Source: an uncultured Clostridia bacterium (lineage in GTDB: Bacteria > Bacillota > Peptococcia > Peptococcales > Peptococcaceae). From it: DNA of 64,000 bases. Where the stretch lies: positions 1 through 64,000 of the forward strand of contig CALXUG010000009.1 in NCBI GenBank assembly GCA_944391625.1. The letters are read 5' to 3'. Under the pieces are notes generated by a model. It did no database searches, was not told where the DNA came from, and saw nothing but the letters and a program-made list of their open reading frames with translations. Below are positions 1 through 64,000 of this stretch, piece by piece. A program made the position numbers and the translations under genes. Positions within the stretch are counted from its first letter, which is position 1. Each line of letters opens with the position of its first letter.

Positions 1-277
1 AACAGGACTGTTCCTAAATCAGCATGGAAACAGGCTGACGAGTCGTGGTGTAGAATATATTCTGGAGCAATACATCAAAAAGGGAGCGCTCAAATACAAA
101 GTAACACCGCATGCCTTTCGTCATTCCTTTGCGACGCATTTGTTGGATAATGGTGCTGACTTACGGGTAATTCAGGAGCTTTTAGGACATGAGAGTCTTT
201 CTACCACGCAGATTTACACTGAAGTTTCCAAATCTCATTTACAGCAGGTTTATTTAAAAACACATCCACGGGCATAA
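1..277 (+). CDS. xerC: Tyrosine recombinase XerC, C-terminal part (gene starts before the window)
   Basis: The frame is open from base 2 and ends at a TAA at 275-277. It encodes the C-terminal catalytic region of a tyrosine recombinase: the HAFRHSF segment (HxxR box), LLGHES (the second His) and TTQIYT with the nucleophilic Tyr. XerC works with XerD at dif sites to resolve chromosome dimers. The call as XerC, rather than another integrase, rests on position: it lies directly upstream of hslV-hslU, as in the Bacillus codV-clpQ-clpY cluster, and a separate xerD is present at 30-31 kb. The stop lies 28 bp before the hslV start, so the genes are probably co-transcribed. Confidence 0.9.
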
Positions 278-305
278 CGGCCGTTTGAAGATAAGGAGGA
301 TTCCT

Positions 306-830
306 ATGACTACCATTTTAGCAGTAAAAAAGGATAATCAGGTGGCGATTGCTGGCGATGGTCAGGTAACCTTAGGTGAAAAAGTTATCATGAAACATTC
401 AGCCAAAAAAGTGCGTACCTTATATCATGGAAAAGTTGTAACCGGTTTTGCCGGTTCGGTATCTGATGCAATTACATTATTTGAAAAATTTGAAAACCAT
501 CTGGAATCTACCAGAGGAAACTTAACAAAAGCCGCTGTTGAAATGGCAAAAGAATGGCGGTCCGACAAAATATTAAAAAATCTGGAGGCCATGCTGATTG
601 TTGCTAATAAAGAAGAACTTCTGGTACTTTCCGGCAATGGGGAAGTTATCACACCAGATTTTGATACAGTTGCCATCGGCTCAGGCGGTTCTTATGCCTA
701 TGCAGCTTCCTTAGCGTTATTGCAGAACAGCAATTTAAGTGCTGCTGAGATCGCCAGAAAATCGCTGGAAATTGCCAGTGAAATTTGTGTCTTTACCAAT
801 AACCATATTACTGTGGAAGAAGTACAGTAG
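306..830 (+). CDS. hslV: ATP-dependent protease proteolytic subunit HslV (ClpQ)
   Basis: HslV forms the peptidase chamber of the cytosolic HslUV protease and is driven by the HslU ATPase. I chose the ATG at 306 because AAGGAGGA lies a few bases upstream and because the product then begins Met-Thr-Thr, so removal of Met leaves the N-terminal Thr nucleophile that proteasome-type beta subunits need. The upstream in-frame TTG at 285 would bury that Thr. The motifs [11 protein letters not shown] and the GSGGSYA segment are typical. The length of 174 residues is normal for the family. hslU follows after 11 bp. Confidence 0.97.
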
Positions 831-841
831 GAGGGAACACA

Positions 842-2233
842 ATGGAAAATTTGACACCACAACAAATCGTAAATGAATTAGATAAGTATATTATCGGCCA
901 GCAGGAAGCAAAAAAAAGTGTAGCAGTTGCTTTGCGAAATCGGTATCGGCGCAGTCGTTTACCAAAAGAACAACAGGAAGAAATCAGTCCTAAAAATATT
1001 ATTATGATTGGGCCTACTGGTGTGGGGAAAACAGAAATTGCCCGCAGATTGGCCAAATTGGTACAGGCACCGTTCGTAAAAGTAGAAGCAACAAAATTTA
1101 CCGAGGTCGGCTATGTAGGCCGTGATGTAGAGTCTATGATTCGTGATTTGCTGGAAGCTGCAATTCGTCAGGTAAATGAAAGAATGACACAAGAAGTAGA
1201 ACAGCAGGCAGAACAGTTGGCAGAGGAACGATTGTTAGACATTCTGGCACCATTGCCAAAGAAAAAAACAGCGATGAATAATCCCTTTGAAATGTTTTTC
1301 AATAATGGTAATGCTGCCTCAACCAATACAGAAAATACTGCGGATTTACAAACAATAAAAGATAAACGGGAAATTTTAAAACAAAAATTACGCCGACAAG
1401 AGTTAGAGGACGATTTTATTGATGTCGAAGTAGAAGACAGCAACTCTATGAATGATATGTTGGCCAGTATGGGCATGGACGATACCAATGGAAACCTGGG
1501 CGACATGTTTAACAATTTCATGCCGAAAAAAATGAAAAAACGAAAAGTAACAGTAACACAAGCTCGCAAAATTCTGGCGCAACAGGAAGCTGAAAAGCTG
1601 GTTGATTTCGACGATGTGAAACAGGAAGCCATTGCTTTGGCTGAAAACCATGGAATTATTTTTTTAGATGAAATTGACAAAATAGCAGGAAAAGGCAGCA
1701 GCAGTGGTCCAGATGTTTCCCGTGAAGGAGTGCAGCGAGATATTCTGCCAATCGTTGAAGGCAGTGTGGTAAAAACTAAATATGGAAATATTCGTACCGA
1801 TCATATTTTATTTATTGCTGCCGGCGCATTTCATGTGGCCAAACCAACCGATTTGATTCCGGAGCTGCAAGGACGTTTTCCAGTGCGGGTGTATTTGGAA
1901 AATCTGACACAGCAGGATTTGGAACGGATTTTGAGAGAACCGGACAATTCTCTGCTGAAGCAGTATACGCAACTGATGAAAACAGAAGATGTCGCTCTAA
2001 CTTTTACCGATGATGCAGTTACCCAATTGGCTAAAATTGCTTATGATTTGAACGAAGAAGCAGAAAACCTTGGGGCCCGTCGTCTGCATACCATTTTGGA
2101 AAAACTGCTGGCAGATTTGATGTATGCAGCCAGCGACTATGCCGGTACACAGTTTACAATTGACAGTGCGTATGTGAAAGAGCATCTGAGTGAAATGATG
2201 ATCGATCGGGATTTAAGTAAATTCATTCTATAA
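842..2233 (+). CDS. hslU: ATP-dependent protease ATPase subunit HslU (ClpY)
   Basis: This is the AAA+ unfoldase that feeds substrates to HslV. Walker A (GPTGVGKT) is at residues 57-64 and Walker B (IIFLDEID) near 271-278. Between them is the charged, variable I-domain (about 110-240), which captures substrates. The C-terminus, ending in DLSKFIL, is the tail that inserts into HslV. The length of 463 residues is typical. AGGAGG lies 5-10 bp upstream of the ATG. The gene lies 11 bp downstream of hslV and 37 bp upstream of galU, suggesting one transcript. In Bacillus, codY follows here; in this window galU takes that place. Confidence 0.97.
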   Translation: MENLTPQQIVNELDKYIIGQQEAKKSVAVALRNRYRRSRLPKEQQEEISPKNIIMIGPTGVGKTEIARRLAKLVQAPFVKVEATKFTEVGYVGRDVESMIRDLLEAAIRQVNERMTQEVEQQAEQLAEERLLDILAPLPKKKTAMNNPFEMFFNNGNAASTNTENTADLQTIKDKREILKQKLRRQELEDDFIDVEVEDSNSMNDMLASMGMDDTNGNLGDMFNNFMPKKMKKRKVTVTQARKILAQQEAEKLVDFDDVKQEAIALAENHGIIFLDEIDKIAGKGSSSGPDVSREGVQRDILPIVEGSVVKTKYGNIRTDHILFIAAGAFHVAKPTDLIPELQGRFPVRVYLENLTQQDLERILREPDNSLLKQYTQLMKTEDVALTFTDDAVTQLAKIAYDLNEEAENLGARRLHTILEKLLADLMYAASDYAGTQFTIDSAYVKEHLSEMMIDRDLSKFIL

Positions 2234-2270
2234 TTTTTTTGTATTTATCATTATGTAGGGAGTTTTTATT

Positions 2271-3155
2271 ATGCCAATTACCAAAGCAGTTATTCCTGCC
2301 GCCGGACTGGGTACTCGTTTTTTGCCTGCCACCAAAGCACAGCCAAAGGAAATGCTGCCTATTGTCGATAAACCTACCATTCAATATATTATTGAAGAAG
2401 CGGTTGCTTCAGGTATTACCGATATTTTAATTATTACTGGCCGGAACAAACGGGCTATTGAAGATCACTTTGACCGCTCTATCGAATTAGAATTGGAATT
2501 AGAACGAAAACATAAAGAAACGCTGCTGAAAGAAATCAAAGCAATCTCTCAGTTAGTCAATATTCAGTATATCCGCCAGCAAACACCAAAAGGATTGGGA
2601 CACGCAGTATTGTGCGCTAAAAATTTTGTAGGCAACGAACCTTTTGCAGTTCTTTTAGGCGATGATGTGGTGGATTCACACGTACCATGTCTAAAACAAT
2701 TAATGCAGGTTTATGAACGGTATAATTCCACTGTGCTTGGCGTACAGCAGGTCGCTTGGGAAGATGTGAATAAATATGGTATTGTTTCCGGCGAGGTAAT
2801 GGAAGACGGTATTCATAAAGTGAAAACCTTATTTGAAAAGCCAGACCGTGAAATTGCACCATCCAATGTGGCAATTTTGGGACGTTACATTATTACACCT
2901 GATATTTTTCCAATTTTGGAGAAAACAGAACCTGGTGCTGGATTAGAAATTCAGCTGACAGATGCATTAAAAGAACTGGCGCGGCACAAAGCAGTGTATG
3001 CTTATGAATTTGCAGGCTGCCGTTATGATGTTGGAGATAAATTAGGTTTTTTGAAAGCAACGGTAGAAATGGCTTTAAAACGACCAGATCTGCATGACGA
3101 TTTTTCTGCCTATCTAAAATCGCTGACAGAACAGTGGGAGCATCTGAGTTGTTAA
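2271..3155 (+). CDS. galU: UTP-glucose-1-phosphate uridylyltransferase
   Basis: GalU makes UDP-glucose from UTP and glucose-1-phosphate, a precursor for cell-surface polysaccharides and glycolipids. The N-terminal nucleotide-binding signature GLGTRFLPATKAQPKEM is at residues 12-28. The GDDVVD segment (sugar-nucleotide/metal binding) and GLEIQLTDAL are also typical. At 294 residues it is full length. The ATG at 2271 follows TAGGGAG. It is the last gene before a promoter-bearing gap upstream of rpsB. No terminator is evident after it. Confidence 0.95.
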   Translation: MPITKAVIPAAGLGTRFLPATKAQPKEMLPIVDKPTIQYIIEEAVASGITDILIITGRNKRAIEDHFDRSIELELELERKHKETLLKEIKAISQLVNIQYIRQQTPKGLGHAVLCAKNFVGNEPFAVLLGDDVVDSHVPCLKQLMQVYERYNSTVLGVQQVAWEDVNKYGIVSGEVMEDGIHKVKTLFEKPDREIAPSNVAILGRYIITPDIFPILEKTEPGAGLEIQLTDALKELARHKAVYAYEFAGCRYDVGDKLGFLKATVEMALKRPDLHDDFSAYLKSLTEQWEHLSC

Positions 3156-3184
3156 AAATTTTTCTATAATCTTGGAAAAAAATA

Positions 3185-3338
3185 TTGTATTTTTGATTAT
3201 TCTATGATATTATTACAAACGGTGCAAATACACACGTCCATTGATTTTGCAGGCAGAGCCAGATGTGGTTCCTGTAAAAAAAGAGGTGGGCGGAGGAATG
3301 CAACAAAAAAATCTAAATGACGAGAGGAGGTGTCCGAA
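3185..3338 (+). promoter_or_regulatory. rpsB promoter and long structured 5' leader
   Basis: A sigma-A-like promoter is visible: TTGTAT at 3185-3190, a 17-bp spacer, and TATTAT at 3208-3213. The roughly 120-nt leader that follows can fold a hairpin (GAGCCA pairing with TGGTTC near 3255-3275, flanked by GCAG/CTGT). S2 autoregulates rpsB-tsf through its leader in E. coli, so a similar role is possible here but is inferred. The leader starts with GGTGCAAATA (3221-3230), repeated in the pyrH leader. Confidence 0.5.
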
Positions 3339-4082
3339 ATGGCAGTAATCTCTATGAAACAGTTATTAGAGGCTGGTGTACATTTTGGTCATCAAACAAG
3401 ACGCTGGAACCCTAAAATGGCTCCTTACATTTTTGCAGAAAGAAATGGTATCTATATCATTGACCTGCAGAAAACAGTAAAAAAAGTTGTAGAAGCGTAC
3501 GATTTCGTACGTGAAGTAGCAGCAACAGGAAAACCAATCCTGTTCGTTGGTACAAAAAAACAGGCACAGGAAACTATTAAAGAAGAAGCTTTGAGAGCAG
3601 AACAGTTCTATGTAAACGAAAGATGGTTGGGCGGTATGCTGACCAACTACAAAACAATCGAAAAACGGATTGAACGTTTAAGAAAACTGGAAACTATGGA
3701 AGCTGACGGTACTCTGGATCTGTTAACCAAAAAAGAAAAATTCAAATTGTTGGGTGAAAAAGAAAAACTGGAACGGTTCCTGGGCGGCATCAAAGATATG
3801 CCTGGACTGCCTGGTGCATTGTTCGTAATTGACCCAAGAAAAGAAAAAATTGCTGTTACAGAAGCGAAAAAATTAGGTATCCCAGTTGTAGCAATCGTAG
3901 ATACTAACTGCGACCCTGATGATGTAGATTATGTTATTCCTGGTAACGACGATGCGATCAGAGCTGTAAAATTACTGGCATCTGTAATCAGCGACGCTGT
4001 TTTAGAAGCAAAACAGGGTGAAAGCATGAGTGCAGAAACAGAAGAAACTGTAAGCGAAGAAGCAGAAGAAGTACAAGAATAA
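3339..4082 (+). CDS. rpsB: 30S ribosomal protein S2
   Basis: S2 binds the 30S head/body junction and recruits S1. The protein begins [20 protein letters not shown], the family N-terminus, and contains [17 protein letters not shown] and the [20 protein letters not shown] region. The ATG at 3339 is preferred over the in-frame GTG at 3330 because GAGGAGG at 3324-3330 is spaced correctly only for the ATG. It has 247 residues with an acidic C-terminal tail rich in Glu. tsf follows after a hairpin, the usual pairing. Confidence 0.98.
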
Positions 4083-4102
4083 TTTATATACGAACATTTT
4101 CA

Positions 4103-4126
4103 TAGGGTAACCCGTTGGTTACCCTA
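4103..4126 (+). terminator. Hairpin between rpsB and tsf (attenuator-like)
   Basis: TAGGGTAACC (4103-4112) and GGTTACCCTA (4117-4126) form a perfect 10-bp stem with a 4-nt loop. No U-tract follows, so it is more likely an RNA-processing or partial attenuation element that tunes the rpsB:tsf ratio than a full terminator. Confidence 0.6.
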
Positions 4127-4153
4127 TACATATATCTGAGGAGGTTTTTCAAA

Positions 4154-5032
4154 ATGGCTCAAATTACAGCAGCGTTAGTAAAAGAATTAAGAGAAATGAC
4201 CGGCGCTGGTATGATGGACTGCAAAAAAGCATTAACAGAATGTGATGGCGATATGGACAAAGCAGTGGATTTTCTGCGTGAAAAAGGATTATCTCAGGCT
4301 GCCAAAAAAGCTGGCCGTATTGCAGCAGAAGGTGTTGTTGGTTCCTACATTTCTGATGATGCAAAAGTAGGCGCGATTGTAGAAGTAAACTGTGAAACTG
4401 ACTTCGTAGCAAAAACAGATGAATTTAAAGATCTGGTAAATACTATTGCTGCACATATTGCAGCTACAAATCCAGCTGATGTAGAAGCATTGTCTGCTTC
4501 TGAATTGGATGGACAGACTGTTGCAGCATTGATTACTGAAAAAATTGCTAAAATTGGTGAAAACATTTCTTTGCGTCGTTTTGTACGTTTTGAAAGTGAA
4601 GGAACTGTTGCTTCCTACATCCATGCTGGCGGTAAGATCGTAACATTGGTAGAAATGAAAGGCGGAAATGCAAATCTGGCAAAAGATATTGCAATGCAGG
4701 TTGCAGCTGCCAACCCAAGTTATTTAGATCGTACTCAGGTTCCACAGACTGAATTGGAACACGAAAAAATGGTTCTGACCGAACAGGCTCGCAACGAAGG
4801 CAAACCAGAAAAAATTATCGAAAAAATGGTAGAAGGCCGTATCGAAAAATTCTATAAAGAAGTATGCTTAGTAGATCAGGCATTCATCAAAGGCGACGAC
4901 GAAGTTGTCAGCAACTTATTGAAAAAAGAAAATGCAGAAGTAATCCGTTTTGTTCGTTATGAAATGGGCGAAGGCTTAGAAAAGAAACAGGAAGACTTTG
5001 CTGCAGAAGTAGCTGCGCAGATGAAAGGCTAA
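4154..5032 (+). CDS. tsf: Translation elongation factor Ts
   Basis: EF-Ts is the guanine-nucleotide exchange factor for EF-Tu. The N-terminal UBA-like domain contains [19 protein letters not shown], and the conserved [15 protein letters not shown] lies near residues 72-90. The ATG at 4154 has GAGGAGG about 10 bp upstream; a longer open frame from 4115 lacks a ribosome binding site and family similarity. The 292-residue length is normal. A strong hairpin follows, separating it from pyrH. Confidence 0.98.
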
Positions 5033-5059
5033 TTTCTTTTAGATCATATTGAAAATTTT

Positions 5060-5089
5060 AAAGAGAACACCCTTGTGTTCTCTTTATTT
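5060..5089 (+). terminator. Terminator-like hairpin after tsf
   Basis: AAAGAGAACAC (5060-5070) pairs perfectly with GTGTTCTCTTT (5075-5085) around a CCTT loop, followed by a short AT-rich tract. It probably gives partial termination between tsf and pyrH. Confidence 0.75.
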
Positions 5090-5100
5090 ATGAGATAATA

Positions 5101-5891
<791 letters not shown>

Positions 5892-5897
5892 TTTTAC

Positions 5898-6455
5898 ATG
5901 ATTGATACAATTAAGCAAGATTCCGAAGAAAGAATGAGCAAAACTGTCAGTGTTTTAAGAAGTGATTTTCAAACTATCCGTACTGGTAAAGCAACTCCAT
6001 CTTTACTGGATAAAATTCAAGTGGATTATTATGGAACACCAACACCAATCAATCAGTTGGCAAATATCGCAGTTCCTGAAGCCAGAATGCTGACCATACA
6101 GCCTTGGGATAAATCTGCATTATCCGCTATCGAAAAAGCGATCTTAAAATCTGATCTGGGCATTACACCAAACAGCGATGGCACTCTGATTCGTTTGGTA
6201 TTACCACAATTAACGCAGGATACCAGAAAAGACTTGGTAAAACGGGTCAAGAAAAAAGGGGAAGAAGCCAAAGTCAGCATCCGTAACATTCGTCGTGACA
6301 GCAATGATACTCTGAAAGCCAGCGAAAAATCCAAAGAAATCACAGAAGATGAAAGCAAAGGCGCTCAGGATAGCATTCAAAAATTAACAGATAAATATAT
6401 TGCTGAAGTAGACAAACTGGTAGACAACAAAGAAAAAGAAATTATGGAAGTATAA
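5898..6455 (+). CDS. frr: Ribosome recycling factor
   Basis: RRF works with EF-G to split post-termination ribosomes. The sequence is the standard 185-residue, mostly helical protein: [39 protein letters not shown] and the VRNIRRD-like [11 protein letters not shown] are all recognisable in segments. GGGAGG lies just upstream of the ATG, inside the pyrH tail. In most Bacillota uppS-cdsA-dxr follow directly; here those genes are about 55 kb away on the other strand, and a strong terminator follows instead. Confidence 0.97.
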
Positions 6456-6502
6456 TTCTTGTTGATTGCACTGCATTAAATTAACATGAAAAGCTTTTTT
6501 AT

Positions 6503-6553
6503 AACACCCTGATGATTTAGAACAAACAATCTAAATTTTCAGGGTGTTTTTTG
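6503..6553 (+). terminator. Rho-independent terminator of the rpsB-frr cluster
   Basis: AACACCCTGA and TCAGGGTGTT form the outer stem, with a nested ATTTAGA/TCTAAAT stem inside, followed by TTTTTTGTG. This is a two-tier hairpin with a U-tract. Confidence 0.85.
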
Positions 6554-6597
6554 TGTTTAAAAGGCCTAAAAACTTGTACTCTTTTGTATTTTTATTA

Positions 6598-6627
6598 TTG
6601 GTAATCATGGAATAATTATGTTATACT
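6598..6627 (+). promoter_or_regulatory. Promoter for the small membrane-protein pair
   Basis: TTGGTA (6598-6603), an 18-bp spacer and TATACT (6622-6627) make a reasonable sigma-A promoter about 90 bp before the 6718 gene. Confidence 0.5.
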
Positions 6628-6717
6628 AAAAATATAGAATCTATCAGCGAAATCGTAATGGGTCAAGAGGGGGAGCAATGCAAATTAAGAAAGAGAAAAA
6701 GAGGAGGATAGTATAGT

Positions 6718-7074
6718 ATGGTACATTTATCAAAAGAACGTAATTTCGCATCATTGTTTCCTAAAATCATACAAATTACTAATATAGTGCTACTTTTTTT
6801 ATTACTCACAAGTGTATTTACAGAACAAATGATTTCTAAGTATTATGTTTTTAAGCTCTGGCTTGTCTGTACAATTTTTTTCTCTGTGGGAATGCTTATC
6901 ACAAAGCAAACAAATCTTTCCATTAGCAAAAAGGTTGCAAATTGTATTATGATCTTTTTTTGTATAACTGGACTTTTCGTTATGTTTCAGTTCCAGGATT
7001 TCTTTAGTACCCTGTATGCGATAGGTTATTTGATTGTACTCGCCGTTTTATGTCATTTTTGTTATCGTACATAA
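6718..7074 (+). CDS. Small multi-pass membrane protein, unknown function
   Basis: I do not recognise this 118-residue protein. It has about four hydrophobic stretches (roughly residues 18-34, 43-60, 74-92 and 96-112) separated by short polar loops, so it is predicted to be integral to the cytoplasmic membrane. GAGGAGGA lies about 10 bp before the ATG, and a promoter is visible further upstream. A second small membrane protein follows after 43 bp. The pair sits just where the conserved rpsB-frr/uppS order is broken, so it may be lineage-specific. Confidence 0.6.
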   Translation: MVHLSKERNFASLFPKIIQITNIVLLFLLLTSVFTEQMISKYYVFKLWLVCTIFFSVGMLITKQTNLSISKKVANCIMIFFCITGLFVMFQFQDFFSTLYAIGYLIVLAVLCHFCYRT

Positions 7075-7117
7075 ATGATTATTTTAATTTAATCAATAAA
7101 CATAGGAGGGATGCATC

Positions 7118-7390
7118 ATGAAAACAAGCAACATCTTTAAGAAACCAAGTAAAAAAGAACTTATTATCAGTGGTATCGGTTTAATCAGCGCTTCCATATT
7201 GTTTATCATTTCATTTGTAATTGCCGAAACAAAAAAGGCCACCAACGCAGATTCTGAGGTATTGCTGGAAACATTGCACTGGTTTCGGATTTCTGATTAT
7301 TTTTATGCAGCCGGCATGATTGCCAGTGCGATTGTTTGCGGTTATCTTCTAATTTCCAGTATTAAAAATAATCAGAACAATCGACAGTAG
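7118..7390 (+). CDS. Small two-helix membrane protein, unknown function
   Basis: This 90-residue protein has a Lys-rich N-terminus followed by two clear transmembrane segments (about 16-36 and 62-82). TAGGAGGG lies about 8 bp before the ATG. I do not recognise a family. It probably shares a transcript with the 6718 gene. A cluster of inverted repeats follows at 7452-7555, which may include its terminator. Confidence 0.6.
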   Translation: MKTSNIFKKPSKKELIISGIGLISASILFIISFVIAETKKATNADSEVLLETLHWFRISDYFYAAGMIASAIVCGYLLISSIKNNQNNRQ

Positions 7391-7451
7391 TAAAAAAATG
7401 TATCAGCAGTTCAATAGATAACAGAACGGATGGGTTCATTCGAAAGTTAAT

Positions 7452-7555
7452 ATAACTTCGTATAATCATTGTTATGTAAACTTGACTATGCGAAGTTTTC
7501 TTATGTTAGTTGACATAAATATTATTATCTCATTATATAAGATAAGTTTACATAA
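7452..7555. repeat. Cluster of inverted repeats, including a loxP-arm-like sequence
   Basis: ATAACTTCGTATA (7452-7464) has a near-complementary partner TATGCGAAGTT (7487-7497), forming an 11-bp arm hairpin with a 22-nt loop. TTATGTAAACTT (7472-7483) is perfectly inverted at AAGTTTACATAA (7544-7555). TTATGT/ACATAA (7501-7518) adds a third dyad. TTGACA (7510-7515) with TATATA (7534-7539) could be a rightward promoter, but no gene follows it. The first hairpin, followed by TTTTC, may act as a weak terminator for the 7118 gene. Confidence 0.5.
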
Positions 7556-7589
7556 AACATATTATAATCATATCTTACCCAAATAATAA

Positions 7590-7633
7590 AAAGGTTAGCA
7601 AAACGCACACCAATCATCGTTTTGCTAACCTTT
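7590..7633 (-). terminator. Terminator of the leftward MFS exporter gene
   Basis: AAAGGTTAGCAAAACG (7590-7605) pairs perfectly over 16 bp with CGTTTTGCTAACCTTT (7618-7633), with a 12-nt loop. On the minus strand it is followed by a T-rich tract (TTTTTATTATTT). Confidence 0.85.
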
Positions 7634-7667
7634 AGCTATTGACTATATAATTATTCTATTCTTTTAT

Positions 7668-8888
7668 TCAATCATAAAACCCGCGGATTGGCTGGCCGGA
7701 ATGCACCATCCTCCACCACGCTCCGATGCTGATGGCCGAAGTCAAGGCAATCATGAAACCAATGGCTACAATCATATTGGAGAACGACCATGATGAGATC
7801 AGCATCCCAAAGCTGCCGAACAGATTATAACACATATTCATTACCGATGACGCCGTTCCTACATCCTTCTCCTGCTCTAAAGTCAGGTTGGTAAAATAAG
7901 GCCGCAAGATATTGGTAAACAGATAAAATAAAAAAATCATCAGACAAAACAGATAAGGCTGTAACTGCCCCACTGTCATAACGCCAATACCGCCCAAAAG
8001 ACTGATTCCCAGACAAGCATAAATTAACGTGTTCTTGTTGCTGTTCTGGAAAAAGCGAATATACAAAAATGGACCAGCCATAGACAACAACGCACAAACT
8101 GCATAATAATAGCTGTATACCTGCTCCGAACAGGCAAATTGATTGACATAGATATAAGATGATAATGTGATATACATAAAAAACGGAATATTCAAAACTC
8201 CATAAATCATAATAATCCACATAAACACCTTATTTTTCATGGCAACAAAAATCTGACCAAAGGACTGAAAAGCACTGCCTTGCAATCGCCCTTCCGGCTC
8301 CAGACTTTCTTCATATAACCAGGTTAACAACAATCCGATCATACCAAAGAAAAACAATACGAAAAAGATGCCGCGCCAATCAGTAATTAACAACAGCCAG
8401 CCACCAATGACCGGTGCCAAAATGGGACCAAATCCAGAAAACGTCTGCACCAGTGCTAATACCGTTTCCCTTGTTTTGCCCGAAAAACAATCCTTGATAA
8501 TTGCCATCGAGATAGCTGTTACGCTGGCCGCTCCAATCCCCTGTAAAATTCGGCTGGCAATAAGCATATACACATTCCAGGAAATCATACAGGCAAAACT
8601 GGCAATACAATATAATAAGTAACCATATAACAATGGTTTCTTGCGGCCGTATTTGTCACTGAGCGGCCCCCAAATCAACATTCCTACAGCATAAAAAATA
8701 AAAAAACAAGTCACTGACATTTTGATAATCGAATCGGCTGCCTGTAAATGCTCACCCATAGTAGGTAGTGCTGGCAAATACATATCGGTGGATAATGGAA
8801 TAAACATATCCATCAGTACAATAAAAAACAGCATTCCTTTCAAACCAAGTCGTTTTTGCGGTTTTTCTAAACGAATCCTTTCTGACAT
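7668..8888 (-). CDS. Bcr/CflA-family MFS drug exporter
   Basis: This 406-residue, 12-helix major facilitator protein carries the family hallmark DMYLPALP near residue 36 and the MFS loop motif GPLSDKYGRKKPL between helices 2 and 3. Members export drugs and small metabolites by proton antiport across the cytoplasmic membrane. The ATG at 8888 follows AAGGAAGGGG. Upstream are a perfect tandem 17-mer (8918-8951), a roughly 400-bp region with no intact gene, and a leftward promoter at 9353-9420 carrying the LysR-type operator shared with the assT and DASS genes. It may therefore belong to that regulon, exporting a product or toxic aromatic; the substrate is not deducible. Confidence 0.85.
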   Translation of the reverse strand: MSERIRLEKPQKRLGLKGMLFFIVLMDMFIPLSTDMYLPALPTMGEHLQAADSIIKMSVTCFFIFYAVGMLIWGPLSDKYGRKKPLLYGYLLYCIASFACMISWNVYMLIASRILQGIGAASVTAISMAIIKDCFSGKTRETVLALVQTFSGFGPILAPVIGGWLLLITDWRGIFFVLFFFGMIGLLLTWLYEESLEPEGRLQGSAFQSFGQIFVAMKNKVFMWIIMIYGVLNIPFFMYITLSSYIYVNQFACSEQVYSYYYAVCALLSMAGPFLYIRFFQNSNKNTLIYACLGISLLGGIGVMTVGQLQPYLFCLMIFLFYLFTNILRPYFTNLTLEQEKDVGTASSVMNMCYNLFGSFGMLISSWSFSNMIVAIGFMIALTSAISIGAWWRMVHSGQPIRGFYD

Positions 8889-8917
8889 TTCTGCCCCTTC
8901 CTTTCTGCTCCTTCTAA

Positions 8918-8951
8918 TTTAATTAATTATCTTTTTTAATTAATTATCTTT
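8918..8951. repeat. Perfect tandem duplication of a 17-mer upstream of the MFS gene
   Basis: TTTAATTAATTATCTTT is present twice with no gap (8918-8934 and 8935-8951). Each copy includes the palindrome TAATTAATTA. The pair lies 30-63 bp before the MFS start on the minus strand, where an operator or promoter would be. Confidence 0.75.
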
Positions 8952-9352
8952 GTTTGTTTTTACAATTCGCACTTTTTATCTTGTTTCTATATGATGTATG
9001 ACAATGATATCAGTAGCCTCAAGCGTAATTTTCATATTGCAACTAAAGAAACAAAACAAAAAACGCCAAATAAGAAACCGAACCAGATGATTGCTCTTAT
9101 CCGGCAATGCTGTACGACACATTACCAATCCAAACAATCATTGTATTCGACATCTTATCCGGCGTTTCCAATTACGATTTGCAAAGCCTCCGATGAGCGT
9201 GTTTACTATAACACAATCTCTCCAGAAAAGCAAGTATGATATAACAAACTGTATGATTGGGCTCATAAAATCAACAATAATACTATAACAATATGATACA
9301 AATTATCTTTAGGTTCACATCTTTTTTTGTTTCTTCTTGATTCGCAATTATT
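8952..9352 (-). other. Gene-free stretch, possibly a decayed membrane-protein gene
   Basis: No intact gene is present. On the minus strand, downstream of the operator-promoter at 9353-9420, short hydrophobic or transporter-like segments appear in shifting frames with stops (for example around 9040-9110 and 9110-9290). An 11-bp direct repeat TCTTATCCGGC occurs at 9095-9105 and 9153-9163. Because lysR2 faces assT across an equivalent promoter, I suspect a divergent gene once lay here. This is weak evidence. Confidence 0.3.
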
Positions 9353-9420
9353 ATTATACCGATTATTTTTTATGCTGAACAATCTGAATATTCTCATAAG
9401 CATATAAGAAATAACTTATA
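9353..9420 (-). promoter_or_regulatory. Leftward promoter with LysR-type operator (site A)
   Basis: The dyad TATAAG-N6-CTTATA (9403-9420) lies exactly 44 bp from TATAAT on the minus strand (9358-9353), putting the dyad centre near -65, the usual LysR recognition position. It points towards the MFS gene at 7668-8888. The same geometry recurs at three other promoters in the island. Confidence 0.75.
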
Positions 9421-9553
9421 CCCAGCAGGAATCACAAAAAAGATGTCGAATTTCTAAAAATACTGAAGGATTAACCAATGCGTCTATTCATATAACGGAA
9501 AACAAGTGATTTTATAAAAAATACAGTAACATCATTTAGAGAGGATTTTTATT

Positions 9554-10510
9554 ATGCGATTGACACAAGTCCGACAAATATTAGAAATTGAAAAATGCAC
9601 CTCTATTTCTCAGGCTGCGCGCAATCTGTTTGTTTCCCAACCAGCGCTTAGTGCAGTATTGAATGAATTTGAAGCAGAAGTAGGCGTACAGCTTTTTACA
9701 CGCACCAATTCTGGTATTTATCCCACAGAGGATGGCGTGGAAATTTTAACAGCAATGAAAAATATCATGAAGGAAGTCACTTTTATTGAAAATTATGCTG
9801 CGCAAGTAGAAACATTAACTGGCACCATCACCATGGTTCTGGGACCGTCTCACGATTTTCTCAAATCAGAGATTGTATTTCGTTTCCGTAGCTTGTTTCC
9901 TAACGCATCTTTAAAATTTTTGCAAGAAGACAGCAATAATATTCATACGAAAATTTCCAGAGGATTTCTAGATTTTGCCCTTATTTCTCTTGATTTGGAC
10001 TCTGCTGTTTCTAATTCCACTGACACCTTGCAAAAGTTGAACACAGCAATTATCCCTTTAAATACTTGCCATCCTTATGCAGTGCTGTCCTCCATACATC
10101 CTCTTTGTCAACTGCATACCATCCATTTATCTGATGTGTGTAGTGAACAGCTATTTTTAGGAGAACAATATCATTTAGAAGATTTGCTGCAAGTAACGAC
10201 TTTCAGCAAAATGCCCTTAGTAAAATTGGATTGGACTACCGTACAGAGCCTATTGGATCAAAATTTTGGCATTTTCTTGGACACATCCCCTCTAACCTTA
10301 GCCCAATATCAAGATTTATTGCCGCCATCTTATCAGGTACGGCCATTTGTGTTCAATGGTGTAGCACAAACAGCACTGAAAACCGAATGGCCAGCCTATT
10401 TTATGCACAAAAAAGAATCACATAATAAATTGTACCAATGGTTCCAAAAAGAAATTCTGCAAATTTTGCAATCTCATCAGCTTGTTTTACAGGCAACACA
10501 TGAATCATAA
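9554..10510 (+). CDS. LysR-family transcriptional regulator (copy 1)
   Basis: This 318-residue protein has the N-terminal winged helix-turn-helix (residues 1-60, with SISQAARNLFVSQPALSAVL) and a C-terminal effector-binding domain. The N-terminal 80 residues are nearly the same as those of the regulator at 16236, so the two are paralogues. LysR proteins usually activate neighbouring genes on binding a small-molecule inducer and repress themselves. The ATG at 9554 follows AGAGAGGA. Operator site A lies upstream and site B between this gene and the DASS transporter downstream. The co-inducer is unknown. Confidence 0.93.
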   Translation: MRLTQVRQILEIEKCTSISQAARNLFVSQPALSAVLNEFEAEVGVQLFTRTNSGIYPTEDGVEILTAMKNIMKEVTFIENYAAQVETLTGTITMVLGPSHDFLKSEIVFRFRSLFPNASLKFLQEDSNNIHTKISRGFLDFALISLDLDSAVSNSTDTLQKLNTAIIPLNTCHPYAVLSSIHPLCQLHTIHLSDVCSEQLFLGEQYHLEDLLQVTTFSKMPLVKLDWTTVQSLLDQNFGIFLDTSPLTLAQYQDLLPPSYQVRPFVFNGVAQTALKTEWPAYFMHKKESHNKLYQWFQKEILQILQSHQLVLQATHES

Positions 10511-10522
10511 AACTAAAAAAGT

Positions 10523-10571
10523 AAGAAGGATACCGCTATAAGCAAAAACTTATAACTGTATCCTTCTTTTT
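10523..10571 (+). terminator. Terminator of lysR copy 1, containing operator site B
   Basis: AAGAAGGATAC (10523-10533) pairs with GTATCCTTCTT (10558-10568), followed by TTTTTATA. The top of the hairpin is the dyad TATAAG-N6-CTTATA (10537-10554), so one sequence serves as RNA terminator and DNA operator. Confidence 0.8.
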
Positions 10572-10604
10572 ATATTAGTTAAAAAATACATCATTTGTTA
10601 TAAT
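10537..10604 (+). promoter_or_regulatory. LysR-regulated promoter of DASS transporter 1 (site B)
   Basis: The dyad at 10537-10554 lies 44 bp upstream of TATAAT at 10599-10604, within GTTATAATAA, a 10-mer also present at the DASS 2 promoter. There is no good -35 box, as expected for an activator-dependent promoter. Confidence 0.8.
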
Positions 10605-10680
10605 AAAATCAATCTTTTTGGTTCGCATATGTTACATTAGTTTTATTAATTTTGTTTTTCGTTTTAGGAGGAATATCTTT

Positions 10681-12075
10681 ATGACAAATAAAATCAGCGC
10701 CAAAAATGCACTGCAGTGGATCATCTCTATCGGTATGCCTTTACTTATTTTACTCATCCCTGTAAATGAAACCTTCACTGCACAAATGCGTCTTTATTTA
10801 ATGCTCACATTAATTGGTATTTGTTTTTTTGCCTTTGGCAACGTAAAGCAAACTGTGGTATCTTTTGCTTTACCATGGGCTTATGTGTTAACCGGCGTGA
10901 CTACAGCAGATGTTGTATTTAGTCCCTGGGCTACTACCACCATCTGGATGTTTGTCGGTTCATTTTTCTTAATCAATGCCCTAACTCGCTGCGGTTTGTT
11001 GAACCGGATTGCTTACAAAACAATTGTTATCTTTGGCGGCACTTACCATGGCACTTTGCTGGGCTTAACCATCATTGGTATTATCATAGGTCTGGTTACC
11101 GGCGGCTGCGGCGCTGTACCAATGTTAGCCTTAGCCATGGGAATTTGCAAAGCATTAAATCTGGAAAAATTCTCAAAAGAAGCTACTGGTATTTTTCTGG
11201 TAGCCGCACTGGGCGGTTGTATTCCTGGTTATGTATTTTATAATGCAACTACCATTCTGATGATTAACATCGGCAGTTCTGTAGGTGCGCCAGGCACAAT
11301 TGGCTGGTTTGAACATTTCTTTTATGGACTTCCTGTATTACTGTACTTTTTTCTTTCCGTTTTGTTGGTTGCTTTTTTGTTTCCAGCTTCTAAAAAGACA
11401 AACGCTGCCGAAAACAGAATTCACTTTTCCGAACAACTGCGTACTTTGGGACCTATGCGTCCAACTGAAATAAAAGCAGTTATTATTATTGGCCTCATGC
11501 TGCTCTTTATGATGACTGCCACTATCACCAATATCGATGCCTTCTACGGGTTTATTATCTTCCCCTTATTGCTTTATTTGCCGGGAATTAACGTAGGAAC
11601 CGAGGATGATTTAAAGGCCATGGATTTTGGTTTTGTTCTGTTCGTAGCAGCCTGTCTGGGTATCGGCATGACTGGCAGCGCTTTGGGCTTTGGTGAACTG
11701 GTAGCCAATACCATTCTGCCATTGCTGCAAGATCAAGGGGTTTGGGTATTCAGCGGTGTTGTATGGTTGGTTTGTTTTGTAATGAATTTCCTACTGACTC
11801 CGTTTGCAATCTTTGCTTCTTTTTCTGCACCATTGGCTACACTGTCTATGCAGCTGGGAATTCATCCCTTTGCCACATACTTTTTCATGATAATCGGCGC
11901 TGACCAACTCATATTCCCATACGAGTGCGCCTTTTATCTAATTTTCTTCTCTTATGGTGTCATCCGGATGAAAGACTTTGTAAAGTATTTTTCCGCCAAA
12001 ATACTACTGAGCCTAGTTGCACTCTTTTTGATTGCATTACCATTCTACAAACTAATCGGATATCTGTATCTGTAA
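10681..12075 (+). CDS. DASS-family (SLC13-like) anion:sodium symporter 1
   Basis: This 464-residue protein has 11-12 hydrophobic segments and aligns by eye with the DASS transporter at 17386 throughout, sharing KALNLEKFSKE, GIFLVAA and the C-terminal (D)QLIFPYE and MKDFVKYF motifs. The family imports dicarboxylates, sulfate or related anions using Na+. The ATG at 10681 follows TAGGAGGA; a longer frame from 10618 lacks a ribosome binding site. Its promoter carries the shared LysR operator. Substrate is not readable; succinate-type dicarboxylates or aryl/inorganic sulfate are both possible given assT nearby. Confidence 0.85.
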   Translation: MTNKISAKNALQWIISIGMPLLILLIPVNETFTAQMRLYLMLTLIGICFFAFGNVKQTVVSFALPWAYVLTGVTTADVVFSPWATTTIWMFVGSFFLINALTRCGLLNRIAYKTIVIFGGTYHGTLLGLTIIGIIIGLVTGGCGAVPMLALAMGICKALNLEKFSKEATGIFLVAALGGCIPGYVFYNATTILMINIGSSVGAPGTIGWFEHFFYGLPVLLYFFLSVLLVAFLFPASKKTNAAENRIHFSEQLRTLGPMRPTEIKAVIIIGLMLLFMMTATITNIDAFYGFIIFPLLLYLPGINVGTEDDLKAMDFGFVLFVAACLGIGMTGSALGFGELVANTILPLLQDQGVWVFSGVVWLVCFVMNFLLTPFAIFASFSAPLATLSMQLGIHPFATYFFMIIGADQLIFPYECAFYLIFFSYGVIRMKDFVKYFSAKILLSLVALFLIALPFYKLIGYLYL

Positions 12076-12128
12076 TCAAACAATTAATCATTCTAACTTT
12101 TGAGAATGAGCCCCCCAATCAGATTTTT

Positions 12129-12160
12129 AGCAAGGCGGTTTTGATCGCCTTGCTATTTTT
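12129..12160 (+). terminator. Terminator of DASS transporter 1
   Basis: AGCAAGGCG (12129-12137) pairs with CGCCTTGCT (12146-12154) and is followed by ATTTTT. Confidence 0.85.
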
Positions 12161-12230
12161 ATACCGCTAAGAGGTTACGCCGATACCTCAGAACGTATTC
12201 GTTTCATTTTCTTTAATCCCTTTGTTATTT

Positions 12231-12644
12231 TTACTTCAACTGTTCCTGACATTCACTGCATTCTCTGTCGTGTATAGATATAATGCCACCACACTTCAAA
12301 CAAGTGTACATTTCTTTCTGTTTTTCCATAAACTTTATACAGCCATATTGACGGACAAATTCGCTATTTTTTATAAGGCTTGTCTGATATCGTTTATTGT
12401 AACTTTTCTCAAGATTTCTTACCAGCTTACATGGAAAATCCAAGCATTCAAAACAATAGGATAACCCTTTATTCCGAACACAATCTTTTAACTTACATTT
12501 GCGGCAGTGTTCCGGTTTTCCCAATTCACCATACAAACAACCAGCGCATGGTTTTTGGTGATAGCAATGTTTATAACAAACCAAGCAGTTCATCCCGCAA
12601 GGAGCAAACATTGCTGTATCAATATCGTCTTTTGGCATTTTCAT
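12231..12644 (-). CDS. DUF3795-type Cys-rich protein
   Basis: This 137-residue protein is rich in Cys pairs: CGMNCLVC, CAGC, CRKCKLKDC, CFECLDFPC and a C-terminal CxxC...CxxC zinc-ribbon-like end. This matches the DUF3795 group, whose function is unknown to me but which probably binds zinc or an iron-sulfur centre. GGTGGAG lies upstream of the ATG at 12644. It runs convergently towards the DASS 1 gene and stands alone; nothing links it to the LysR regulon. Confidence 0.7.
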   Translation of the reverse strand: MKMPKDDIDTAMFAPCGMNCLVCYKHCYHQKPCAGCLYGELGKPEHCRKCKLKDCVRNKGLSYCFECLDFPCKLVRNLEKSYNKRYQTSLIKNSEFVRQYGCIKFMEKQKEMYTCLKCGGIISIHDRECSECQEQLK

Positions 12645-12796
12645 TGTTTATCTCCACCTACCATCATAATCCTATTGCTTTTATTCTAACACAATTCAGA
12701 ATATGTGAAAACAAACTATTATTCATCCATAAGCATATTCCTTTATCCAGAGAAATAACTTCTATTGCCTTGACGAAACTGTTTGGTACGATAAGC

Positions 12797-12829
12797 AAAA
12801 GAGGCCGACACTGTTACAGTATCGACCTC
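12797..12829 (-). terminator. Terminator of the assT-MFS operon
   Basis: Reading leftward, GGAGGTCGATACTG pairs with CAGTGTCGGCCTC across a short loop (12801-12829, with two mismatches) and is followed by TTTTGCTT. It lies about 100 bp past the MFS stop. Confidence 0.65.
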
Positions 12830-12930
12830 CCTGCTGCTATCTTTTCAAATATCTTGTTTTGACAACTGCTATTCTGCGCAAACCGCAACAGCAATTATAT
12901 TTAAAGTTCCTGCTCAACTACCTTGTCCAA

Positions 12931-14130
12931 TTATTTGGCAAGCAAACGCGGTGCTGTTTCTTTCAACAGCAAAATGCCTACTGTAGCAAACAATGGCAAA
13001 AGCAGCAACAAATGCATAACCTGGGTTAAATCCAAAATTTGAATCAGGATTCCGGCCAAAACCGGCGCGATCATACCGCCAACGAATTCACCAGCAGCCG
13101 GTGAAAAAGAAGTGGCTGTTGCCAATAAAGAGCTGGGCACTGATTCACTGGGTACAACAGAATTCAAAATTGCCATAGCGCCGGATAAAAAATAGGATGC
13201 AGCAGCAATAGAGATTGTCAGACCAACTGGCGGCAAATCCAGCAGCATAAATGCCGCAAAGCACAATGTTCCTGCCAAACTTGAAATCAAAGCCGTTGTC
13301 TTTCGACCAATATAGTCCGATATGATTGGCGCTGTAAATTCTCCCAAAAAGCCCCCGATACCAAAACCGGCAAAAATTGCTCCTGCGGTAATGGTAGAAT
13401 AGGCATGATGTTCTATCAGATACAAAATTGTAAATGCTGCGGTTGTAAAATACCACATCATAATTAAGCAAGCCAATACTGTACTGATAACCACATTGCG
13501 ATAAGCAAACAATTCTGTAAAACGATGGGTATTTTCTTCCTTTGGACGTACTTCCAAATTACGGGGAATCCGCCGCCCAAATAAAAACAGGATTATCACC
13601 TCTACTACCAGCAGCGTTCCGATAATCATAAAACAGCTGCGCCACCCCAATATGGTACCCAGGCGTGTAAATACCAATGAGCCAATTGCTGAGCCAATCA
13701 GCGTAAAACTGGACATGGCCACACCGTAGAATAAACCTCTTTTTTGCGGATCGCTCTGCTCTGCCAAAAAGGACAGGCTGGTAGAACAGATAGATCCGCA
13801 GCCAAACCCTGCGACTGCAATTACAATATAAAAAAGCACGATATTTTGCAGCAATGCCAAGCCAAATAACGCAATAGCGCCAATTGCCAAGCAAGGCATC
13901 ATAACTTGAATCTGCCCGTATTTATCGCCTTTTTTTCCGCAGATAATAATAGATACGGTCCAGAAAAAGGCAATGGTTGCAGTTAAGTAACCATTATGTT
14001 CCGTACCCAACGAATACTCTATTGAGAAAAACGGGAATAAAAAGGCAACACAATTGTGTACCAAGCCGCTGATCCCCCATGCCATAGTCATTAGGCAAAG
14101 TGCCAGCCATTGATATGGATAGCGTTTCAT
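12931..14130 (-). CDS. MFS transporter linked to aryl-sulfate sulfotransferase
   Basis: This 399-residue, 12-helix major facilitator protein has the loop motif GKKGDKYGQ after helix 2 and a comparable IISDYIGRKTTAL loop in the second half. The start at 14130 (MKRYPYQW) is preferred over the in-frame ATG at 14154 because AGGGGAG is spaced properly only for the later one. The gene begins 30 bp after the assT stop on the same strand, so it is co-transcribed from the assT promoter (site C). It most likely moves the substrate or product of AssT, such as a sulfated or free phenol. This is inference from linkage. Confidence 0.82.
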   Translation of the reverse strand: MKRYPYQWLALCLMTMAWGISGLVHNCVAFLFPFFSIEYSLGTEHNGYLTATIAFFWTVSIIICGKKGDKYGQIQVMMPCLAIGAIALFGLALLQNIVLFYIVIAVAGFGCGSICSTSLSFLAEQSDPQKRGLFYGVAMSSFTLIGSAIGSLVFTRLGTILGWRSCFMIIGTLLVVEVIILFLFGRRIPRNLEVRPKEENTHRFTELFAYRNVVISTVLACLIMMWYFTTAAFTILYLIEHHAYSTITAGAIFAGFGIGGFLGEFTAPIISDYIGRKTTALISSLAGTLCFAAFMLLDLPPVGLTISIAAASYFLSGAMAILNSVVPSESVPSSLLATATSFSPAAGEFVGGMIAPVLAGILIQILDLTQVMHLLLLLPLFATVGILLLKETAPRLLAK

Positions 14131-14160
14131 GCATAATTCTCCCCTCTGTTCCACCGTCTC

Positions 14161-16074
14161 TTATGCTGTGATAACAACACCTGTCTGGTATACCACCGAC
14201 TGTTCTTCTTCTGTAACAAGGATCTGAACAGTGTATTGACCAGTTAATCCGGTTTTATTGATAAAAGTATCCACTTCACGGGTGTCTGCCTTCTGGAAGG
14301 TACCAACACACATGGCCTGGAATTCTTTTTTGGCAGTTTCTACCGGATAACGCAGTATTGTTCCGTCTTCTGCCAGCAACAGAATTTGTACCAGTGTATC
14401 TTCTTCAAAAATCCCCTGTACTGCCACACGGTCAATTTCTTCTTTGATCTGAATTTTATAAGCATCCGGCACCAGTTCTTCTGATTCCGCTGCTTTAATT
14501 TTCATTTTTGTAGTTGGTGTTGCTTTTAAAGAGCCCAGCAGCTCCCCTTTACCCAACTGTAAAGTTTCGTTGGCATAATATAATGGTAATTTTTCGGCAC
14601 GATAACAGTTCGCTGGTACTTGCAGTTCATAAACCAGTTGATCATTCAACAATTCACAGGTGATAGAATTAAATGTGTATTGATGACCATGGTTTGGCAC
14701 CATACATTTTTCTACTGCCAGACCTTCACAGGTAACACCGTCTTCATAGCCAATACCGCCGGAATGCACCATATAGTGGCCTTCTTCATAATATTCTACG
14801 TTACAGATATATGGGGAGAAAAATTCTGCGCCCCGTTCTTTCCCATACTGCCATACCTGTTCAATTTCCATTTTTTCAGTGTCAATTCTGTAGCGTACAC
14901 CGCGGGAGAAGTTGTCTGCATTCAGAATCCGTTTTTCTGGATTTTTGGAACGGAAATGACCGTTATCAAACAGCATAATGTCTCCGTCAGGCAGCACCAC
15001 GCAAGCGTGCTGTTCATACTGCCAATCAAAATTGGTCACATCGCCAACCGGTTTAAAGAAATATTTTTGCATATCTGCCGGCCAGCCTTCCGGATCACCC
15101 AAAATCCAGTTTAATTTACATTTTCCGGTTTCATCTAATTCATAATCAATGTTGATTACCGCATCCTGATGACGGCCGGATAAGATTAAACTGTTGGTGC
15201 GTTTATCGTACCATACTGCATTGTTATGGAACCAGTCGATTTCATCCTGACTGCCGGAGCCGGCAGTTGGATATTGCGGCAGCACATCTTTGTAATCCCA
15301 TTTTCTTAAAATTGCGCCTGTTTCTTTATCCAACAATACCAGAGTATCTTCTACTGTACCGGAACCTGCATCATAGGTTAACATTAAAATGTTGCCGTCT
15401 TCCATGTAAAATTGATCATGATGATAACCGCCAATCGGTCCGCGGTATTCTTTGTAGATTTTTCCACTGAAGGTCATTTCATATAAACCGGTTGTATAAT
15501 AGGGCATTTCTACCAAACGTTCGGTCCCCACCAGCAGATGACCGTTTGGCATCCGTTTCAGATCAAAGTTGAAGTTTACATTGGCGTACCAGCGAATATC
15601 TCCTTTATAGTCGTATCCTACTGGCATAGAGTCCATAGCTGTAGTCAAAAACATGATATTATTACCCATATATTCAGCTGTTGTTTTGATGCTGGTAGCT
15701 TGATGGGCATCGGCAATGGCTGGTTCTGTCTGAATGGTCACAACCTGTTTTTGTCCGGTTGCTGCTGTCACAACAACTTTATTATCATAACCGGCATACA
15801 AACCATAAATCGGTAAAATATGTTCTTTTTCGGCAGGGAAAGTATGGCTGATATTGCCGGCTTCTTCTTTTCCTAATACAGTAACGGTAATTTCTGTAGC
15901 AACTGGTGTGCGGAATAACAGCACTGCCGTTAATGGACAGTAACTATAAGGATTCAATTTTACCAACGGATTCTGCAAAGTATAATTGCCTGCGGCAAAT
16001 TCCTGCAAAAATGCCTGTTCAGCGGCATACTGCTTGTCAATGATATGAGATACATTTTCATATTGAATAGTCAT
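14161..16074 (-). CDS. assT: Aryl-sulfate sulfotransferase (AssT family), apparently cytosolic
   Basis: AssT enzymes transfer the sulfuryl group from an aryl sulfate to another phenol through a sulfo-histidine intermediate, without PAPS. The 637-residue protein shows the beta-propeller Arylsulfotrans pattern and residues matching the known active site of uropathogenic E. coli AssT: YHHD (His218/219), WFHNN (His283, Asn285), SGR (Arg301) and EQH (His356). The 73-residue offset is identical for three of them. There is no signal peptide and no linked dsbA/dsbB-like genes, unlike the periplasmic enterobacterial enzyme. The ATG at 16074 has AGAGG 9 bp upstream; the ATG at 16083 abuts it. It faces lysR copy 2. 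Confidence 0.88.
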   Translation of the reverse strand: MTIQYENVSHIIDKQYAAEQAFLQEFAAGNYTLQNPLVKLNPYSYCPLTAVLLFRTPVATEITVTVLGKEEAGNISHTFPAEKEHILPIYGLYAGYDNKVVVTAATGQKQVVTIQTEPAIADAHQATSIKTTAEYMGNNIMFLTTAMDSMPVGYDYKGDIRWYANVNFNFDLKRMPNGHLLVGTERLVEMPYYTTGLYEMTFSGKIYKEYRGPIGGYHHDQFYMEDGNILMLTYDAGSGTVEDTLVLLDKETGAILRKWDYKDVLPQYPTAGSGSQDEIDWFHNNAVWYDKRTNSLILSGRHQDAVINIDYELDETGKCKLNWILGDPEGWPADMQKYFFKPVGDVTNFDWQYEQHACVVLPDGDIMLFDNGHFRSKNPEKRILNADNFSRGVRYRIDTEKMEIEQVWQYGKERGAEFFSPYICNVEYYEEGHYMVHSGGIGYEDGVTCEGLAVEKCMVPNHGHQYTFNSITCELLNDQLVYELQVPANCYRAEKLPLYYANETLQLGKGELLGSLKATPTTKMKIKAAESEELVPDAYKIQIKEEIDRVAVQGIFEEDTLVQILLLAEDGTILRYPVETAKKEFQAMCVGTFQKADTREVDTFINKTGLTGQYTVQILVTEEEQSVVYQTGVVITA

Positions 16075-16138
16075 AATAAACATCCTCTTTTCTGTTATTG
16101 AAATTTGATTTTATTTGATTTTCATTCCGTTTAAATCC

Positions 16139-16206
16139 ATTGTAACAAAACCTGCTTGATTTTAATAATCTGCATTTACTGATATTGTCATAACGAAATA
16201 CTTATA
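16139..16206 (-). promoter_or_regulatory. assT promoter with degenerate LysR operator (site C)
   Basis: Read leftward, TATAAG-TATTTC-GTTATG (16206-16189) matches the site D dyad at 14 of 18 positions. It lies exactly 44 bp from TACAAT (16144-16139), the same spacing as the other three sites. It lies in the lysR2/assT divergent region. Confidence 0.72.
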
Positions 16207-16213
16207 GTAAACT
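16185..16213 (+). promoter_or_regulatory. Promoter of lysR copy 2
   Basis: TTGTCA (16185-16190), a 17-bp spacer and TAAACT (16208-16213). It overlaps operator site C, which fits autorepression. A TATAGT-AA-ACTATA dyad (16203-16216) overlaps the -10. Confidence 0.5.
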
Positions 16214-16235
16214 ATATACTAAGGAGGGATCGCCG

Positions 16236-17231
16236 ATGCGACTGACACAAATTCAGCAAATTTTAGAGATCGAAAAATGCACATCCATTTCACAGGCCGC
16301 CCGCAATTTATTTATTTCCCAACCTGCCTTGAGCGCTGCATTAAACGAAGTGGAACTGGAAATTGGCGTACAGATTTTTACCCGCACCAAGCAGGGCATT
16401 CGGCCCACCCAGGACGGTCTGCGGATTTTAAATGCCATGAAAAATATTGCCAACGAAATCAATTATATTGAAACTTATTCCGCTCAGCTGGAGGATTTAA
16501 CCGGCTCAGTTACGTTTATGCTGGGCGCTTCTTATGAATTTTTATATTGCGAGTTAATTCAACGGTTCAAAGAAAACTTTCCCAAAGCGAATATTCGTTT
16601 TATCACCACCTTTGAACCAAATGTACAAGATAAAATCTCCAGAGATTTAATTGATTTTGCTATTATGCCTGTCTATATGACAACAGTTCATGGAGATTCT
16701 ATTTATGTTTCCGATGTACAACAGATTGCAGCCAACAAAAATGTCACTATCCAACCTTTAAATTTTTGCCATTCTTATGCAGTCATCAATCGGCAACATA
16801 CATTATGTAAAGAATACGCAGGAGAAACCACCATTGCGTTGTCACGGCTGTTGACCGAACAGTTGATTTTGGGCCGCCAGCACAAAGACGATTATGAATT
16901 GTTTTTAAAACATTGCCCGATGAACAAATTTCCTATTGTTGGTATTGATCGCAGCACCATTCATGAACTATTGGAACGGAATTATGCTATTTTTTTAGAT
17001 GCCACGCCGTTGGATTTACAGCAATACCAACAATATTATCCCCAGTATCAGATCTTTTCCATCCATAATGATATTGCCGGCCTGCCCCTTTCTACATTAG
17101 AATGGGCCACATTTTTTATCTATAAAAAGAACTCTGCCCGCAAACTGCAGCAATTTTATGCCAGAGAGGTTTTGGAACTATTAAAGCAGCATCAATTATT
17201 GAACGAAGATTGGGGAAACGACAAAAATTGA
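16236..17231 (+). CDS. LysR-family transcriptional regulator (copy 2)
   Basis: This 331-residue paralogue of the 9554 regulator has an almost identical helix-turn-helix (SISQAARNLFISQPALSAAL) but a more diverged effector domain, so the two may respond to different inducers while reading the same operator. The ATG at 16236 follows AAGGAGGG. It is divergent from assT and lies upstream of DASS transporter 2, with shared dyads on both sides (sites C and D), the classical LysR arrangement. Confidence 0.94.
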   Translation: MRLTQIQQILEIEKCTSISQAARNLFISQPALSAALNEVELEIGVQIFTRTKQGIRPTQDGLRILNAMKNIANEINYIETYSAQLEDLTGSVTFMLGASYEFLYCELIQRFKENFPKANIRFITTFEPNVQDKISRDLIDFAIMPVYMTTVHGDSIYVSDVQQIAANKNVTIQPLNFCHSYAVINRQHTLCKEYAGETTIALSRLLTEQLILGRQHKDDYELFLKHCPMNKFPIVGIDRSTIHELLERNYAIFLDATPLDLQQYQQYYPQYQIFSIHNDIAGLPLSTLEWATFFIYKKNSARKLQQFYAREVLELLKQHQLLNEDWGNDKN

Positions 17232-17241
17232 CACCAAAGCA

Positions 17242-17291
17242 AAAAGAGGATATAAATATAAGTATTTTCTTATATCAATATCCTCTTTTTT
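17242..17291 (+). terminator. Terminator of lysR copy 2, containing operator site D
   Basis: AAAAGAGGATAT (17242-17253) pairs over 12 bp with ATATCCTCTTTT (17278-17289), then TT. The hairpin top is TATAAG-N6-CTTATA, the same design as after lysR copy 1. Confidence 0.8.
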
Positions 17292-17324
17292 GTATTTCCC
17301 ATTATTTTATTGTATCGTTATAAT
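17257..17324 (+). promoter_or_regulatory. LysR-regulated promoter of DASS transporter 2 (site D)
   Basis: Dyad TATAAG-TATTTT-CTTATA at 17257-17274, a 44-bp gap, then TATAAT at 17319-17324 within GTTATAATAA. No recognisable -35 box. Confidence 0.8.
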
Positions 17325-17385
17325 AAGTATATGGTTTTTATTCCGTATTCAATTTATTTATCTATTTTAACAAGGAGGTCTTTTT

Positions 17386-18768
17386 ATGTCCACAAAACTA
17401 AGTCCTAAGATGATTCTCGCTTGGGTATTATCTTTAGGCGTACCGCTTCTCATTTATTTTATTCCAACAACGGAACTGTTTACACCAACCATGCGTACCT
17501 TTTTGGTGTTGAGCGTCATGGCCATTTTGATGATCGCTTTTGAAAATGTGCCTACCGCAGCGGTAACTTTTTTGCTCCCATGTTTGTATATTGTATTCGG
17601 TGTTGCAGCACCAGATGTAGCCTGGTCCAGCTGGACCAAACCAACCTTTTGGATGGTAGTAGGCGCTCTGTTGATGGTAAATGTATTAGAAACCAGCGGC
17701 CTGTTGCAGCGTATTTCCTTTAGCATTTTAAAACTCACCGGCGGCAGTTATGTCAGCATCTTGATTGGAATCGCACTTATTGGTACTGTTTTAAATATTA
17801 TTTTATTCGGAAACGCCTATGTACTGTTAGCCGGTTTGGCTTATGGATTATGTAAAGCATTAAATCTTGAAAAATTCTCAAAAGAAGGCACAGGTATCTT
17901 TTTGGTTGCTGCCATTGCCGGTATTATTCCTACCGGTTTTGCATATGGCGCCAATCTGTTTATGATCGAGGCCTATTGGTCCAGCGTCATTGAAACCCAC
18001 ATTGGCTGGTCGGAATTTACCTTTTTCATGATTCCGTACATGATTTATTTTGCCCTGGCTGTTGTGTTGGTAATTCTAATGTATCGTTCTAAACGGGATT
18101 TAGACAGCAAAGCTTATGCTGCTGCTGAACTGGAAAAGCTGGGAAAAATGACTGCCAATGAAAAGAAAGCCATTGCCTGGTTGGTATTGATGTTTAGCTA
18201 CGTTATTTATACCGGCTTTACAGGCGGAGATTGTACTTTTGCCTTTATCTTAATTCCTGGGCTCATGCTCTTACCGCTGGTTGGCTGTGGTTCTGAAGAA
18301 AATGTAAAAAATTTGGATCTAACTTTCATCCTGTTTGTAGCCAGCTGTATGACCATCGGCTTTGTTGCTGGCGGCCTGGGCTTTGGCGAATTGGTCAGCG
18401 CATTGTCTGCACCGGTGGTAGAAAGCTCAACGCCAACTATGCTGGTCATCATTCTCTATATCGTCAACGTGGTATTAAACTTCCTGCTGACACCTATGGC
18501 AATTATGGCAGGGTTCACAGCCACATTCACACAAATTGCGCTTGATTTGGGGCTGAATCCGCTGGTTGTATATGCTGTTGAATTCTTTGGGCAGGACCAG
18601 ATTCTGTTCCCATATGAATATGCGTTGTATCTGCTGTATTTCTCCTTTGGCTTTATCAGCATGAAGGAATTTATCAAATATTTTGGTGCCAAATTGGTCT
18701 TAGGCTTTATCACACTAGTTGCCATTGCCCTGCCGTTCTGGAAATTCACCGGCGTTTTCTTTGGCTAA
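17386..18768 (+). CDS. DASS-family (SLC13-like) anion:sodium symporter 2
   Basis: This 460-residue, multi-helix membrane protein is paralogous to the 10681 transporter (shared KALNLEKFSKE, GLGFGELV and FLLTPMAI-type motifs, and a C-terminal DQILFPYEYALY). AAGGAGG lies upstream of the ATG. It is expected to import a dicarboxylate, sulfate or organic anion with Na+. Duplicated lysR-DASS pairs bracketing assT suggest the two transporters supply related substrates to one pathway, each tuned by its own regulator. Confidence 0.85.
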   Translation: MSTKLSPKMILAWVLSLGVPLLIYFIPTTELFTPTMRTFLVLSVMAILMIAFENVPTAAVTFLLPCLYIVFGVAAPDVAWSSWTKPTFWMVVGALLMVNVLETSGLLQRISFSILKLTGGSYVSILIGIALIGTVLNIILFGNAYVLLAGLAYGLCKALNLEKFSKEGTGIFLVAAIAGIIPTGFAYGANLFMIEAYWSSVIETHIGWSEFTFFMIPYMIYFALAVVLVILMYRSKRDLDSKAYAAAELEKLGKMTANEKKAIAWLVLMFSYVIYTGFTGGDCTFAFILIPGLMLLPLVGCGSEENVKNLDLTFILFVASCMTIGFVAGGLGFGELVSALSAPVVESSTPTMLVIILYIVNVVLNFLLTPMAIMAGFTATFTQIALDLGLNPLVVYAVEFFGQDQILFPYEYALYLLYFSFGFISMKEFIKYFGAKLVLGFITLVAIALPFWKFTGVFFG

Positions 18769-18833
18769 ACTAAAAAATGGGCGTAAATGATTGTAAAAAG
18801 GTATCCACTTAAATAATAAGAAAATCATTTTGC

Positions 18834-18872
18834 AGAAAGATATAGTCAGAAGCTATATCTTTCTGCTTTTTT
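18834..18872 (+). terminator. Terminator of DASS transporter 2
   Basis: AGAAAGATATAG (18834-18845) pairs perfectly with CTATATCTTTCT (18853-18864), followed by GCTTTTTT. Confidence 0.9.
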
Positions 18873-18969
18873 ACTCTTTTGCACTACTTATATGTTTACA
18901 AAAGAGCGCATCAAAAGAGAGGAAAAATGAGATTTATAACGATATGATTATCTAAAGGGGGGTTCACAA

Positions 18970-19851
18970 ATGGAATGGTTAAAAAAATTAAGCGAAGCCA
19001 TAAATTATATAGAAAACAATCTGGATAGTGAAATATCCTATGACAAAGTAGCGCGGATTGCCTGTTGTTCCACTTTTTATTTTCAGAGGCTGTTCTCTTA
19101 TGTATCCGGTATTTCTTTGTCAGAGTATATCCGGCGCAGAAGAATGACACAAGCGGCATTTGAATTGCAGAGAACGGATGCGAAAGTGCTTGACATTGCA
19201 CTGAAGTATGGCTATACTTCCCCTACTTCATTTAATCGGGCATTTCAGAGTGTCCATGGCATCACACCAACTGCTGCACGAAATGCGGGCAGCACCTTAA
19301 ACGCATATCCGGCAATTCATTTTTCAATTCAAGTCACTGGAGAAAATGCTATGGCATATCGGATTGCAGAAAAAAGTTCCATGCGCATGGTAGGAATTCG
19401 TCTTCCATTATCTGCAGACATGGAAGAAAATCAAAAAAATATCCCGCAGTTTTGGAAATCTGTGTTAACCAGCAACCTATTTTCTGAAATCTGTAGTTTA
19501 GCAGACAAATCTACACAGAAAATATTTGGAATAAGCCTGTATGAAAACTCTCAAAGCTTCTTCTACTATATCGCAGTTGCCACGAACACTCCTGCTCCCG
19601 TTGGTATGTTTGCTTTTGAAATCCCAGAAGCCACATGGGTTATATTTGAAAATGATGGGAATTTCAAAGAGAACGTGCAAAATATTTTTAGAAGATTTTA
19701 TACCCAATGGCTGCCATTTTCAGGATATGAATATGCCGGACTTCCAGATATAGAGGTATATCCTGTTTGTAAAGAAATACCCAGCAACGGACATTCTGAA
19801 GTATGGATTGCAATCACAAAAGACACTGAGGACGAAATATGTATCATTTAA
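18970..19851 (+). CDS. AraC-family regulator with GyrI-like effector domain
   Basis: The 293-residue protein has an N-terminal AraC DNA-binding domain (two helix-turn-helices, about residues 8-105, with FYFQRLFSYVSGISLSEYIR and YGYTSPTSFNRAFQ) followed by a GyrI/BmrR-type small-molecule binding domain (about 125-290). Such proteins sense hydrophobic or cationic compounds. The family pattern is clear, the ligand is not. AAAGGGGGG lies upstream of the ATG. Its last 13 bases overlap the next gene, so the hydrolase is translationally coupled and a likely target. Confidence 0.88.
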   Translation: MEWLKKLSEAINYIENNLDSEISYDKVARIACCSTFYFQRLFSYVSGISLSEYIRRRRMTQAAFELQRTDAKVLDIALKYGYTSPTSFNRAFQSVHGITPTAARNAGSTLNAYPAIHFSIQVTGENAMAYRIAEKSSMRMVGIRLPLSADMEENQKNIPQFWKSVLTSNLFSEICSLADKSTQKIFGISLYENSQSFFYYIAVATNTPAPVGMFAFEIPEATWVIFENDGNFKENVQNIFRRFYTQWLPFSGYEYAGLPDIEVYPVCKEIPSNGHSEVWIAITKDTEDEICII

Positions 19852-20885
19852 GATTAAAAGGCGACCATTACCAAATGGGCGTTAAACGAGGAACCATTTT
19901 TCAAAAAAGCAATGTAACATTTCCGCTGCATCTTGACGCATTTCAACTTGACTACGGAAAAAGGAGCGAACAGATATTGAGAGCATTTTTTCCAGAAGTA
20001 TGTGCAGAAATCCAAGGTGTCAGCGATACCATGGATATGGACTATACCACTTTTGCTTCATGGCTATTATGTATGGGCTGCTGTATGTATAATCTGAAGG
20101 ATAATATCCCGATTGAAATCAGGGGGTGCACTGCTTTTGCATATTCTAAAGATGGCAGCATTATTTATGGACGAAACAATGATTTACCACCATACTTAAA
20201 AAATGGAAGTAAAAGTGAGCTATATGCTCCGTCAAATGGTAATAGATTTCTCATAACAACTTCTTCTTTCATCAACGGAGAAGAAGGAGTAAATGAGTAC
20301 GGTTTGGCTGTTGCAATGACTTTTGTCATGACCAGCTTGGACAAAATACACCCGGGACTGAATTCCTGCTTTGTTGTAAGATATCTGCTTGAAAAAGCAA
20401 ATAGTACACAACATGCACTTTCATTGCTTATGGAATTGCCAATCGCTTCTAATTGTAATATTCTCCTTGCTGATAAAAATGAAGAATTGGTAGTTGTTGA
20501 ATGCACCCCTTACATTAAACAAATACGACAAGCTAAAAATATAGGAAACAGCAAAATTGTGTGTACAGTCAATGATTTTACCTCTGACGAAATGAAAAAA
20601 TATGTTACAATAGTTGGAAACGATTATCACTCTGCGATACGATATCGCACTGTCATAGACAATTTTTCTACCTATATAAAAGGAAATCTCATTGAAGCAA
20701 CAGAGCAGCTCTTAAAAGGAACCTATGGCTTCATCTGTCAGTATGAGGATGAACCAAATTTTGAAACGATTTGGAGTTCTATTTTTGATTTAAAAAATCT
20801 AATGGTATATCGAGCAGAGGGTGACCCCCGAAGAAAGAAATTTCTTACAGACAGCAGACTGCATGACATCGTACAGAAACAATAA
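19839..20885 (+). CDS. C45-type autoproteolytic acyltransferase/amidohydrolase
   Basis: This 348-residue protein resembles the acyl-CoA:6-aminopenicillanate acyltransferase-like (peptidase C45) group of Ntn hydrolases. Key evidence is IRGCTAFAYS at residues 94-103, where self-cleavage before Cys97 would expose the nucleophile, followed by GSIIYGRNND, the typical next strand. Members hydrolyse or transfer linear amides. It could act on N-acyl amino acids, bile-acid-like amides or beta-lactam side chains; the substrate is not readable. It overlaps the AraC gene and ends in a strong terminator, so the two form a closed two-gene unit. Confidence 0.78.
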   Translation: MYHLRLKGDHYQMGVKRGTIFQKSNVTFPLHLDAFQLDYGKRSEQILRAFFPEVCAEIQGVSDTMDMDYTTFASWLLCMGCCMYNLKDNIPIEIRGCTAFAYSKDGSIIYGRNNDLPPYLKNGSKSELYAPSNGNRFLITTSSFINGEEGVNEYGLAVAMTFVMTSLDKIHPGLNSCFVVRYLLEKANSTQHALSLLMELPIASNCNILLADKNEELVVVECTPYIKQIRQAKNIGNSKIVCTVNDFTSDEMKKYVTIVGNDYHSAIRYRTVIDNFSTYIKGNLIEATEQLLKGTYGFICQYEDEPNFETIWSSIFDLKNLMVYRAEGDPRRKKFLTDSRLHDIVQKQ

Positions 20886-20899
20886 AATTTGGCAAATGA

Positions 20900-20940
20900 A
20901 AGAACCAATAGCATAAAAGTATCTATTGGTTCTTTTTATT
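20900..20940. terminator. Bidirectional terminator
   Basis: AAGAACCAATAG (20900-20911) pairs with CTATTGGTTCTT (20923-20934), followed by TTTATTTTT. It ends the rightward hydrolase gene and lies at the end of the leftward YfjL-like gene. Confidence 0.85.
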
Positions 20941-20952
20941 TTTGGCCTTTCA

Positions 20953-21795
20953 TCATTTTGCTATCGGCTCTTCAACCAGCTTCTGTTTATCCTGTTCTGC
21001 ATAGTAGGCAAGGGCTGCATCGTTAGCTGCCCGCACCCGCTCAGTCATATCTCTTTCATAAAGATCTGTGTAAAAGAAATTTAGAATATGGATACTGCCT
21101 TCCGGTCTGGCTTCATCCTCTCCTGTTCGAGGATATTGCAGTACAAAATCCATTGCGTAAAAAGGTACGCCGCCCTCATCCATAAAATGCTTGATATCCA
21201 GCATAATCTCAGCTGCCCGTTCAATACTGACTGTTTCGTCATCTACATAAATCACCAGATGTCCTGCTTCTGCGCCCAACTTTGTAATGTCGTAAAGCTT
21301 GTCTATTTCTAAATCTTCTTCAATCAATGCATAAGAAGGCACATCATGCTGCCCCAGCCACTGGCGGGAAATAAATTCAAGACGGCCAAAAGCAATTTCA
21401 CTGCGATACGGGAAAGATGGATTCTCCAAAACAGTGTCCGTCAGGGCGCGGTATGCTTCATTTAATCTGTTGGCAGTGTTCCAGCCATCCAATACGTCAG
21501 AATAGGTATCCCGCTCCAGCTTACCGCCCATACTGATATACAGCGTAAAATACGTATCTATGCTGCTGGGAGATTTGATATGAGCATAATAGTTTCCGTC
21601 TTTAAAATTAAAACCGATGTTTTCGATGTAAAAATCAGTATCCCCATATGTTTCTGCTAAATAGGTTTCCGCTGTTCTCTCTGCCAATCGTTTAGAAACG
21701 GGATTCCCCACCAGGCTATTGGCCAATATACCAAGTCCGGTAATGAGGGTAACAGCTATCAATAGTGCTGTTATTTTTAATACTTTCTTTTTCAT
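20953..21795 (-). CDS. Membrane-anchored extracellular protein of an ECF sigma operon (YfjL-like)
   Basis: The 280-residue protein has a short Lys-rich N-terminus, one transmembrane segment (about residues 5-27) and a soluble, probably extracytoplasmic domain of about 250 residues. It resembles the YfjL-like proteins that often follow ECF sigma/anti-sigma pairs; their role is not established. The ATG at 21795 is preferred over GTG at 21804 because AGGAG is 10 bp upstream of it. It is the last gene of the sigma operon, 17 bp after the anti-sigma gene. Confidence 0.65.
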   Translation of the reverse strand: MKKKVLKITALLIAVTLITGLGILANSLVGNPVSKRLAERTAETYLAETYGDTDFYIENIGFNFKDGNYYAHIKSPSSIDTYFTLYISMGGKLERDTYSDVLDGWNTANRLNEAYRALTDTVLENPSFPYRSEIAFGRLEFISRQWLGQHDVPSYALIEEDLEIDKLYDITKLGAEAGHLVIYVDDETVSIERAAEIMLDIKHFMDEGGVPFYAMDFVLQYPRTGEDEARPEGSIHILNFFYTDLYERDMTERVRAANDAALAYYAEQDKQKLVEEPIAK

Positions 21796-21812
21796 AATCG
21801 TCACGCTCCTTT

Positions 21813-22334
21813 TTAAACCGAATGTTCTTTTCTAAAGGCATAGGACAGCAGACCGGCAATTACCATCCCAAGCAAGGCAAATATACTGTACAAGGCTGTC
21901 CACATTAATAATGAATAAATATCCAGATGTTCCTGCCCTCGTATCAAGCCTAGCAGATTGGTCATTCCATGAGTAATCAGAAGTAAAATTGGAATGGTAT
22001 ACAGTGCCTTCCAGCGCAGCAATATATACCCAAGGGCTCCGATAATGGGCATAATCAAGCTATTGTAAAACACATTACTTCCGGCAGTCAGATTGACACC
22101 AAAAAATATACCAAACAACATAAACATCACCGAAAAAATCTGAATTTGCCGCTTCAATTTATGAAAAGCTTTTTCTGTATTGACAACCGGAGGAGCCTGT
22201 CCATGATATAAACTTCTGCATACAGCGCAGGTTTCAAGATGGGCTTCCACGGCATCTTTACTATCCGCACTGGCAATACCGTCTTTGACTAATGGCATTA
22301 AATCCATACACATGTCACAAGTAATTTTATTCAT
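21813..22334 (-). CDS. Zinc-finger (zf-HC2) membrane anti-sigma factor
   Basis: The 173-residue protein starts with a cytosolic zinc-binding anti-sigma domain: Cys6-Cys9 then HLETCAVC near residues 32-39, the H-x3-C-x2-C signature. Four hydrophobic segments follow (about 67-85, 92-107, 112-130 and 142-165). It should hold the adjacent ECF sigma factor at the membrane until a signal arrives. Its start overlaps the sigma gene stop by 8 bp, implying coupled synthesis. Confidence 0.88.
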   Translation of the reverse strand: MNKITCDMCMDLMPLVKDGIASADSKDAVEAHLETCAVCRSLYHGQAPPVVNTEKAFHKLKRQIQIFSVMFMLFGIFFGVNLTAGSNVFYNSLIMPIIGALGYILLRWKALYTIPILLLITHGMTNLLGLIRGQEHLDIYSLLMWTALYSIFALLGMVIAGLLSYAFRKEHSV

Positions 22335-22830
22335 TTCCCAATCCCTCCTTTTTCAAAATGGCTCGGATTTTAGATTTGGCTCGAAAGTCAATGACACGAG
22401 CAGAACTTTCCGAGATGTTATATTGTAAGCCAATCTCATAAAAAGAAAATCCTTCTATACGCATCAAAACAATTCCCCTTGTTCGTTCCGGTTCTTGTTC
22501 CAATAGCTGATAAATCCGCTCTGCTAACAGTTGGCTTTGAAGCTGATCTTCCACTGTTTGCGTTTGCAACTCCCAAAATTCTGAAAACAGCTCTGGTTTT
22601 ATTTGCCGCTTTTTCTGCCGAAGATACGCAAACCATTTGTGCCGGGCAATGGAAAACAACCAGGTTTTGATATCAGATTCGCCTCGAAAAGTAGCAATTG
22701 ATTTCACCACTTCCAAAAACACTTCCGATGTCAGATCCTCCGAAAGCGGAGCATCATGACTTAAACTGTACAGATAGGTGTAAACATCTTTATAATAAGT
22801 AGAAAACAACTCTTTTAGTAATGTCTGCAT
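22327..22830 (-). CDS. ECF-type RNA polymerase sigma factor
   Basis: The 167-residue protein has sigma region 2 (about 10-75, with EDLTSEVFLEVVKSIATF and DIKTWLFSIARHKW) and region 4 (about 105-155, with IGLQYNISESSARV as the -35-binding helix-turn-helix). No other domain is present. GGAGGAG lies before the ATG. With the zf-HC2 protein and YfjL-like protein it forms a stress-response operon. The upstream region (22831-22940) contains TGTAAC and a GTC-type element, but their spacing is too short for me to call an autoregulated promoter. Confidence 0.92.
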   Translation of the reverse strand: MQTLLKELFSTYYKDVYTYLYSLSHDAPLSEDLTSEVFLEVVKSIATFRGESDIKTWLFSIARHKWFAYLRQKKRQIKPELFSEFWELQTQTVEDQLQSQLLAERIYQLLEQEPERTRGIVLMRIEGFSFYEIGLQYNISESSARVIDFRAKSKIRAILKKEGLGNE

Positions 22831-22950
22831 GCTGCTCCTCCTTTCATAAGATTAGTGACCGTTTTCAGCGTTTTGTTACAAACAAAATACGATAAATATA
22901 TTTATATTTTATCTCATTTTTATAAAAACTGCTGGTGTTTACAGAAAACA

Positions 22951-22988
22951 GGCAGTACCCGGTTTTTAAACCAGATACTGCCCGTTTT
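22951..22988. terminator. Terminator hairpin between the Cys/His-rich gene and the sigma operon
   Basis: GGCAGTA-CCC-GGTTT pairs with AAACC-AGA-TACTGCC (22951-22982), followed on the plus strand by GTTTTTTG and on the minus strand by TGTTTTCTG. It most likely terminates the leftward gene at 23101. Confidence 0.75.
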
Positions 22989-23100
22989 TTGTTCCTTGAG
23001 TTCGCCCGACAAACGCCATAAATAGAACTCCGATCACATTACCCTTTTATTGCACCCATACAGTCAGGAACTTTTTTATGAGGTTCTGTCTCATCCTGCT

Positions 23101-23718
23101 TCAATCAGAACAGCTGCTTGAAACCAGTTTATTGCAATATTCTACAATATAACTGAGCAATTGCTGATTGGTGGTGTACATTTCCTTGGTCATAGATTCG
23201 ATACGGTTTAACTGATCACATAATTGCTGCAACCGATAGGCGCAATCATCATAATAAGTTGTGGTATTGCAGCCACAGTCCGGCATTGGCGGCGGACATG
23301 GTGGTGGACACGGCGGCTGCGGATGATGATGGTGGTGATGTTCATTGCAGCAGACATTGGTGTCGCAGTCAAATACCGGACAGCCACAGCTTGGCGGCGC
23401 AGGGTCAGCGCCGCTGCAAGGGTCATAAAAATGATTATGTCCGCCATGCCAGCTGCTGCCACAGCTGCAATTATCCCAAGAGCTGCCATAAACACCGCGC
23501 ATCTGTTCCAATAGCTGCGCCGCATAGTTCAGATAGCTTTCCGGTACACCGGGCTGCGGTGGCTGTGGCAGCTGCATGGGTCTGTTCGGAACCACTTCGC
23601 GGAATTGCACAGAATCTTTATTAAAATTCTGCAGGACGCTGCCGTCCAGACGGGCTCGATGGCCAGCCTGCAGCTGTTCCATGATATCCTCCTTTGTTAC
23701 TTTGCTTTCATCGCTCAT
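23101..23718 (-). CDS. Cys/His/Pro-rich protein, spore-coat-like
   Basis: This 205-residue protein is not one I recognise. A charged N-terminal part (1-60) is followed by Cys- and His-rich segments (about 85-145) with CSCGSSWHGGHNH, six consecutive His residues and repeated CPPPCPPP, then a helical C-terminus (about 155-205). The composition suits metal binding and disulfide cross-linking, as in spore coat or exosporium proteins. The start at 23718 follows GGGGAG; the longer frame to 23832 is non-coding in character. A sigma-K-like promoter AC-N16-CATAAAGTA lies about 55 bp upstream. Confidence 0.72.
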   Translation of the reverse strand: MSDESKVTKEDIMEQLQAGHRARLDGSVLQNFNKDSVQFREVVPNRPMQLPQPPQPGVPESYLNYAAQLLEQMRGVYGSSWDNCSCGSSWHGGHNHFYDPCSGADPAPPSCGCPVFDCDTNVCCNEHHHHHHPQPPCPPPCPPPMPDCGCNTTTYYDDCAYRLQQLCDQLNRIESMTKEMYTTNQQLLSYIVEYCNKLVSSSCSD

Positions 23719-23775
23719 ATCAGGTCTCCCCTTCACGCATAAAATGAAATACAGGAAAATATAATTTCCCTGTTT

Positions 23776-23802
23776 TACTTTATGCAGCAAAACGAAGATT
23801 GT
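23776..23802 (-). promoter_or_regulatory. Sigma-K/E-like promoter of the Cys/His-rich gene
   Basis: On the minus strand, AC (23802-23801), 16 bp, then CATAAAGTA (23784-23776). This fits the B. subtilis mother-cell sigma-K consensus, roughly AC-N16/17-CATANNNTA. The 33952 gene has the same layout. Confidence 0.55.
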
Positions 23803-23854
23803 TGTAAGATTTCTAAAAATTAATCCTGACAAATCAAACTTTTATGCAAAACCA

Positions 23855-23972
23855 AAATAAACGTTCAAATCAATATCACCCATTACTGATTTGAGATAAT
23901 TTTTTATCTATACTTAATATCAATAACAGGCCATCTTCTATCGTCAATACGCTTAAAGCTGAAATAAACGTT
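23855..23972. repeat. 12-bp direct repeat in the gap before pdp
   Basis: AAATAAACGTTC occurs at 23855-23866 and 23961-23972 in the otherwise featureless gap. Its meaning is unknown. Confidence 0.4.
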
Positions 23973-24016
23973 CTCGTTTTCTCTGTCACTTATTATTTGA
24001 CATTTATTTTTTATCG

Positions 24017-25315
24017 TTAGTCACACAGTATTTTCCACACCAGCGGCGACTGCTGTACCGGACCATTGTCAATTTGATAAGCCTGCTGCAGCACCAACGC
24101 TGCTTCCTGCGCTCTTTGCTGGTAAGCCGCATTATAATGCAAAATCGCCAGTTGTTCTCCTGCTTTTACAGTATCATTTGTTTTTTTCCGCAGCAATACG
24201 CCTGCTGACAAATCAATGGCCCCATGCTTTGACTCGCGGCCAGCGCCTAATAACATACTACAATGACCAATGGCTTTAGCATCAATACCGGATACCACAC
24301 CAGATTGAGACGCACAGACTGCAAGCTGATACTGGGCCTGCGGCAATCCCTGCGGCAAATTCCCACCCTGGGCATTTACCAACTGCTCAAATTTTTGCCA
24401 TGCTGCACCTTGTTCCAATAACGCTGCGGCCATTTGGTATCCTTGCTCAGCAGTGGCTGCCTTTTGGCCCAAGAAAATCATTTGTCCGCTCAGTGTCAAA
24501 CACAGTTCTGTTAAATCAGCAGGCCCATGGCCCTGCAGCGTATCCATAGCTTCCTGCACTTCCAGACTGTTGCCTACGGCATAACCCAATGGTTCTTCCA
24601 TGGATGACAACACCGCTACAGTCTGCCGTCCCAGGCTGTTTCCAATCTGCACCATGGTTCTGGCTAACAGCTCCGCCTGCTCCGGCTGCTGCATAAAAGC
24701 ACCAGAACCAAACTTTACATCCAAAAGGATTTTATGGGCGCCGGAAGCTAATTTTTTGCTCATAATGCTGGAGGCAATCAGCGGAATACTCTCCACTGTT
24801 GCTGTGAGGTCACGCAGCGCATACAGCTTTTTATCCGCCGGCACCAGATTGGCTGTCTGTCCGGCAAGAGCAATGCCAATTTGCTGTACTTGCTGTAAAA
24901 ACTGCTGCGCTGAAATCGCAGTCTGAAAACCGTTGATCGCCTCTAATTTATCAATGGTGCCACCGGTAAATCCCAGGCCTCTGCCGGAAAGCTTCCCTAC
25001 AAGTACACCAGCAGCAGCCACCAACGGCGCCACAACCAATGTGGTTTTATCACCTACACCGCCAGTGCTGTGTTTATCTACTACAATGCCGTCAATGCTG
25101 CCAAAATCAATCTGGTCACCAGAATGCTCCATCAAGCTGGTCAATACAGCAGTTTCCTCTCCTGTCATACCCTGAAAATAAACAGCCATCAGCCATGCTG
25201 CTACTTGTTCTTCTCCAATAGTGCCGTTTACAAAACCATGAATTAAAAATTCCAGTTCCTCTCTGGTGTGAGCAAAGCCATCCCGTTTACGGGCAATGAT
25301 ATCATACATTCTCAT
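24017..25315 (-). CDS. pdp: Pyrimidine-nucleoside phosphorylase
   Basis: This enzyme splits uridine or (deoxy)thymidine with phosphate to a free base and (deoxy)ribose-1-phosphate. The 432-residue protein has the family motif KHSTGGVGDKTTLVVAPLVA (about 80-99) and GRGLGFTGGTIDKLE. Thymidine phosphorylase (deoA) is the alternative; the KHSTGG motif and length favour the Pdp type. Its ATG overlaps the deoB stop by 4 bp, so it is coupled to phosphopentomutase, which converts its sugar product. AAGGAGG lies upstream. Confidence 0.92.
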   Translation of the reverse strand: MRMYDIIARKRDGFAHTREELEFLIHGFVNGTIGEEQVAAWLMAVYFQGMTGEETAVLTSLMEHSGDQIDFGSIDGIVVDKHSTGGVGDKTTLVVAPLVAAAGVLVGKLSGRGLGFTGGTIDKLEAINGFQTAISAQQFLQQVQQIGIALAGQTANLVPADKKLYALRDLTATVESIPLIASSIMSKKLASGAHKILLDVKFGSGAFMQQPEQAELLARTMVQIGNSLGRQTVAVLSSMEEPLGYAVGNSLEVQEAMDTLQGHGPADLTELCLTLSGQMIFLGQKAATAEQGYQMAAALLEQGAAWQKFEQLVNAQGGNLPQGLPQAQYQLAVCASQSGVVSGIDAKAIGHCSMLLGAGRESKHGAIDLSAGVLLRKKTNDTVKAGEQLAILHYNAAYQQRAQEAALVLQQAYQIDNGPVQQSPLVWKILCD

Positions 25316-26508
25316 TGAAATACCTCCTTATAAAAGCTATCTCCTGCACCAGTATAAGCAATCTGAAAATACTGGGCCAGTGTAGCGGCAAGGTCTGCAA
25401 AACTGGAATAGGTAGTCAGCGGTAAATGGGACTTTAGTTGTGCCCCTGCCATGAATAACGGCACATATTCTCTGGTATGGTCCGTACCTGCATAGCCAGG
25501 ATCACATCCATGATCGGCGGTAATGATCAATACCGTATCCTCCTGCAGCTTTGGCAGTAACTGTCCCAGCCACTGATCAAAAACTTGCAGCGCCTGCCCA
25601 TAACCGATAATATCACGGCGATGTCCATATTTCATATCAAAATCCACCAGATTGACAAAAAGCAGCCCTTCGTTCATCTGCTGATATAGGTTCATGGTTT
25701 GTGCCATGCCATCTTCGTTGCTGGTAGTATGCACCGCAGTGGTAAAAGAAACGCCGGCAAAAATATCCTGAATTTTACCTACAGCCAACACTGGCTTTTG
25801 CTGATTTCGTAAATCCTGCAGCAAATTATTAGCTGGTACAGATAAGGAAAAATCGTGCCGGTTAGCAGTACGCTGATATTGACCATGATGTCCTGTAAAA
25901 GGTCGGGCAATGACTCTGCCTACTTTATAAGGCCCTGTTTTGGTTAACTGACGAGCAATCTGACAGATCCGATACAATTCAGAAACAGCGATTACGTCTT
26001 CATGGGCAGCGATTTGTAATACACTGTCCGCTGATGTGTATAAAATGGGCTGGCCTGTTTGCTGATGCAGCGAACCGAGACGGGCAATGATTTCTGTGCC
26101 GGAAGCTACCTCATTGCCCAAAAAGGTATAGCCCGTTTTTTCCTGCAACAATTGCAGCAATGGATCGGGAAATCCCTGCGGAAATGTGGGAAACGGTTCT
26201 TGCGTCACAACACCGCTCAATTCCCAATGACCGGTAATGGTATCCTTCCCTCTGGATTGTTCAGCCATTCTGGCAGTATATACAGGAATGGGAATGTGTT
26301 CCTGTTTTCGCTGCCGAAATTGAGGCACTAATTGAAAAAGCCCAAGTCCATTCAAATAGGGCAATTCCAAATCTGGCATAGCGTCAGCCACACGCCCCCA
26401 TGTATTGGCGCCGCTGTCTCCATACTGTGCAGCATCAGGCATAGCGCCAATGCCGGCACTGTCCAACACAATGAAAATAGCTCGCTTAGAGCAACTCACT
26501 TCTTGCAT
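25312..26508 (-). CDS. deoB: Phosphopentomutase
   Basis: DeoB converts (deoxy)ribose-1-phosphate to the 5-phosphate so that nucleoside sugars enter central metabolism. The protein begins with KRAIFIVLDSAGIGAMPDA, the metal-binding alkaline-phosphatase-fold start, and has GDSGANTWG and ADHGCDP with TDHTREYVP near the C-terminus (metal ligands). The 398-residue length is standard. GAGGTGATGATAG precedes the ATG. A leftward -10 (TATACT, near 26600) with a weak -35 lies about 90 bp upstream. Confidence 0.95.
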   Translation of the reverse strand: MQEVSCSKRAIFIVLDSAGIGAMPDAAQYGDSGANTWGRVADAMPDLELPYLNGLGLFQLVPQFRQRKQEHIPIPVYTARMAEQSRGKDTITGHWELSGVVTQEPFPTFPQGFPDPLLQLLQEKTGYTFLGNEVASGTEIIARLGSLHQQTGQPILYTSADSVLQIAAHEDVIAVSELYRICQIARQLTKTGPYKVGRVIARPFTGHHGQYQRTANRHDFSLSVPANNLLQDLRNQQKPVLAVGKIQDIFAGVSFTTAVHTTSNEDGMAQTMNLYQQMNEGLLFVNLVDFDMKYGHRRDIIGYGQALQVFDQWLGQLLPKLQEDTVLIITADHGCDPGYAGTDHTREYVPLFMAGAQLKSHLPLTTYSSFADLAATLAQYFQIAYTGAGDSFYKEVFQ

Positions 26509-26660
26509 CTATCATCACCTCATACAATTCCTTTGATATGGTTTGCAAAACAATCTATCAATTTCATACAAATCGTTAATCATGTTTCCTTGTTAGTATA
26601 CTATATACAGATAAAAAAATAAACGAAATGCCCTTCTTTTCTTTACTGGATAAAATCACA

Positions 26661-26695
26661 CCAAAAAAGACGGCTCTGTTTGTCAGAACCGTCTT
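26661..26695 (-). terminator. Terminator of the 26724 gene
   Basis: Read leftward, AAGACGGTTCTG pairs with CAGAGCCGTCTT and is followed by TTTTTTGG. Confidence 0.8.
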
Positions 26696-26723
26696 GAACT
26701 TTATTTTAATATAACAGACTTCA

Positions 26724-27056
26724 TCAGGTAATCTGGTTGCCTTGGAAGCTTTCTGTTGATAATTTTATAATATCCTCTTGTGCATAACCAAATTGCTGTA
26801 AGGTTTCCGAAAAAATAGCGATCAGCGTAACCAATGTTTCTTCCAATTGTATTTGTGTCTGCCCTCTTGTAAAAATAGCTAGCTTATCGCACAAAAAAGA
26901 AACCGCAGCAGATGGTTCTTGAATTGGTAAGTCCAGTACAATCCTGTCCAGGATTTCGCCGATTGTCAAATCTAATACAAGGCTTTGTTCTGTTAAAGTG
27001 TCTTTTGTCTGCTCTAAAACAGTTGCAGTCATAGTCGTAATTCCAGGAGTTTCCAT
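26724..27056 (-). CDS. Small acidic helical protein, unknown function
   Basis: The 110-residue protein is soluble, acidic and mostly helical by composition, with no transmembrane segment or Cys. I do not recognise a family. GGAGGTCATAT precedes the ATG. It diverges from an XRE-type regulator across a roughly 150-bp gap that includes a short dyad (ACTATC...GATAGT, 27102-27129), and it has its own terminator, so it is probably a real single gene, possibly controlled by that regulator. Confidence 0.55.
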   Translation of the reverse strand: METPGITTMTATVLEQTKDTLTEQSLVLDLTIGEILDRIVLDLPIQEPSAAVSFLCDKLAIFTRGQTQIQLEETLVTLIAIFSETLQQFGYAQEDIIKLSTESFQGNQIT

Positions 27057-27204
27057 ATATGACCTCCTTTCTGATTATTTTTCTTTAAAGATGCCTAAAA
27101 TACTATCTATAGTTTAACATAGCGATAGTACCATGACAAGTAGCATGTATTTTCTGGTTTTAAATAAAGGTAAAATAAGAAACAAGGTGGAAGGTGGTGT
27201 GATT

Positions 27205-27519
27205 ATGGTAGATGTTCTCAAAAAATTGCAAAGTTTGATCGATAAACGAGGTTGGAGTATGTATCGTCTGGCTCAAGAGTGCGGATTAAACGAATCTACC
27301 ATTCTGAATATTTTTCGGCGCAATACAATCCCCACCATTCCCACACTGGAAAGTATCTGCAGCAGCTTTGGCATAACGTTGTCTCAGTTTTTTGCAGAAA
27401 ATGATATGATTGAATTGACACCGGACGTAAAGGAACTGCTGGACGCCTGGCAGGCACTGACGCCGGAGCAGAAAGAAATTGTGCTGTTGGTCGCCCGGTC
27501 CTATCATCATAAATCATAG
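27205..27519 (+). CDS. XRE-family helix-turn-helix regulator
   Basis: The 104-residue protein has an N-terminal Cro/CI-type helix-turn-helix (about residues 5-62: MYRLAQECGLNESTILNIF, PTLESICSSFGITLSQFF) and a short C-terminal helix region (LTPEQKEIVLLVARSY). The ATG at 27205, after GGAAGGTGG, gives the standard domain; the open frame extends to 27133 but that part is not family-like. It may control itself and the divergent 26724 gene. A terminator follows. Confidence 0.88.
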   Translation: MVDVLKKLQSLIDKRGWSMYRLAQECGLNESTILNIFRRNTIPTIPTLESICSSFGITLSQFFAENDMIELTPDVKELLDAWQALTPEQKEIVLLVARSYHHKS

Positions 27520-27555
27520 ACCAATGACAAATCTTTATCGCCAAGTTTGACGTAT

Positions 27556-27603
27556 AAACCCTTTCGGTAGATGTTACAATCTGCTTGAAGGGTTTCTTTT
27601 TTA
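27556..27603 (+). terminator. Terminator of the XRE regulator
   Basis: AAACCCTT (27556-27563) pairs with AAGGGTTT (27588-27595), with an inner GTAGAT/ATCTGC stem, then CTTTTTT. Confidence 0.8.
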
Positions 27604-27657
27604 CTATACGTCTGGTTTATACACACCACATTCATCAACAACCCATCTATTATCGGA

Positions 27658-27686
27658 TTGTTGAATATTGTTTTGTTGTGTATAAT
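27658..27686 (+). promoter_or_regulatory. Promoter of the 27775 regulator
   Basis: TTGTTG (27658-27663), 17 bp, TATAAT (27681-27686). It lies within an inverted repeat TATACACA (27619-27626) / TGTGTATA (27677-27684), which may be an operator. Confidence 0.6.
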
Positions 27687-27774
27687 TGATTTACTAAATA
27701 ACATGATGGGAAATGGTACTGTAAAAAATTAAAACTTTCAAATATAGTTATGGCATAAGAAAGAAGGTGCTGCC

Positions 27775-28416
27775 ATGAAGAGCAGACAACTTGAAATTTT
27801 ACTTTATCTTATAGAAGTAAAAAAGACTACCTATACAAAACTTGCTCAGCAATTTGAAGTCAGTCGAAAAACAATTATGCGGGATATTGATAAACTCTCC
27901 AGCATGGGAATTCCAGTATATACCCAGCAGGGATATGCAGGTGGCATTTTTCTTGCGCCGGAATACCGTTTTGATAAGAGTTTTTTTACCACGGCAGAGA
28001 TCGAAGATATGATTCTCGCTTTTCATATTGCAGCCCATCTAAAACAAAAAACAGGAAAAAATTCCGTTTTAAAAAAATTAGAACTTTTGGTGCCGGAGCT
28101 GGCCTTTTTAAAAGAACTGGATTTTTCTGAATATCTAAAAATCGAGCTGATTGAAAAACCGGTTACAGCATGCACGCCCGTTTGTGAAACAATCAACACT
28201 GGATTGGATGAAGAAGTATTTCTCCGCCTTACAATTGCTCAAACCCATTACGTCGTTGCCCCGTTATACTACATATTGCGTACAGATGGATTATATTTAT
28301 ATTGTACAGACAGTAAGTGTTATTTCACATTTCCTATTGATGGCATTACTGCATGCAGCACAACCAATCAGGCATTTAACCGAAAAGACTATCAGACAGC
28401 ATTTTCTGTAAAATAA
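27775..28416 (+). CDS. HTH_11/YafY-like transcriptional regulator, short form
   Basis: The 213-residue protein starts with a DeoR/HTH_11 winged helix (residues 3-58: LLYLIEVKKTTYTKLAQQFEVSR in segments, TIMRDIDKLSSMGIPV) and GYAGGIFL, the start typical of YafY-type regulators. It is shorter than the usual 300-residue WYL form and its C-terminal part is only WYL-like at best. AGAAGGTG precedes the ATG. A terminator-like hairpin separates it from a MATE pump gene 70 bp downstream, a plausible target. Confidence 0.78.
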   Translation: MKSRQLEILLYLIEVKKTTYTKLAQQFEVSRKTIMRDIDKLSSMGIPVYTQQGYAGGIFLAPEYRFDKSFFTTAEIEDMILAFHIAAHLKQKTGKNSVLKKLELLVPELAFLKELDFSEYLKIELIEKPVTACTPVCETINTGLDEEVFLRLTIAQTHYVVAPLYYILRTDGLYLYCTDSKCYFTFPIDGITACSTTNQAFNRKDYQTAFSVK

Positions 28417-28418
28417 AA

Positions 28419-28471
28419 AATACCAGAAGTAAGATGACATTTCCTGTCCACTTTCTTCTGGTATTCTTTTG
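28419..28471 (+). terminator. Terminator or attenuator between regulator and MATE gene
   Basis: AATACCAGAAG (28419-28429) pairs with CTTCTGGTATT (28455-28465), followed by CTTTTG. It ends only 15 bp before the MATE start, so it could work as an attenuator. Confidence 0.75.
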
Positions 28472-28485
28472 TTGGAGGTTATTTT

Positions 28486-29829
28486 ATGCAAAAAAATATT
28501 TATGAAACCAAATCGGTCCAAGCCCTGATTTTCACATTTTCATTGCCAGCAATACTATCTTTACTGGTGGAAGTTATGACATCTGTAGTCGATACCATAT
28601 TCGCCGGACATCTTGGCACAGCCAGTGCAACTGCATTAACCACAATGGGATTACTCACTCCCATATTAAGCATATACACCGCCTTTCAGGCTTTATACGC
28701 AGTTTCTACATCCATTTTTGTAGTTCGGCACTTAAACGCAAAAATCAAACGGGACAATTATCTGGCAACAGGCATTTTGTTTACATTCCTGGTGAGTGTA
28801 TTGGTATCTATACTCTCTTTTATCAGTATGGATTCCATACTGCATCTATTAGGCGCCCGGCAGGAAGTTTTTCTTTTTGCCAAAAATTATTTGGAAATTC
28901 AGCTCATCAGCAATGTATGCAGTGCGATGGGCTATACATTGACCAGTTGTATTAGAGCTTTTGGTTATCCTAACTTGGAAATGATTATTACAACATCATC
29001 CGTCATTGTCAATATCATTGGAAACATGGTGTTTGCCTTTGGACTTCATATGGGATTTACCGGACTGGCCTTGGGTACACTCATCAGTGAATTTTTTTGT
29101 ATGACACTGGCTGCTCTTTGGCTGGGACAAAAACAGCTTCTCCCGCAAATCAAAAATTTACACAATCTTAAACTTTGGAGAAAGGCATGGGAATTGTTTC
29201 GTCTCGGCTTTGCCCAAACCGTAATACAGGCATTGGCCGGTTGCACAGGTTTTTTTGTCAATAACAGCCTGATCCTTTACACCACAATACATCATGTAGC
29301 AATCTGGAATATTACCCAGAAAATATATACACTGTTGCTTATGCCCATCGTTGGAATCACGCAAGGGGTACAAACCATTGTTGCCTACTACAGCGGACAA
29401 CAACAAAATATAAAGAAACAAAAAACCATCCGTCTGACAATGATTTCTACCGTATTCTATGGCTTTATTTCCACATTTTTCATCTTTTTTTGGGGCGATA
29501 TCATACTGGGTATGTTTAGTACATCTTCTGCGATGATATCAGAAAGTACCATTATATTAAAAATCTTGTTTCTTACATTCCCTGTAGTGGGTATTTTTTA
29601 CACCATATTAACATTACTGGAAGTAACAGGCCATGAAATAAAAGCTGTTGTCCTTACGTTGCTGCGGCAAGTATTCCTTATGTTGCCGCTGATCTATCTA
29701 CTACCCTGTCTATTTCCTAGGTGCGATTATGCAATCTTTTGGGCTGTACCCATAGCCGATTTGTGCGCTCTGTTTTTTGCAGTTATATTACAAACCAAAA
29801 GTCAAACTGTAATACAAAAACACACATAA
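28486..29829 (+). CDS. MATE-family multidrug efflux transporter
   Basis: The 447-residue protein has 12 hydrophobic segments in two homologous halves. MATE-type features are SLPAILSLLVEVMTSVVDTI at the first helix, GHLGTASATAL, and PIVGITQGVQTIVAYYSG at the start of the second half. The family exports drugs or metabolites using Na+ or H+. TTGGAGG precedes the ATG. It follows the HTH_11 regulator and ends in its own terminator. Confidence 0.92.
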   Translation: MQKNIYETKSVQALIFTFSLPAILSLLVEVMTSVVDTIFAGHLGTASATALTTMGLLTPILSIYTAFQALYAVSTSIFVVRHLNAKIKRDNYLATGILFTFLVSVLVSILSFISMDSILHLLGARQEVFLFAKNYLEIQLISNVCSAMGYTLTSCIRAFGYPNLEMIITTSSVIVNIIGNMVFAFGLHMGFTGLALGTLISEFFCMTLAALWLGQKQLLPQIKNLHNLKLWRKAWELFRLGFAQTVIQALAGCTGFFVNNSLILYTTIHHVAIWNITQKIYTLLLMPIVGITQGVQTIVAYYSGQQQNIKKQKTIRLTMISTVFYGFISTFFIFFWGDIILGMFSTSSAMISESTIILKILFLTFPVVGIFYTILTLLEVTGHEIKAVVLTLLRQVFLMLPLIYLLPCLFPRCDYAIFWAVPIADLCALFFAVILQTKSQTVIQKHT

Positions 29830-29857
29830 AAAATACATTTCAGACATCTTTACACAA

Positions 29858-29895
29858 GCAAAAGGACCAGATGAAACATTCCCTGGTCCTTTTGC
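29858..29895. terminator. Terminator after the MATE gene
   Basis: GCAAAAGGACCAG (29858-29870) pairs perfectly with CTGGTCCTTTTGC (29883-29895). It is symmetric and could also serve the convergent xerD gene. Confidence 0.8.
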
Positions 29896-30008
29896 TTACA
29901 GATCATATATTGAACATATATTCAGATTCCCAAAAGATTCTATACATTTTACAGAAAACCGTAAAACTTTCTTATTTTTCAACTTTTTAGTTTCAGAATA
30001 CCATCCGT

Positions 30009-30914
30009 CTACTCCTTAATCTTCTTAGCCCGAGGATGGGCTGCCTGATAGACATCCAGCATTTGTTGTCCCAGCAGATGGGTATAAATCTGTGTGGTGG
30101 CAATATCGGCATGTCCCAGCATTTCCTGAATGGCTCTCAAATCAGCGCCATTGGACAACAGATGGGTGGCAAAGGAATGCCGCAGTACATGGGGTGTTAA
30201 ATCGGCAGTAATGCCGGCTTCTTTTCCGTATTTTTTAATCAGCTTCCAAAAGCCCTGCCGAGTCAATCCTTTTCCGCTTTTGTTCAGAAACAAAATATCT
30301 GTCTGCCAGTTGTTGGCTACTTTGGGACGGCAATCCTGAATATAATGCTCTAACGCAGCTAAGGCATAACGACCCAAAGGTATCACCCGCTCTTTGGCTC
30401 CTTTGCCAAAACAGCGCACATAGGCCATTTCAAAACTGATATCCCCCAGATGAAGGCCAATCAACTCGCTGACCCGCAGGCCGGACGCATACAATAATTC
30501 CAGCATAGCTTTATCACGGCAACCATTGGGTGTTGTAATATCAGGGGCATCCATCAATCGCTCTACTTCCTCCACTGTCAGATATTTGGGCAAAACCTTC
30601 TCCTTGCGGGGGCCATCCAGCAGCTCGCCTAAATTATTGTCTGTATATTTCTCCAGATATAAAAAACGAAAAAAATTTTTTAAGGCGGCAATATTGCGGG
30701 CTCTGGTCGTGTTGGTTACTTCCTCCTGCTGCATATGGGCCAGATATCCCCGTATTACCCACTGATCTACCTGCTTCCAGTCGGTAATTTGCAAATCATC
30801 TAAATATTGAGCCAACTTGCGCACATCATTGCTGTAACCGTCTATGGTGTTGTAAGAAGCTCCCTTCTCTACTGTCAAATATACAATATAATCATCAATT
30901 GCTTGTCCAATCAT
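30009..30914 (-). CDS. xerD: Tyrosine recombinase XerD
   Basis: This 301-residue recombinase has the SAM-like core-binding domain (1-95) and catalytic domain with Arg147, Lys171, His242-x-x-Arg245, His268 and the nucleophile Tyr277. XerD pairs with XerC to resolve chromosome dimers at dif. XerD rather than XerC is favoured by neighbourhood: spoIIM, xerD and deoB-pdp keep the relative order seen in Bacillus. GAAGGATG precedes the ATG at 30914. Upstream lies a promoter region with repeated TACTGTA elements. Confidence 0.92.
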   Translation of the reverse strand: MIGQAIDDYIVYLTVEKGASYNTIDGYSNDVRKLAQYLDDLQITDWKQVDQWVIRGYLAHMQQEEVTNTTRARNIAALKNFFRFLYLEKYTDNNLGELLDGPRKEKVLPKYLTVEEVERLMDAPDITTPNGCRDKAMLELLYASGLRVSELIGLHLGDISFEMAYVRCFGKGAKERVIPLGRYALAALEHYIQDCRPKVANNWQTDILFLNKSGKGLTRQGFWKLIKKYGKEAGITADLTPHVLRHSFATHLLSNGADLRAIQEMLGHADIATTQIYTHLLGQQMLDVYQAAHPRAKKIKE

Positions 30915-31016
30915 GTTGCCACATCCTTCTGCACAGCTGTAAATATTATAAATACGATACTATGTTCGTTTTTCTGCTACTAGTGTAAAACTTTTTTTAC
31001 TTCTTGTCCAGTAAAA

Positions 31017-31079
31017 ATTATACTGTAGTAACGTAAATTTACTGTAGGAAAAAGATAGCACTATCCTAAATACAGTATA
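31017..31079 (-). promoter_or_regulatory. xerD upstream -10 with repeated operator-like elements
   Basis: The roughly 350-bp gap between hcp and xerD holds a leftward TATAAT (31022-31017) without a good -35. TACTGTAG occurs at 31021-31028 and 31040-31047. TATACTGTA (31019-31027) is perfectly inverted at TACAGTATA (31071-31079), with a GATAG/CTATC stem between. One half-site overlaps the -10, suggesting repression. No gene is visible in the gap. Confidence 0.45.
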
Positions 31080-31202
31080 TTCACCCTATCTATTACAACA
31101 TTTCTCAAGAATCACCAAGAGGGCAATCTCTTTGCAGAAAGTCCACCTCTGACGAACATAATCTATGAAACAAATATATTGGGCAGAATCACAAACTAGC
31201 AT

Positions 31203-31233
31203 AAAAAACCCTCTGCCTTTGAAAGACAGAGGG
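31203..31233 (-). terminator. Terminator of hcp
   Basis: Read leftward, CCCTCTGTCTTT pairs with AAAGGCAGAGGG (31209-31233), followed by TTTTTTATG. Confidence 0.85.
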
Positions 31234-31266
31234 AACGCCAACCCAACAATCACTTTATTGATTTTA

Positions 31267-32826
31267 TTACAGCATCTGCGCCAAATCCTGTTCTGGTGTA
31301 CTGATAGGATGAATTTGGTATTCTTTCACCAAAAACTGCAGTACATCTTCTGATAAAAATGCAGGCAGGCTTGGCCCCAGATAAATATTTTTGATACCCA
31401 AATGCAGCAGGGACAATAAAATGCATACTGCTTTCTGTTCATACCAAGACAGCACCATGGACAACGGCAAATCATTCACACCGCAGCCAAAGGCGTCAGC
31501 CAGAGCCACGGCCACCTGAATAGCGCTGTAAGCATCGTTGCATTGTCCCATATCCAACAGGCGGGGCAGCCCTGCCACTGTGCCCAAATCTAAATCATGA
31601 AATCTGAATTTGCCGCAAGCTAAGGTTAAAACGACACTGTCTGGCGGTGTTAGTTTCACAAAATCCCGATAATAGCTTCGTTCCGGACGTTGTCCATCAC
31701 AACCAGCTACCAGGAAGAAATGATTGATTTCTTTCTGCTTAACGGCATTGACAATGGCTTCAGCTGATCCCAGCACTGCATGATGTCCAAATCCAGTAAC
31801 GGTTTGAGAACCGCCGTTCATGCCGACACGATGCTGCGCCTGCGAATAGCCGCCCAAAGCCAGCGCTTTTTCAATAACCGGCGAAAAATCTTTATCTTCA
31901 CCAATATGGGTAATACCCGGATAGGACACTACTTCTGAAGTAAAAATACGGTCTTCATAGCTGCCGCGCACTGGCATCAAACAATTGGTGGTGTAAACAA
32001 CTGCGCCAGGCAGATCGGTAAATTCAGTCTGCTGATTTTGCCAGGCTGTACCAAAATGCCCTTTCAGATGGGGATAAGCCTTTAACGCCGGATAAGCATG
32101 AGCCGGCAACATTTCTCCATGGGTATAGACAGCAATCCCTTTATCTTTTGTCTGCTCTAACAACTGGCGCAAATCATATAAGTCATGACCGGTCACAACA
32201 ATAAAGGGACCGGGTTCAATGGTAAAGGACACAGATGTTGGCTCCGGATTGCCGAAGGTTGTGGTATTGGCCTCATCCAGCATAGCCATACAGCCCAGAT
32301 TGACCTGCCCGCATTCCAATACCAGCGGCAGAAGCTGCTCCATGGTCAAATCCTGCTGCAGCGCTTGCAGCCCTTTCTGCAAAAAGCTGTAAACCTCCTC
32401 CTGCTCATATCCCAGCACACGGGCGTGATACGCATAAGCTGCCATCCCCCGCATACCAAACAGCAATAAGGATTTCAAAGAGCGAATATTATCTTCTGCC
32501 TGCCATATAGCCTGCATATCATAATCTTTGGCGGAAAGGACAAGCTGCTGCTCCAACTGGTGAACCTGATCAATCTGTGCCTGCAATGTGTCCGGATTAA
32601 AATTAACATTGGTCAATGTGGTAAAAAGACCATTCAAAAACAGTTCTTTTGCTGTCTGCGGTAATGCTTTTCCCTGTAATGCAGTTGCCAAGCCGATTAA
32701 AGCGCCGGTCAGCTGATCCTGCAATGCTGCTGTGGCGGCAGTTTTGCCGCACACGCCGGCCGCTCCGGTACAAGCCCGTCCTCCGGCAGTCTGTTCACAC
32801 TGAAAACAAAACATTGGTGTATTCAT
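31267..32826 (-). CDS. hcp: Hydroxylamine reductase (hybrid-cluster protein)
   Basis: Hcp reduces hydroxylamine to ammonia and/or NO to N2O and protects anaerobes against nitrosative stress. The 519-residue protein has the N-terminal iron-sulfur ligands Cys7, Cys10, Cys19 and Cys26 in the compact spacing found in strict anaerobes, plus the hybrid-cluster signatures GCDG, ACGKFR and GQCND further on. AGGAGGC precedes the ATG. It is a single gene with its own terminator and a promoter carrying a CRP/FNR-type dyad. No hcr reductase gene is adjacent. Confidence 0.96.
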   Translation of the reverse strand: MNTPMFCFQCEQTAGGRACTGAAGVCGKTAATAALQDQLTGALIGLATALQGKALPQTAKELFLNGLFTTLTNVNFNPDTLQAQIDQVHQLEQQLVLSAKDYDMQAIWQAEDNIRSLKSLLLFGMRGMAAYAYHARVLGYEQEEVYSFLQKGLQALQQDLTMEQLLPLVLECGQVNLGCMAMLDEANTTTFGNPEPTSVSFTIEPGPFIVVTGHDLYDLRQLLEQTKDKGIAVYTHGEMLPAHAYPALKAYPHLKGHFGTAWQNQQTEFTDLPGAVVYTTNCLMPVRGSYEDRIFTSEVVSYPGITHIGEDKDFSPVIEKALALGGYSQAQHRVGMNGGSQTVTGFGHHAVLGSAEAIVNAVKQKEINHFFLVAGCDGQRPERSYYRDFVKLTPPDSVVLTLACGKFRFHDLDLGTVAGLPRLLDMGQCNDAYSAIQVAVALADAFGCGVNDLPLSMVLSWYEQKAVCILLSLLHLGIKNIYLGPSLPAFLSEDVLQFLVKEYQIHPISTPEQDLAQML

Positions 32827-32895
32827 AAAAATTGCCTCCTCTGTATCATCTATAAAGAGTATTTGACGCAGCGTATCGCTGCATGTTCTGTGTGT

Positions 32896-32937
32896 AGTAT
32901 ACCTATCAGCTCAGCAAAAGTATGTTGTTTTTACAAC
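32896..32937 (-). promoter_or_regulatory. hcp promoter with CRP/FNR-type operator
   Basis: The perfect dyad GTTGT-N4-ACAAC (32924-32937) is centred about 41.5 bp upstream of the start predicted from TATACT (32901-32896), the class II activator position. The -35 region is poor, as expected for activation. A second, overlapping dyad TTTTAC-N3-GTAACA lies at 32929-32943. Confidence 0.65.
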
Positions 32938-32969
32938 GTAACAATATTTTTTTAATTTTTTGTACAATA

Positions 32970-33509
32970 TCAAAGAAGGCTGTTCAAATATCGGCTGCAA
33001 CTGAATCCATCAATATAGCTGCAAATCAATACCAAAATCAAAAGCAAGCCAAATGTAACTGTATATTGGAGCAGTTGACGCGCCGGACTGCTGACCCTGT
33101 TTTGCAGCAGAATAAAGCTAAACCGACAACTGTAGGCAATGGCTGCCACTAAAACGGGAAAATACAACAAACGGCTGAGCAGCAGCAACGGCGAATGGGT
33201 GACCAGAAAACAGGCAGAAAACCCCAGAGAAAAACCTTTCAAAAACAAAAACAGCACCAACAGCGGCAAGCCCAACAAACAAATACCGGCCAGATAAATA
33301 CGTACAAAATCCATAAAGTTAGATTGAAAAATCGGTCCGGCTGCTTCCGACAAACTGGCAGCGCCAGCCAAAGTTTGCATCTGGCTTGTCAGATAGCGCT
33401 GCAGCTGAAGAATCTGGTCCTCCGGCAGGCAAAAAAAAGCAAGTATCCCAAACAACACACCGCTTAGGAGCAATACACTTTCCAACATCATAATTTTTTT
33501 CAACGGCAT
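32970..33509 (-). CDS. spoIIM: Stage II sporulation protein M homologue
   Basis: SpoIIM is a polytopic membrane protein that joins SpoIID and SpoIIP in peptidoglycan remodelling during forespore engulfment. This roughly 180-residue protein has about five hydrophobic segments and the family core FLKGFSLGFS. The ATG at 33509 or the TTG at 33503 may be the start: AGGAGGGG lies 2 bp from the ATG and 8 bp from the TTG. The order spoIIM...xerD...deoB-pdp, all leftward, resembles the Bacillus cluster, with hcp inserted. Shorter SpoIIM-like proteins also occur in non-sporulating species, so sporulation is not proven. Confidence 0.75.
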   Translation of the reverse strand: MPLKKIMMLESVLLLSGVLFGILAFFCLPEDQILQLQRYLTSQMQTLAGAASLSEAAGPIFQSNFMDFVRIYLAGICLLGLPLLVLFLFLKGFSLGFSACFLVTHSPLLLLSRLLYFPVLVAAIAYSCRFSFILLQNRVSSPARQLLQYTVTFGLLLILVLICSYIDGFSCSRYLNSLL

Positions 33510-33605
33510 CCCCTCCTGTTTCAAGTTGGCAAATAAACGATACAAAGGGAGACTTGTCCCCGGCAGACAATGCACCTGCTTCTTTTCAGAAACAGGCGCA
33601 GTTGG

Positions 33606-33827
33606 TCAGGACTGCATCCCGGACAGACCCAATGTTTGCAGCAGCTGCGATAACAGCTGCTGTCCATGGGCTTCGTCACGAATGCCGCCGTTTGCTTCCA
33701 GATCAGCAATGATACTTTGAATAACAGTACGTTTTTCTTCTGGCAAAAACAATTCAAATTGCTGCACCAACGCTTTCAGGTCTTGAATGTTGCCAGGTAC
33801 CGGCGGTTGCTGTGGATTCATGGACAT
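33606..33827 (-). CDS. Small soluble protein upstream of spoIIM, unknown function
   Basis: The 73-residue protein starts with a Pro/Gln-rich stretch and continues as amphipathic helices (LKALVQQFELFLPEEKRTVI). I do not recognise a family. AGGAGGGGAGC is well placed for the ATG at 33827; an upstream TTG at 33845 is less so. It precedes spoIIM by 96 bp on the same strand and diverges from the Cys/Gly-rich gene at 33952. Confidence 0.5.
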   Translation of the reverse strand: MSMNPQQPPVPGNIQDLKALVQQFELFLPEEKRTVIQSIIADLEANGGIRDEAHGQQLLSQLLQTLGLSGMQS

Positions 33828-33866
33828 GCGCTCCCCTCCTTTCAAAATTTTTTTATGATTTTTTTC

Positions 33867-33893
33867 ACCCTTTTGTATTTTTTACATAGGATA
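33867..33893 (+). promoter_or_regulatory. Sigma-K/E-like promoter of the Cys/Gly-rich gene
   Basis: AC (33867-33868), 16 bp, CATAGGATA (33885-33893), about 58 bp before the start codon. It has the same element, spacing and leader length as the 23101 gene. Confidence 0.55.
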
Positions 33894-33951
33894 TTAATGT
33901 GAGTGAGGTAAACACTCCTAACAAACTTAAAAACACAAAGGAGGAACTATT

Positions 33952-34170
33952 ATGTCTGAAAATTTAACAAGTCAATTTGGTTTAGGTTGGGGTAACGGGT
34001 GCTGTGATGAAAATAACTGCGGTGGCTTCGGCGGCGGCTGCAACGGCAGCTTCTTTGAAACATTGATTATGCTGATCATCATCATCTGGTTATTGAGATG
34101 GTTGTTCAGCTGCGGTATCTTTGGTGGCAGCAACTGCGGTTGTGGCTGTGGCTGCAATACAAACTGCTAA
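33952..34170 (+). CDS. Cys/Gly-rich small membrane protein 1
   Basis: The 72-residue protein has an N-terminal Cys/Gly/Asn-rich part (CCDENNCGGFGGGCNG), one transmembrane helix (about 34-52, FETLIMLIIIIWLLRWLF) and a Cys-Gly repeat tail (CGCGCGCNTNC). The layout recalls small YjcZ-like or coat-associated proteins of spore formers, but the match is only in style. AAAGGAGGA precedes the ATG. The helix sequence recurs in the frame-shifted reading frame at 34348-34572, showing local duplication. The next gene starts within the stop (TAATG). Confidence 0.75.
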   Translation: MSENLTSQFGLGWGNGCCDENNCGGFGGGCNGSFFETLIMLIIIIWLLRWLFSCGIFGGSNCGCGCGCNTNC

Positions 34171-34391
34171 TGGATGAAGAACGGGCAACAAAACCGCTGG
34201 TGCGCACTGTTGACCATCTGAAAACTACCACAACCAGTATGCGTGGCTTCGCAGACAGTGTGGATCATCTGTTAAATGCGCTGGAGGAATTTTTTCCCTT
34301 CATTGAAAAAGTTGCCTCCAGTACAGAACGACTGCGGAATCGTATGATGGCGCCCCGTAATCTTTATCGACGGCCGCCCGGCCGCAGATAA
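34170..34391 (+). CDS. Small helical protein coupled to Cys/Gly-rich gene 1
   Basis: The 73-residue product is a charged amphipathic helix (LLNALEEFFPFIEKVAS), with a basic end. Its ATG overlaps the previous stop (TAATG), and it has no ribosome binding site of its own, so it would depend on translational coupling. The frame stops at 34389-34391, just where a second frame (34348-34572) with clear coding character begins; the real protein may be their fusion after a +1 shift. Confidence concerns the reading frame, not a function. Confidence 0.5.
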   Translation: MDEERATKPLVRTVDHLKTTTTSMRGFADSVDHLLNALEEFFPFIEKVASSTERLRNRMMAPRNLYRRPPGRR

Positions 34392-34572
34392 AGAACATGC
34401 TCGCAATCAATTTGAGCGTAAACAATGGCTCAGAAACAAAAATCCATATTTGGAAGGATGGATTCCTGTGGGGGATTATGACGCTGCAAGAGCGTTAAGC
34501 TACTATTATTTTGAGAATATTTTGATGTTGATTGTAATCCTCTGGCTGATTAAATGGTTATTTGCCTGCTGA
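34348..34572 (+). pseudogene. Frame-shifted continuation with a paralogous transmembrane helix
   Basis: This frame, +1 relative to the 34170 gene, is open from 34348 to a TGA at 34570-34572 and has no ATG before its membrane helix. It encodes a basic region (ARNQFERKQWLRNKNPYLEG) and ends in YFENILMLIVILWLIKWLFA, very like the helix of Cys/Gly-rich protein 1 (FETLIMLIIIIWLLRWLF). Either the 34170 gene is broken or frameshifted in the GC-rich CGGCCGCCCGGCCG (34371-34384), or a short protein starts at GTG 34468 (preceded by AAGGATGG). Confidence 0.65.
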
Positions 34573-34629
34573 TAGACAGCAGCAAAAGTTATTTCACACA
34601 ATTATAGATTTTCTTAGGAGGTTTTTCCC

Positions 34630-34848
34630 ATGACTGAACAACAAGTATCTTCCTGTGGCTGCGGCAGCTACAACGACTGTGACAATGGATGCGGATGCGG
34701 CAACAACTGCAACAGCTGTAATAATTGCGGCTGCAACACCTGCGGTGGTATTGGCGGCGGCAGCTGGAGCTGGATCTGGTGGATTATTATCTTCGTTGTC
34801 TTCCTGTTTGTCATCTTTGGTTTTGGCGGTGGCGGCGGCTGGTGCTAA
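34630..34848 (+). CDS. Cys/Gly-rich small membrane protein 2
   Basis: The 72-residue protein has a Cys/Asn/Gly-rich N-terminal half with many CxC and CxxC units (CGCGNNCNSCNNCGCNTC), then a Trp-rich transmembrane helix (about 47-66) and a GFGGGGGWC end. It is similar in plan but not in helix sequence to the 33952 protein. TTAGGAGG precedes the ATG. It should be exported or lipid-facing and cross-linked by disulfides or metal, as expected of envelope or spore surface proteins. Function unknown. Confidence 0.72.
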   Translation: MTEQQVSSCGCGSYNDCDNGCGCGNNCNSCNNCGCNTCGGIGGGSWSWIWWIIIFVVFLFVIFGFGGGGGWC

Positions 34849-34973
34849 TCCATTTGTAACACTGTATGTCTGTTCCCATGAAAAAATGCCTGCTGTTGAC
34901 AAAAGTTTCGTATAGCAGGCCAGACATCAAACAGCATTTTTTATAAAAACCAGTCAGAACCAAAATCAACATA

Positions 34974-35027
34974 AATAAGGCGTTTGTTTTCTGGTTACCA
35001 TACAGAAACAGACTGCCTTATTTTTTT
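34974..35027 (+). terminator. Terminator of the Cys/Gly-rich cluster
   Basis: AATAAGGC and GCCTTATT form the base of a long imperfect hairpin (inner TGTTTTCTG/CAGAAACA), then TTTTTT. Confidence 0.75.
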
Positions 35028-35030
35028 GAT

Positions 35031-35059
35031 TTGACAAGGCCAGGACATTGTTTTATACT
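35031..35059 (+). promoter_or_regulatory. Strong sigma-A promoter of the crp/fnr-like gene
   Basis: Perfect TTGACA (35031-35036), a 17-bp spacer and TATACT (35054-35059). Confidence 0.8.
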
Positions 35060-35118
35060 GAGTGCAATTATGGGCTGCTTTATCGTTGGACATGCAGTCC
35101 TTTCAGGAGGTACGGTAT

Positions 35119-35817
35119 ATGTCCCATTGGAAACAATTAGAGCAATGGCAATTACAATTGCTCTATCAGGCTGATTTTTTTACAGGCATCACGCCAGAAC
35201 AATTGCAGCAGATTTTGCCATGCTTGGGTATGACCTTGTCCGCTTTTGAGAAAAACACTTATTTGTTCCAAGCTGGAGAACAAATTACCCAGATAGGTTT
35301 TTTATTTTCCGGTAAAGTACAGATTATTCAGGAGGATTTTTGGGGAAACCGTACCATTTTGGAACAAATTGATACTGGCGGAATGTTTGGAGAAGCCTTT
35401 GCCTGTGCTGGAACGCCACGGATTCCTATAACAGTGCTGGCGGCAGAAGACGGACAGCTTGCCTATTTTCCCTATCAAAAGTTGTAATCTCTGTGTCCCA
35501 ACGCCTGTCCTTTTCATCGTCAGCTGATTACCAATCTGCTGCAGGGTATGGCGGCCAAAAATGTGATGCTGATACAAAAAATGACCCACATCAGCAAACG
35601 AAGTACACGGGAAAAACTATTGTCTTATTTATCTTTGCAGGCTTTACAGAAAAATGATAATCAATTTACGATCCCTTTTAATCGACAGGAGCTGGCTGAC
35701 TTTCTGGCAGTTGACCGTTCCGCTATGTCCGCAGAACTATCCCGCATGCAAAAAGAAGGATTGCTGGAATTTCACCGCAGCCACTTTATTCTGCATGAAC
35801 CAGAGTACAGTTTGTAA
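35119..35817 (+). pseudogene. Crp/Fnr-family regulator interrupted by an in-frame TAA
   Basis: The effector domain (cyclic-nucleotide-like fold, with GEQITQIGFLFSGKVQII and GGMFGEAFACAG) runs from the ATG at 35119 (AGGAGG upstream) to TAA at 35485-35487. The same frame continues without shift as CPNACPFHRQLITNLL and a helix-turn-helix (FNRQELADFLAVDRSAMSAEL) to 35817. A single nonsense change thus splits one 232-codon gene at the domain junction. An intact version would be a Crp/Fnr regulator of the kind that controls hcp. Readthrough or a sequencing error cannot be excluded. Confidence 0.85.
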
Positions 35818-35895
35818 AAAAATAAACTCTTACTTTTTGAAAGAACACAACCACTGAAACAAATATCATTAAAAATTATATCGGTTAGAAACAGC

Positions 35896-35945
35896 AGCAC
35901 CATGAAGGGCGGCAGAGATAATTCCCCGCCGCCCTTCATGGTGCT
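35896..35945. repeat. Perfect 18-bp inverted repeat in a convergent gap
   Basis: AGCACCATGAAGGGCGGC (35896-35913) is perfectly complementary to 35928-35945, with a 14-nt loop. No U-tract follows on either strand. It lies between the broken crp/fnr gene and the end of miaA and could still act as a bidirectional terminator. Confidence 0.7.
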
Positions 35946-36012
35946 TAAATACGTTTGTTTAGTCATTTATTTTTATAAAACTTCCCGAAATTTGAGTATT
36001 TTTACTAATCTA

Positions 36013-36960
36013 TTACAATCCTAACTTCTGCGTTACAAGCTGCAATAACTCTGCTTGAATTTGCGCATCGGTTTTACCCAGTTTTTCTACCCATTGCAAA
36101 TTGGGATCGTGGCGGAACCAAGTCAGCTGGCGTTTGGCAAAATGACGAGTATCTCGTTTAATCAGCTCAATAGCTTTATCTAGGGAGTATTCTCCTTGCA
36201 GATATTGCACCATCTGCCGATAACCCAGGCTGGTCATGGACAACGCATCAGCAGGTACACCATGTTCCAGCGCTTGTCTGACCTCCTGCTCCAATCCTTG
36301 GGCAATCATCAAATCTACCCGTTGATTGATACGTTGATATAAAATATCTCGCGGAAGGTTTAAGCCCAGATAAGCAGTACGATAGCGCATAGTTTGTTTG
36401 TCTACTGTATTCTGGCGCTGAGAGGCTGGAGTACCTGTTACATGCAGCACTTCTAACGCGCGAATAATTCGTTTGCTGTCGTTGTAATGCAATCGCTGCG
36501 CTGATAACGGATCCTGTTGCTGCAGCAATTGCCAGAGCGCTTCATTCCCATGCTGCTGTTGATACTGCAATAATTGCTGCCGATAACGTTCGTCGGTAAT
36601 GGATTCTCCGAAATGGTATTCGTATAGTACTCCATTCACATAAAAGCCCGTGCCGCCGACCAAGATGGGTACTTTACCCCGCTGATGGATATCTGCGATA
36701 GCATTGTCAGCCAAGATTTTAAATTCAGCAGCGCTAAAGGTTTCCCAAGGCTCCTTGATATCAATCAGATGATGGGGAATGCCTTCCATTTCTTCTGCTG
36801 TAATCTTAGCTGTCCCAATGTCTAAGCCGCGAAACACCTGCATAGAATCCCCTGAAATAATTTCACCCTGCAGTGCCTTGGCCAGACCAATACTGGCTGC
36901 GGTTTTTCCCACTGCGGTGGGCCCCACTAAAATAATCAATGGTATTGCAGAACAGTTCAT
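36013..36960 (-). CDS. miaA: tRNA dimethylallyltransferase
   Basis: MiaA adds a dimethylallyl group to A37 of tRNAs reading UNN codons. The 315-residue protein has the P-loop GPTAVGKT (13-20), SGDSMQVFRGLDIGTAK and PHHLIDIKEP. The length is normal. It follows a methyltransferase gene and mutL-mutS on the same strand; mutS-mutL-miaA linkage is common in bacteria. Confidence 0.96.
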   Translation of the reverse strand: MNCSAIPLIILVGPTAVGKTAASIGLAKALQGEIISGDSMQVFRGLDIGTAKITAEEMEGIPHHLIDIKEPWETFSAAEFKILADNAIADIHQRGKVPILVGGTGFYVNGVLYEYHFGESITDERYRQQLLQYQQQHGNEALWQLLQQQDPLSAQRLHYNDSKRIIRALEVLHVTGTPASQRQNTVDKQTMRYRTAYLGLNLPRDILYQRINQRVDLMIAQGLEQEVRQALEHGVPADALSMTSLGYRQMVQYLQGEYSLDKAIELIKRDTRHFAKRQLTWFRHDPNLQWVEKLGKTDAQIQAELLQLVTQKLGL

Positions 36961-36999
36961 AGCCGTTTCCCTTCTTTCATTATATCATTTACTACAAGC

Positions 37000-37788
37000 T
37001 TACACATATAGTACCCCATAAGCCAAGGTACTGTATTTACCGCCGACAATGGCATCAAAGTTTAAATGACGCAGCGTTCCTGCCCGATGTTTTACCACAA
37101 CCCGACGGCGAGCAATCGTTCGCGCCAACTCCAAACTCTCCTGCGTCAACGGACTATAATCGGCCTGACGACGAAGAGGAGCAATACCTGATGATTGCAA
37201 AATAGGCCGCTCAAACATAGGATCAAAATAAACCAGATCATAGCTGTTTTTCTGCTGCTGCGCCAAATATTGACGATAATCTATGCAAAAAGGCTGTATG
37301 CGAGCCATAGCCTCCTGCATACGCCAGCTTTCCGTCGGCCAATTTTGCAGACCATAAGCGGTAATGACATAAGTAAGCGGACTACTTTCTAATGCGGTCA
37401 CGCTGCCGTCTGTTCCGGCTGCAAAAGCAGCCACAATGGCATCATTAGCCATTCCCATGGTGCAATCTAAGATAGCATCGCCACTCTGCACATCCAATAC
37501 CTGAGTCAGTAGTTCTTCCTTGCCATCCTTTAACTGTTTGATGCGCGGCACAGCCATACCGGGATGAAAAAATAATTGTTGACCGTCTGACCAATGGAGA
37601 ACAAGGGTATGTTCCTCCTCCACCAACAGACAATCCAGCTGATGCTGCTCTAAAAGCCAGGGAATCCCTTTATTATTGCGGGCAATCACAGGAATCCGCA
37701 ATTGTTCACAAAGCTGCAATGCCAGAGTAGTCAATCCTTCACCATGTTTTCCCCTTGCTTTGCTGGTAGTTGCTGCACAATTAACCAT
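37000..37788 (-). CDS. Class I SAM-dependent methyltransferase (RsmJ-like)
   Basis: The 262-residue protein has a SAM-binding motif I region (DAILDCTMGMANDAIVAAFAA in the middle, about 115-135) and the catalytic-type FDPMFERP motif, resembling the DPM(F/Y)P of RsmJ 16S rRNA methyltransferases. It begins with a non-catalytic N-terminal domain that binds no obvious cofactor. It overlaps the mutL end by 8 bp, so it is part of the mutS-mutL-miaA operon. RNA methylation is likely; the target base is not certain. Confidence 0.75.
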   Translation of the reverse strand: MVNCAATTSKARGKHGEGLTTLALQLCEQLRIPVIARNNKGIPWLLEQHQLDCLLVEEEHTLVLHWSDGQQLFFHPGMAVPRIKQLKDGKEELLTQVLDVQSGDAILDCTMGMANDAIVAAFAAGTDGSVTALESSPLTYVITAYGLQNWPTESWRMQEAMARIQPFCIDYRQYLAQQQKNSYDLVYFDPMFERPILQSSGIAPLRRQADYSPLTQESLELARTIARRRVVVKHRAGTLRHLNFDAIVGGKYSTLAYGVLYV

Positions 37789-39832
37789 GATAACTGCCTC
37801 GCTTGAAAATTTTATATAGCTCTGTCATTGTGATTTGATAAATGATAGGCCGTCCATGGGGACAAGTATGGGCATTTTCTACCTGAGACAAATCATACAG
37901 CAAGGTACGCATTTCGATTTCTGTCAATGGCCAGTGCGCTTTTACGGCACCTTTGCAGGATGCGGTGATCAACAGTTTTTCTTTGATAACAGCAGCTGTA
38001 ATTTCTTTTTGCTCGCCGAGATCGTGCAGTAAATCTAAAAAGAACGTTTCCACATCAGGCAGCTCATGCAGTCCCAAAGGTAAACTGCGCAGCAAATAAC
38101 AACGCTCACCAAAATTCTCCAAGACAAAACCCAGGTCGCGCAATGTAAAAATATGCTGCATTAAAATGCTGTCCTGTTGTGCTGAAACCGTTATGGTAAC
38201 AGGAATCAGTAATGGTTGAGAAATGATTTCTTTTTGTGCTTCAGCCTTCATGAATTTTTCATACAAAATCCGTTCATGACAGGTGTGCTGGTCGATAATA
38301 TACAGCCCTTCCTCATTTTGTGCTAGGATAAAGGAATTTTGCAACTGACCTATAACAGATAGATTTTTAATTCCTTTCACTTGCACAGTTTCGCTTTTTT
38401 GTACTGGTACAGAATCCAATTTTTTATTCTGTTTCTCTTTTTTGAAATCAGAACCAAATTGATTTTTTTCGTATATATCATCGTTCATGATATTTTCTTC
38501 TTTTTGAAACAATTTATCTTGTATAACAGATGGATGGATATCCTCGGATAATGCAGTTGTTTCTTCTGAAGACCAATGCAACAGTTTTTTTGGTTCAGCT
38601 ACAATATCTCCCAAAGATGCTGAACTGCTCTGTTTTCCATACGAAATAGCAGAGGTTTCTGCTGATTCTTGTATTTTCACTGTATTAGCTGGTTGTATTT
38701 GTGCTTCAGCTGATTTTTTTTCCGCAGTATCCGCAAAATGGGTTTGCTGATGCTGCACAATCTGTGCGACAGAAGGCGCCTTTTTTTGTGTTGCAGCTGG
38801 CGCAACCGATTCAGGCAAGAAAGCATTTTTTGTAATGTTGGCCTCCCATAAAGCATCTTTTAATACTTCAATGATTTTTGGTTTTAACTGTTCAAAGCCA
38901 TTAATTTTAATCTCTGTTTTGGCAGGATGCACATTGACATCCACCTCACTGCCTGGCAAAGTCAATTGTAATACAGCAACAGGAAAACGCCCTTTGGCGA
39001 TCAGTGTATAATAGCTTTCTTCTAATGTCTGGCTAAGTTCGGCACTTTTCACCAAACGGCCATTGACAAAAAACACTTCCTGGCCCCGATTATTTCGCGT
39101 AACTTCTTCCCTCACCAATCGTGCTTCCAACCAACGATCATTGCCTAGTTCTTTTTTTTCTACCGGCACAATCAACGGCTCCAGATTACTCCCATACACA
39201 TAGGCCATACATTGCTCTGTGGTAGTTAATCCTGCTGTATCCAATTGCAACTGACCGTTAGATACATAACGAAATCGCACAGCAGGATGACCCATAGCAT
39301 ATTTACTGATTAAATCGCCAATTAAGCCAGTTTCATAGCTGTTGCTTTTTAAAAATTTTCGACGGGCAGGCACATTATAAAACAAATTTTTAACCTCTAA
39401 AATAGTACCAGGTGTTGTGGCCACTTCTGAAAAATCCTGTACAACGCCGCCGTCAATGCGAATTTTATGTCCAATGGCTTCTTCTGCTGTACAGCTGCGC
39501 ATTTCTACCTGTGCCACAGCAGCGATACTGGGCAATGCTTCTCCGCGAAAGCCGAAGGTGTTTAGCCGATACAAATCTTGAAACTCTGTTATTTTGCTGG
39601 TGGCATGGCGTTGAAAGGCAATCTGTAAATCATCCTTATCCATACCACTCCCGTTATCCTTAACACGGATTAAACTGGTGCCGCCTTCCTTGATTTCAAT
39701 TTCAATAAAATCGGCGCCAGCATCCAGACTGTTTTCCAGTAATTCCTTAATCACCGACAGCGGCCGTTCTATCACTTCACCAGCAGCAATTTTGTCTGCA
39801 ACATGAGCTTCCAGTTGTCTAATTTGTCCCAT
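37781..39832 (-). CDS. mutL: DNA mismatch repair protein MutL with endonuclease motif
   Basis: The 683-residue protein has the GHKL ATPase N-terminus (AAGEVIERPLSVIKELLENS and NGSGM, GFRGEALPSI), a long low-complexity linker (about 335-480) and a C-terminal dimerisation domain. The C-terminus carries DQHTCHERILYE (about 514-525), the DQHx-x2-E-x4-E metal-binding endonuclease motif with Thr for the usual Ala, and CPHGRP near the end. This predicts a nicking MutL, as in bacteria without MutH. It overlaps mutS by 14 bp. Confidence 0.96.
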   Translation of the reverse strand: MGQIRQLEAHVADKIAAGEVIERPLSVIKELLENSLDAGADFIEIEIKEGGTSLIRVKDNGSGMDKDDLQIAFQRHATSKITEFQDLYRLNTFGFRGEALPSIAAVAQVEMRSCTAEEAIGHKIRIDGGVVQDFSEVATTPGTILEVKNLFYNVPARRKFLKSNSYETGLIGDLISKYAMGHPAVRFRYVSNGQLQLDTAGLTTTEQCMAYVYGSNLEPLIVPVEKKELGNDRWLEARLVREEVTRNNRGQEVFFVNGRLVKSAELSQTLEESYYTLIAKGRFPVAVLQLTLPGSEVDVNVHPAKTEIKINGFEQLKPKIIEVLKDALWEANITKNAFLPESVAPAATQKKAPSVAQIVQHQQTHFADTAEKKSAEAQIQPANTVKIQESAETSAISYGKQSSSASLGDIVAEPKKLLHWSSEETTALSEDIHPSVIQDKLFQKEENIMNDDIYEKNQFGSDFKKEKQNKKLDSVPVQKSETVQVKGIKNLSVIGQLQNSFILAQNEEGLYIIDQHTCHERILYEKFMKAEAQKEIISQPLLIPVTITVSAQQDSILMQHIFTLRDLGFVLENFGERCYLLRSLPLGLHELPDVETFFLDLLHDLGEQKEITAAVIKEKLLITASCKGAVKAHWPLTEIEMRTLLYDLSQVENAHTCPHGRPIIYQITMTELYKIFKRGSYHG

Positions 39833-42458
39833 GGTTTACCACCTCCTGTGCTTTTTTCTGTAATGTGAATAAAAGATTCATGGCATCAATTGGTGTCAGC
39901 GTATTCAGATTAATCGCGGCCAACTCCTCTACTACTTCCGGCAAATCTACTGAAGATGTTGAAGTTTGTTCCATATCAACCAATTTGTCCGGCTCTGGGC
40001 AAACAAACAGCTCCATTTGGCTGGAATGGGGGCGATGCTGCTCCTTTTCTAATTCTAAGGTACGCAAAATATCCTGCGCATTTCGCAGCACCATTTCAGG
40101 AATACCGGCCAATCTGGCTACATGAATCCCATAACTGCGGTCAGCTCCGCCAGCGATAATTTTGCGCAAAAAAACAATATTTTCACCATCTTCTTTGACG
40201 GCCACTGAATAATTACAAATACCAGGCTGTTCTTCCAATGCAGTTAATTCATGATAATGGGTGGCAAACATGGTTTTGGCACGAATAGTATTGTTAATGT
40301 AATCGGTTAAAGCCCAGGCAATAGCCAGACCATCATAGGTGCTGGTTCCCCGCCCTACTTCATCTAAAATAATCAAGCTGTCTTTTGTGGCATTATTAAC
40401 GATGTTGGCAACTTCGTTCATTTCCACCATAAAGGTACTTTGCCCTGTACTCAAATCGTCACTGGCACCGATTCGGGCAAATACGCGGTCAACCACCGGC
40501 ATGATGGCTTCTTTCGCTGGTACAAAAGAACCAATCTGCATTAAGATAGAGGCTACTGCAATGCTGCGGCAGTAAGTACTTTTTCCGGCCATATTAGGAC
40601 CAGTGATAATCAAAAACCGTTCGGTTTCCGGATGAAAATGCACATCATTGGGAATGAACCAGCCATCTTTCAATTTTTCTTCCACAACAGGATGACGGCA
40701 CTCTTTCAAACTATACTGACCATCCTCTGAAATAACAGGCTTGCAAAAATTATGATATACAGCAGCTTGTCCCAAGGAAAACAAACAATCCAACTGGGCA
40801 ATGATATGAGCTGTTTTTAAAATACGTGCTACCTGTTCTCCTACCGTATTGCGCAGTTGAACAAAAAGCTGATATTCCAATTCTCTTAACTTTTCATCAG
40901 CCCCCAATACTTTGCTTTCCAGCTCCTTCAACTCCGGTGTGATAAAACGTTCACTATTGGCAAGGGTTTGCTTCCGCACATATTCCTCTGGCACTTCGCC
41001 GCTTTTACTGCGGGTTACATCAATGTAATAACCAAATACTTTATTATAGCTGACCTTTAATGTACGAATACCAGTCCGCTCCCTCTCCCGCAATTCCAAA
41101 TCTACAATCCATTGTTTACCGTTGACTAGAATATCCCGCAGCTGATCTACTTCATGACTATATCCAGAGCGAATCAGATTGCCTTCCCGCACAGAAAAAG
41201 GGGCTTCTGGATGAATTGCCTGCTCCAACAGTTCATATACATCGGTCAATGGATCAAAGGCAGCGGTCAATTGCTGCAGATAGGCTGATTTTCCTTTTTG
41301 CATATTTTGCAGTAACGCAGGCAGCTGAAATAGAGAATTTTTCAGTGACAGCAAATCCTTGGCATTTGCTGTTCCATAGGTAATACGGGAAGTAATACGT
41401 TCTAAATCATAAACCGGTTCCAAATACTCCTTGAAAGAAAGACGCAAGGTTGTATTTTCTACCAGTTCTTCTGTTGTATCCAGCCGTTTTTGGATTTCCT
41501 CTTTGTTTAATAATGGTTTTTCCAACCAGTTTTTCAGTAAACGGCTGCCCACTGCGGTACGGGTATAATCTAAAATACCCAGTACAGAATCTTTTCGTTC
41601 TGCGCTGTGCAGCGAACGCACCAGTTCTAAATTGCGGCGCGTCGCATAATCCAAATCCATAGTTTCTTTCAGCGAATATACTTTTAAAGTCATAATATTA
41701 GCTGGACGACTCTTCTGCATGATAGTCAGATAATCCAGAATCACTCCGGCAGCAATGACAACCAGGGGCTTATCTGCACAACCCAGACTGGTGAGGGAAT
41801 TGATATGGAAATGTTCTAACACTTTTTGCTGGGCATATTCCAGCCGAAAAGCATGCTCCATATGACTGGTGATAGTGACTTTGTTTTCACCGGCAATGCG
41901 GTTTATATCGTACCAAGTTTGCTCATCACCAGAAGCAACCAAACATTCCACAGGATCGTAACGCCAAAACTCATTATGTAAGGTATTCCAATCTGGCACT
42001 TCTGTTGCCATAAATTCACCGGTAGAAGCATCAGCTACAGCCAACCCATATGCCCCTTCTTTATTACGGACAACAGCCAGCAAATAGTTGCTGCTGCGTT
42101 CCTGCAAAAAGTTACCTTCTAAAATTGTCCCCGGCGATATAACACGAATCACTTCCCGCTTGACTATTCCTTTGGTGCTTTTCGGATCTTCAACTTGTTC
42201 GCAGATTGCAACCTTCTTCCCGGCAGCAATTACTTTGGCAATATAGTTGTCCGCCGAATGGAAAGGAACACCGCACATTGGTATTTTTCCTAATCCACCA
42301 TCCCGGGCAGTTAAAGTGATGCCCAATAAGCGGCTGCCCATCTCAGCATCAGGGCCAAACATTTCATAAAAATCTCCCAGTCGATAAAATAGAAGGCAAT
42401 CCTGATAGTCTTTTTTTATTTGTTCGTATTGTTGCATCATTGGTGTATTTCCCAGCAT
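39819..42458 (-). CDS. mutS: DNA mismatch repair protein MutS
   Basis: The 879-residue protein has the mismatch-binding N-terminus (MMQQYEQIKKDYQDCLLFYRLGDFYEMF in part), with the Phe-x-Glu wedge in GDFYEMF, and the ABC-type ATPase with GPNMAGKST, DEVGRGTSTYDG and THYHEL. The dimer-forming C-terminal helices end the protein. AGGAGG precedes the ATG at 42458. A terminator-like structured element lies just upstream, so mutS probably has its own promoter or is attenuated. Confidence 0.97.
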   Translation of the reverse strand: MLGNTPMMQQYEQIKKDYQDCLLFYRLGDFYEMFGPDAEMGSRLLGITLTARDGGLGKIPMCGVPFHSADNYIAKVIAAGKKVAICEQVEDPKSTKGIVKREVIRVISPGTILEGNFLQERSSNYLLAVVRNKEGAYGLAVADASTGEFMATEVPDWNTLHNEFWRYDPVECLVASGDEQTWYDINRIAGENKVTITSHMEHAFRLEYAQQKVLEHFHINSLTSLGCADKPLVVIAAGVILDYLTIMQKSRPANIMTLKVYSLKETMDLDYATRRNLELVRSLHSAERKDSVLGILDYTRTAVGSRLLKNWLEKPLLNKEEIQKRLDTTEELVENTTLRLSFKEYLEPVYDLERITSRITYGTANAKDLLSLKNSLFQLPALLQNMQKGKSAYLQQLTAAFDPLTDVYELLEQAIHPEAPFSVREGNLIRSGYSHEVDQLRDILVNGKQWIVDLELRERERTGIRTLKVSYNKVFGYYIDVTRSKSGEVPEEYVRKQTLANSERFITPELKELESKVLGADEKLRELEYQLFVQLRNTVGEQVARILKTAHIIAQLDCLFSLGQAAVYHNFCKPVISEDGQYSLKECRHPVVEEKLKDGWFIPNDVHFHPETERFLIITGPNMAGKSTYCRSIAVASILMQIGSFVPAKEAIMPVVDRVFARIGASDDLSTGQSTFMVEMNEVANIVNNATKDSLIILDEVGRGTSTYDGLAIAWALTDYINNTIRAKTMFATHYHELTALEEQPGICNYSVAVKEDGENIVFLRKIIAGGADRSYGIHVARLAGIPEMVLRNAQDILRTLELEKEQHRPHSSQMELFVCPEPDKLVDMEQTSTSSVDLPEVVEELAAINLNTLTPIDAMNLLFTLQKKAQEVVNHGTN

Positions 42459-42479
42459 TTTTGTACCTCCTGAAAAATG

Positions 42480-42548
42480 AAAAAGGCTGCCGCATGATCA
42501 GGTTCAACAACAAGGAGTTTTCCTTATCACCGCGTTCATGCAGCAGCC
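42480..42548 (-). ncRNA. Structured RNA or terminator directly upstream of mutS
   Basis: Read leftward, GGCTGCTGCATGA (42548-42536) pairs with TCATGCGGCAGCC (42497-42485), with one wobble, followed by TTTTT. The 38-nt interior folds a second hairpin (AAGGA-AAAC-TCCTT) and a possible GGT/ACC pair. It ends about 20 bp before the mutS start. It certainly looks like an intrinsic terminator of the 42556 gene; the elaborate interior suggests an additional regulatory or small-RNA role, which is inference. Confidence 0.55.
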
Positions 42549-42555
42549 CTAGTGG

Positions 42556-43188
42556 TCACCCTTTTTGGGCTTCTATTGGTTTTTCTGTTTTTGATTCTGT
42601 TTCTGTCTTAGGAATTTTGGGATTGGAACGTTCATGATTACGATAACGGCCATTTCTGTTTTCTTTTTTTCCGGTATTTTGGCTGCGATGACTATGTTCC
42701 CGCTGCCCTTCATTTTTTCGCTCTAATTTCAAAATTTGGCGGATTTCTTTTTGTGAATCCTCTGCCTGCGGCTCATCCTGCCCAGAAACAATATCCGTTA
42801 TCGGTTCTAACAATTCCTCTGACAACTGTTTTTGCCGCTCAATTTTTTGCCAACCATTGTCTAAATCATCATTATAATCGACAAAACCGCCAAAGTGAGC
42901 ACATATCTGATTAAAAACAGCGGTACTGGTATCATTAACACCCAAACTCAGATAAATAATTTTATGATTACGAAACCGCATACCCGGATATTCAGAAGAA
43001 CGGGCATAGGTAAAAAACATGGCATGATCCATATTATTGTAATGAAAATTCATTTTCCCAATCAACTGATCATCATAGGGAGACACCATTTCATTTTTTA
43101 CAGCTTTCCGATCAAATGTGTCAATCAAAAACTGGAATAACTGTTCCCGATTATTACAGTCTACCAAAGCCAGCGCATTTTTGCTCAT
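42556..43188 (-). CDS. Protein with small globular domain and charged tail, unknown function
   Basis: The 210-residue protein has an N-terminal folded part (about 1-120, with FLIDTFDRKAVKNEM and HAMFFTYARSSEYPGMRF) and a highly charged, probably disordered tail (about 135-210) rich in Lys, Arg, Glu and Asn. I do not recognise it. The basic tail could bind nucleic acid. GGAGG precedes the ATG. It lies between mutS2 and mutS on the same strand, after the broken YloV-like gene. Confidence 0.6.
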   Translation of the reverse strand: MSKNALALVDCNNREQLFQFLIDTFDRKAVKNEMVSPYDDQLIGKMNFHYNNMDHAMFFTYARSSEYPGMRFRNHKIIYLSLGVNDTSTAVFNQICAHFGGFVDYNDDLDNGWQKIERQKQLSEELLEPITDIVSGQDEPQAEDSQKEIRQILKLERKNEGQREHSHRSQNTGKKENRNGRYRNHERSNPKIPKTETESKTEKPIEAQKG

Positions 43189-43278
43189 TCAATTTCCTCC
43201 CTCTTATCAGAATTGCTGTACTGCAAATACTTCTTGCCGTATTATATCACAACTTTGTTTCTTCTTCAAATAGTCTGT

Positions 43279-43530
43279 TCAACCTTGTAAACCATTCGCC
43301 TGACGTACCATATTTTCGATGACGATATCAAAAACATCTCCCAATGTAGCACAATACTCCAGTACCTACCAAGGTTCATTGGTATGAAAATGCAATTTAA
43401 TCAAAGACTCTCCGCCTACAACCAGTAAACTGTCCCCTATAATGTGTTCTGTTATATAAAGGCTGATGGCGTCACTGGATAAATCAACGCCCTCCAGCAA
43501 AAGTTGTGTGTCATATTTAAACGCTATCAT
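43279..43530 (-). pseudogene. Short YloV/FakA C-terminal-like protein interrupted by an amber codon
   Basis: Read leftward from ATG 43530 (AAGGAG 8 bp upstream), the frame encodes GDSLLVVGGESLIKLHFHTN at residues 32-51, then TAG at 43368-43366, and continues in frame as VLEYCATLGDVFDIVIENM to TGA at 43281-43279. This matches the C-terminal region of DAK/YloV (FakA-type) proteins, where the HTN-P/W...VLEYA pattern is typical. A single CAG-to-TAG change would explain the stop (EPW-stop-VLEY). An 83-residue stand-alone version of this domain is itself unusual. Confidence 0.75.
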
Positions 43531-43554
43531 CGCAGTATCTCCTTGTGATACACT

Positions 43555-45918
43555 TTATTTTTTCAATTCAACAACTGTGACACCATCGCCGCCTTCATTA
43601 AAAGCACCAAACCGATATTGGGCTACATGACGGTGATGGCGCAACTGATCCCGTACAGCACTGCGCAAGGCGCCTGTCCCCTTGCCATGAATAATCCGCA
43701 CTTGCGCCAGACTGCTCAAATAAGCATCGTCCAGATATTTATCCACTTTGTCCAAAGCTTCCTCTACCATAAGCCCCCGCAAATCCAATTCGCTTTTAAT
43801 GTTTTCCGTTTTACTGGAAGAAATTTTATGCACCATGGTTTTTCCGCTTTCTTTAGCTTTCGCTGATTGCTGTAACTCTTCGATGTTGACAGTCACCTTC
43901 ATAATCCCAATCTGTAACTGTAAGTTTCCGTTTTTATCCGGCAAAGTCAATACAGTACCATGCTGAGTAAATTTAGGCACATATACGTCCTCTCCAATTT
44001 TTACCTTTTTTACTTTATTGGTAAGAACCTTTGGTCCTTTATTTACTTTGGCGGCCAACTTATCTTCTTTTTCACTTAATTTTTTTCGTTTTTCCTGCGC
44101 TTCCGCCTGCGCTCTGGCATTATCTAAATGCATTTGCCGCAGTTCCTGCAAAATATCTTCACTTTCCTGCCGCGCTTGACGAATAATTTCCAAAGCTTCC
44201 TCTTCTGCTTTTCGCCGAATTTTTTCAGCAGATGCCTCTACCTTTGCCCTTTCTTCTTCCAATGCATTCAATTTGGTTTGAATTTCCTGCAGGCTTGCCT
44301 CTGCCTCTTCCTGTTTCCGCTGCGCCAATACATTACTGGTTTCCAAAGAAGCAATCAGACCTGCTACATCCTGTTCTTCCTGAGAAATCAAACTGCGGGC
44401 ATGTTCAATAATATGATTGTAAATTCCCAGTTTCCGCGCAATTTCAAAGGCATTGCTCTTTCCGGGCACACCTACCAGCAAACGATAGGTAGGCCGCAAT
44501 GTTTCCACATCAAATTCAACACTGGCATTCTGCACTCGCGGCTCATTAAACGCATACGCTTTCAGTTCACTATAATGGGTAGTTGCTATAATCTTTCCGC
44601 CGCGATGCAAAATGTCATCCAAAATAGAAATAGCCAAAGCAGCGCCTTCTGACGGATCGGTCCCTGCGCCTAATTCATCCAAAAGCACCAACGAACGTTC
44701 ATCAATGTGTTCCAAAATCTGTACGATGTTGGTCATATGAGAAGAAAAGGTACTCAAAGACTGCTCAATACTCTGTTCATCACCAATATCAGCAAATACA
44801 CCATGAAACAATCCCATCTCAGTACCTGGTTCGGCCGGAATATGCAGTCCAGACTGCGTCATTAAAACAAATAAGCCTACTGTTTTTAACGTAACTGTTT
44901 TCCCACCTGTATTCGGACCTGTAATAATAACCGAATCAAAATCCTGCCCCAAAGCAATGGTTAGCGGTACAACTTGTTTGGCAGCAATTAACGGATGACG
45001 GCCTTTTATAATCGATAGCTGCGGTGTTTGTTTTAAAACAGGTTCTATCCCGTTCATTTTTTCACTGAGACGAGCCTTGGCAAAAATGAAATCAATCTGG
45101 CCAAGTACCTGCAAGTTATATTGTAAATCATCTGTATATGGTGTTACCTTGCTGCTGAGCTCCAATAAAATACGATTTACTTCATCACGTTCTGTACTGT
45201 AAGCTTTACGCAAATCATTGTTCATTTCTACTACAGCCATAGGTTCGATAAACAGGGTAGCACCGCTGGCCGACTGATCATGAACAATACCTGGAATCTG
45301 GCTGCGGTATTCCTGTTTGACGGGAACCACATACCGATCATTGCGCATAGTAACCAAAGCGTCCTGTAAATATTTCTGGCTGGTTTCAGAACGAACAATA
45401 TGTTCTAAGCGCTCCCGAATGCGATTCTTTAAGGTGTTGATTTTACGGCGCACAGCCAGCAGCTCGCTGGAAGCGCTGTCACGCACCGCAGCTTCCGGCG
45501 CTATAACATCATCAATTTCCCGTTCCAATTCGGGCAATAAGGTAATTTGTCCTGCCCACCATTCCAAACGTGGGATTTCATAAGTTCTCTTTCGTTCCAA
45601 AAAAAAGTGCGAAATACGACGGCAGGCAATCAATACATCCAACAACTGTAAAAATTCCTCGGGCTCCAACATACCGCCAATTTGTGTTTTGCGAATCTGG
45701 CGATTCAAATCGACCAGACCGCCCAGAGGAATATTGGGCTCCATGCGTCGCACCAAAACACCTTCAGTTGTTTCCTGCTGCCAATATGCAATCTGCTGTC
45801 CATCAGTGATAGGCTGTAACTCCTCGGCCAACAATTTTCCCAAACCGGAACTGCATTGGGCAGCTAATAATTCTATTATTTTTTCATATTCAAGTTTTTT
45901 AAATGTAAAAGGATTCAT
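43555..45918 (-). CDS. mutS2: Endonuclease MutS2
   Basis: MutS2 (also linked to collided-ribosome rescue in Bacillus) lacks the mismatch-binding domain of MutS. The 787-residue protein has the core ATPase with GPNTGGKTVTLKT, DELGAGTDPSEGAA and TTHYSELKAYA, a long coiled coil (about 515-620) rich in Glu/Lys/Ala, and a C-terminal Smr nuclease domain with LDLRG (about 707) and HGKGTGALR (about 745). Its ATG overlaps the stop of the U32 gene by 4 bp. Confidence 0.96.
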   Translation of the reverse strand: MNPFTFKKLEYEKIIELLAAQCSSGLGKLLAEELQPITDGQQIAYWQQETTEGVLVRRMEPNIPLGGLVDLNRQIRKTQIGGMLEPEEFLQLLDVLIACRRISHFFLERKRTYEIPRLEWWAGQITLLPELEREIDDVIAPEAAVRDSASSELLAVRRKINTLKNRIRERLEHIVRSETSQKYLQDALVTMRNDRYVVPVKQEYRSQIPGIVHDQSASGATLFIEPMAVVEMNNDLRKAYSTERDEVNRILLELSSKVTPYTDDLQYNLQVLGQIDFIFAKARLSEKMNGIEPVLKQTPQLSIIKGRHPLIAAKQVVPLTIALGQDFDSVIITGPNTGGKTVTLKTVGLFVLMTQSGLHIPAEPGTEMGLFHGVFADIGDEQSIEQSLSTFSSHMTNIVQILEHIDERSLVLLDELGAGTDPSEGAALAISILDDILHRGGKIIATTHYSELKAYAFNEPRVQNASVEFDVETLRPTYRLLVGVPGKSNAFEIARKLGIYNHIIEHARSLISQEEQDVAGLIASLETSNVLAQRKQEEAEASLQEIQTKLNALEEERAKVEASAEKIRRKAEEEALEIIRQARQESEDILQELRQMHLDNARAQAEAQEKRKKLSEKEDKLAAKVNKGPKVLTNKVKKVKIGEDVYVPKFTQHGTVLTLPDKNGNLQLQIGIMKVTVNIEELQQSAKAKESGKTMVHKISSSKTENIKSELDLRGLMVEEALDKVDKYLDDAYLSSLAQVRIIHGKGTGALRSAVRDQLRHHRHVAQYRFGAFNEGGDGVTVVELKK

Positions 45919-48443
45919 AAAACACCTCTGAAATAATGTCCATAGGTTGAGCCTTCCAAGGCCAGCTGATCCAACTGCTGTAATCCGGTCAAGTCAGAAA
46001 TCAGACTGCCCGTCCGGTTATACTCTACAATTGCTTTTTTATAGATACCTGTCACAATGGCAATCCACTGCGCGGATTGTTCCCTTCCCTCAATGCGCAG
46101 CACATCTACTCCTGTTTTCAGGCATTCTTCCAATCGTTTATATAAATTTAGTGTTTTGCTGTTAAATACATGCATACGACAATTTTGATCCATGTGCAAA
46201 GGAAATTGTACGCCAGTACGATCCTGCAAATAATATTGCTGCTTCATACAGGGCATACTACATTTTTTTTGCGCTGTACGTCCACCAAGAACAGAACCAA
46301 CCACACATTGCTCCGATATCATCAGGGGCAAATTGCCATGCATAATAATTTCCAAGGGCAGATTGCCCAGATAAGAGAACTCCTCTATCTGCTCCAGACT
46401 CAGTTCCGGTGACAACACTGCACGACTAATCTGTTGTTCTGATAGATATTGTAAGGTGATGTCATTTAAAATATTGAGCTGATAATCAGCCACAATGGTA
46501 ACCCATCCCATTTTTTGTGCCATATGCAATAACCCCAGATTGCCAACTACAACTCCATCAAAACCAACTTGTTGAGCAGTATTCATACAGGTTGTTGCTG
46601 TCTTCTGCTGTTGTTCATTCTGTATTGGGCTGCAGGTCCAATACACTTGTGCGCCTTTTTGATGACAATACTGTACAAGCTGGTCATATTCTGCTGTTCG
46701 TGTCAGCGATTGACGACGCAACGGTGTACTCTGAAAATATATCAAATCTGCACCTTGATCTGCCGCAGCCATAGCCGCTTCTATCGTTCCCACTGTAACT
46801 GCCAGCTTTTGCTGCAATCCGTAAGACACTACCTGCGGCGGGATGCGATCCAGCAAGTCACCAGCATCTTCCAGATACTCCTCATAACTGCACAAAGGCA
46901 TTGCAGCGGCTTTCTCATCCTGCAGCTGCTGTTCTAACTGCTCCACAACCGTACGACGCAGCTGATTCAATTCACTAGCCGGAGCAATGATCCCTTCATC
47001 TATTTCACAGATCACATCGCCCAAGCAAAACTGTGTATTGCCTAAACGCTCTAACTGCCGACGCACGCTATCCGCATCACTAGGACGAGTTTTTGCAGCT
47101 TCTACGAAATAAGTACTTTCTCCATATTGCTGATGACCAGCATCATCCCAGGCCAATAACGAAATAGGCAGGCCCTGATGTAATTCTATTTTAAAATGCA
47201 ATCTGTTTTTTTGTACCTGAGAAGGATGGCTGTAGCTTTCTGCCGCCTGCTTTAACAAAAACGTATCTGCTGTACGATATAATTCTTTACTGCCAACCGC
47301 ATCACCGCTAACGGTCATTTGCACAATTTGTCCTGTATTCGCCGTCTGTATTGCCTTTCCTTTTATTGATAAGGCTTGTACTTTTCCGGCAATTTCCTTC
47401 CCATACTGGTTATAGAGCAAATAACCATCACCAACAGACAATGGGGATTTCAGCTGAATCCAGATTTTTTTATGCTCGGTTTTTAAAATATCTGCAACAA
47501 AAACGCCTCGATTATCCGGACGACTATAACTCATCAGATCAGCGCCTGGATTACCAAAATAGTATCCTGTTGTAAAATCCCGGTTAAAAATCTGCAGCAA
47601 TTGTTGCTGTGCCAGTCTGCAATCAAATTTCTGGTGGGCATAATAAGCATCTATCGCTTGTCGATAATGTCGAATAACCGTTGCCACATATTCCGGACGT
47701 TTCATTCTACCTTCTACTTTTAAAGATGTAACACCCGAAGCAAGTAATTCAGGCAAATGTTCCAGCATATTTAAATCCCGTGTACTGAGTAGATAATTGC
47801 CATCTTTTGCTTTATATTCATTGCCTGCATCATCTAACAACTGATACTTCATACGACATGGTTGGGCACACAACCCACGATTTCCACTGCGGCCACCAAT
47901 CATACTGCTGAGCAGGCATTGCCCTGAATAAGAAACACACAACGCACCATGGACAAAAACTTCCAATTCCACATCATTGTTTACCTTGATTTGACGAATA
48001 GTTTCCAGAGAAGTCTCTCTTGCCAACACCACCCGTTCAAATCCCTGTTGCTGCAAAAATTGCACACCTGCAGCATTATGCACCGCCATCTGTGTGCTGG
48101 CATGCAACGGCAACTGCGGTAATGTTTCCCGCAATAAATGAGCAGCTCCCAAATCCTGTATTATGACAGCATCCACCTGCAATTCCGCTAATTGATATGC
48201 ATATGTGATAAAATCTCCGATTTCTTCATTGCGCAGTAACGTATTGACAGCTACATGCACCTTACAGCCCCGCTGATGGGCGTAAGCAATACCCTCAGCC
48301 ATTTGCTCTGGTGAAAAATTTTCGGCTTTCTGACGGGCACTAAACTGAGCTCCACCTATATATACTGCATCGGCACCATTTTCAACTGCGGCTTTCAGAG
48401 CTTCCAGACTTCCTGCTGGTGCTAACAATTCTACTTTTTTCAT
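45915..48443 (-). CDS. U32 family protein (RlhA/YhbU-like, two-domain form)
   Basis: U32 proteins include the RlhA enzyme that hydroxylates 23S rRNA C2501, TrhP-type tRNA hydroxylases and ubiquinone hydroxylases. The 842-residue protein starts ELLAPAGSLEALKAAVENGA and has the U32 signature EVFVHGALCVSYSGQCLLS with GLCAQPC shortly after; these Cys probably bind an iron-sulfur cluster. A DUF3656-like middle part and a second TIM-barrel-like region (about 545-840) with CxxxC motifs follow. RNA hydroxylation is the most likely role. Confidence 0.85.
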   Translation of the reverse strand: MKKVELLAPAGSLEALKAAVENGADAVYIGGAQFSARQKAENFSPEQMAEGIAYAHQRGCKVHVAVNTLLRNEEIGDFITYAYQLAELQVDAVIIQDLGAAHLLRETLPQLPLHASTQMAVHNAAGVQFLQQQGFERVVLARETSLETIRQIKVNNDVELEVFVHGALCVSYSGQCLLSSMIGGRSGNRGLCAQPCRMKYQLLDDAGNEYKAKDGNYLLSTRDLNMLEHLPELLASGVTSLKVEGRMKRPEYVATVIRHYRQAIDAYYAHQKFDCRLAQQQLLQIFNRDFTTGYYFGNPGADLMSYSRPDNRGVFVADILKTEHKKIWIQLKSPLSVGDGYLLYNQYGKEIAGKVQALSIKGKAIQTANTGQIVQMTVSGDAVGSKELYRTADTFLLKQAAESYSHPSQVQKNRLHFKIELHQGLPISLLAWDDAGHQQYGESTYFVEAAKTRPSDADSVRRQLERLGNTQFCLGDVICEIDEGIIAPASELNQLRRTVVEQLEQQLQDEKAAAMPLCSYEEYLEDAGDLLDRIPPQVVSYGLQQKLAVTVGTIEAAMAAADQGADLIYFQSTPLRRQSLTRTAEYDQLVQYCHQKGAQVYWTCSPIQNEQQQKTATTCMNTAQQVGFDGVVVGNLGLLHMAQKMGWVTIVADYQLNILNDITLQYLSEQQISRAVLSPELSLEQIEEFSYLGNLPLEIIMHGNLPLMISEQCVVGSVLGGRTAQKKCSMPCMKQQYYLQDRTGVQFPLHMDQNCRMHVFNSKTLNLYKRLEECLKTGVDVLRIEGREQSAQWIAIVTGIYKKAIVEYNRTGSLISDLTGLQQLDQLALEGSTYGHYFRGVL

Positions 48444-48517
48444 AACTGCATGTCCTTTCTCGGCTCTGCCATAGAATTTCCTTTCAAGACAATTTCATCA
48501 CGTTTGCTGTAAAAACA

Positions 48518-50428
48518 TCATGATTCTAATAACAGCTGCAAAGCTTCCCACTCCTCATACCACAACGGAATTGTTTCCTCCAGCTGTTTATATTCTGCTA
48601 CCAGCTGACGGCTCTTTTCTTCATCCTGATAAGTGGTGCCATCTGCCAATAAAGCAGACAATTCTTCAGAACGAAGTTCACCTTGCTGAATTCGTTCTTC
48701 CAACGCTTCAATCTCTTTTCTGGTCTTTGCCTTATTCACTTTCGGTTTTTCTGAAGCAACAGCTTTTTGTTTTGTAGACTGCTGTTTCTTTTGTAATTCT
48801 AATTCTTCCTGTTTTTCCCGTGCAATTCGTTCCAGTTCCGCCTTTTTTTGTCGATAATAGCTATAATTCCCCAAATAAGAGGTAAACTGCTGCTGCTCTA
48901 ACACAATGGTTCGTGTACAGATAGCATCCAATAAATAACGGTCATGGGAAACCATAAAAACAGTGCCGGAAAATTCATCAAGAAACGTCTCCACAATTTC
49001 CTTAGAGCTGATATCCAAATGGTTTGTCGGCTCGTCCATAATCAACAAATTCGGTTGATCCAAAATAATTTTTAATAAAGCGACCCTCGCTTTTTCTCCG
49101 CCACTGAGATCGCCGATATACTTTTCTACATCTTCCCCAAAGAACAGCACTTGCGCCAACAAATCTCTCGCCTCATTCAACGTAATATCATATTGGTAGA
49201 CGATTTCATCAATGATTTTGTTCTTTGGATTTAATTGCCGATGCTCTTGGTCATAATAAGCAACTTTCACCCGGGAACCTAATTGAATTTGCCCCGCTGT
49301 CGGCTCCAGTTGTCCCATAATAATTTTTAAAATGGTAGATTTACCAACGCCGTTTCCGCCAATAAGCCCAACTTTTTCTCCTTTGTAAATGGTATCACTA
49401 AACTGTTGAAATAACACTTTATCTGGATAAGACATGGCTAAATCTTTAATTTCCAGCACAACCTCACCTGAACCAGACACATCCTGCATATGCAACAGCA
49501 TGGATTTATTACTCTGCACAGCCTCCAGCCGTTCCACACGGGATAGTTGTTTTTCCCGTCCCCGTGCCTGTTTCGATTTGATTCCTGCTTTGTATTTGCG
49601 AATATACTCCTCTGTACGGACGATTTCAGCCTGCTGTTTTTCATAAGCGCGCATTTGCGCCATTTCCTGCTCTGCTTTCAGTATAGTGTACCGACTGTAG
49701 TTACCCGAATAACTTTTTAATGTGTGATGGTTTAATTCCAGTGTACGGCTTGTCACCTGATCCAGAAAATACCGGTCATGAGAAATAACCAATACAGCAC
49801 CCTTATAATTGTGCAGATACGTTTCCAACCAATCCAGCGCTTCCAGATCCAGATGATTGGTTGGTTCGTCTAAAAGTAATAAATCCGGTTCCCGAACCAA
49901 CAACCGCGCTAAAGAAGCTCTGGTTTTTTCACCACCACTGAAATAGGCAATTTCCCGTCCAAAATCTTCCTCGTGAAATCCCAAACCTTTGATGATTCCT
50001 TTTGCTCTGCTTTCGCAGCTAAATCCACCTAACGCCTCATATTGGTGAGTCAACTGGCTATATTCTTCCAATAACACTTCCAGATGTTCTCCGTCAACAG
50101 CACCCATTTCTAATTCCAGATGTCGCAGACGATCCCGCATGTCGAAAATATCCTGAAACATTTCTAATACAGCATCCAATAAGGAGAAACCAGGAGCAAA
50201 ATCAGGCATTTGTTCCATATACCCCATACTATGACGGGCACTCATCTGCACCTGTCCCTCATCAAAAGATTCTTCTCCTGTCATGCAACGAAACAAAGTA
50301 GATTTTCCAGCACCATTAGGTCCTACCAATCCAACCTTTTCGCCATCCTGAATGGTAAAATCAACATGTTCAAAAATCAGGTCAGTAATATATAATTTTT
50401 TTAAGTTTTTTCCCTGTAATATAATCAA
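48518..50428 (-). CDS. ABC-F family ATP-binding protein
   Basis: This soluble protein has two ABC cassettes: GPNGAGKST / FSGGEKTRASLARLL / LLLLDEPTNHLD and GGNGVGKST / LSGGEKARVALLK / LLIMDEPTNHLD, joined by a charged linker (about 240-310), and a C-terminal coiled coil. ABC-F proteins act on the ribosome (translation factors or antibiotic protection); no membrane domain is present. The TTG at 50428 is preferred because AGAGGGAG is 8 bp upstream; a GTG at 50437 abuts it. The Uup/YdiF-type subgroup is plausible. Confidence 0.9.
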   Translation of the reverse strand: MIILQGKNLKKLYITDLIFEHVDFTIQDGEKVGLVGPNGAGKSTLFRCMTGEESFDEGQVQMSARHSMGYMEQMPDFAPGFSLLDAVLEMFQDIFDMRDRLRHLELEMGAVDGEHLEVLLEEYSQLTHQYEALGGFSCESRAKGIIKGLGFHEEDFGREIAYFSGGEKTRASLARLLVREPDLLLLDEPTNHLDLEALDWLETYLHNYKGAVLVISHDRYFLDQVTSRTLELNHHTLKSYSGNYSRYTILKAEQEMAQMRAYEKQQAEIVRTEEYIRKYKAGIKSKQARGREKQLSRVERLEAVQSNKSMLLHMQDVSGSGEVVLEIKDLAMSYPDKVLFQQFSDTIYKGEKVGLIGGNGVGKSTILKIIMGQLEPTAGQIQLGSRVKVAYYDQEHRQLNPKNKIIDEIVYQYDITLNEARDLLAQVLFFGEDVEKYIGDLSGGEKARVALLKIILDQPNLLIMDEPTNHLDISSKEIVETFLDEFSGTVFMVSHDRYLLDAICTRTIVLEQQQFTSYLGNYSYYRQKKAELERIAREKQEELELQKKQQSTKQKAVASEKPKVNKAKTRKEIEALEERIQQGELRSEELSALLADGTTYQDEEKSRQLVAEYKQLEETIPLWYEEWEALQLLLES

Positions 50429-50564
50429 ATAACTCACTCCCTCTGGAGTTTTTATAATAAATACGATATTTCATATTCTTCAGTTTAACAGACCATAAAA
50501 ATAATTTCAACACTATCCCACAGCCTCTTCTTTACCTTATCTGCAAACAACTGCGCTTTATTCA

Positions 50565-53500
50565 TCAGAACAATTGCAGCTGGTCTGATTCTGGCAATTC
50601 ATCCAATACACCATGATTTTGCAATGTCTCAATAATCGCTTTACCAACCTTTCCCCGATTGGACAAATCCTCTATGGACGTAAACGACGCTTTATTTCTT
50701 GCCTCCACGATAGAGCATGCTACCGATTGCCCCAGCCCCTGTAGCGCAACAAAAGGCGGGATCAAACGATTACCCACTACACGAAAATTCTCAGCATCAG
50801 ACTCTGTCAAACTAACCCGTTCACAACTGTATCCCCGTTGATACATTTCTAATGCCAATTCTAAAATAATCTGAAATTTTTTATCTTTATCAGTGGCATC
50901 ATTTCCCATTGCCCTGATATTGTCCATTTGTTTTTCAATCTCTGCAAGTCCCTTAGAAATAATAGCAGCATCAAAATCGTCAGTACGCACTGTAAAAGAA
51001 GCCGCATAAAATGCCAATGGATAATAAATTTTAAACCAAGCAATTCGAAATGCCATCATCACATAAGCAACGGCATGAGCCTTAGGAAACAGATATTTCA
51101 CTTTTTTACAGGAGGTAATATACCATTCAGGTACCTGCATCTCCCGCATATATGATTCATCTTCCGGTTTTAACCCCTTTCCTTTTCGAACCCCTTCCAT
51201 AATTTTAAAAGCACGACCTGCCTCTAATTTTTTATGAATTAAATAAATCATGATGTCATCACGACAACCGATACACTCAGAAGCTGTGGCTGTACCGCTC
51301 AAAATAAGATCTTGCGCATTATTCAACCATACGTCAGTACCATGAGAAAAGCCACTGATTCGCACCAAATCAGAAAATGTTTTCGGTTTTACGTCCATCA
51401 ACATTTGCCGCACAAATTTCGTACCAAACTCAGGAATACCATAAGTCCCAACTTCTGACTCAATCTGTTCCGATGTCACACCTAACGCCTCTGTACTGGA
51501 AAATAAGGACAGTGTTTTTTTCTCGTCCATTGGTATGGTTAATGGATCATAACCAGTAATATCCTGCAGCATACGAATGATGGTAGGATTATCGTGACCT
51601 AGAATATCTAATTTTACCAGTCTGTCGTGAATTTGCTCATAAGTAAAGTGCGTTGTAACTGTTCCTTTGGTTGGATCATCGGCTGGAATCTGCAGTGGTG
51701 TAAAATCGTGTACATCAATTCCTTTGGGGATTACCATCAGACCACCTGGATGCTGCCCTGTGGTACGACGCACACCAGTAAATCCTAAAGCCAAACGTTC
51801 AACATCAGCCTGTTTCCGTTTCAGATTTCGTTCATTCAAATAGTTTACCACATAGCCTTGGGCAGTTTTTTCCGCAAATGTTTGAAAGGTGCCAGCACGG
51901 AATACATTGTCCTTTCCAAATAATTCCTCTGTATAAGCGTGGGCTCTTGGCTGATATACCCCAGAAAAATTCAAATCAATATCCGGTACTTTATCCCCTT
52001 TAAACCCCAAAAAAGTTTCAAAAGGAATATCATGGCCGTCTTTTATCATAGGAGTTTGACAATGCGGACAAATGGCATCGGGCATGTCCGCACCATCACT
52101 ATATTTTCCGTCATCTTTAAAATCTGTAAAATAACAATTTGGGCAACGGTAATGAGGCGGCAACGAATTTACTTCTGTAATACCCGTCATATTAGCCACA
52201 AAAGAAGATCCTACCGAGCCTCGAGAACCTACCAAATAGCCATCGTCATTTGATTTTTTCACAAGTTTATGGGCAATCAAATACAGCACAGAAAATCCAT
52301 TGCCAATAATAGAATTTAACTCCTTTGTAATTCGTTCTTGCACCATATCTGGTAAAGTTGGACCATATAACTGATGTGCTTTGGTATAGGTCAGCGTTCT
52401 GATTTCATCTTCTGCCCCTTCAATTTCTGGTGAATGAAGACCATCAGGCACTGGTTTTAATTCCTCGAAATCCGCAATGATTTTTTTTGGATTTGTAATG
52501 ACAATTTCTTTTGCAACCTCCAACGGAAAATAATCAAATTCTGCCAACATTTCTTCTGTATTGCGATAATAAAGTGGGGGTTGATAATCGGCATCTTCAA
52601 ATTTTTTACCTGCCATTAAAATTGCCCGATAAATATTATCATCTTTATTGGCAAAATGCACATCGCCAGTAGCCACCACTAATTTTCCTAATTCTTTCCC
52701 CAAAGCATAAATATCTAAATTAATTTGTTTTAATTGTTCTTCTGATTCAAAGGTACCCTTGCGCAGCATAAACTCATTGTTTCCATGGGGCTGTACTTCT
52801 AAAAAATCATAAAAAGCTGCTGTGTTCACCAGCGCTTCATGATCTTTATTGGTTTTGATATACGTTTGTATCAATTCTCCGGCCTCACAAGCACTACCGA
52901 TTACTAAATTTTCCCGCACAGCAGCCAATAGCCGTTTGGGAATACGCGGACGACGGTAGAAAAAATTCAGATTGGATTCTGTTACCAATTGATATAATGC
53001 TTTTAACCCTGCTTTATTTTTTGCTAGAATAATACAATGATAGGTTTTTTGCTCTTCCTTAGGCAAGTCATCATCAAAAATATACCCTTCCAGACCATAG
53101 ATAATCTTCACACCTGCGGCCTGTCCAGCATGATATGCCTCTGGAAAAGACTGCACCACACCGTGATCTGTAATGGCAATTGCTTCATGTCCCATATCAG
53201 CAGCCAGCTGAATCAGGTCACTCACATCGCATAAAGCGTCATTGGCACTCATATTGGTATGAAGATGCAATTCAACCCGTTTATCTAACGCTGCGTCTGT
53301 TCGTTTTTTCAACTTTGTTAAATTCAAATCATATGCCATTAAAGTCAATTCACGGGCAAAAGTATCCATACGAATGCTGCCTTTTACCTTTAAACTTTTT
53401 ACTTTTTTTAATTTACCTTTTAATTCTTTAATTTCGTCACTCTCTTTAATGACTTTACATAAAATAGAATCCTTCTCATCAGTAATTTTGAAAGAAAGTA

Positions 53501-54221
53501 AGTGCTTACCTTTGCGTAATTCCCGCACATCTAGCCCAAAAATACGGCCTTCTACCGTAACAAATTTTTCTTCATCTTCAAAACTGGAAATTGGCCGCGG
53601 CGTATCCTTTATCAGTTTTCCCAATAATATAGTATCATCTGCTACTTTTACTTCACTATTTGACGATAAAACAGTTCCTGTTGGCGGCTTAACATAAACA
53701 GGCGTTTCTTTCTTTTTCAGCTCCGGCAATTCAATTTCTTTATCCCACTGTACCTCTACCTGCAGCTTTTCTTGCAATATTTCATCCAATAAAATACTGG
53801 ACTGCAGAGTAAAACGCATGCTATGTAAAAAGCGGACCCCAACTTCCTGACCAATAAAAATTGTCAAAACCTCATCTTTATATTGCCAATGACTATTATA
53901 AAGCCATCCAGCGATAGTGGGATGCTGCTGTTGGAGTATGGTAATCCATAAGTCATAGTGCTGTTCTAAAAATTCCTCTATAGAAATAACCTGCAAAGGC
54001 TGAACAACCAACCGCAACCCGTTGGCCTGTGTCATATTTTGTGTAAAGAATTGCAGGCATTGCAGGTAAAGGGACGCGTTCGGTAAATCAGAGCAGGCAA
54101 GAAAAATCTCACAGACTTTTGTTTGCTGTGAGATTGTGATTTTACGGACACTGGCCTTTTCCAAAAAAGCAAGCACATCCTGATTCGGTTTTTGTTGAAA
54201 ACATTGACAATCCAGTTCCAT
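50565..54221 (-). CDS. polC: DNA polymerase III PolC-type, lacking the exonuclease domain
   Basis: This is the replicative polymerase of low-GC Gram-positives. Seen in order: N-terminal domain (1-210), OB fold (about 218-300), PHP domain (from 316, VELHLHTNMSANDAL, AITDHG), zinc site CPNC...CPHC (693-721), palm with PDIDLNFSG (746-754), fingers and helix-hairpin-helix end. The DEDD exonuclease normally inserted in the PHP domain is absent: GLEGYIFDDD (376-385) runs within a few residues into KTYHCIILAKN (392-402). The length of 1218 versus about 1440 residues fits loss of about 200. AGGAGGG precedes the ATG. Confidence 0.95.
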   Translation of the reverse strand: MELDCQCFQQKPNQDVLAFLEKASVRKITISQQTKVCEIFLACSDLPNASLYLQCLQFFTQNMTQANGLRLVVQPLQVISIEEFLEQHYDLWITILQQQHPTIAGWLYNSHWQYKDEVLTIFIGQEVGVRFLHSMRFTLQSSILLDEILQEKLQVEVQWDKEIELPELKKKETPVYVKPPTGTVLSSNSEVKVADDTILLGKLIKDTPRPISSFEDEEKFVTVEGRIFGLDVRELRKGKHLLSFKITDEKDSILCKVIKESDEIKELKGKLKKVKSLKVKGSIRMDTFARELTLMAYDLNLTKLKKRTDAALDKRVELHLHTNMSANDALCDVSDLIQLAADMGHEAIAITDHGVVQSFPEAYHAGQAAGVKIIYGLEGYIFDDDLPKEEQKTYHCIILAKNKAGLKALYQLVTESNLNFFYRRPRIPKRLLAAVRENLVIGSACEAGELIQTYIKTNKDHEALVNTAAFYDFLEVQPHGNNEFMLRKGTFESEEQLKQINLDIYALGKELGKLVVATGDVHFANKDDNIYRAILMAGKKFEDADYQPPLYYRNTEEMLAEFDYFPLEVAKEIVITNPKKIIADFEELKPVPDGLHSPEIEGAEDEIRTLTYTKAHQLYGPTLPDMVQERITKELNSIIGNGFSVLYLIAHKLVKKSNDDGYLVGSRGSVGSSFVANMTGITEVNSLPPHYRCPNCYFTDFKDDGKYSDGADMPDAICPHCQTPMIKDGHDIPFETFLGFKGDKVPDIDLNFSGVYQPRAHAYTEELFGKDNVFRAGTFQTFAEKTAQGYVVNYLNERNLKRKQADVERLALGFTGVRRTTGQHPGGLMVIPKGIDVHDFTPLQIPADDPTKGTVTTHFTYEQIHDRLVKLDILGHDNPTIIRMLQDITGYDPLTIPMDEKKTLSLFSSTEALGVTSEQIESEVGTYGIPEFGTKFVRQMLMDVKPKTFSDLVRISGFSHGTDVWLNNAQDLILSGTATASECIGCRDDIMIYLIHKKLEAGRAFKIMEGVRKGKGLKPEDESYMREMQVPEWYITSCKKVKYLFPKAHAVAYVMMAFRIAWFKIYYPLAFYAASFTVRTDDFDAAIISKGLAEIEKQMDNIRAMGNDATDKDKKFQIILELALEMYQRGYSCERVSLTESDAENFRVVGNRLIPPFVALQGLGQSVACSIVEARNKASFTSIEDLSNRGKVGKAIIETLQNHGVLDELPESDQLQLF

Positions 54222-54253
54222 AGAACCCTCCTATCTTTTTCTAAAAGGCTCTG

Positions 54254-54838
54254 TCATTCTTTTATATGTGAATTCACATTTTCACGCTGCTGTTCCATTG
54301 AAAAAGATGCAAATTCCGACCTATATTCCTCTGTTTTTTCATCTGATTGTTGCCGCTGCATCATTGCAGCCAGCTTATTTTCTAAACGGCTGAACGAAGT
54401 CAAAATAATCAGCAGCATGATCGTAGCAATGATTGAAGTGAGATACAATCCTGCACCTACGGCAAGACCAATGGCAGCTACTACCCAAAGGGAGGCAGCA
54501 GTGGTTAAACCATGAATACGACGTCCTTTGGCCTGAATGATCGCACCGGCACCCAAAAAACCAATACCGCTGACTACCTGGGCAGCAATTCTACCTGGAT
54601 CGGCATTATTGACTGTTCCATTAGGCATGGCAGTAATAATTACCGGCATAGAAACAGAAACCAGCATAAAAATACAGGAACCAACTGTCACCAGGATATG
54701 AGTACGAAACCCTGCAGAATGATTTTTCAATTCCCGTTCCAAACCAATAATGCCGCCTAATACCATGGCCAACATGAGCCGACCTACAAAGATCAGCTCA
54801 TACTGCCAGAAATGATTATCATATAAAAAAGCTGTCAT
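54254..54838 (-). CDS. MgtC/SapB-family membrane protein
   Basis: The 194-residue protein has four to five N-terminal helices with the MgtC motifs GGIIGLERE (28-36), GFRTHILVTVGSC and GIGFLGAGAIIQ, then a short soluble tail. MgtC proteins modulate F-ATPase and help growth at low Mg2+; the exact role of SapB-type members is uncertain. It is inserted between proS and polC, which are usually adjacent, and is only 33 bp from polC, so it probably rides in the operon. Confidence 0.88.
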   Translation of the reverse strand: MTAFLYDNHFWQYELIFVGRLMLAMVLGGIIGLERELKNHSAGFRTHILVTVGSCIFMLVSVSMPVIITAMPNGTVNNADPGRIAAQVVSGIGFLGAGAIIQAKGRRIHGLTTAASLWVVAAIGLAVGAGLYLTSIIATIMLLIILTSFSRLENKLAAMMQRQQSDEKTEEYRSEFASFSMEQQRENVNSHIKE

Positions 54839-54858
54839 TTCATCACTCCCTATTTTGT

Positions 54859-56574
54859 TTAGGAGAAAATATAAGACACTACCTTTTCCACAACATCAGA
54901 AAGATTTACTACCTCATTTTCTGCAGCTGTTCTCAATTTGTACTCTACCACTTGTTCTTCTATTGCTTTTTTCCCAACTGTAATCCGCACTGGATAACCA
55001 ATCAAATCAGCATCTTTAAATTTAACTCCTGGCCGTTCATTACGATCATCCAACATCACTTCAATACCACGTTTCTGCAAATCATCATAAAGCTGCTCTG
55101 CAATTGCCATCTGCGCTTCATCTTTGGCAGAGATTGGCACTACAACAACATGATATGGGGCAATCGTTTTTGGCCAAATCATACCATTGTCATCATGGTT
55201 CTGCTCTATGGCTGCAGCCATAGTACGGCTGACACCCACACCATAACAACCCATATGAATAACTTGTTCCTTACCATTTTCATCCAGATAGGTTGCACCC
55301 AATGCTTCACTGTATTTGGTACCCAATTTGAAAATCTGACCAACTTCAATACCACGAGCAGACTGACAAATTTGCCCGCATTTTGGGCAAGCTTCTCCTT
55401 CTTTCAGCATACGTAAATCATAGTAGCCAGTTACCTGAAAATCGCGTCCAGGATTCACATTAACGAAATGATACGCTTCTTCGTTTGCACCGCAGACCAA
55501 ATTCACCATTTGTTCCACTGCCAGATCAGCATAAATTTTAACATTTTTCAAACCTACAGGGCCCAGGGAACCAAACGTACAACCAATCAATTTTTCTACA
55601 TCTGCTTCTTCTGCCATTTCCAAAGAAAGACATGGATGAACACGCTGTACTTTTACATCATTTACTTCATGGTCGCCGCGAGCCAATACACAAATAATTT
55701 CATCGTCAGCCTGGAAAAACAGCGTTTTAATACATTTTTCTGCTGACACCTGTAAAAATGCACCTACTGCTTCAATTGTTTTGGAATCGGGGGTATAAAC
55801 CTTCTCCATTGCCAAAGCAGATTCTGTACCATCATTAACTGCTGGTGCAGGACAGGGGGCAATTTCAATATTCGCAGCATAACCGCAATGTTCACAATAT
55901 ACAACTGTATTTTCTCCAGTTTCAGCAAGCGCTGTAAATTCATGCGTCTGGCTGTCACCAATAGCACCGCCATCTGCTTCAATCGGACGGAAATTCAATC
56001 CACAGCGATTAAAAATGTTAGTATATGCTTGATACATATCCCAGTAAGCCTGATCCAAACCAGCAGGATCTCTGTCAAAGGAATACATATCTTTCATTAC
56101 AAATTCACGACCGCGAATCAGACCAAAACGTGGACGTTTTTCATCACGATATTTATTTTGAATCTGGTATAACCGCAGCGGTAACTGACGATAAGAGCTT
56201 ACCTCATTACGAACCAAATCAGTAATCATTTCTTCATGGGTTGGCCCTAAACAAAACTGACGGTCATGACGGTCAGTTACTTTAAACATTTCTGCGCCAT
56301 ACGCATGCCAACGACCTGTTTCTAACCATAATTCTGCTGGTTGAACAATCGGCATTAACAATTCCTGACAACCAGCTGCATCCATTTCTTCTCGAACAAT
56401 ATTTTCGATCTTCTGCAGCACTCGTTTCCCTAACGGCAGATAATGATATAAACCCGCCGCACTTTTCCGGATAAAACCGGCTCTCACCAACAGCTGATGG
56501 CTGACAATATCTGCTTCTGATGGATTATCACGTAATGTAGGTACTAAAGCTTTGCTCATTTTCATAATATTCAT
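54859..56574 (-). CDS. proS: Prolyl-tRNA synthetase (bacterial type with editing domain)
   Basis: The 571-residue class II synthetase has motif 2 ([20 protein letters not shown]), motif 3 ([14 protein letters not shown]) and the INS editing domain between them (about 225-380), which clears mischarged Ala-tRNA. The start at 56574 ([14 protein letters not shown]) is uncertain: GAGGAG is very close to it, and the ATG at 56565 would also fit. It lies in the usual ispG-proS-polC order with mgtC inserted after it. Confidence 0.96.
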
Positions 56575-56646
56575 TCTCTCCTCAAATGGTTTCTAAAATT
56601 TTTATTTCTTTGTCATCGAGTTCTTTAACAAAAACTACTCTTTATC

Positions 56647-57708
56647 TTACATTTGCACTAACAACTTGTCCAGTTCTTCTTGAAAAGCCTCTAAAAGTTG
56701 ATGTTCTGGAACTTTTTTAATGATTTCACCTTTTCGGAAAATCAAACCTTCGCCTTTACCGCCAGCAATTCCCAAATCAGCTTCTCTGGCTTCTCCAGGG
56801 CCATTTACAACACATCCCATAACCGCCAATTTCAACGGCTTATCTATCCCACTGACTATCTGGTCAACTTGATTAACCAATTGCTCCAGCTGAATCTGAG
56901 TACGGCCGCAAGTTGGGCAGGAAATTAATTCCACACCTTTTGGATGTAAATCTAACGAACGCAAAATTTGTTTCGCCACTGGAATTTCCTGCAGCGGATT
57001 TCCAGTTAATGATACCCGTATGGTATCACCAATCCCTTCTGCCAACAATGTACCGATTCCTACAGCAGATTTAACTGTACCATACTTAGCATTACCAGCC
57101 TCAGTAACACCTAAATGCAACGGATAAGGCACTTTTTGCGCTATCAACCGATAAGCGGCAATCATTAAGGGTACATCAGAGGCTTTTAATGAAATTTTTA
57201 TCTGTTCAAACTTTAACGCTTCTAGCATATGCACATGACGCATAGCACTTTCCACCAGAGCTTCTGCAGTGGGGTGCCCATATCGTTCCAGCAAATCTTT
57301 TTCTAAAGAACCGGCATTTACACCAATACGAATAGGAACCCCAAGCATTTTTGCTTTACTGACAACTTCCTGTACTTTGGATTGACTGCCAATATTTCCA
57401 GGATTAATCCGCAATGCGGAAATCCCATAATCCATAGCCAACAAAGCCAACCTATGATTGAAATGAATGTCAGCAATGACTGGGATCGGACTTTCAGCAC
57501 AAATGGTTTTTAATGCCGATGCCGCTTCTTCGTCAGGCACAGCCACCCGCACCAACTGGCAGCCAGCTGCTGCCAGTTGGTTAATTTGCTTCAATGTTGC
57601 TGCAGAATTACGGGTATCCGTATTAGTCATGGACTGGATACTAATCGGATATGAAGATCCAACTCCAACCGTTCCAATCTCAAAATTAGTTGTTTCTCTT
57701 CTTTCCAA
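56647..57708 (-). CDS. ispG: 4-hydroxy-3-methylbut-2-enyl-diphosphate synthase
   Basis: IspG converts MEcPP to HMBPP, the penultimate step of the MEP isoprenoid pathway, using a 4Fe-4S cluster. The 353-residue protein shows SMTNTDTRN, NPGNIG and cluster ligands Cys264, Cys267 and Cys299 (CPTCGRT, GCVVNGPGEA). The start is a TTG at 57708 with AAGGTG 8 bp upstream; I see no better in-frame ATG. It stands beside dxr and uppS, so three isoprenoid genes share the operon. Confidence 0.95.
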   Translation of the reverse strand: MERRETTNFEIGTVGVGSSYPISIQSMTNTDTRNSAATLKQINQLAAAGCQLVRVAVPDEEAASALKTICAESPIPVIADIHFNHRLALLAMDYGISALRINPGNIGSQSKVQEVVSKAKMLGVPIRIGVNAGSLEKDLLERYGHPTAEALVESAMRHVHMLEALKFEQIKISLKASDVPLMIAAYRLIAQKVPYPLHLGVTEAGNAKYGTVKSAVGIGTLLAEGIGDTIRVSLTGNPLQEIPVAKQILRSLDLHPKGVELISCPTCGRTQIQLEQLVNQVDQIVSGIDKPLKLAVMGCVVNGPGEAREADLGIAGGKGEGLIFRKGEIIKKVPEHQLLEAFQEELDKLLVQM

Positions 57709-57725
57709 GTTATATGCACCTTCTT

Positions 57726-58814
57726 TTACGACGTAAACAAACGAACGATATCCTTATACGTAACAACGATAATTAATAACATCATCAAAGAAAAACCAAT
57801 GAAATTTACATAGCCTTCTTTCATTGGATCAATTGCTTTTCCACGAATGGCTTCAATCAGAAGAAACAACAATTTACTGCCATCCAGAGACGGAATTGGC
57901 AACAAATTAATAACAGCCAAGTTAATGGATAATAATGCTGCCAAATTAAAGACATATACCCAACCGGCTTTTGTGGACTGATCAATAATCTGTACAATCC
58001 CTACAGGACCGGTTAATCCTTCTTCTTCATCCATAATATTAATCTTACCGGTAAATAAATCCCCCAGTACATCCACCATGGCCACCGTCATCTGCCAGGT
58101 AGCATTACAACCCAATTGCAGCCCTTTTATTGGTCCAACTGCCTGTCGTTCTGCTGTCTGTGCATAAATACCCAGAAGACTGCGGCTACCATCTTCACTT
58201 AAAACAGGCTGTATAGAAACTGAAATTTGCTGCCCCTGCCGTTCTGCTGTTACAGTAAGTGTTTCTGAAATAGAAGCATCAATAATTAACTTATTTAACT
58301 CATCCCATGTAGCTACCTGTTGTCCATCAATAGACAAAATTTTATCTCCAGGCTGTAACCCGGCCTCCATAGCGGGTCCGTCCTCTGCCACAGCATAAAT
58401 TGTAGTATCTGGATTTTCAATAGGAACTGCTACGCCTAAAATCAAAAACATAACAGAAAAAATAACAATTGCAGTTATGACGTTCATAACCGATCCCGCT
58501 GCTGCAAAAATCATACGCTGCCAAACAGGACGATTTTGATATCGGCGTTCCTCAGGTACACTCACCTGTTCAATCCCTTTGCGCTCTTCTTCCTGAATAT
58601 CCTCACCCAATACGCGAACGTATCCGCCTAAAGGAAGCAGGCGCAAAGAATAACGAGTTTCCCCCCACCGTTTGCTAAACAGTAACGGACCCATGCCAAT
58701 ACTAAATTCCTCTACATACATATGAGATAATTTCGCAGTGATAAAATGCCCAAATTCATGAACCGTTACCAACAATGCAAAAATTAAAATCGCGACAATC
58801 ACTGTTAACATCAT
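57726..58814 (-). CDS. rseP: Site-2 protease RseP/RasP
   Basis: This intramembrane zinc metalloprotease cleaves anti-sigma factors and signal-peptide remnants. The 362-residue protein has HEFGH (residues 19-23) in the first helix, a PDZ domain (about 125-200, AGLQPGDKILSIDG) and the third zinc ligand in NLLPIPSLDGSKL (about 305-317). Four membrane helices are visible. It is a plausible processor of the zf-HC2 anti-sigma factor at 21.8 kb, but that link is speculative. It lies between dxr and ispG. Confidence 0.95.
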   Translation of the reverse strand: MMLTVIVAILIFALLVTVHEFGHFITAKLSHMYVEEFSIGMGPLLFSKRWGETRYSLRLLPLGGYVRVLGEDIQEEERKGIEQVSVPEERRYQNRPVWQRMIFAAAGSVMNVITAIVIFSVMFLILGVAVPIENPDTTIYAVAEDGPAMEAGLQPGDKILSIDGQQVATWDELNKLIIDASISETLTVTAERQGQQISVSIQPVLSEDGSRSLLGIYAQTAERQAVGPIKGLQLGCNATWQMTVAMVDVLGDLFTGKINIMDEEEGLTGPVGIVQIIDQSTKAGWVYVFNLAALLSINLAVINLLPIPSLDGSKLLFLLIEAIRGKAIDPMKEGYVNFIGFSLMMLLIIVVTYKDIVRLFTS

Positions 58815-58841
58815 GGATACTCCCTTTTATATAGAATTTTA

Positions 58842-59996
58842 TCACTGATGCTGCTGTACATACTGCCAGGCCTGTTGTCTTGCCCATTGATCCAACTCTA
58901 TCAAATGGGCGAAACTTTCAATTTCTATTGGATTATGGCAGCCCACAACCTGAGCGACCAAAGCAGGTATATCCATAAATCCAATTTTATCCTGTAAAAA
59001 AGCAGCAACTGCAACCTCATTGGCACCATTTAAAATAGCAGGTGCCGATTTCCCGGTGCGACCCACATCATAAGCCAAAGCCAGTGCCGGAAATTTCTCA
59101 TAATCCGGTGCAAAAAATTCCAGCCCTGCCAATTGAGTGAAGTCTAATTTTGGGAAAGGATTCCCCTGCCGCTGCGGCCAAGTCAGCGCATACTGAATTG
59201 GGATACGCATATCAGCTTTACCTAGGTGCGCCAGTACAGTTCCATCCCCATATTCCACCATGGAATGCACAACACTCTGCGGATGCACCAGAACCTGAAT
59301 GTGATCATAATCCACTTGAAACAACCAGTTAGCCTCTATCACTTCCAATCCTTTATTCATCAAAGTTGCAGAATCAATGGTAATCTTTTGTCCCATAGAC
59401 CAATTGGGATGTTTCAAAGCTTGTTCTTTTGTAACCTGAGACAATTGTTCTTTATTCCAGGTACGAAACGGACCGCCGGAAGCAGTCAGCAAGATTTTAT
59501 GCAGGCAAGAACTATTTGGCTCTATACACTGGAAGATAGCAGAATGCTCGCTGTCCACCGGTAAAATTTGCGCACCGCTTTTCTGCTGCGCCCGACGTAC
59601 CAAACTACCGCCGGACACCAATGTTTCTTTATTAGCCAAAGCCAGATCAATTCCCAGTTCTAACGCTTTCAAAGTAGGTTCTATGCCAGCTGCACCACTC
59701 ATGGCGCCAACCATCATATCTACAGGAAACTGTTCCAACGCCTGCAATACCCCACTCATCCCGCAAAGAACCACTAGCTGTTTATCTGCATTTTCCTGCT
59801 TAAATTTCTCATAAGCAGAAGGCTCTGTGATAATCACACAAGAAGGATGATATTGACATGCTTGCCGTAAAAGCAACTGCCAGTTACTGTGCCCCGCCAG
59901 AATAACTACTTGAAATTGCCCCGGAAATGCATCCACCACCTGCAAAGTTTGTGTTCCAATTGAGCCGGTAGCACCTAAAATCGCCAATCGTTTCAC
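58842..59996 (-). CDS. dxr: 1-deoxy-D-xylulose 5-phosphate reductoisomerase
   Basis: Dxr makes MEP from DXP with NADPH, the committed MEP-pathway step and the fosmidomycin target. The 384-residue protein has the NADPH motif GATGSIGTQTL (8-18), ANKETLVSGG, PVDSEHSAIFQC and SATLMNKGLEVIEA. The start is a GTG at 59996 with GAGGTG upstream. It is 18 bp from the cdsA stop in the operon. Confidence 0.96.
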   Translation of the reverse strand: MKRLAILGATGSIGTQTLQVVDAFPGQFQVVILAGHSNWQLLLRQACQYHPSCVIITEPSAYEKFKQENADKQLVVLCGMSGVLQALEQFPVDMMVGAMSGAAGIEPTLKALELGIDLALANKETLVSGGSLVRRAQQKSGAQILPVDSEHSAIFQCIEPNSSCLHKILLTASGGPFRTWNKEQLSQVTKEQALKHPNWSMGQKITIDSATLMNKGLEVIEANWLFQVDYDHIQVLVHPQSVVHSMVEYGDGTVLAHLGKADMRIPIQYALTWPQRQGNPFPKLDFTQLAGLEFFAPDYEKFPALALAYDVGRTGKSAPAILNGANEVAVAAFLQDKIGFMDIPALVAQVVGCHNPIEIESFAHLIELDQWARQQAWQYVQQHQ

Positions 59997-60014
59997 TTTA
60001 TGTTACACCTCTTT

Positions 60015-60812
60015 CTAGTATGCCCCAAAATACCGAGTTATTACAATACAATAATACATAACCGGAGCGGCCAACATAATACTGTCAAATCGGTCTAAAA
60101 TTCCGCCATGTCCAGGAATCAAGTTTCCCGAATCTTTTACACCATAATAACGCTTTATCAGACTTTCAATTAAATCACCAATCTGCCCAATTACTGAAAT
60201 CACAACGGCAATCATAATAACAGCGACTGCCGGCAGCATAGCAAAATACCAATTTAATAACGAAAGTAATACGCAGGTAGTTATAACACCGCCTATAGAA
60301 CCCTCCCACGTTTTTTTAGGGCTAACTCGCGGGCATAGTTTATGTTTTCCTAACAAACGGCCCACAAAATAAGCACCCGAATCACTGCTCCAAATAGCAA
60401 CAAACAGATATAATACCAATAATCGCCCGTTACCTAAACTGTCAAAGGCGATCAAATGAGCCATCGTCCATCCAACATAAATCAACCCTAAAAAATTAAC
60501 TGCAATATCATCTACACAGAAGGCTGGAAAGCGAAACACAGCAACTGCAAACACAATACAAAATGTAACTAAAATACCCAGTGCAGTCCAGTTTTCCCAT
60601 TGTAGATAACTACCCGCCAACATGACCCACACACCAAGCAGCACAGGCACATATAAAAACACTTGCTTTTTTTCTCTGGCCATACGGGCAAACTCATATA
60701 AACCAATGGTTGCCAGTACACAAACCATAAAAGCAAACGGCCAATCACCCAAATAGATAAAAAACAACAACACCGGCAATCCTACGATTGCGCTGATAAT
60801 TCTGGTCCCCAA
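60015..60812 (-). CDS. cdsA: Phosphatidate cytidylyltransferase
   Basis: CdsA makes CDP-diacylglycerol for phospholipid synthesis. The 265-residue protein has about seven to eight membrane helices and the C-terminal signature KRYYGVKDSGNLIPGHGGIL followed by DRFDS. A TTG start at 60812 is used, with AAGGAG 10 bp upstream (inside the uppS end). It lies 6 bp after uppS. Confidence 0.94.
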   Translation of the reverse strand: MGTRIISAIVGLPVLLFFIYLGDWPFAFMVCVLATIGLYEFARMAREKKQVFLYVPVLLGVWVMLAGSYLQWENWTALGILVTFCIVFAVAVFRFPAFCVDDIAVNFLGLIYVGWTMAHLIAFDSLGNGRLLVLYLFVAIWSSDSGAYFVGRLLGKHKLCPRVSPKKTWEGSIGGVITTCVLLSLLNWYFAMLPAVAVIMIAVVISVIGQIGDLIESLIKRYYGVKDSGNLIPGHGGILDRFDSIMLAAPVMYYCIVITRYFGAY

Positions 60813-60818
60813 AATGAT

Positions 60819-61562
60819 TCAGCTCCTTTTCTCCCCTAATCCTCCATAGCGTCTGTCGCGATTTTGGAATTCCCAAATGGCTTGCCACAAGTGCTCCTTA
60901 CTGAAATCCGGCCATAAAATATTGGTAATCCAAAATTCACTGTACGCAATCTGCCATAACAGAAAATTACTGACTCGTAATTCCCCAGAAGGACGAATTA
61001 ATAAATCAGGATCAGGCTGCCCGTTTGTATATAAATAACTGGAAAATACCGTTTCATCAATATCTTCTACACGCAACCGATTTTGCACTACCTCTTCGCA
61101 AATTGCTTTGGTTGCGCGAATGATTTCCTGGCGCCCACCGTAGTTTAAAGCGACATTTAAAACAATATGAGTATTACCTTTTGTTTTTTCCTGCGCAAAC
61201 ATTATTTTATCATATGTTTTACCTGTTAGTCGGCTGATATCGCCAATAGGATTGACACGTACACCTTTTTCATGTAAATAATCAATTTCTTTATCAATAA
61301 ACTCCACCATCAGCTCCATCAATCCATTTACTTCATCAATAGGCCGTTTCCAGTTTTCCGTGGAGAAAGCATATACGGTTAGATACTGAATCCCTAGTTC
61401 GTCGATTGCGATAATAATACTTTTCAGAGCCTGAACGCCAACACGATGTCCAGCCAGTCTTGGCATACCTTTCCCCTTGGCCCATCGTCCGTTGCCATCC
61501 ATAATGATTGCAATATGCTGCGGCATTGGTCGTTGTTTGATTGCTTCCAATGTTACTTTCAT
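60819..61562 (-). CDS. uppS: Undecaprenyl diphosphate synthase
   Basis: UppS extends farnesyl diphosphate to C55-PP, the carrier for peptidoglycan. The 247-residue protein has IIMDGNGRWAKGKGMPRLAGH with catalytic Asp22, and the RPSGELRVSNFLLWQ and YSEFW motifs. GGGAG precedes the ATG. It is the first gene of the leftward uppS-cdsA-dxr-rseP-ispG-proS-mgtC-polC operon and has a good promoter upstream. In most Bacillota frr precedes it directly; here frr is at 5.9-6.5 kb. Confidence 0.96.
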   Translation of the reverse strand: MKVTLEAIKQRPMPQHIAIIMDGNGRWAKGKGMPRLAGHRVGVQALKSIIIAIDELGIQYLTVYAFSTENWKRPIDEVNGLMELMVEFIDKEIDYLHEKGVRVNPIGDISRLTGKTYDKIMFAQEKTKGNTHIVLNVALNYGGRQEIIRATKAICEEVVQNRLRVEDIDETVFSSYLYTNGQPDPDLLIRPSGELRVSNFLLWQIAYSEFWITNILWPDFSKEHLWQAIWEFQNRDRRYGGLGEKRS

Positions 61563-61630
61563 AATATTCTCCCTTTTGACATCACAGGAAATCTAATAAG
61601 CCTGTAAAAAATTTTCAGTCGTATCTGTTT

Positions 61631-61659
61631 ATTATAATATTTTTAATCTTATAAAGCAA
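61631..61659 (-). promoter_or_regulatory. Promoter of the uppS operon
   Basis: On the minus strand, TTGCTT (61659-61654), 17 bp, TATAAT (61636-61631), about 70 bp before uppS. The rest of the 61563-61956 gap holds the glnS terminator and otherwise nothing I can identify. Confidence 0.7.
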
Positions 61660-61766
61660 GAAAAGCGCAATATTTTCACATAACAAACCTATGAAAATAA
61701 CTCATCTTTCCTCTTTATTGATTCTAATTGTTTCAAAATACCTGAAAAAATTTTATATCAAAAACA

Positions 61767-61804
61767 AGAAAGCAGCATAGTCTCCAAAGACCATACTGCT
61801 TTCT
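61767..61804 (-). terminator. Terminator of glnS
   Basis: AGAAAGCAG-x-AT-x-GTCT pairs with AGAC-x-AT-x-CTGCTTTCT (61767-61783 / 61788-61804), followed leftward by TGTTTTTG. It lies about 150 bp past the glnS stop. Confidence 0.7.
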
Positions 61805-61956
61805 GAAAAATCTATTTTTTATTACACTGTTTCTTTTGTGGCAGACTTTATACATAAAATTCTTCATGATATTAGAATCCTGCATCAAATAACCAGTTCG
61901 ACAATACAGATTTCAGCACACTTCAATTCTAGCAAATAGGAAAAACAAAACCCATC

Positions 61957-63627
61957 TTATGACTGCTGCTCTGGTTTATAGCTGTCTTTTAAGGATACTG
62001 TCTGGTTAAATACCAGATGTTCTGATGTGGAATATTTACTGTCTACACAGAAATAACCTGTACGCAAAAACTGGAATGTATCTCCGGCTTTAGCATCTTT
62101 CATATTAGCTGTCGCTTTACAACCAGATTTTACTACCAGAGAGTTAGGATTTAAATATTCCATAAAGTCGCCTTCTCCCTGTTCCGGCTGCAACAGGAAA
62201 TCTAATAAATGAACCTCTGTATCAATTGCAGTAGAAGCCTCTACCCAATGCAATGTCCCTTTTACTTTGCGATTGGCATTCTCCATACCGCTCTTCGTAG
62301 TAGGATCATAACTACATTTCAGCTCAATCACATTGCCAGCTTCATCTTTTACCACTTCATCACATTGGATGATATATGCGTGTTTTAATCGCACCTCTTT
62401 CCCCGGCTTTAACCGGAAAAATTTATTGTTGGCTTCTTCCTTAAAGTCTTCCCGTTCAATATAAAGTTCTCTGCCAAAGGGAATTTGATAAGTACCCATC
62501 TCTGGTTTATTTGGATTTACTTCACCAGTTACATATTCTAATTGTCCTTCCGGATAATTGGTAATAGTGATTTTTAATGGATCCAAAACAACCATGGCAC
62601 GAGGTGCGTTTTGATTTAAATCCTCCCGCAGACAATATTCCAACATAGCAAACTCTACACGGCTATTACTTTTTGAGACACCAATCATATCACAGAAATT
62701 ACGAATTGCCTGTGGCGTATATCCCCGACGGCGCATTCCAGAAATGGTCGGCATCCGCGGATCATCCCAGCCATCCACAATACCATCATCCACCAGCCGT
62801 TTTAATTTTCGTTTACTGGTAATGGTATTATTTAATTCCAATCGTGCAAATTCATACTGATGAGGACGTGACGGAAATTGAGCAAACTCCATCAAATTGT
62901 CCAATACCCAGTCATACAATGGCCGATGGTCTTCAAATTCTAATGTGCAGACTGAATGGGTGATCCCTTCAATGGCATCAGAAATTGGATGAGCAAAGTC
63001 ATACATTGGATAAATACACCAAGCATCCCCTGTGCGATGATGATTTGCCTTGGCAATCCGATAAATGATAGGATCGCGCATATTAATATTGGGAGATGCC
63101 ATGTCAATTTTAGCCCGCAACACCTTTGCACCATCTGCGAATTCGCCATTTTTCATCCCTTCAAACAAAGCCAGGTTTTCTTCCACTGTTCTGTCTCGAT
63201 AAGGACTGTTCTTGCCCGGTTCTGTTAAAGTTCCACGATATTCCCGCATTTCTTCCGCGGTCAAATCACAAACAAACGCCTTTCCCTCTTTAATCAATTG
63301 TACTGCACAGGCATAAAAAGTCTGAAAATAATCGGAAGCATAATGAATATCGCCAGTCCAATGAAATCCTAACCATTCTACATCCTGTTTAATAGAATCT
63401 ACATACTCGGTATCTTCCTTCACCGGATTGGTATCATCAAAACGCAAATTACAGCGACCATGATTGCGTTCTGCCAAACCAAAGTTTAAACAGATAGATT
63501 TGGCATGCCCCACATGCAGATACCCGTTAGGCTCCGGCGGAAATCTGGTATATATATCTTTTGTCCCATTAGCAATATCTTCATCAATAATTGCCTGAAT
63601 AAAGTTGGATGTACTTGTTACACTCAC
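61957..63627 (-). CDS. glnS: Glutaminyl-tRNA synthetase
   Basis: This class I synthetase charges tRNA-Gln directly. The 556-residue protein has the HIGH-type motif [22 protein letters not shown], and a KMSKS-type TITSKRKL, then the two beta-barrel anticodon-binding domains. The GTG at 63627 follows AGGGGGAACGATT and gives the usual N-terminus; the ATG at 63660 lacks a ribosome binding site. Many Bacillota lack GlnRS and use GatCAB, so its presence is informative about lineage. It is separated from uppS by a terminator. Confidence 0.95.
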
Positions 63628-63717
63628 AATCGTTCCCCCTAAAAATGTATTATGAATCATTATAATACAATTATTGGTCAGACTGCAATTAAAAATTCAC
63701 AAAAGATGATAAAGAGT

Positions 63718-64000
63718 TTAAAACAAATTTCGTTTATAACGCATCGGACTCTGCCCCAAATCCACAATTACCACTTCCTGACCGATTTTGTGTACGGCCT
63801 GCCAGGGAATCTGCAAACTGTTTTTTTCGGACCACATGCCTGTAAAACCATTTCTTCCGCCTAAAAATAAATGCTCAATGCGTCCAGTTTCCGGGTCAAA
63901 AGACAGATTGGGCTCATAAATCACACCCAACCGCACACCATCAAAAATGTTCACAATATTTTTTCCTGCCAAATCACTGAGTCGAATGGTTCCATATTCC
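63718..64000 (-). CDS. YlmC/YmxH-like PRC-barrel protein (5' end outside the window)
   Basis: The frame is open to the window edge and reads RLSDLAGKNIVNIFDGVRLG, then GRIEHLFL and IPWQAVHKIGQEVVIVDL. This is the pattern of small PRC-barrel proteins of the YlmC/YmxH group (about 80-95 residues), annotated as sporulation-associated in Bacillota though their role is unclear. An internal TTG at 63972 is not the start because the family pattern continues upstream of it. The stop is at 63718-63720. Confidence 0.75.
   Translation of the reverse strand, partial: EYGTIRLSDLAGKNIVNIFDGVRLGVIYEPNLSFDPETGRIEHLFLGGRNGFTGMWSEKNSLQIPWQAVHKIGQEVVIVDLGQSPMRYKRNLF

Follow-up and report, generated by a model that had tools for sequence, protein, structure and literature searches.

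In LysR-type transcriptional regulators (LTTRs), the sites that are recognised often lie near -65, and the core variants T-N10-A and T-N9-A are also named in the available text of the general account of the family (PMC8407307). For CcpC of Bacillus, the part of the report at hand describes a dyad at citB whose boxes are ATAA and TTAT and whose centre is at -66 (PMC8514465). Regarding genes for arylsulfate sulfotransferases, a lysR gene was found near 7 of the 17 asst genes of Sutterella wadsworthensis, according to the accessible portion of the source (PMC10932419). Here, a window of 64,000 nucleotides from an uncultured Clostridia bacterium (contig CALXUG010000009.1, assembly GCA_944391625.1) was analysed, in which two lysR genes, two DASS-type transporter genes and assT stand close together (Table 1). 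Four dyads at this locus, designated A to D, are read, with a probability of roughly two in three, as operators of one LysR-type system near -65, which at B and D would be built into the terminator of the preceding lysR gene.

Table 1. Coordinates in the window of the dyads, -10 boxes, hairpins and genes considered in the text
Feature	Position	Strand	Evidence or remark
bcr, Bcr/CflA-family MFS transporter	7668..8888	-	NCBIfam efflux_Bcr_CflA 214.7 vs 200.9 bits; MFS_1
-10 TATAAT, promoter A	9353..9358	-	
Site A, perfect TATAAG-N6-CTTATA	9403..9420	-	Without hairpin and T-run, z -0.37 and -0.63
lysR1	9554..10510	+	Pfam HTH_1 55.8 bits (cut-off 26.6)
Hairpin and T-rich tail after lysR1, probable intrinsic terminator	10522..10575	+	MFE -22.8 kcal/mol, z -6.5, inverted repeat I1
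Site B, perfect TATAAG-N6-CTTATA	10537..10554	+	Apical stem of hairpin 3' of lysR1
-10 TATAAT, promoter B	10599..10604	+	
dass1, DASS-type transporter	10675..12075	+	Pfam Na_sulph_symp, CitMHS above cut-offs
mfs, MFS transporter, 6 bp downstream of assT	12931..14154	-	Pfam MFS_1
assT, arylsulfate sulfotransferase	14161..16083	-	Pfam Arylsulfotrans 345.7 bits and its Ig-like N-terminal domain
-10 TACAAT, promoter C	16139..16144	-	
Site C, 2 mismatches in 12 specified bases	16189..16206	-	Without hairpin and T-run, z 0.95 and 0.54
lysR2	16236..17231	+	Pfam HTH_1 54 bits (cut-off 26.6), AlphaFold2, Foldseek
Hairpin and T-run after lysR2, probable intrinsic terminator	17239..17295	+	MFE -22.4 kcal/mol, z -8.8, inverted repeat I4
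Site D, perfect TATAAG-N6-CTTATA	17257..17274	+	Apical stem of hairpin 3' of lysR2
-10 TATAAT, promoter D	17319..17324	+	-35-like TTCCCA at 17 bp
dass2, DASS-type transporter	17386..18768	+	Pfam Na_sulph_symp, CitMHS above cut-offs

Four dyads at one distance from a -10 box

The dyads, their -10 boxes and a common spacing of 44 bp had been put forward in an initial annotation of this DNA, and a re-reading of the sequence returned the same coordinates and the same spacing. At all four sites, the first base of the -10 hexamer lies 53 bp from the dyad centre, i.e. 44 bp from the dyad edge, and the promoter-oriented consensus of the element is TATAAG-N6-(C/G)TTAT(A/G)-N4-TAT, followed by the -10 at this distance. 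The promoter-distal half-site TATAAG is intact in A, B, C and D, the degeneracy of C (read on the minus strand) being confined to its promoter-proximal half, and the TAT located 4 nt past the dyad on the promoter side is likewise common to all. Divergence between the sites affects the loops and the greater part of the flanking sequence and has spared the half-sites. Besides, C and D match at 22 of 26 nt on opposite strands (inverted repeat I2) and have in common a TATTT in the spacer and a CAATATC after the dyad, both absent from A and B. By direct reading, the symmetric core of A, B and D is T-N12-A rather than T-N11-A, the textbook core of LTTR operators. With the start sites placed from the -10 positions, all four dyads are centred near -65. 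Only the D promoter is listed by the promoter scan (TTCCCA-17-TATAAT, 10/12, the -35 matching the consensus at 4/6) and no -35 passes it at A, B or C, as expected of activator-dependent promoters; the scan as a whole gave no excess of promoter-like sites (34 vs 40.5 in shuffles).

That four equal spacings are unlikely to arise by chance, as also claimed in the initial annotation, is borne out by shuffling: at the common position, 23 of the 24 bases of the -10 hexamers match, which none of 5000 dinucleotide-preserving shuffles of the flanks reached (mean 15.8, maximum 20) when hexamers anywhere from 20 to 80 bp away, to the left or right of a dyad, were admitted. With the distance fixed at 44 bp, the frequency of the -10 match in shuffles is 0.0012 at A and 0.024 at C. 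As B/D and A/C may stem from an old duplication, the four sites are not fully independent.

In the window, dyads with at most 2 mismatches amount to 10 against 3.7 expected, a figure reached by 0 of 100 shuffles; since six sites other than A to D have 1 or 2 mismatches, C is unexceptional by mismatch count alone. Over the 2.97 Mb of the genome, 4 copies of the perfect dyad were counted, three of them inside the window; the fourth, C14:9697, lacks a -10 at the 44-bp spacing and was discarded as a regulon site. At up to 1 mismatch, 6 places are found genome-wide vs 18 for the reversed control pattern, so the dyad is not over-represented and the signal lies in clustering and spacing, not in number. 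The composite of dyad, TAT and -10, a pattern derived from sites A to D themselves, matches with 0 mismatches at these four sites only in the whole 2.97-Mb genome, further matches being none at 1 mismatch, one at 2 and ten at 3, while the reversed control gave 3 + 3 matches at up to 3 mismatches. In viral contigs, 22 matches to the window motif were recorded.

Hairpins downstream of lysR1 and lysR2

Dyads B and D start 27 and 26 bases past the 3' ends of lysR1 (10510) and lysR2 (17231), respectively, within predicted hairpins that follow the stop codon and carry a T-run, that fold better than any of 200 shuffles and whose outer arms, longer than the dyad and with GGATA/TATCC, are alike. From their sequence, these hairpins are probably the terminators of lysR1 and lysR2. 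Their stems are A+T-rich and interrupted by an internal loop instead of being G+C-rich, and neither hairpin is among the 15 sites listed by a strict terminator scan, which accepts only uninterrupted stems with three or more G-C pairs and short loops; a search of Rfam gave two weak matches only, far under gathering scores. The overlap of B and D with the hairpins 3' of the lysR genes does not figure in the initial annotation.

Folding of A and C on both strands gave no comparable hairpin (z -0.63 to 0.95), and yet these two sites keep the half-site, the TAT and the -10 distance, so that termination by itself cannot account for all four. As a control, 1093 other hairpin-plus-T-run elements, chosen by a loose definition, were considered in 464 kb of the same genome: at 51-53.5 bp from the hairpin centre, TATAAT is present in only 1 of them and a hexamer with at least 5/6 matches in 43, compared with 6/6 at 53 bp for both B and D.

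The two LysR regulators and their putative targets

Both LysR1 and LysR2 have an N-terminal LysR-type helix-turn-helix domain as recognised by Pfam HTH_1. The Pfam LysR_substrate domain scores 24.3 bits in LysR1, under the cut-off of 28, and has no match in LysR2; the AlphaFold2 model of the latter (mean pLDDT 84.8) gave as best Foldseek matches full-length LTTRs, and it could be aligned along its length with CcmR, OxyR, CbnR and BenM (E ~1e-19, query TM-score 0.43-0.47). On this model, LysR2 has the fold of an LTTR, and its putative effector domain escapes recognition by Pfam. The two proteins are 49% identical overall; their DNA-binding domains, described as near-identical in the initial annotation, turned out to be similar only, with 49 of 62 residues identical and 12 of 16 in residues 28-43, and the effector domains, from residue 90 onward, are identical at 89 of 227 positions. 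In a PDB sequence search with LysR2, CcpC came second-best (E 1.7e-8); against the NCBIfam CcpC model, LysR1 and LysR2 score 46.0 and 54.1 bits for a cut-off of 400, which places both outside that family. The genome contains 54 LysR matches in all.

Regarding the genes facing the dyads, dass1 is downstream of B and dass2 downstream of D, their products being 40% identical, while assT-mfs faces C and is divergent from lysR2. Site A is directed leftward; a bcr transcript starting from it would have a leader of ~460 nt, in which no frame reaches 90 aa. In all six congeners with a close assT orthologue (at least 70%; G001-G006), a bcr homologue (47-50%) adjoins assT, and in four of these it sits behind a second ASST gene (as checked with Pfam in G001). 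This neighbourhood fits bcr as a regulon member and fits a single physiological unit of bcr and assT, which at the present locus would have come apart into two. The LysR opposite assT in four congeners is a different one (28-32% identical), and no copy of the dyad, even with 1 mismatch allowed, lies in that region; LysR2 control of assT therefore seems particular to this lineage.

Occurrence in other genomes and sister LysR loci

As a check, the initial annotation had proposed conservation of the dyad upstream of orthologues. In a scan of 68 loci, 7 of which come from the window's own genome, the exact dyad (at most 1 mismatch) was found in 0 of the 61 loci of other genomes, some of which overlap; this is a weak test, as no other genome searched gave a full-length match to the LysR pair at the thresholds used and, in four congeners, a different LysR faces assT. 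Indeed, no full-length orthologue of LysR1 or LysR2 was detected in 60 relatives or in genome sets taken at the level of the order (21 genomes), class (46) and phylum (398) (overlapping sets, thresholds of 1e-30 to 1e-40, with at most five candidates per genome scored in one search), and two scans of genome contigs confirmed no relative. The best match to DASS2 in other genomes is 37% identical, which leaves no orthologue for comparison.

Matches restricted to the N-terminal part of the LysR pair led to sister lysR genes in G001, G003 and G011, and a profile made of those three and the window's two added G008, so that the sister loci (L045, L046, L047 and L066) span four genomes and three genera. 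When the sister LysR of L047 was compared with the 398 phylum genomes, a match was obtained in G010 only. In all four loci, the lysR gene is followed by a hairpin and T-run (z -6.4, -6.8, -8.1 and -7.0) and then by an asst-like frame of 473-504 aa; Pfam recognises ASST and then a CitMHS-type transporter in G003, G008 and G011, while the contig of G001 ends behind asst. Mean identity in the hairpin is 91 and 95% for the arms, 31% for the loop, 37% for the left flank and 56% for the right flank, a pattern in which the conserved arms could instead mirror a conserved terminator.

The hairpin centre lies 52, 51.5, 52 and 52 bp before the hexamers TACTAT, TACAAT, TATAAT and TAGAAT in G001, G003, G011 and G008, respectively, and at this common offset 20 of 24 bases match the -10, which 5 of 3000 shuffles reached. 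As some of these hexamers were chosen with the alignment in view, two of them being weak (TACTAT 4/6, TAGAAT 5/6), and as the loci have shared ancestry, the sister spacing is support and not proof. The half-site is CCTATC/GATAGG, with a symmetric core of N11 in L046 and N12 in the other three, and a skeleton common to window and sister hairpins can be read directly as ATA(C/T)-N2/3-TAT-N11/12-ATA-N2/3-(G/A)TAT. The core CCTATC-N9/10-GATAGG occurs once each in G001, G003, G008 and G011, at the lysR hairpin, and in none of six other genomes searched; the viral contigs have 0 matches to the sister hairpin.

Several candidates for further cases were discarded. An extra CCTATC-N10-GATAGG in G012, part of a short hairpin with a T-tail that precedes a small rpsF-like gene, was regarded as chance; the remoter LysRs L067-L069 do not have the order lysR-hairpin-asst, and a match in G002 is cut by the contig end.

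Interpretation of the dyads

Fixed spacing, a composite unique in the genome, the divergent arrangement of lysR2 and assT and a sister distance within 1.5 bp together make a LysR regulon with operators near -65 the best reading. On these points the regulon outlined in the initial annotation holds, while the probable dual role as terminator had been missed there and the exact dyad was absent from the 61 loci of other genomes. It is unlikely that B and D are terminators of lysR only, alike through duplication of a lysR-terminator-dass unit, with A and C arising by chance or being unrelated. Strong hairpins with T-runs directly 3' of both lysR stop codons, the paralogy of lysR1/lysR2 (49%) and dass1/dass2 (40%) and the likeness extending to the outer arms would all suit such an origin; A and C, however, retain half-site, TAT and -10 distance in the absence of hairpin and T-run, the -10 boxes of these two sites are infrequent in shuffles once 44 bp is given, and half-sites unchanged amid diverged loops and flanks argue against it as well.

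Operators being preferred, the question of which protein reads them allows for two small regulons, LysR1 reading A and B and LysR2 reading C and D, for which the odds are somewhat short of even. Each lysR is flanked by two sites of its own, the TATTT spacer and CAATATC set C and D apart from A and B, and effector domains this divergent may respond to different ligands too, against which stand a TATAAG identical in all four sites and DNA-binding domains identical at 49 of 62 residues. Reading of the dyads by a regulator other than LysR1 or LysR2 appears very improbable: the genome encodes many more regulators, LysR matches among them, and the symmetric spacing is N12 and not N11, but the composite is found only beside lysR1 and lysR2, its position suits LTTRs, and the sister loci keep nearly the same distance with another half-site, as if site and regulator changed together. 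A mobile-element reading, i.e. lysR between inverted repeats, was also considered and set aside, as the constant outward -10 distance suits operators better.

In the one-system reading, the predicted operators would serve bcr (A), dass1 (B), assT-mfs (C) and dass2 (D), with LysR1 and/or LysR2 as the regulator presumed to bind them. One LysR dimer would be anchored near -65 by TATAAG-N6-CTTATA, and the other dimer in the tetramer may contact the promoter-proximal side at the conserved TAT, as the available account of the general LTTR model would have it (PMC8407307). The inverted repeat found at B and again at D would act twice in each case, as RNA in ending the lysR transcript and as DNA in anchoring LysR and activating the next gene. 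We infer activation at these promoters, termination at the hairpins, use of all sites by both LysRs and a transcript reaching bcr. That a lysR terminator is also the -65 operator of the next gene, a double use kept in two LysR groups while the half-sites diverged, is close to an even call that leans towards yes. Bound LysR could moreover hinder or favour termination of the transcript that encodes it, i.e. autoregulation from the 3' end.

If this holds true, a single inverted repeat would be both terminator and operator, coupling the end of the regulator transcript to target activation, and the evolution of each would be constrained by the other. Besides, a small regulon would be defined, made of four sites with no other site of the genome at fewer than 2 mismatches, in which LysR, DASS and arylsulfate sulfotransferase genes are joined. 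Caution is called for in both directions, as a dyad next to a regulator gene may be a terminator and a hairpin regarded as a plain terminator may be an operator.

Comparison with known systems

Keyword searches of the open-access literature gave no precedent for a LysR operator within a terminator, a scope too narrow to establish novelty in print. Compared with the general LTTR model, as set out in the available text, the locus is alike in the dyad near -65, the divergent layout at site C and a further contact region towards the promoter; it differs in its T-N12-A core instead of T-N11-A, in targets that are also located downstream of lysR in the same direction, and in two of the four sites being inside the probable terminator of the regulator's own gene (PMC8407307). 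CcpC is similar as a Bacillota LTTR with an ATAA/TTAT dyad at -66, whereas it acts as a repressor through a half-dyad at -27 to -33, and no terminator is mentioned in the portion of the report at hand (PMC8514465); LysR1 and LysR2 are, in addition, far under the NCBIfam CcpC cut-off. In Sutterella wadsworthensis, asst and lysR are neighbours as they are here, whereas no operator, spacing or terminator overlap is given in the accessible portion of the source and DASS has 0 occurrences in its main text (PMC10932419). The sister LysR loci differ from the window in their CCTATC/GATAGG half-site and in a core present once per genome, with no free-standing copy like A or C. They resemble it in the succession of lysR, hairpin and T-run, a -10-like hexamer at 51.5-52 bp and then asst, with a DASS-like gene behind asst in three of the four.

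Additional Features of the Locus and Its Relatives

In the assT/lysR divergent regions of congeners, a second conserved block, approximately AATRGGGGGGTATAAGGATT..GAAATTGGCAAAA, was recognized by eye as common to the four extracted loci, and it is perhaps a candidate operator for the congeners' own, different LysR. In the genome containing the window, the fourth perfect dyad is flanked by minus-strand frames of 317 and 266 aa, and no -10 box was found at 44 bp from it. This genome holds 54 LysR matches; DASS genes are numerous both there and in genome G009, with 8 and 22 DASS2 matches, respectively (E up to 1e-50).

Features located in the window, its genome and congener loci
Feature	Location	Strand	Remark
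Conserved block region, congener assT/lysR	L048 5500-5859; L049 4700-5029; L050 4697-5045; L051 2330-2640		By eye
TATAAG-N6-CTTATA, fourth perfect copy	C14:9697-9714 = L027 2698-2715
Cysteine-rich small frame, 137 aa	Window 12231-12644	Minus	Between dass1 and mfs

The small cysteine-rich frame has no NCBIfam match. On contig C77 of G009 (L036 / L052), an assT orthologue, 76% identical, carries a single in-frame TGA and is split into two frames when read. As no obvious hydrophobic signal sequence was seen by eye at the AssT start (window 14161-16083), this enzyme may be cytoplasmic, in which case it would differ from enterobacterial AssT, which is periplasmic.
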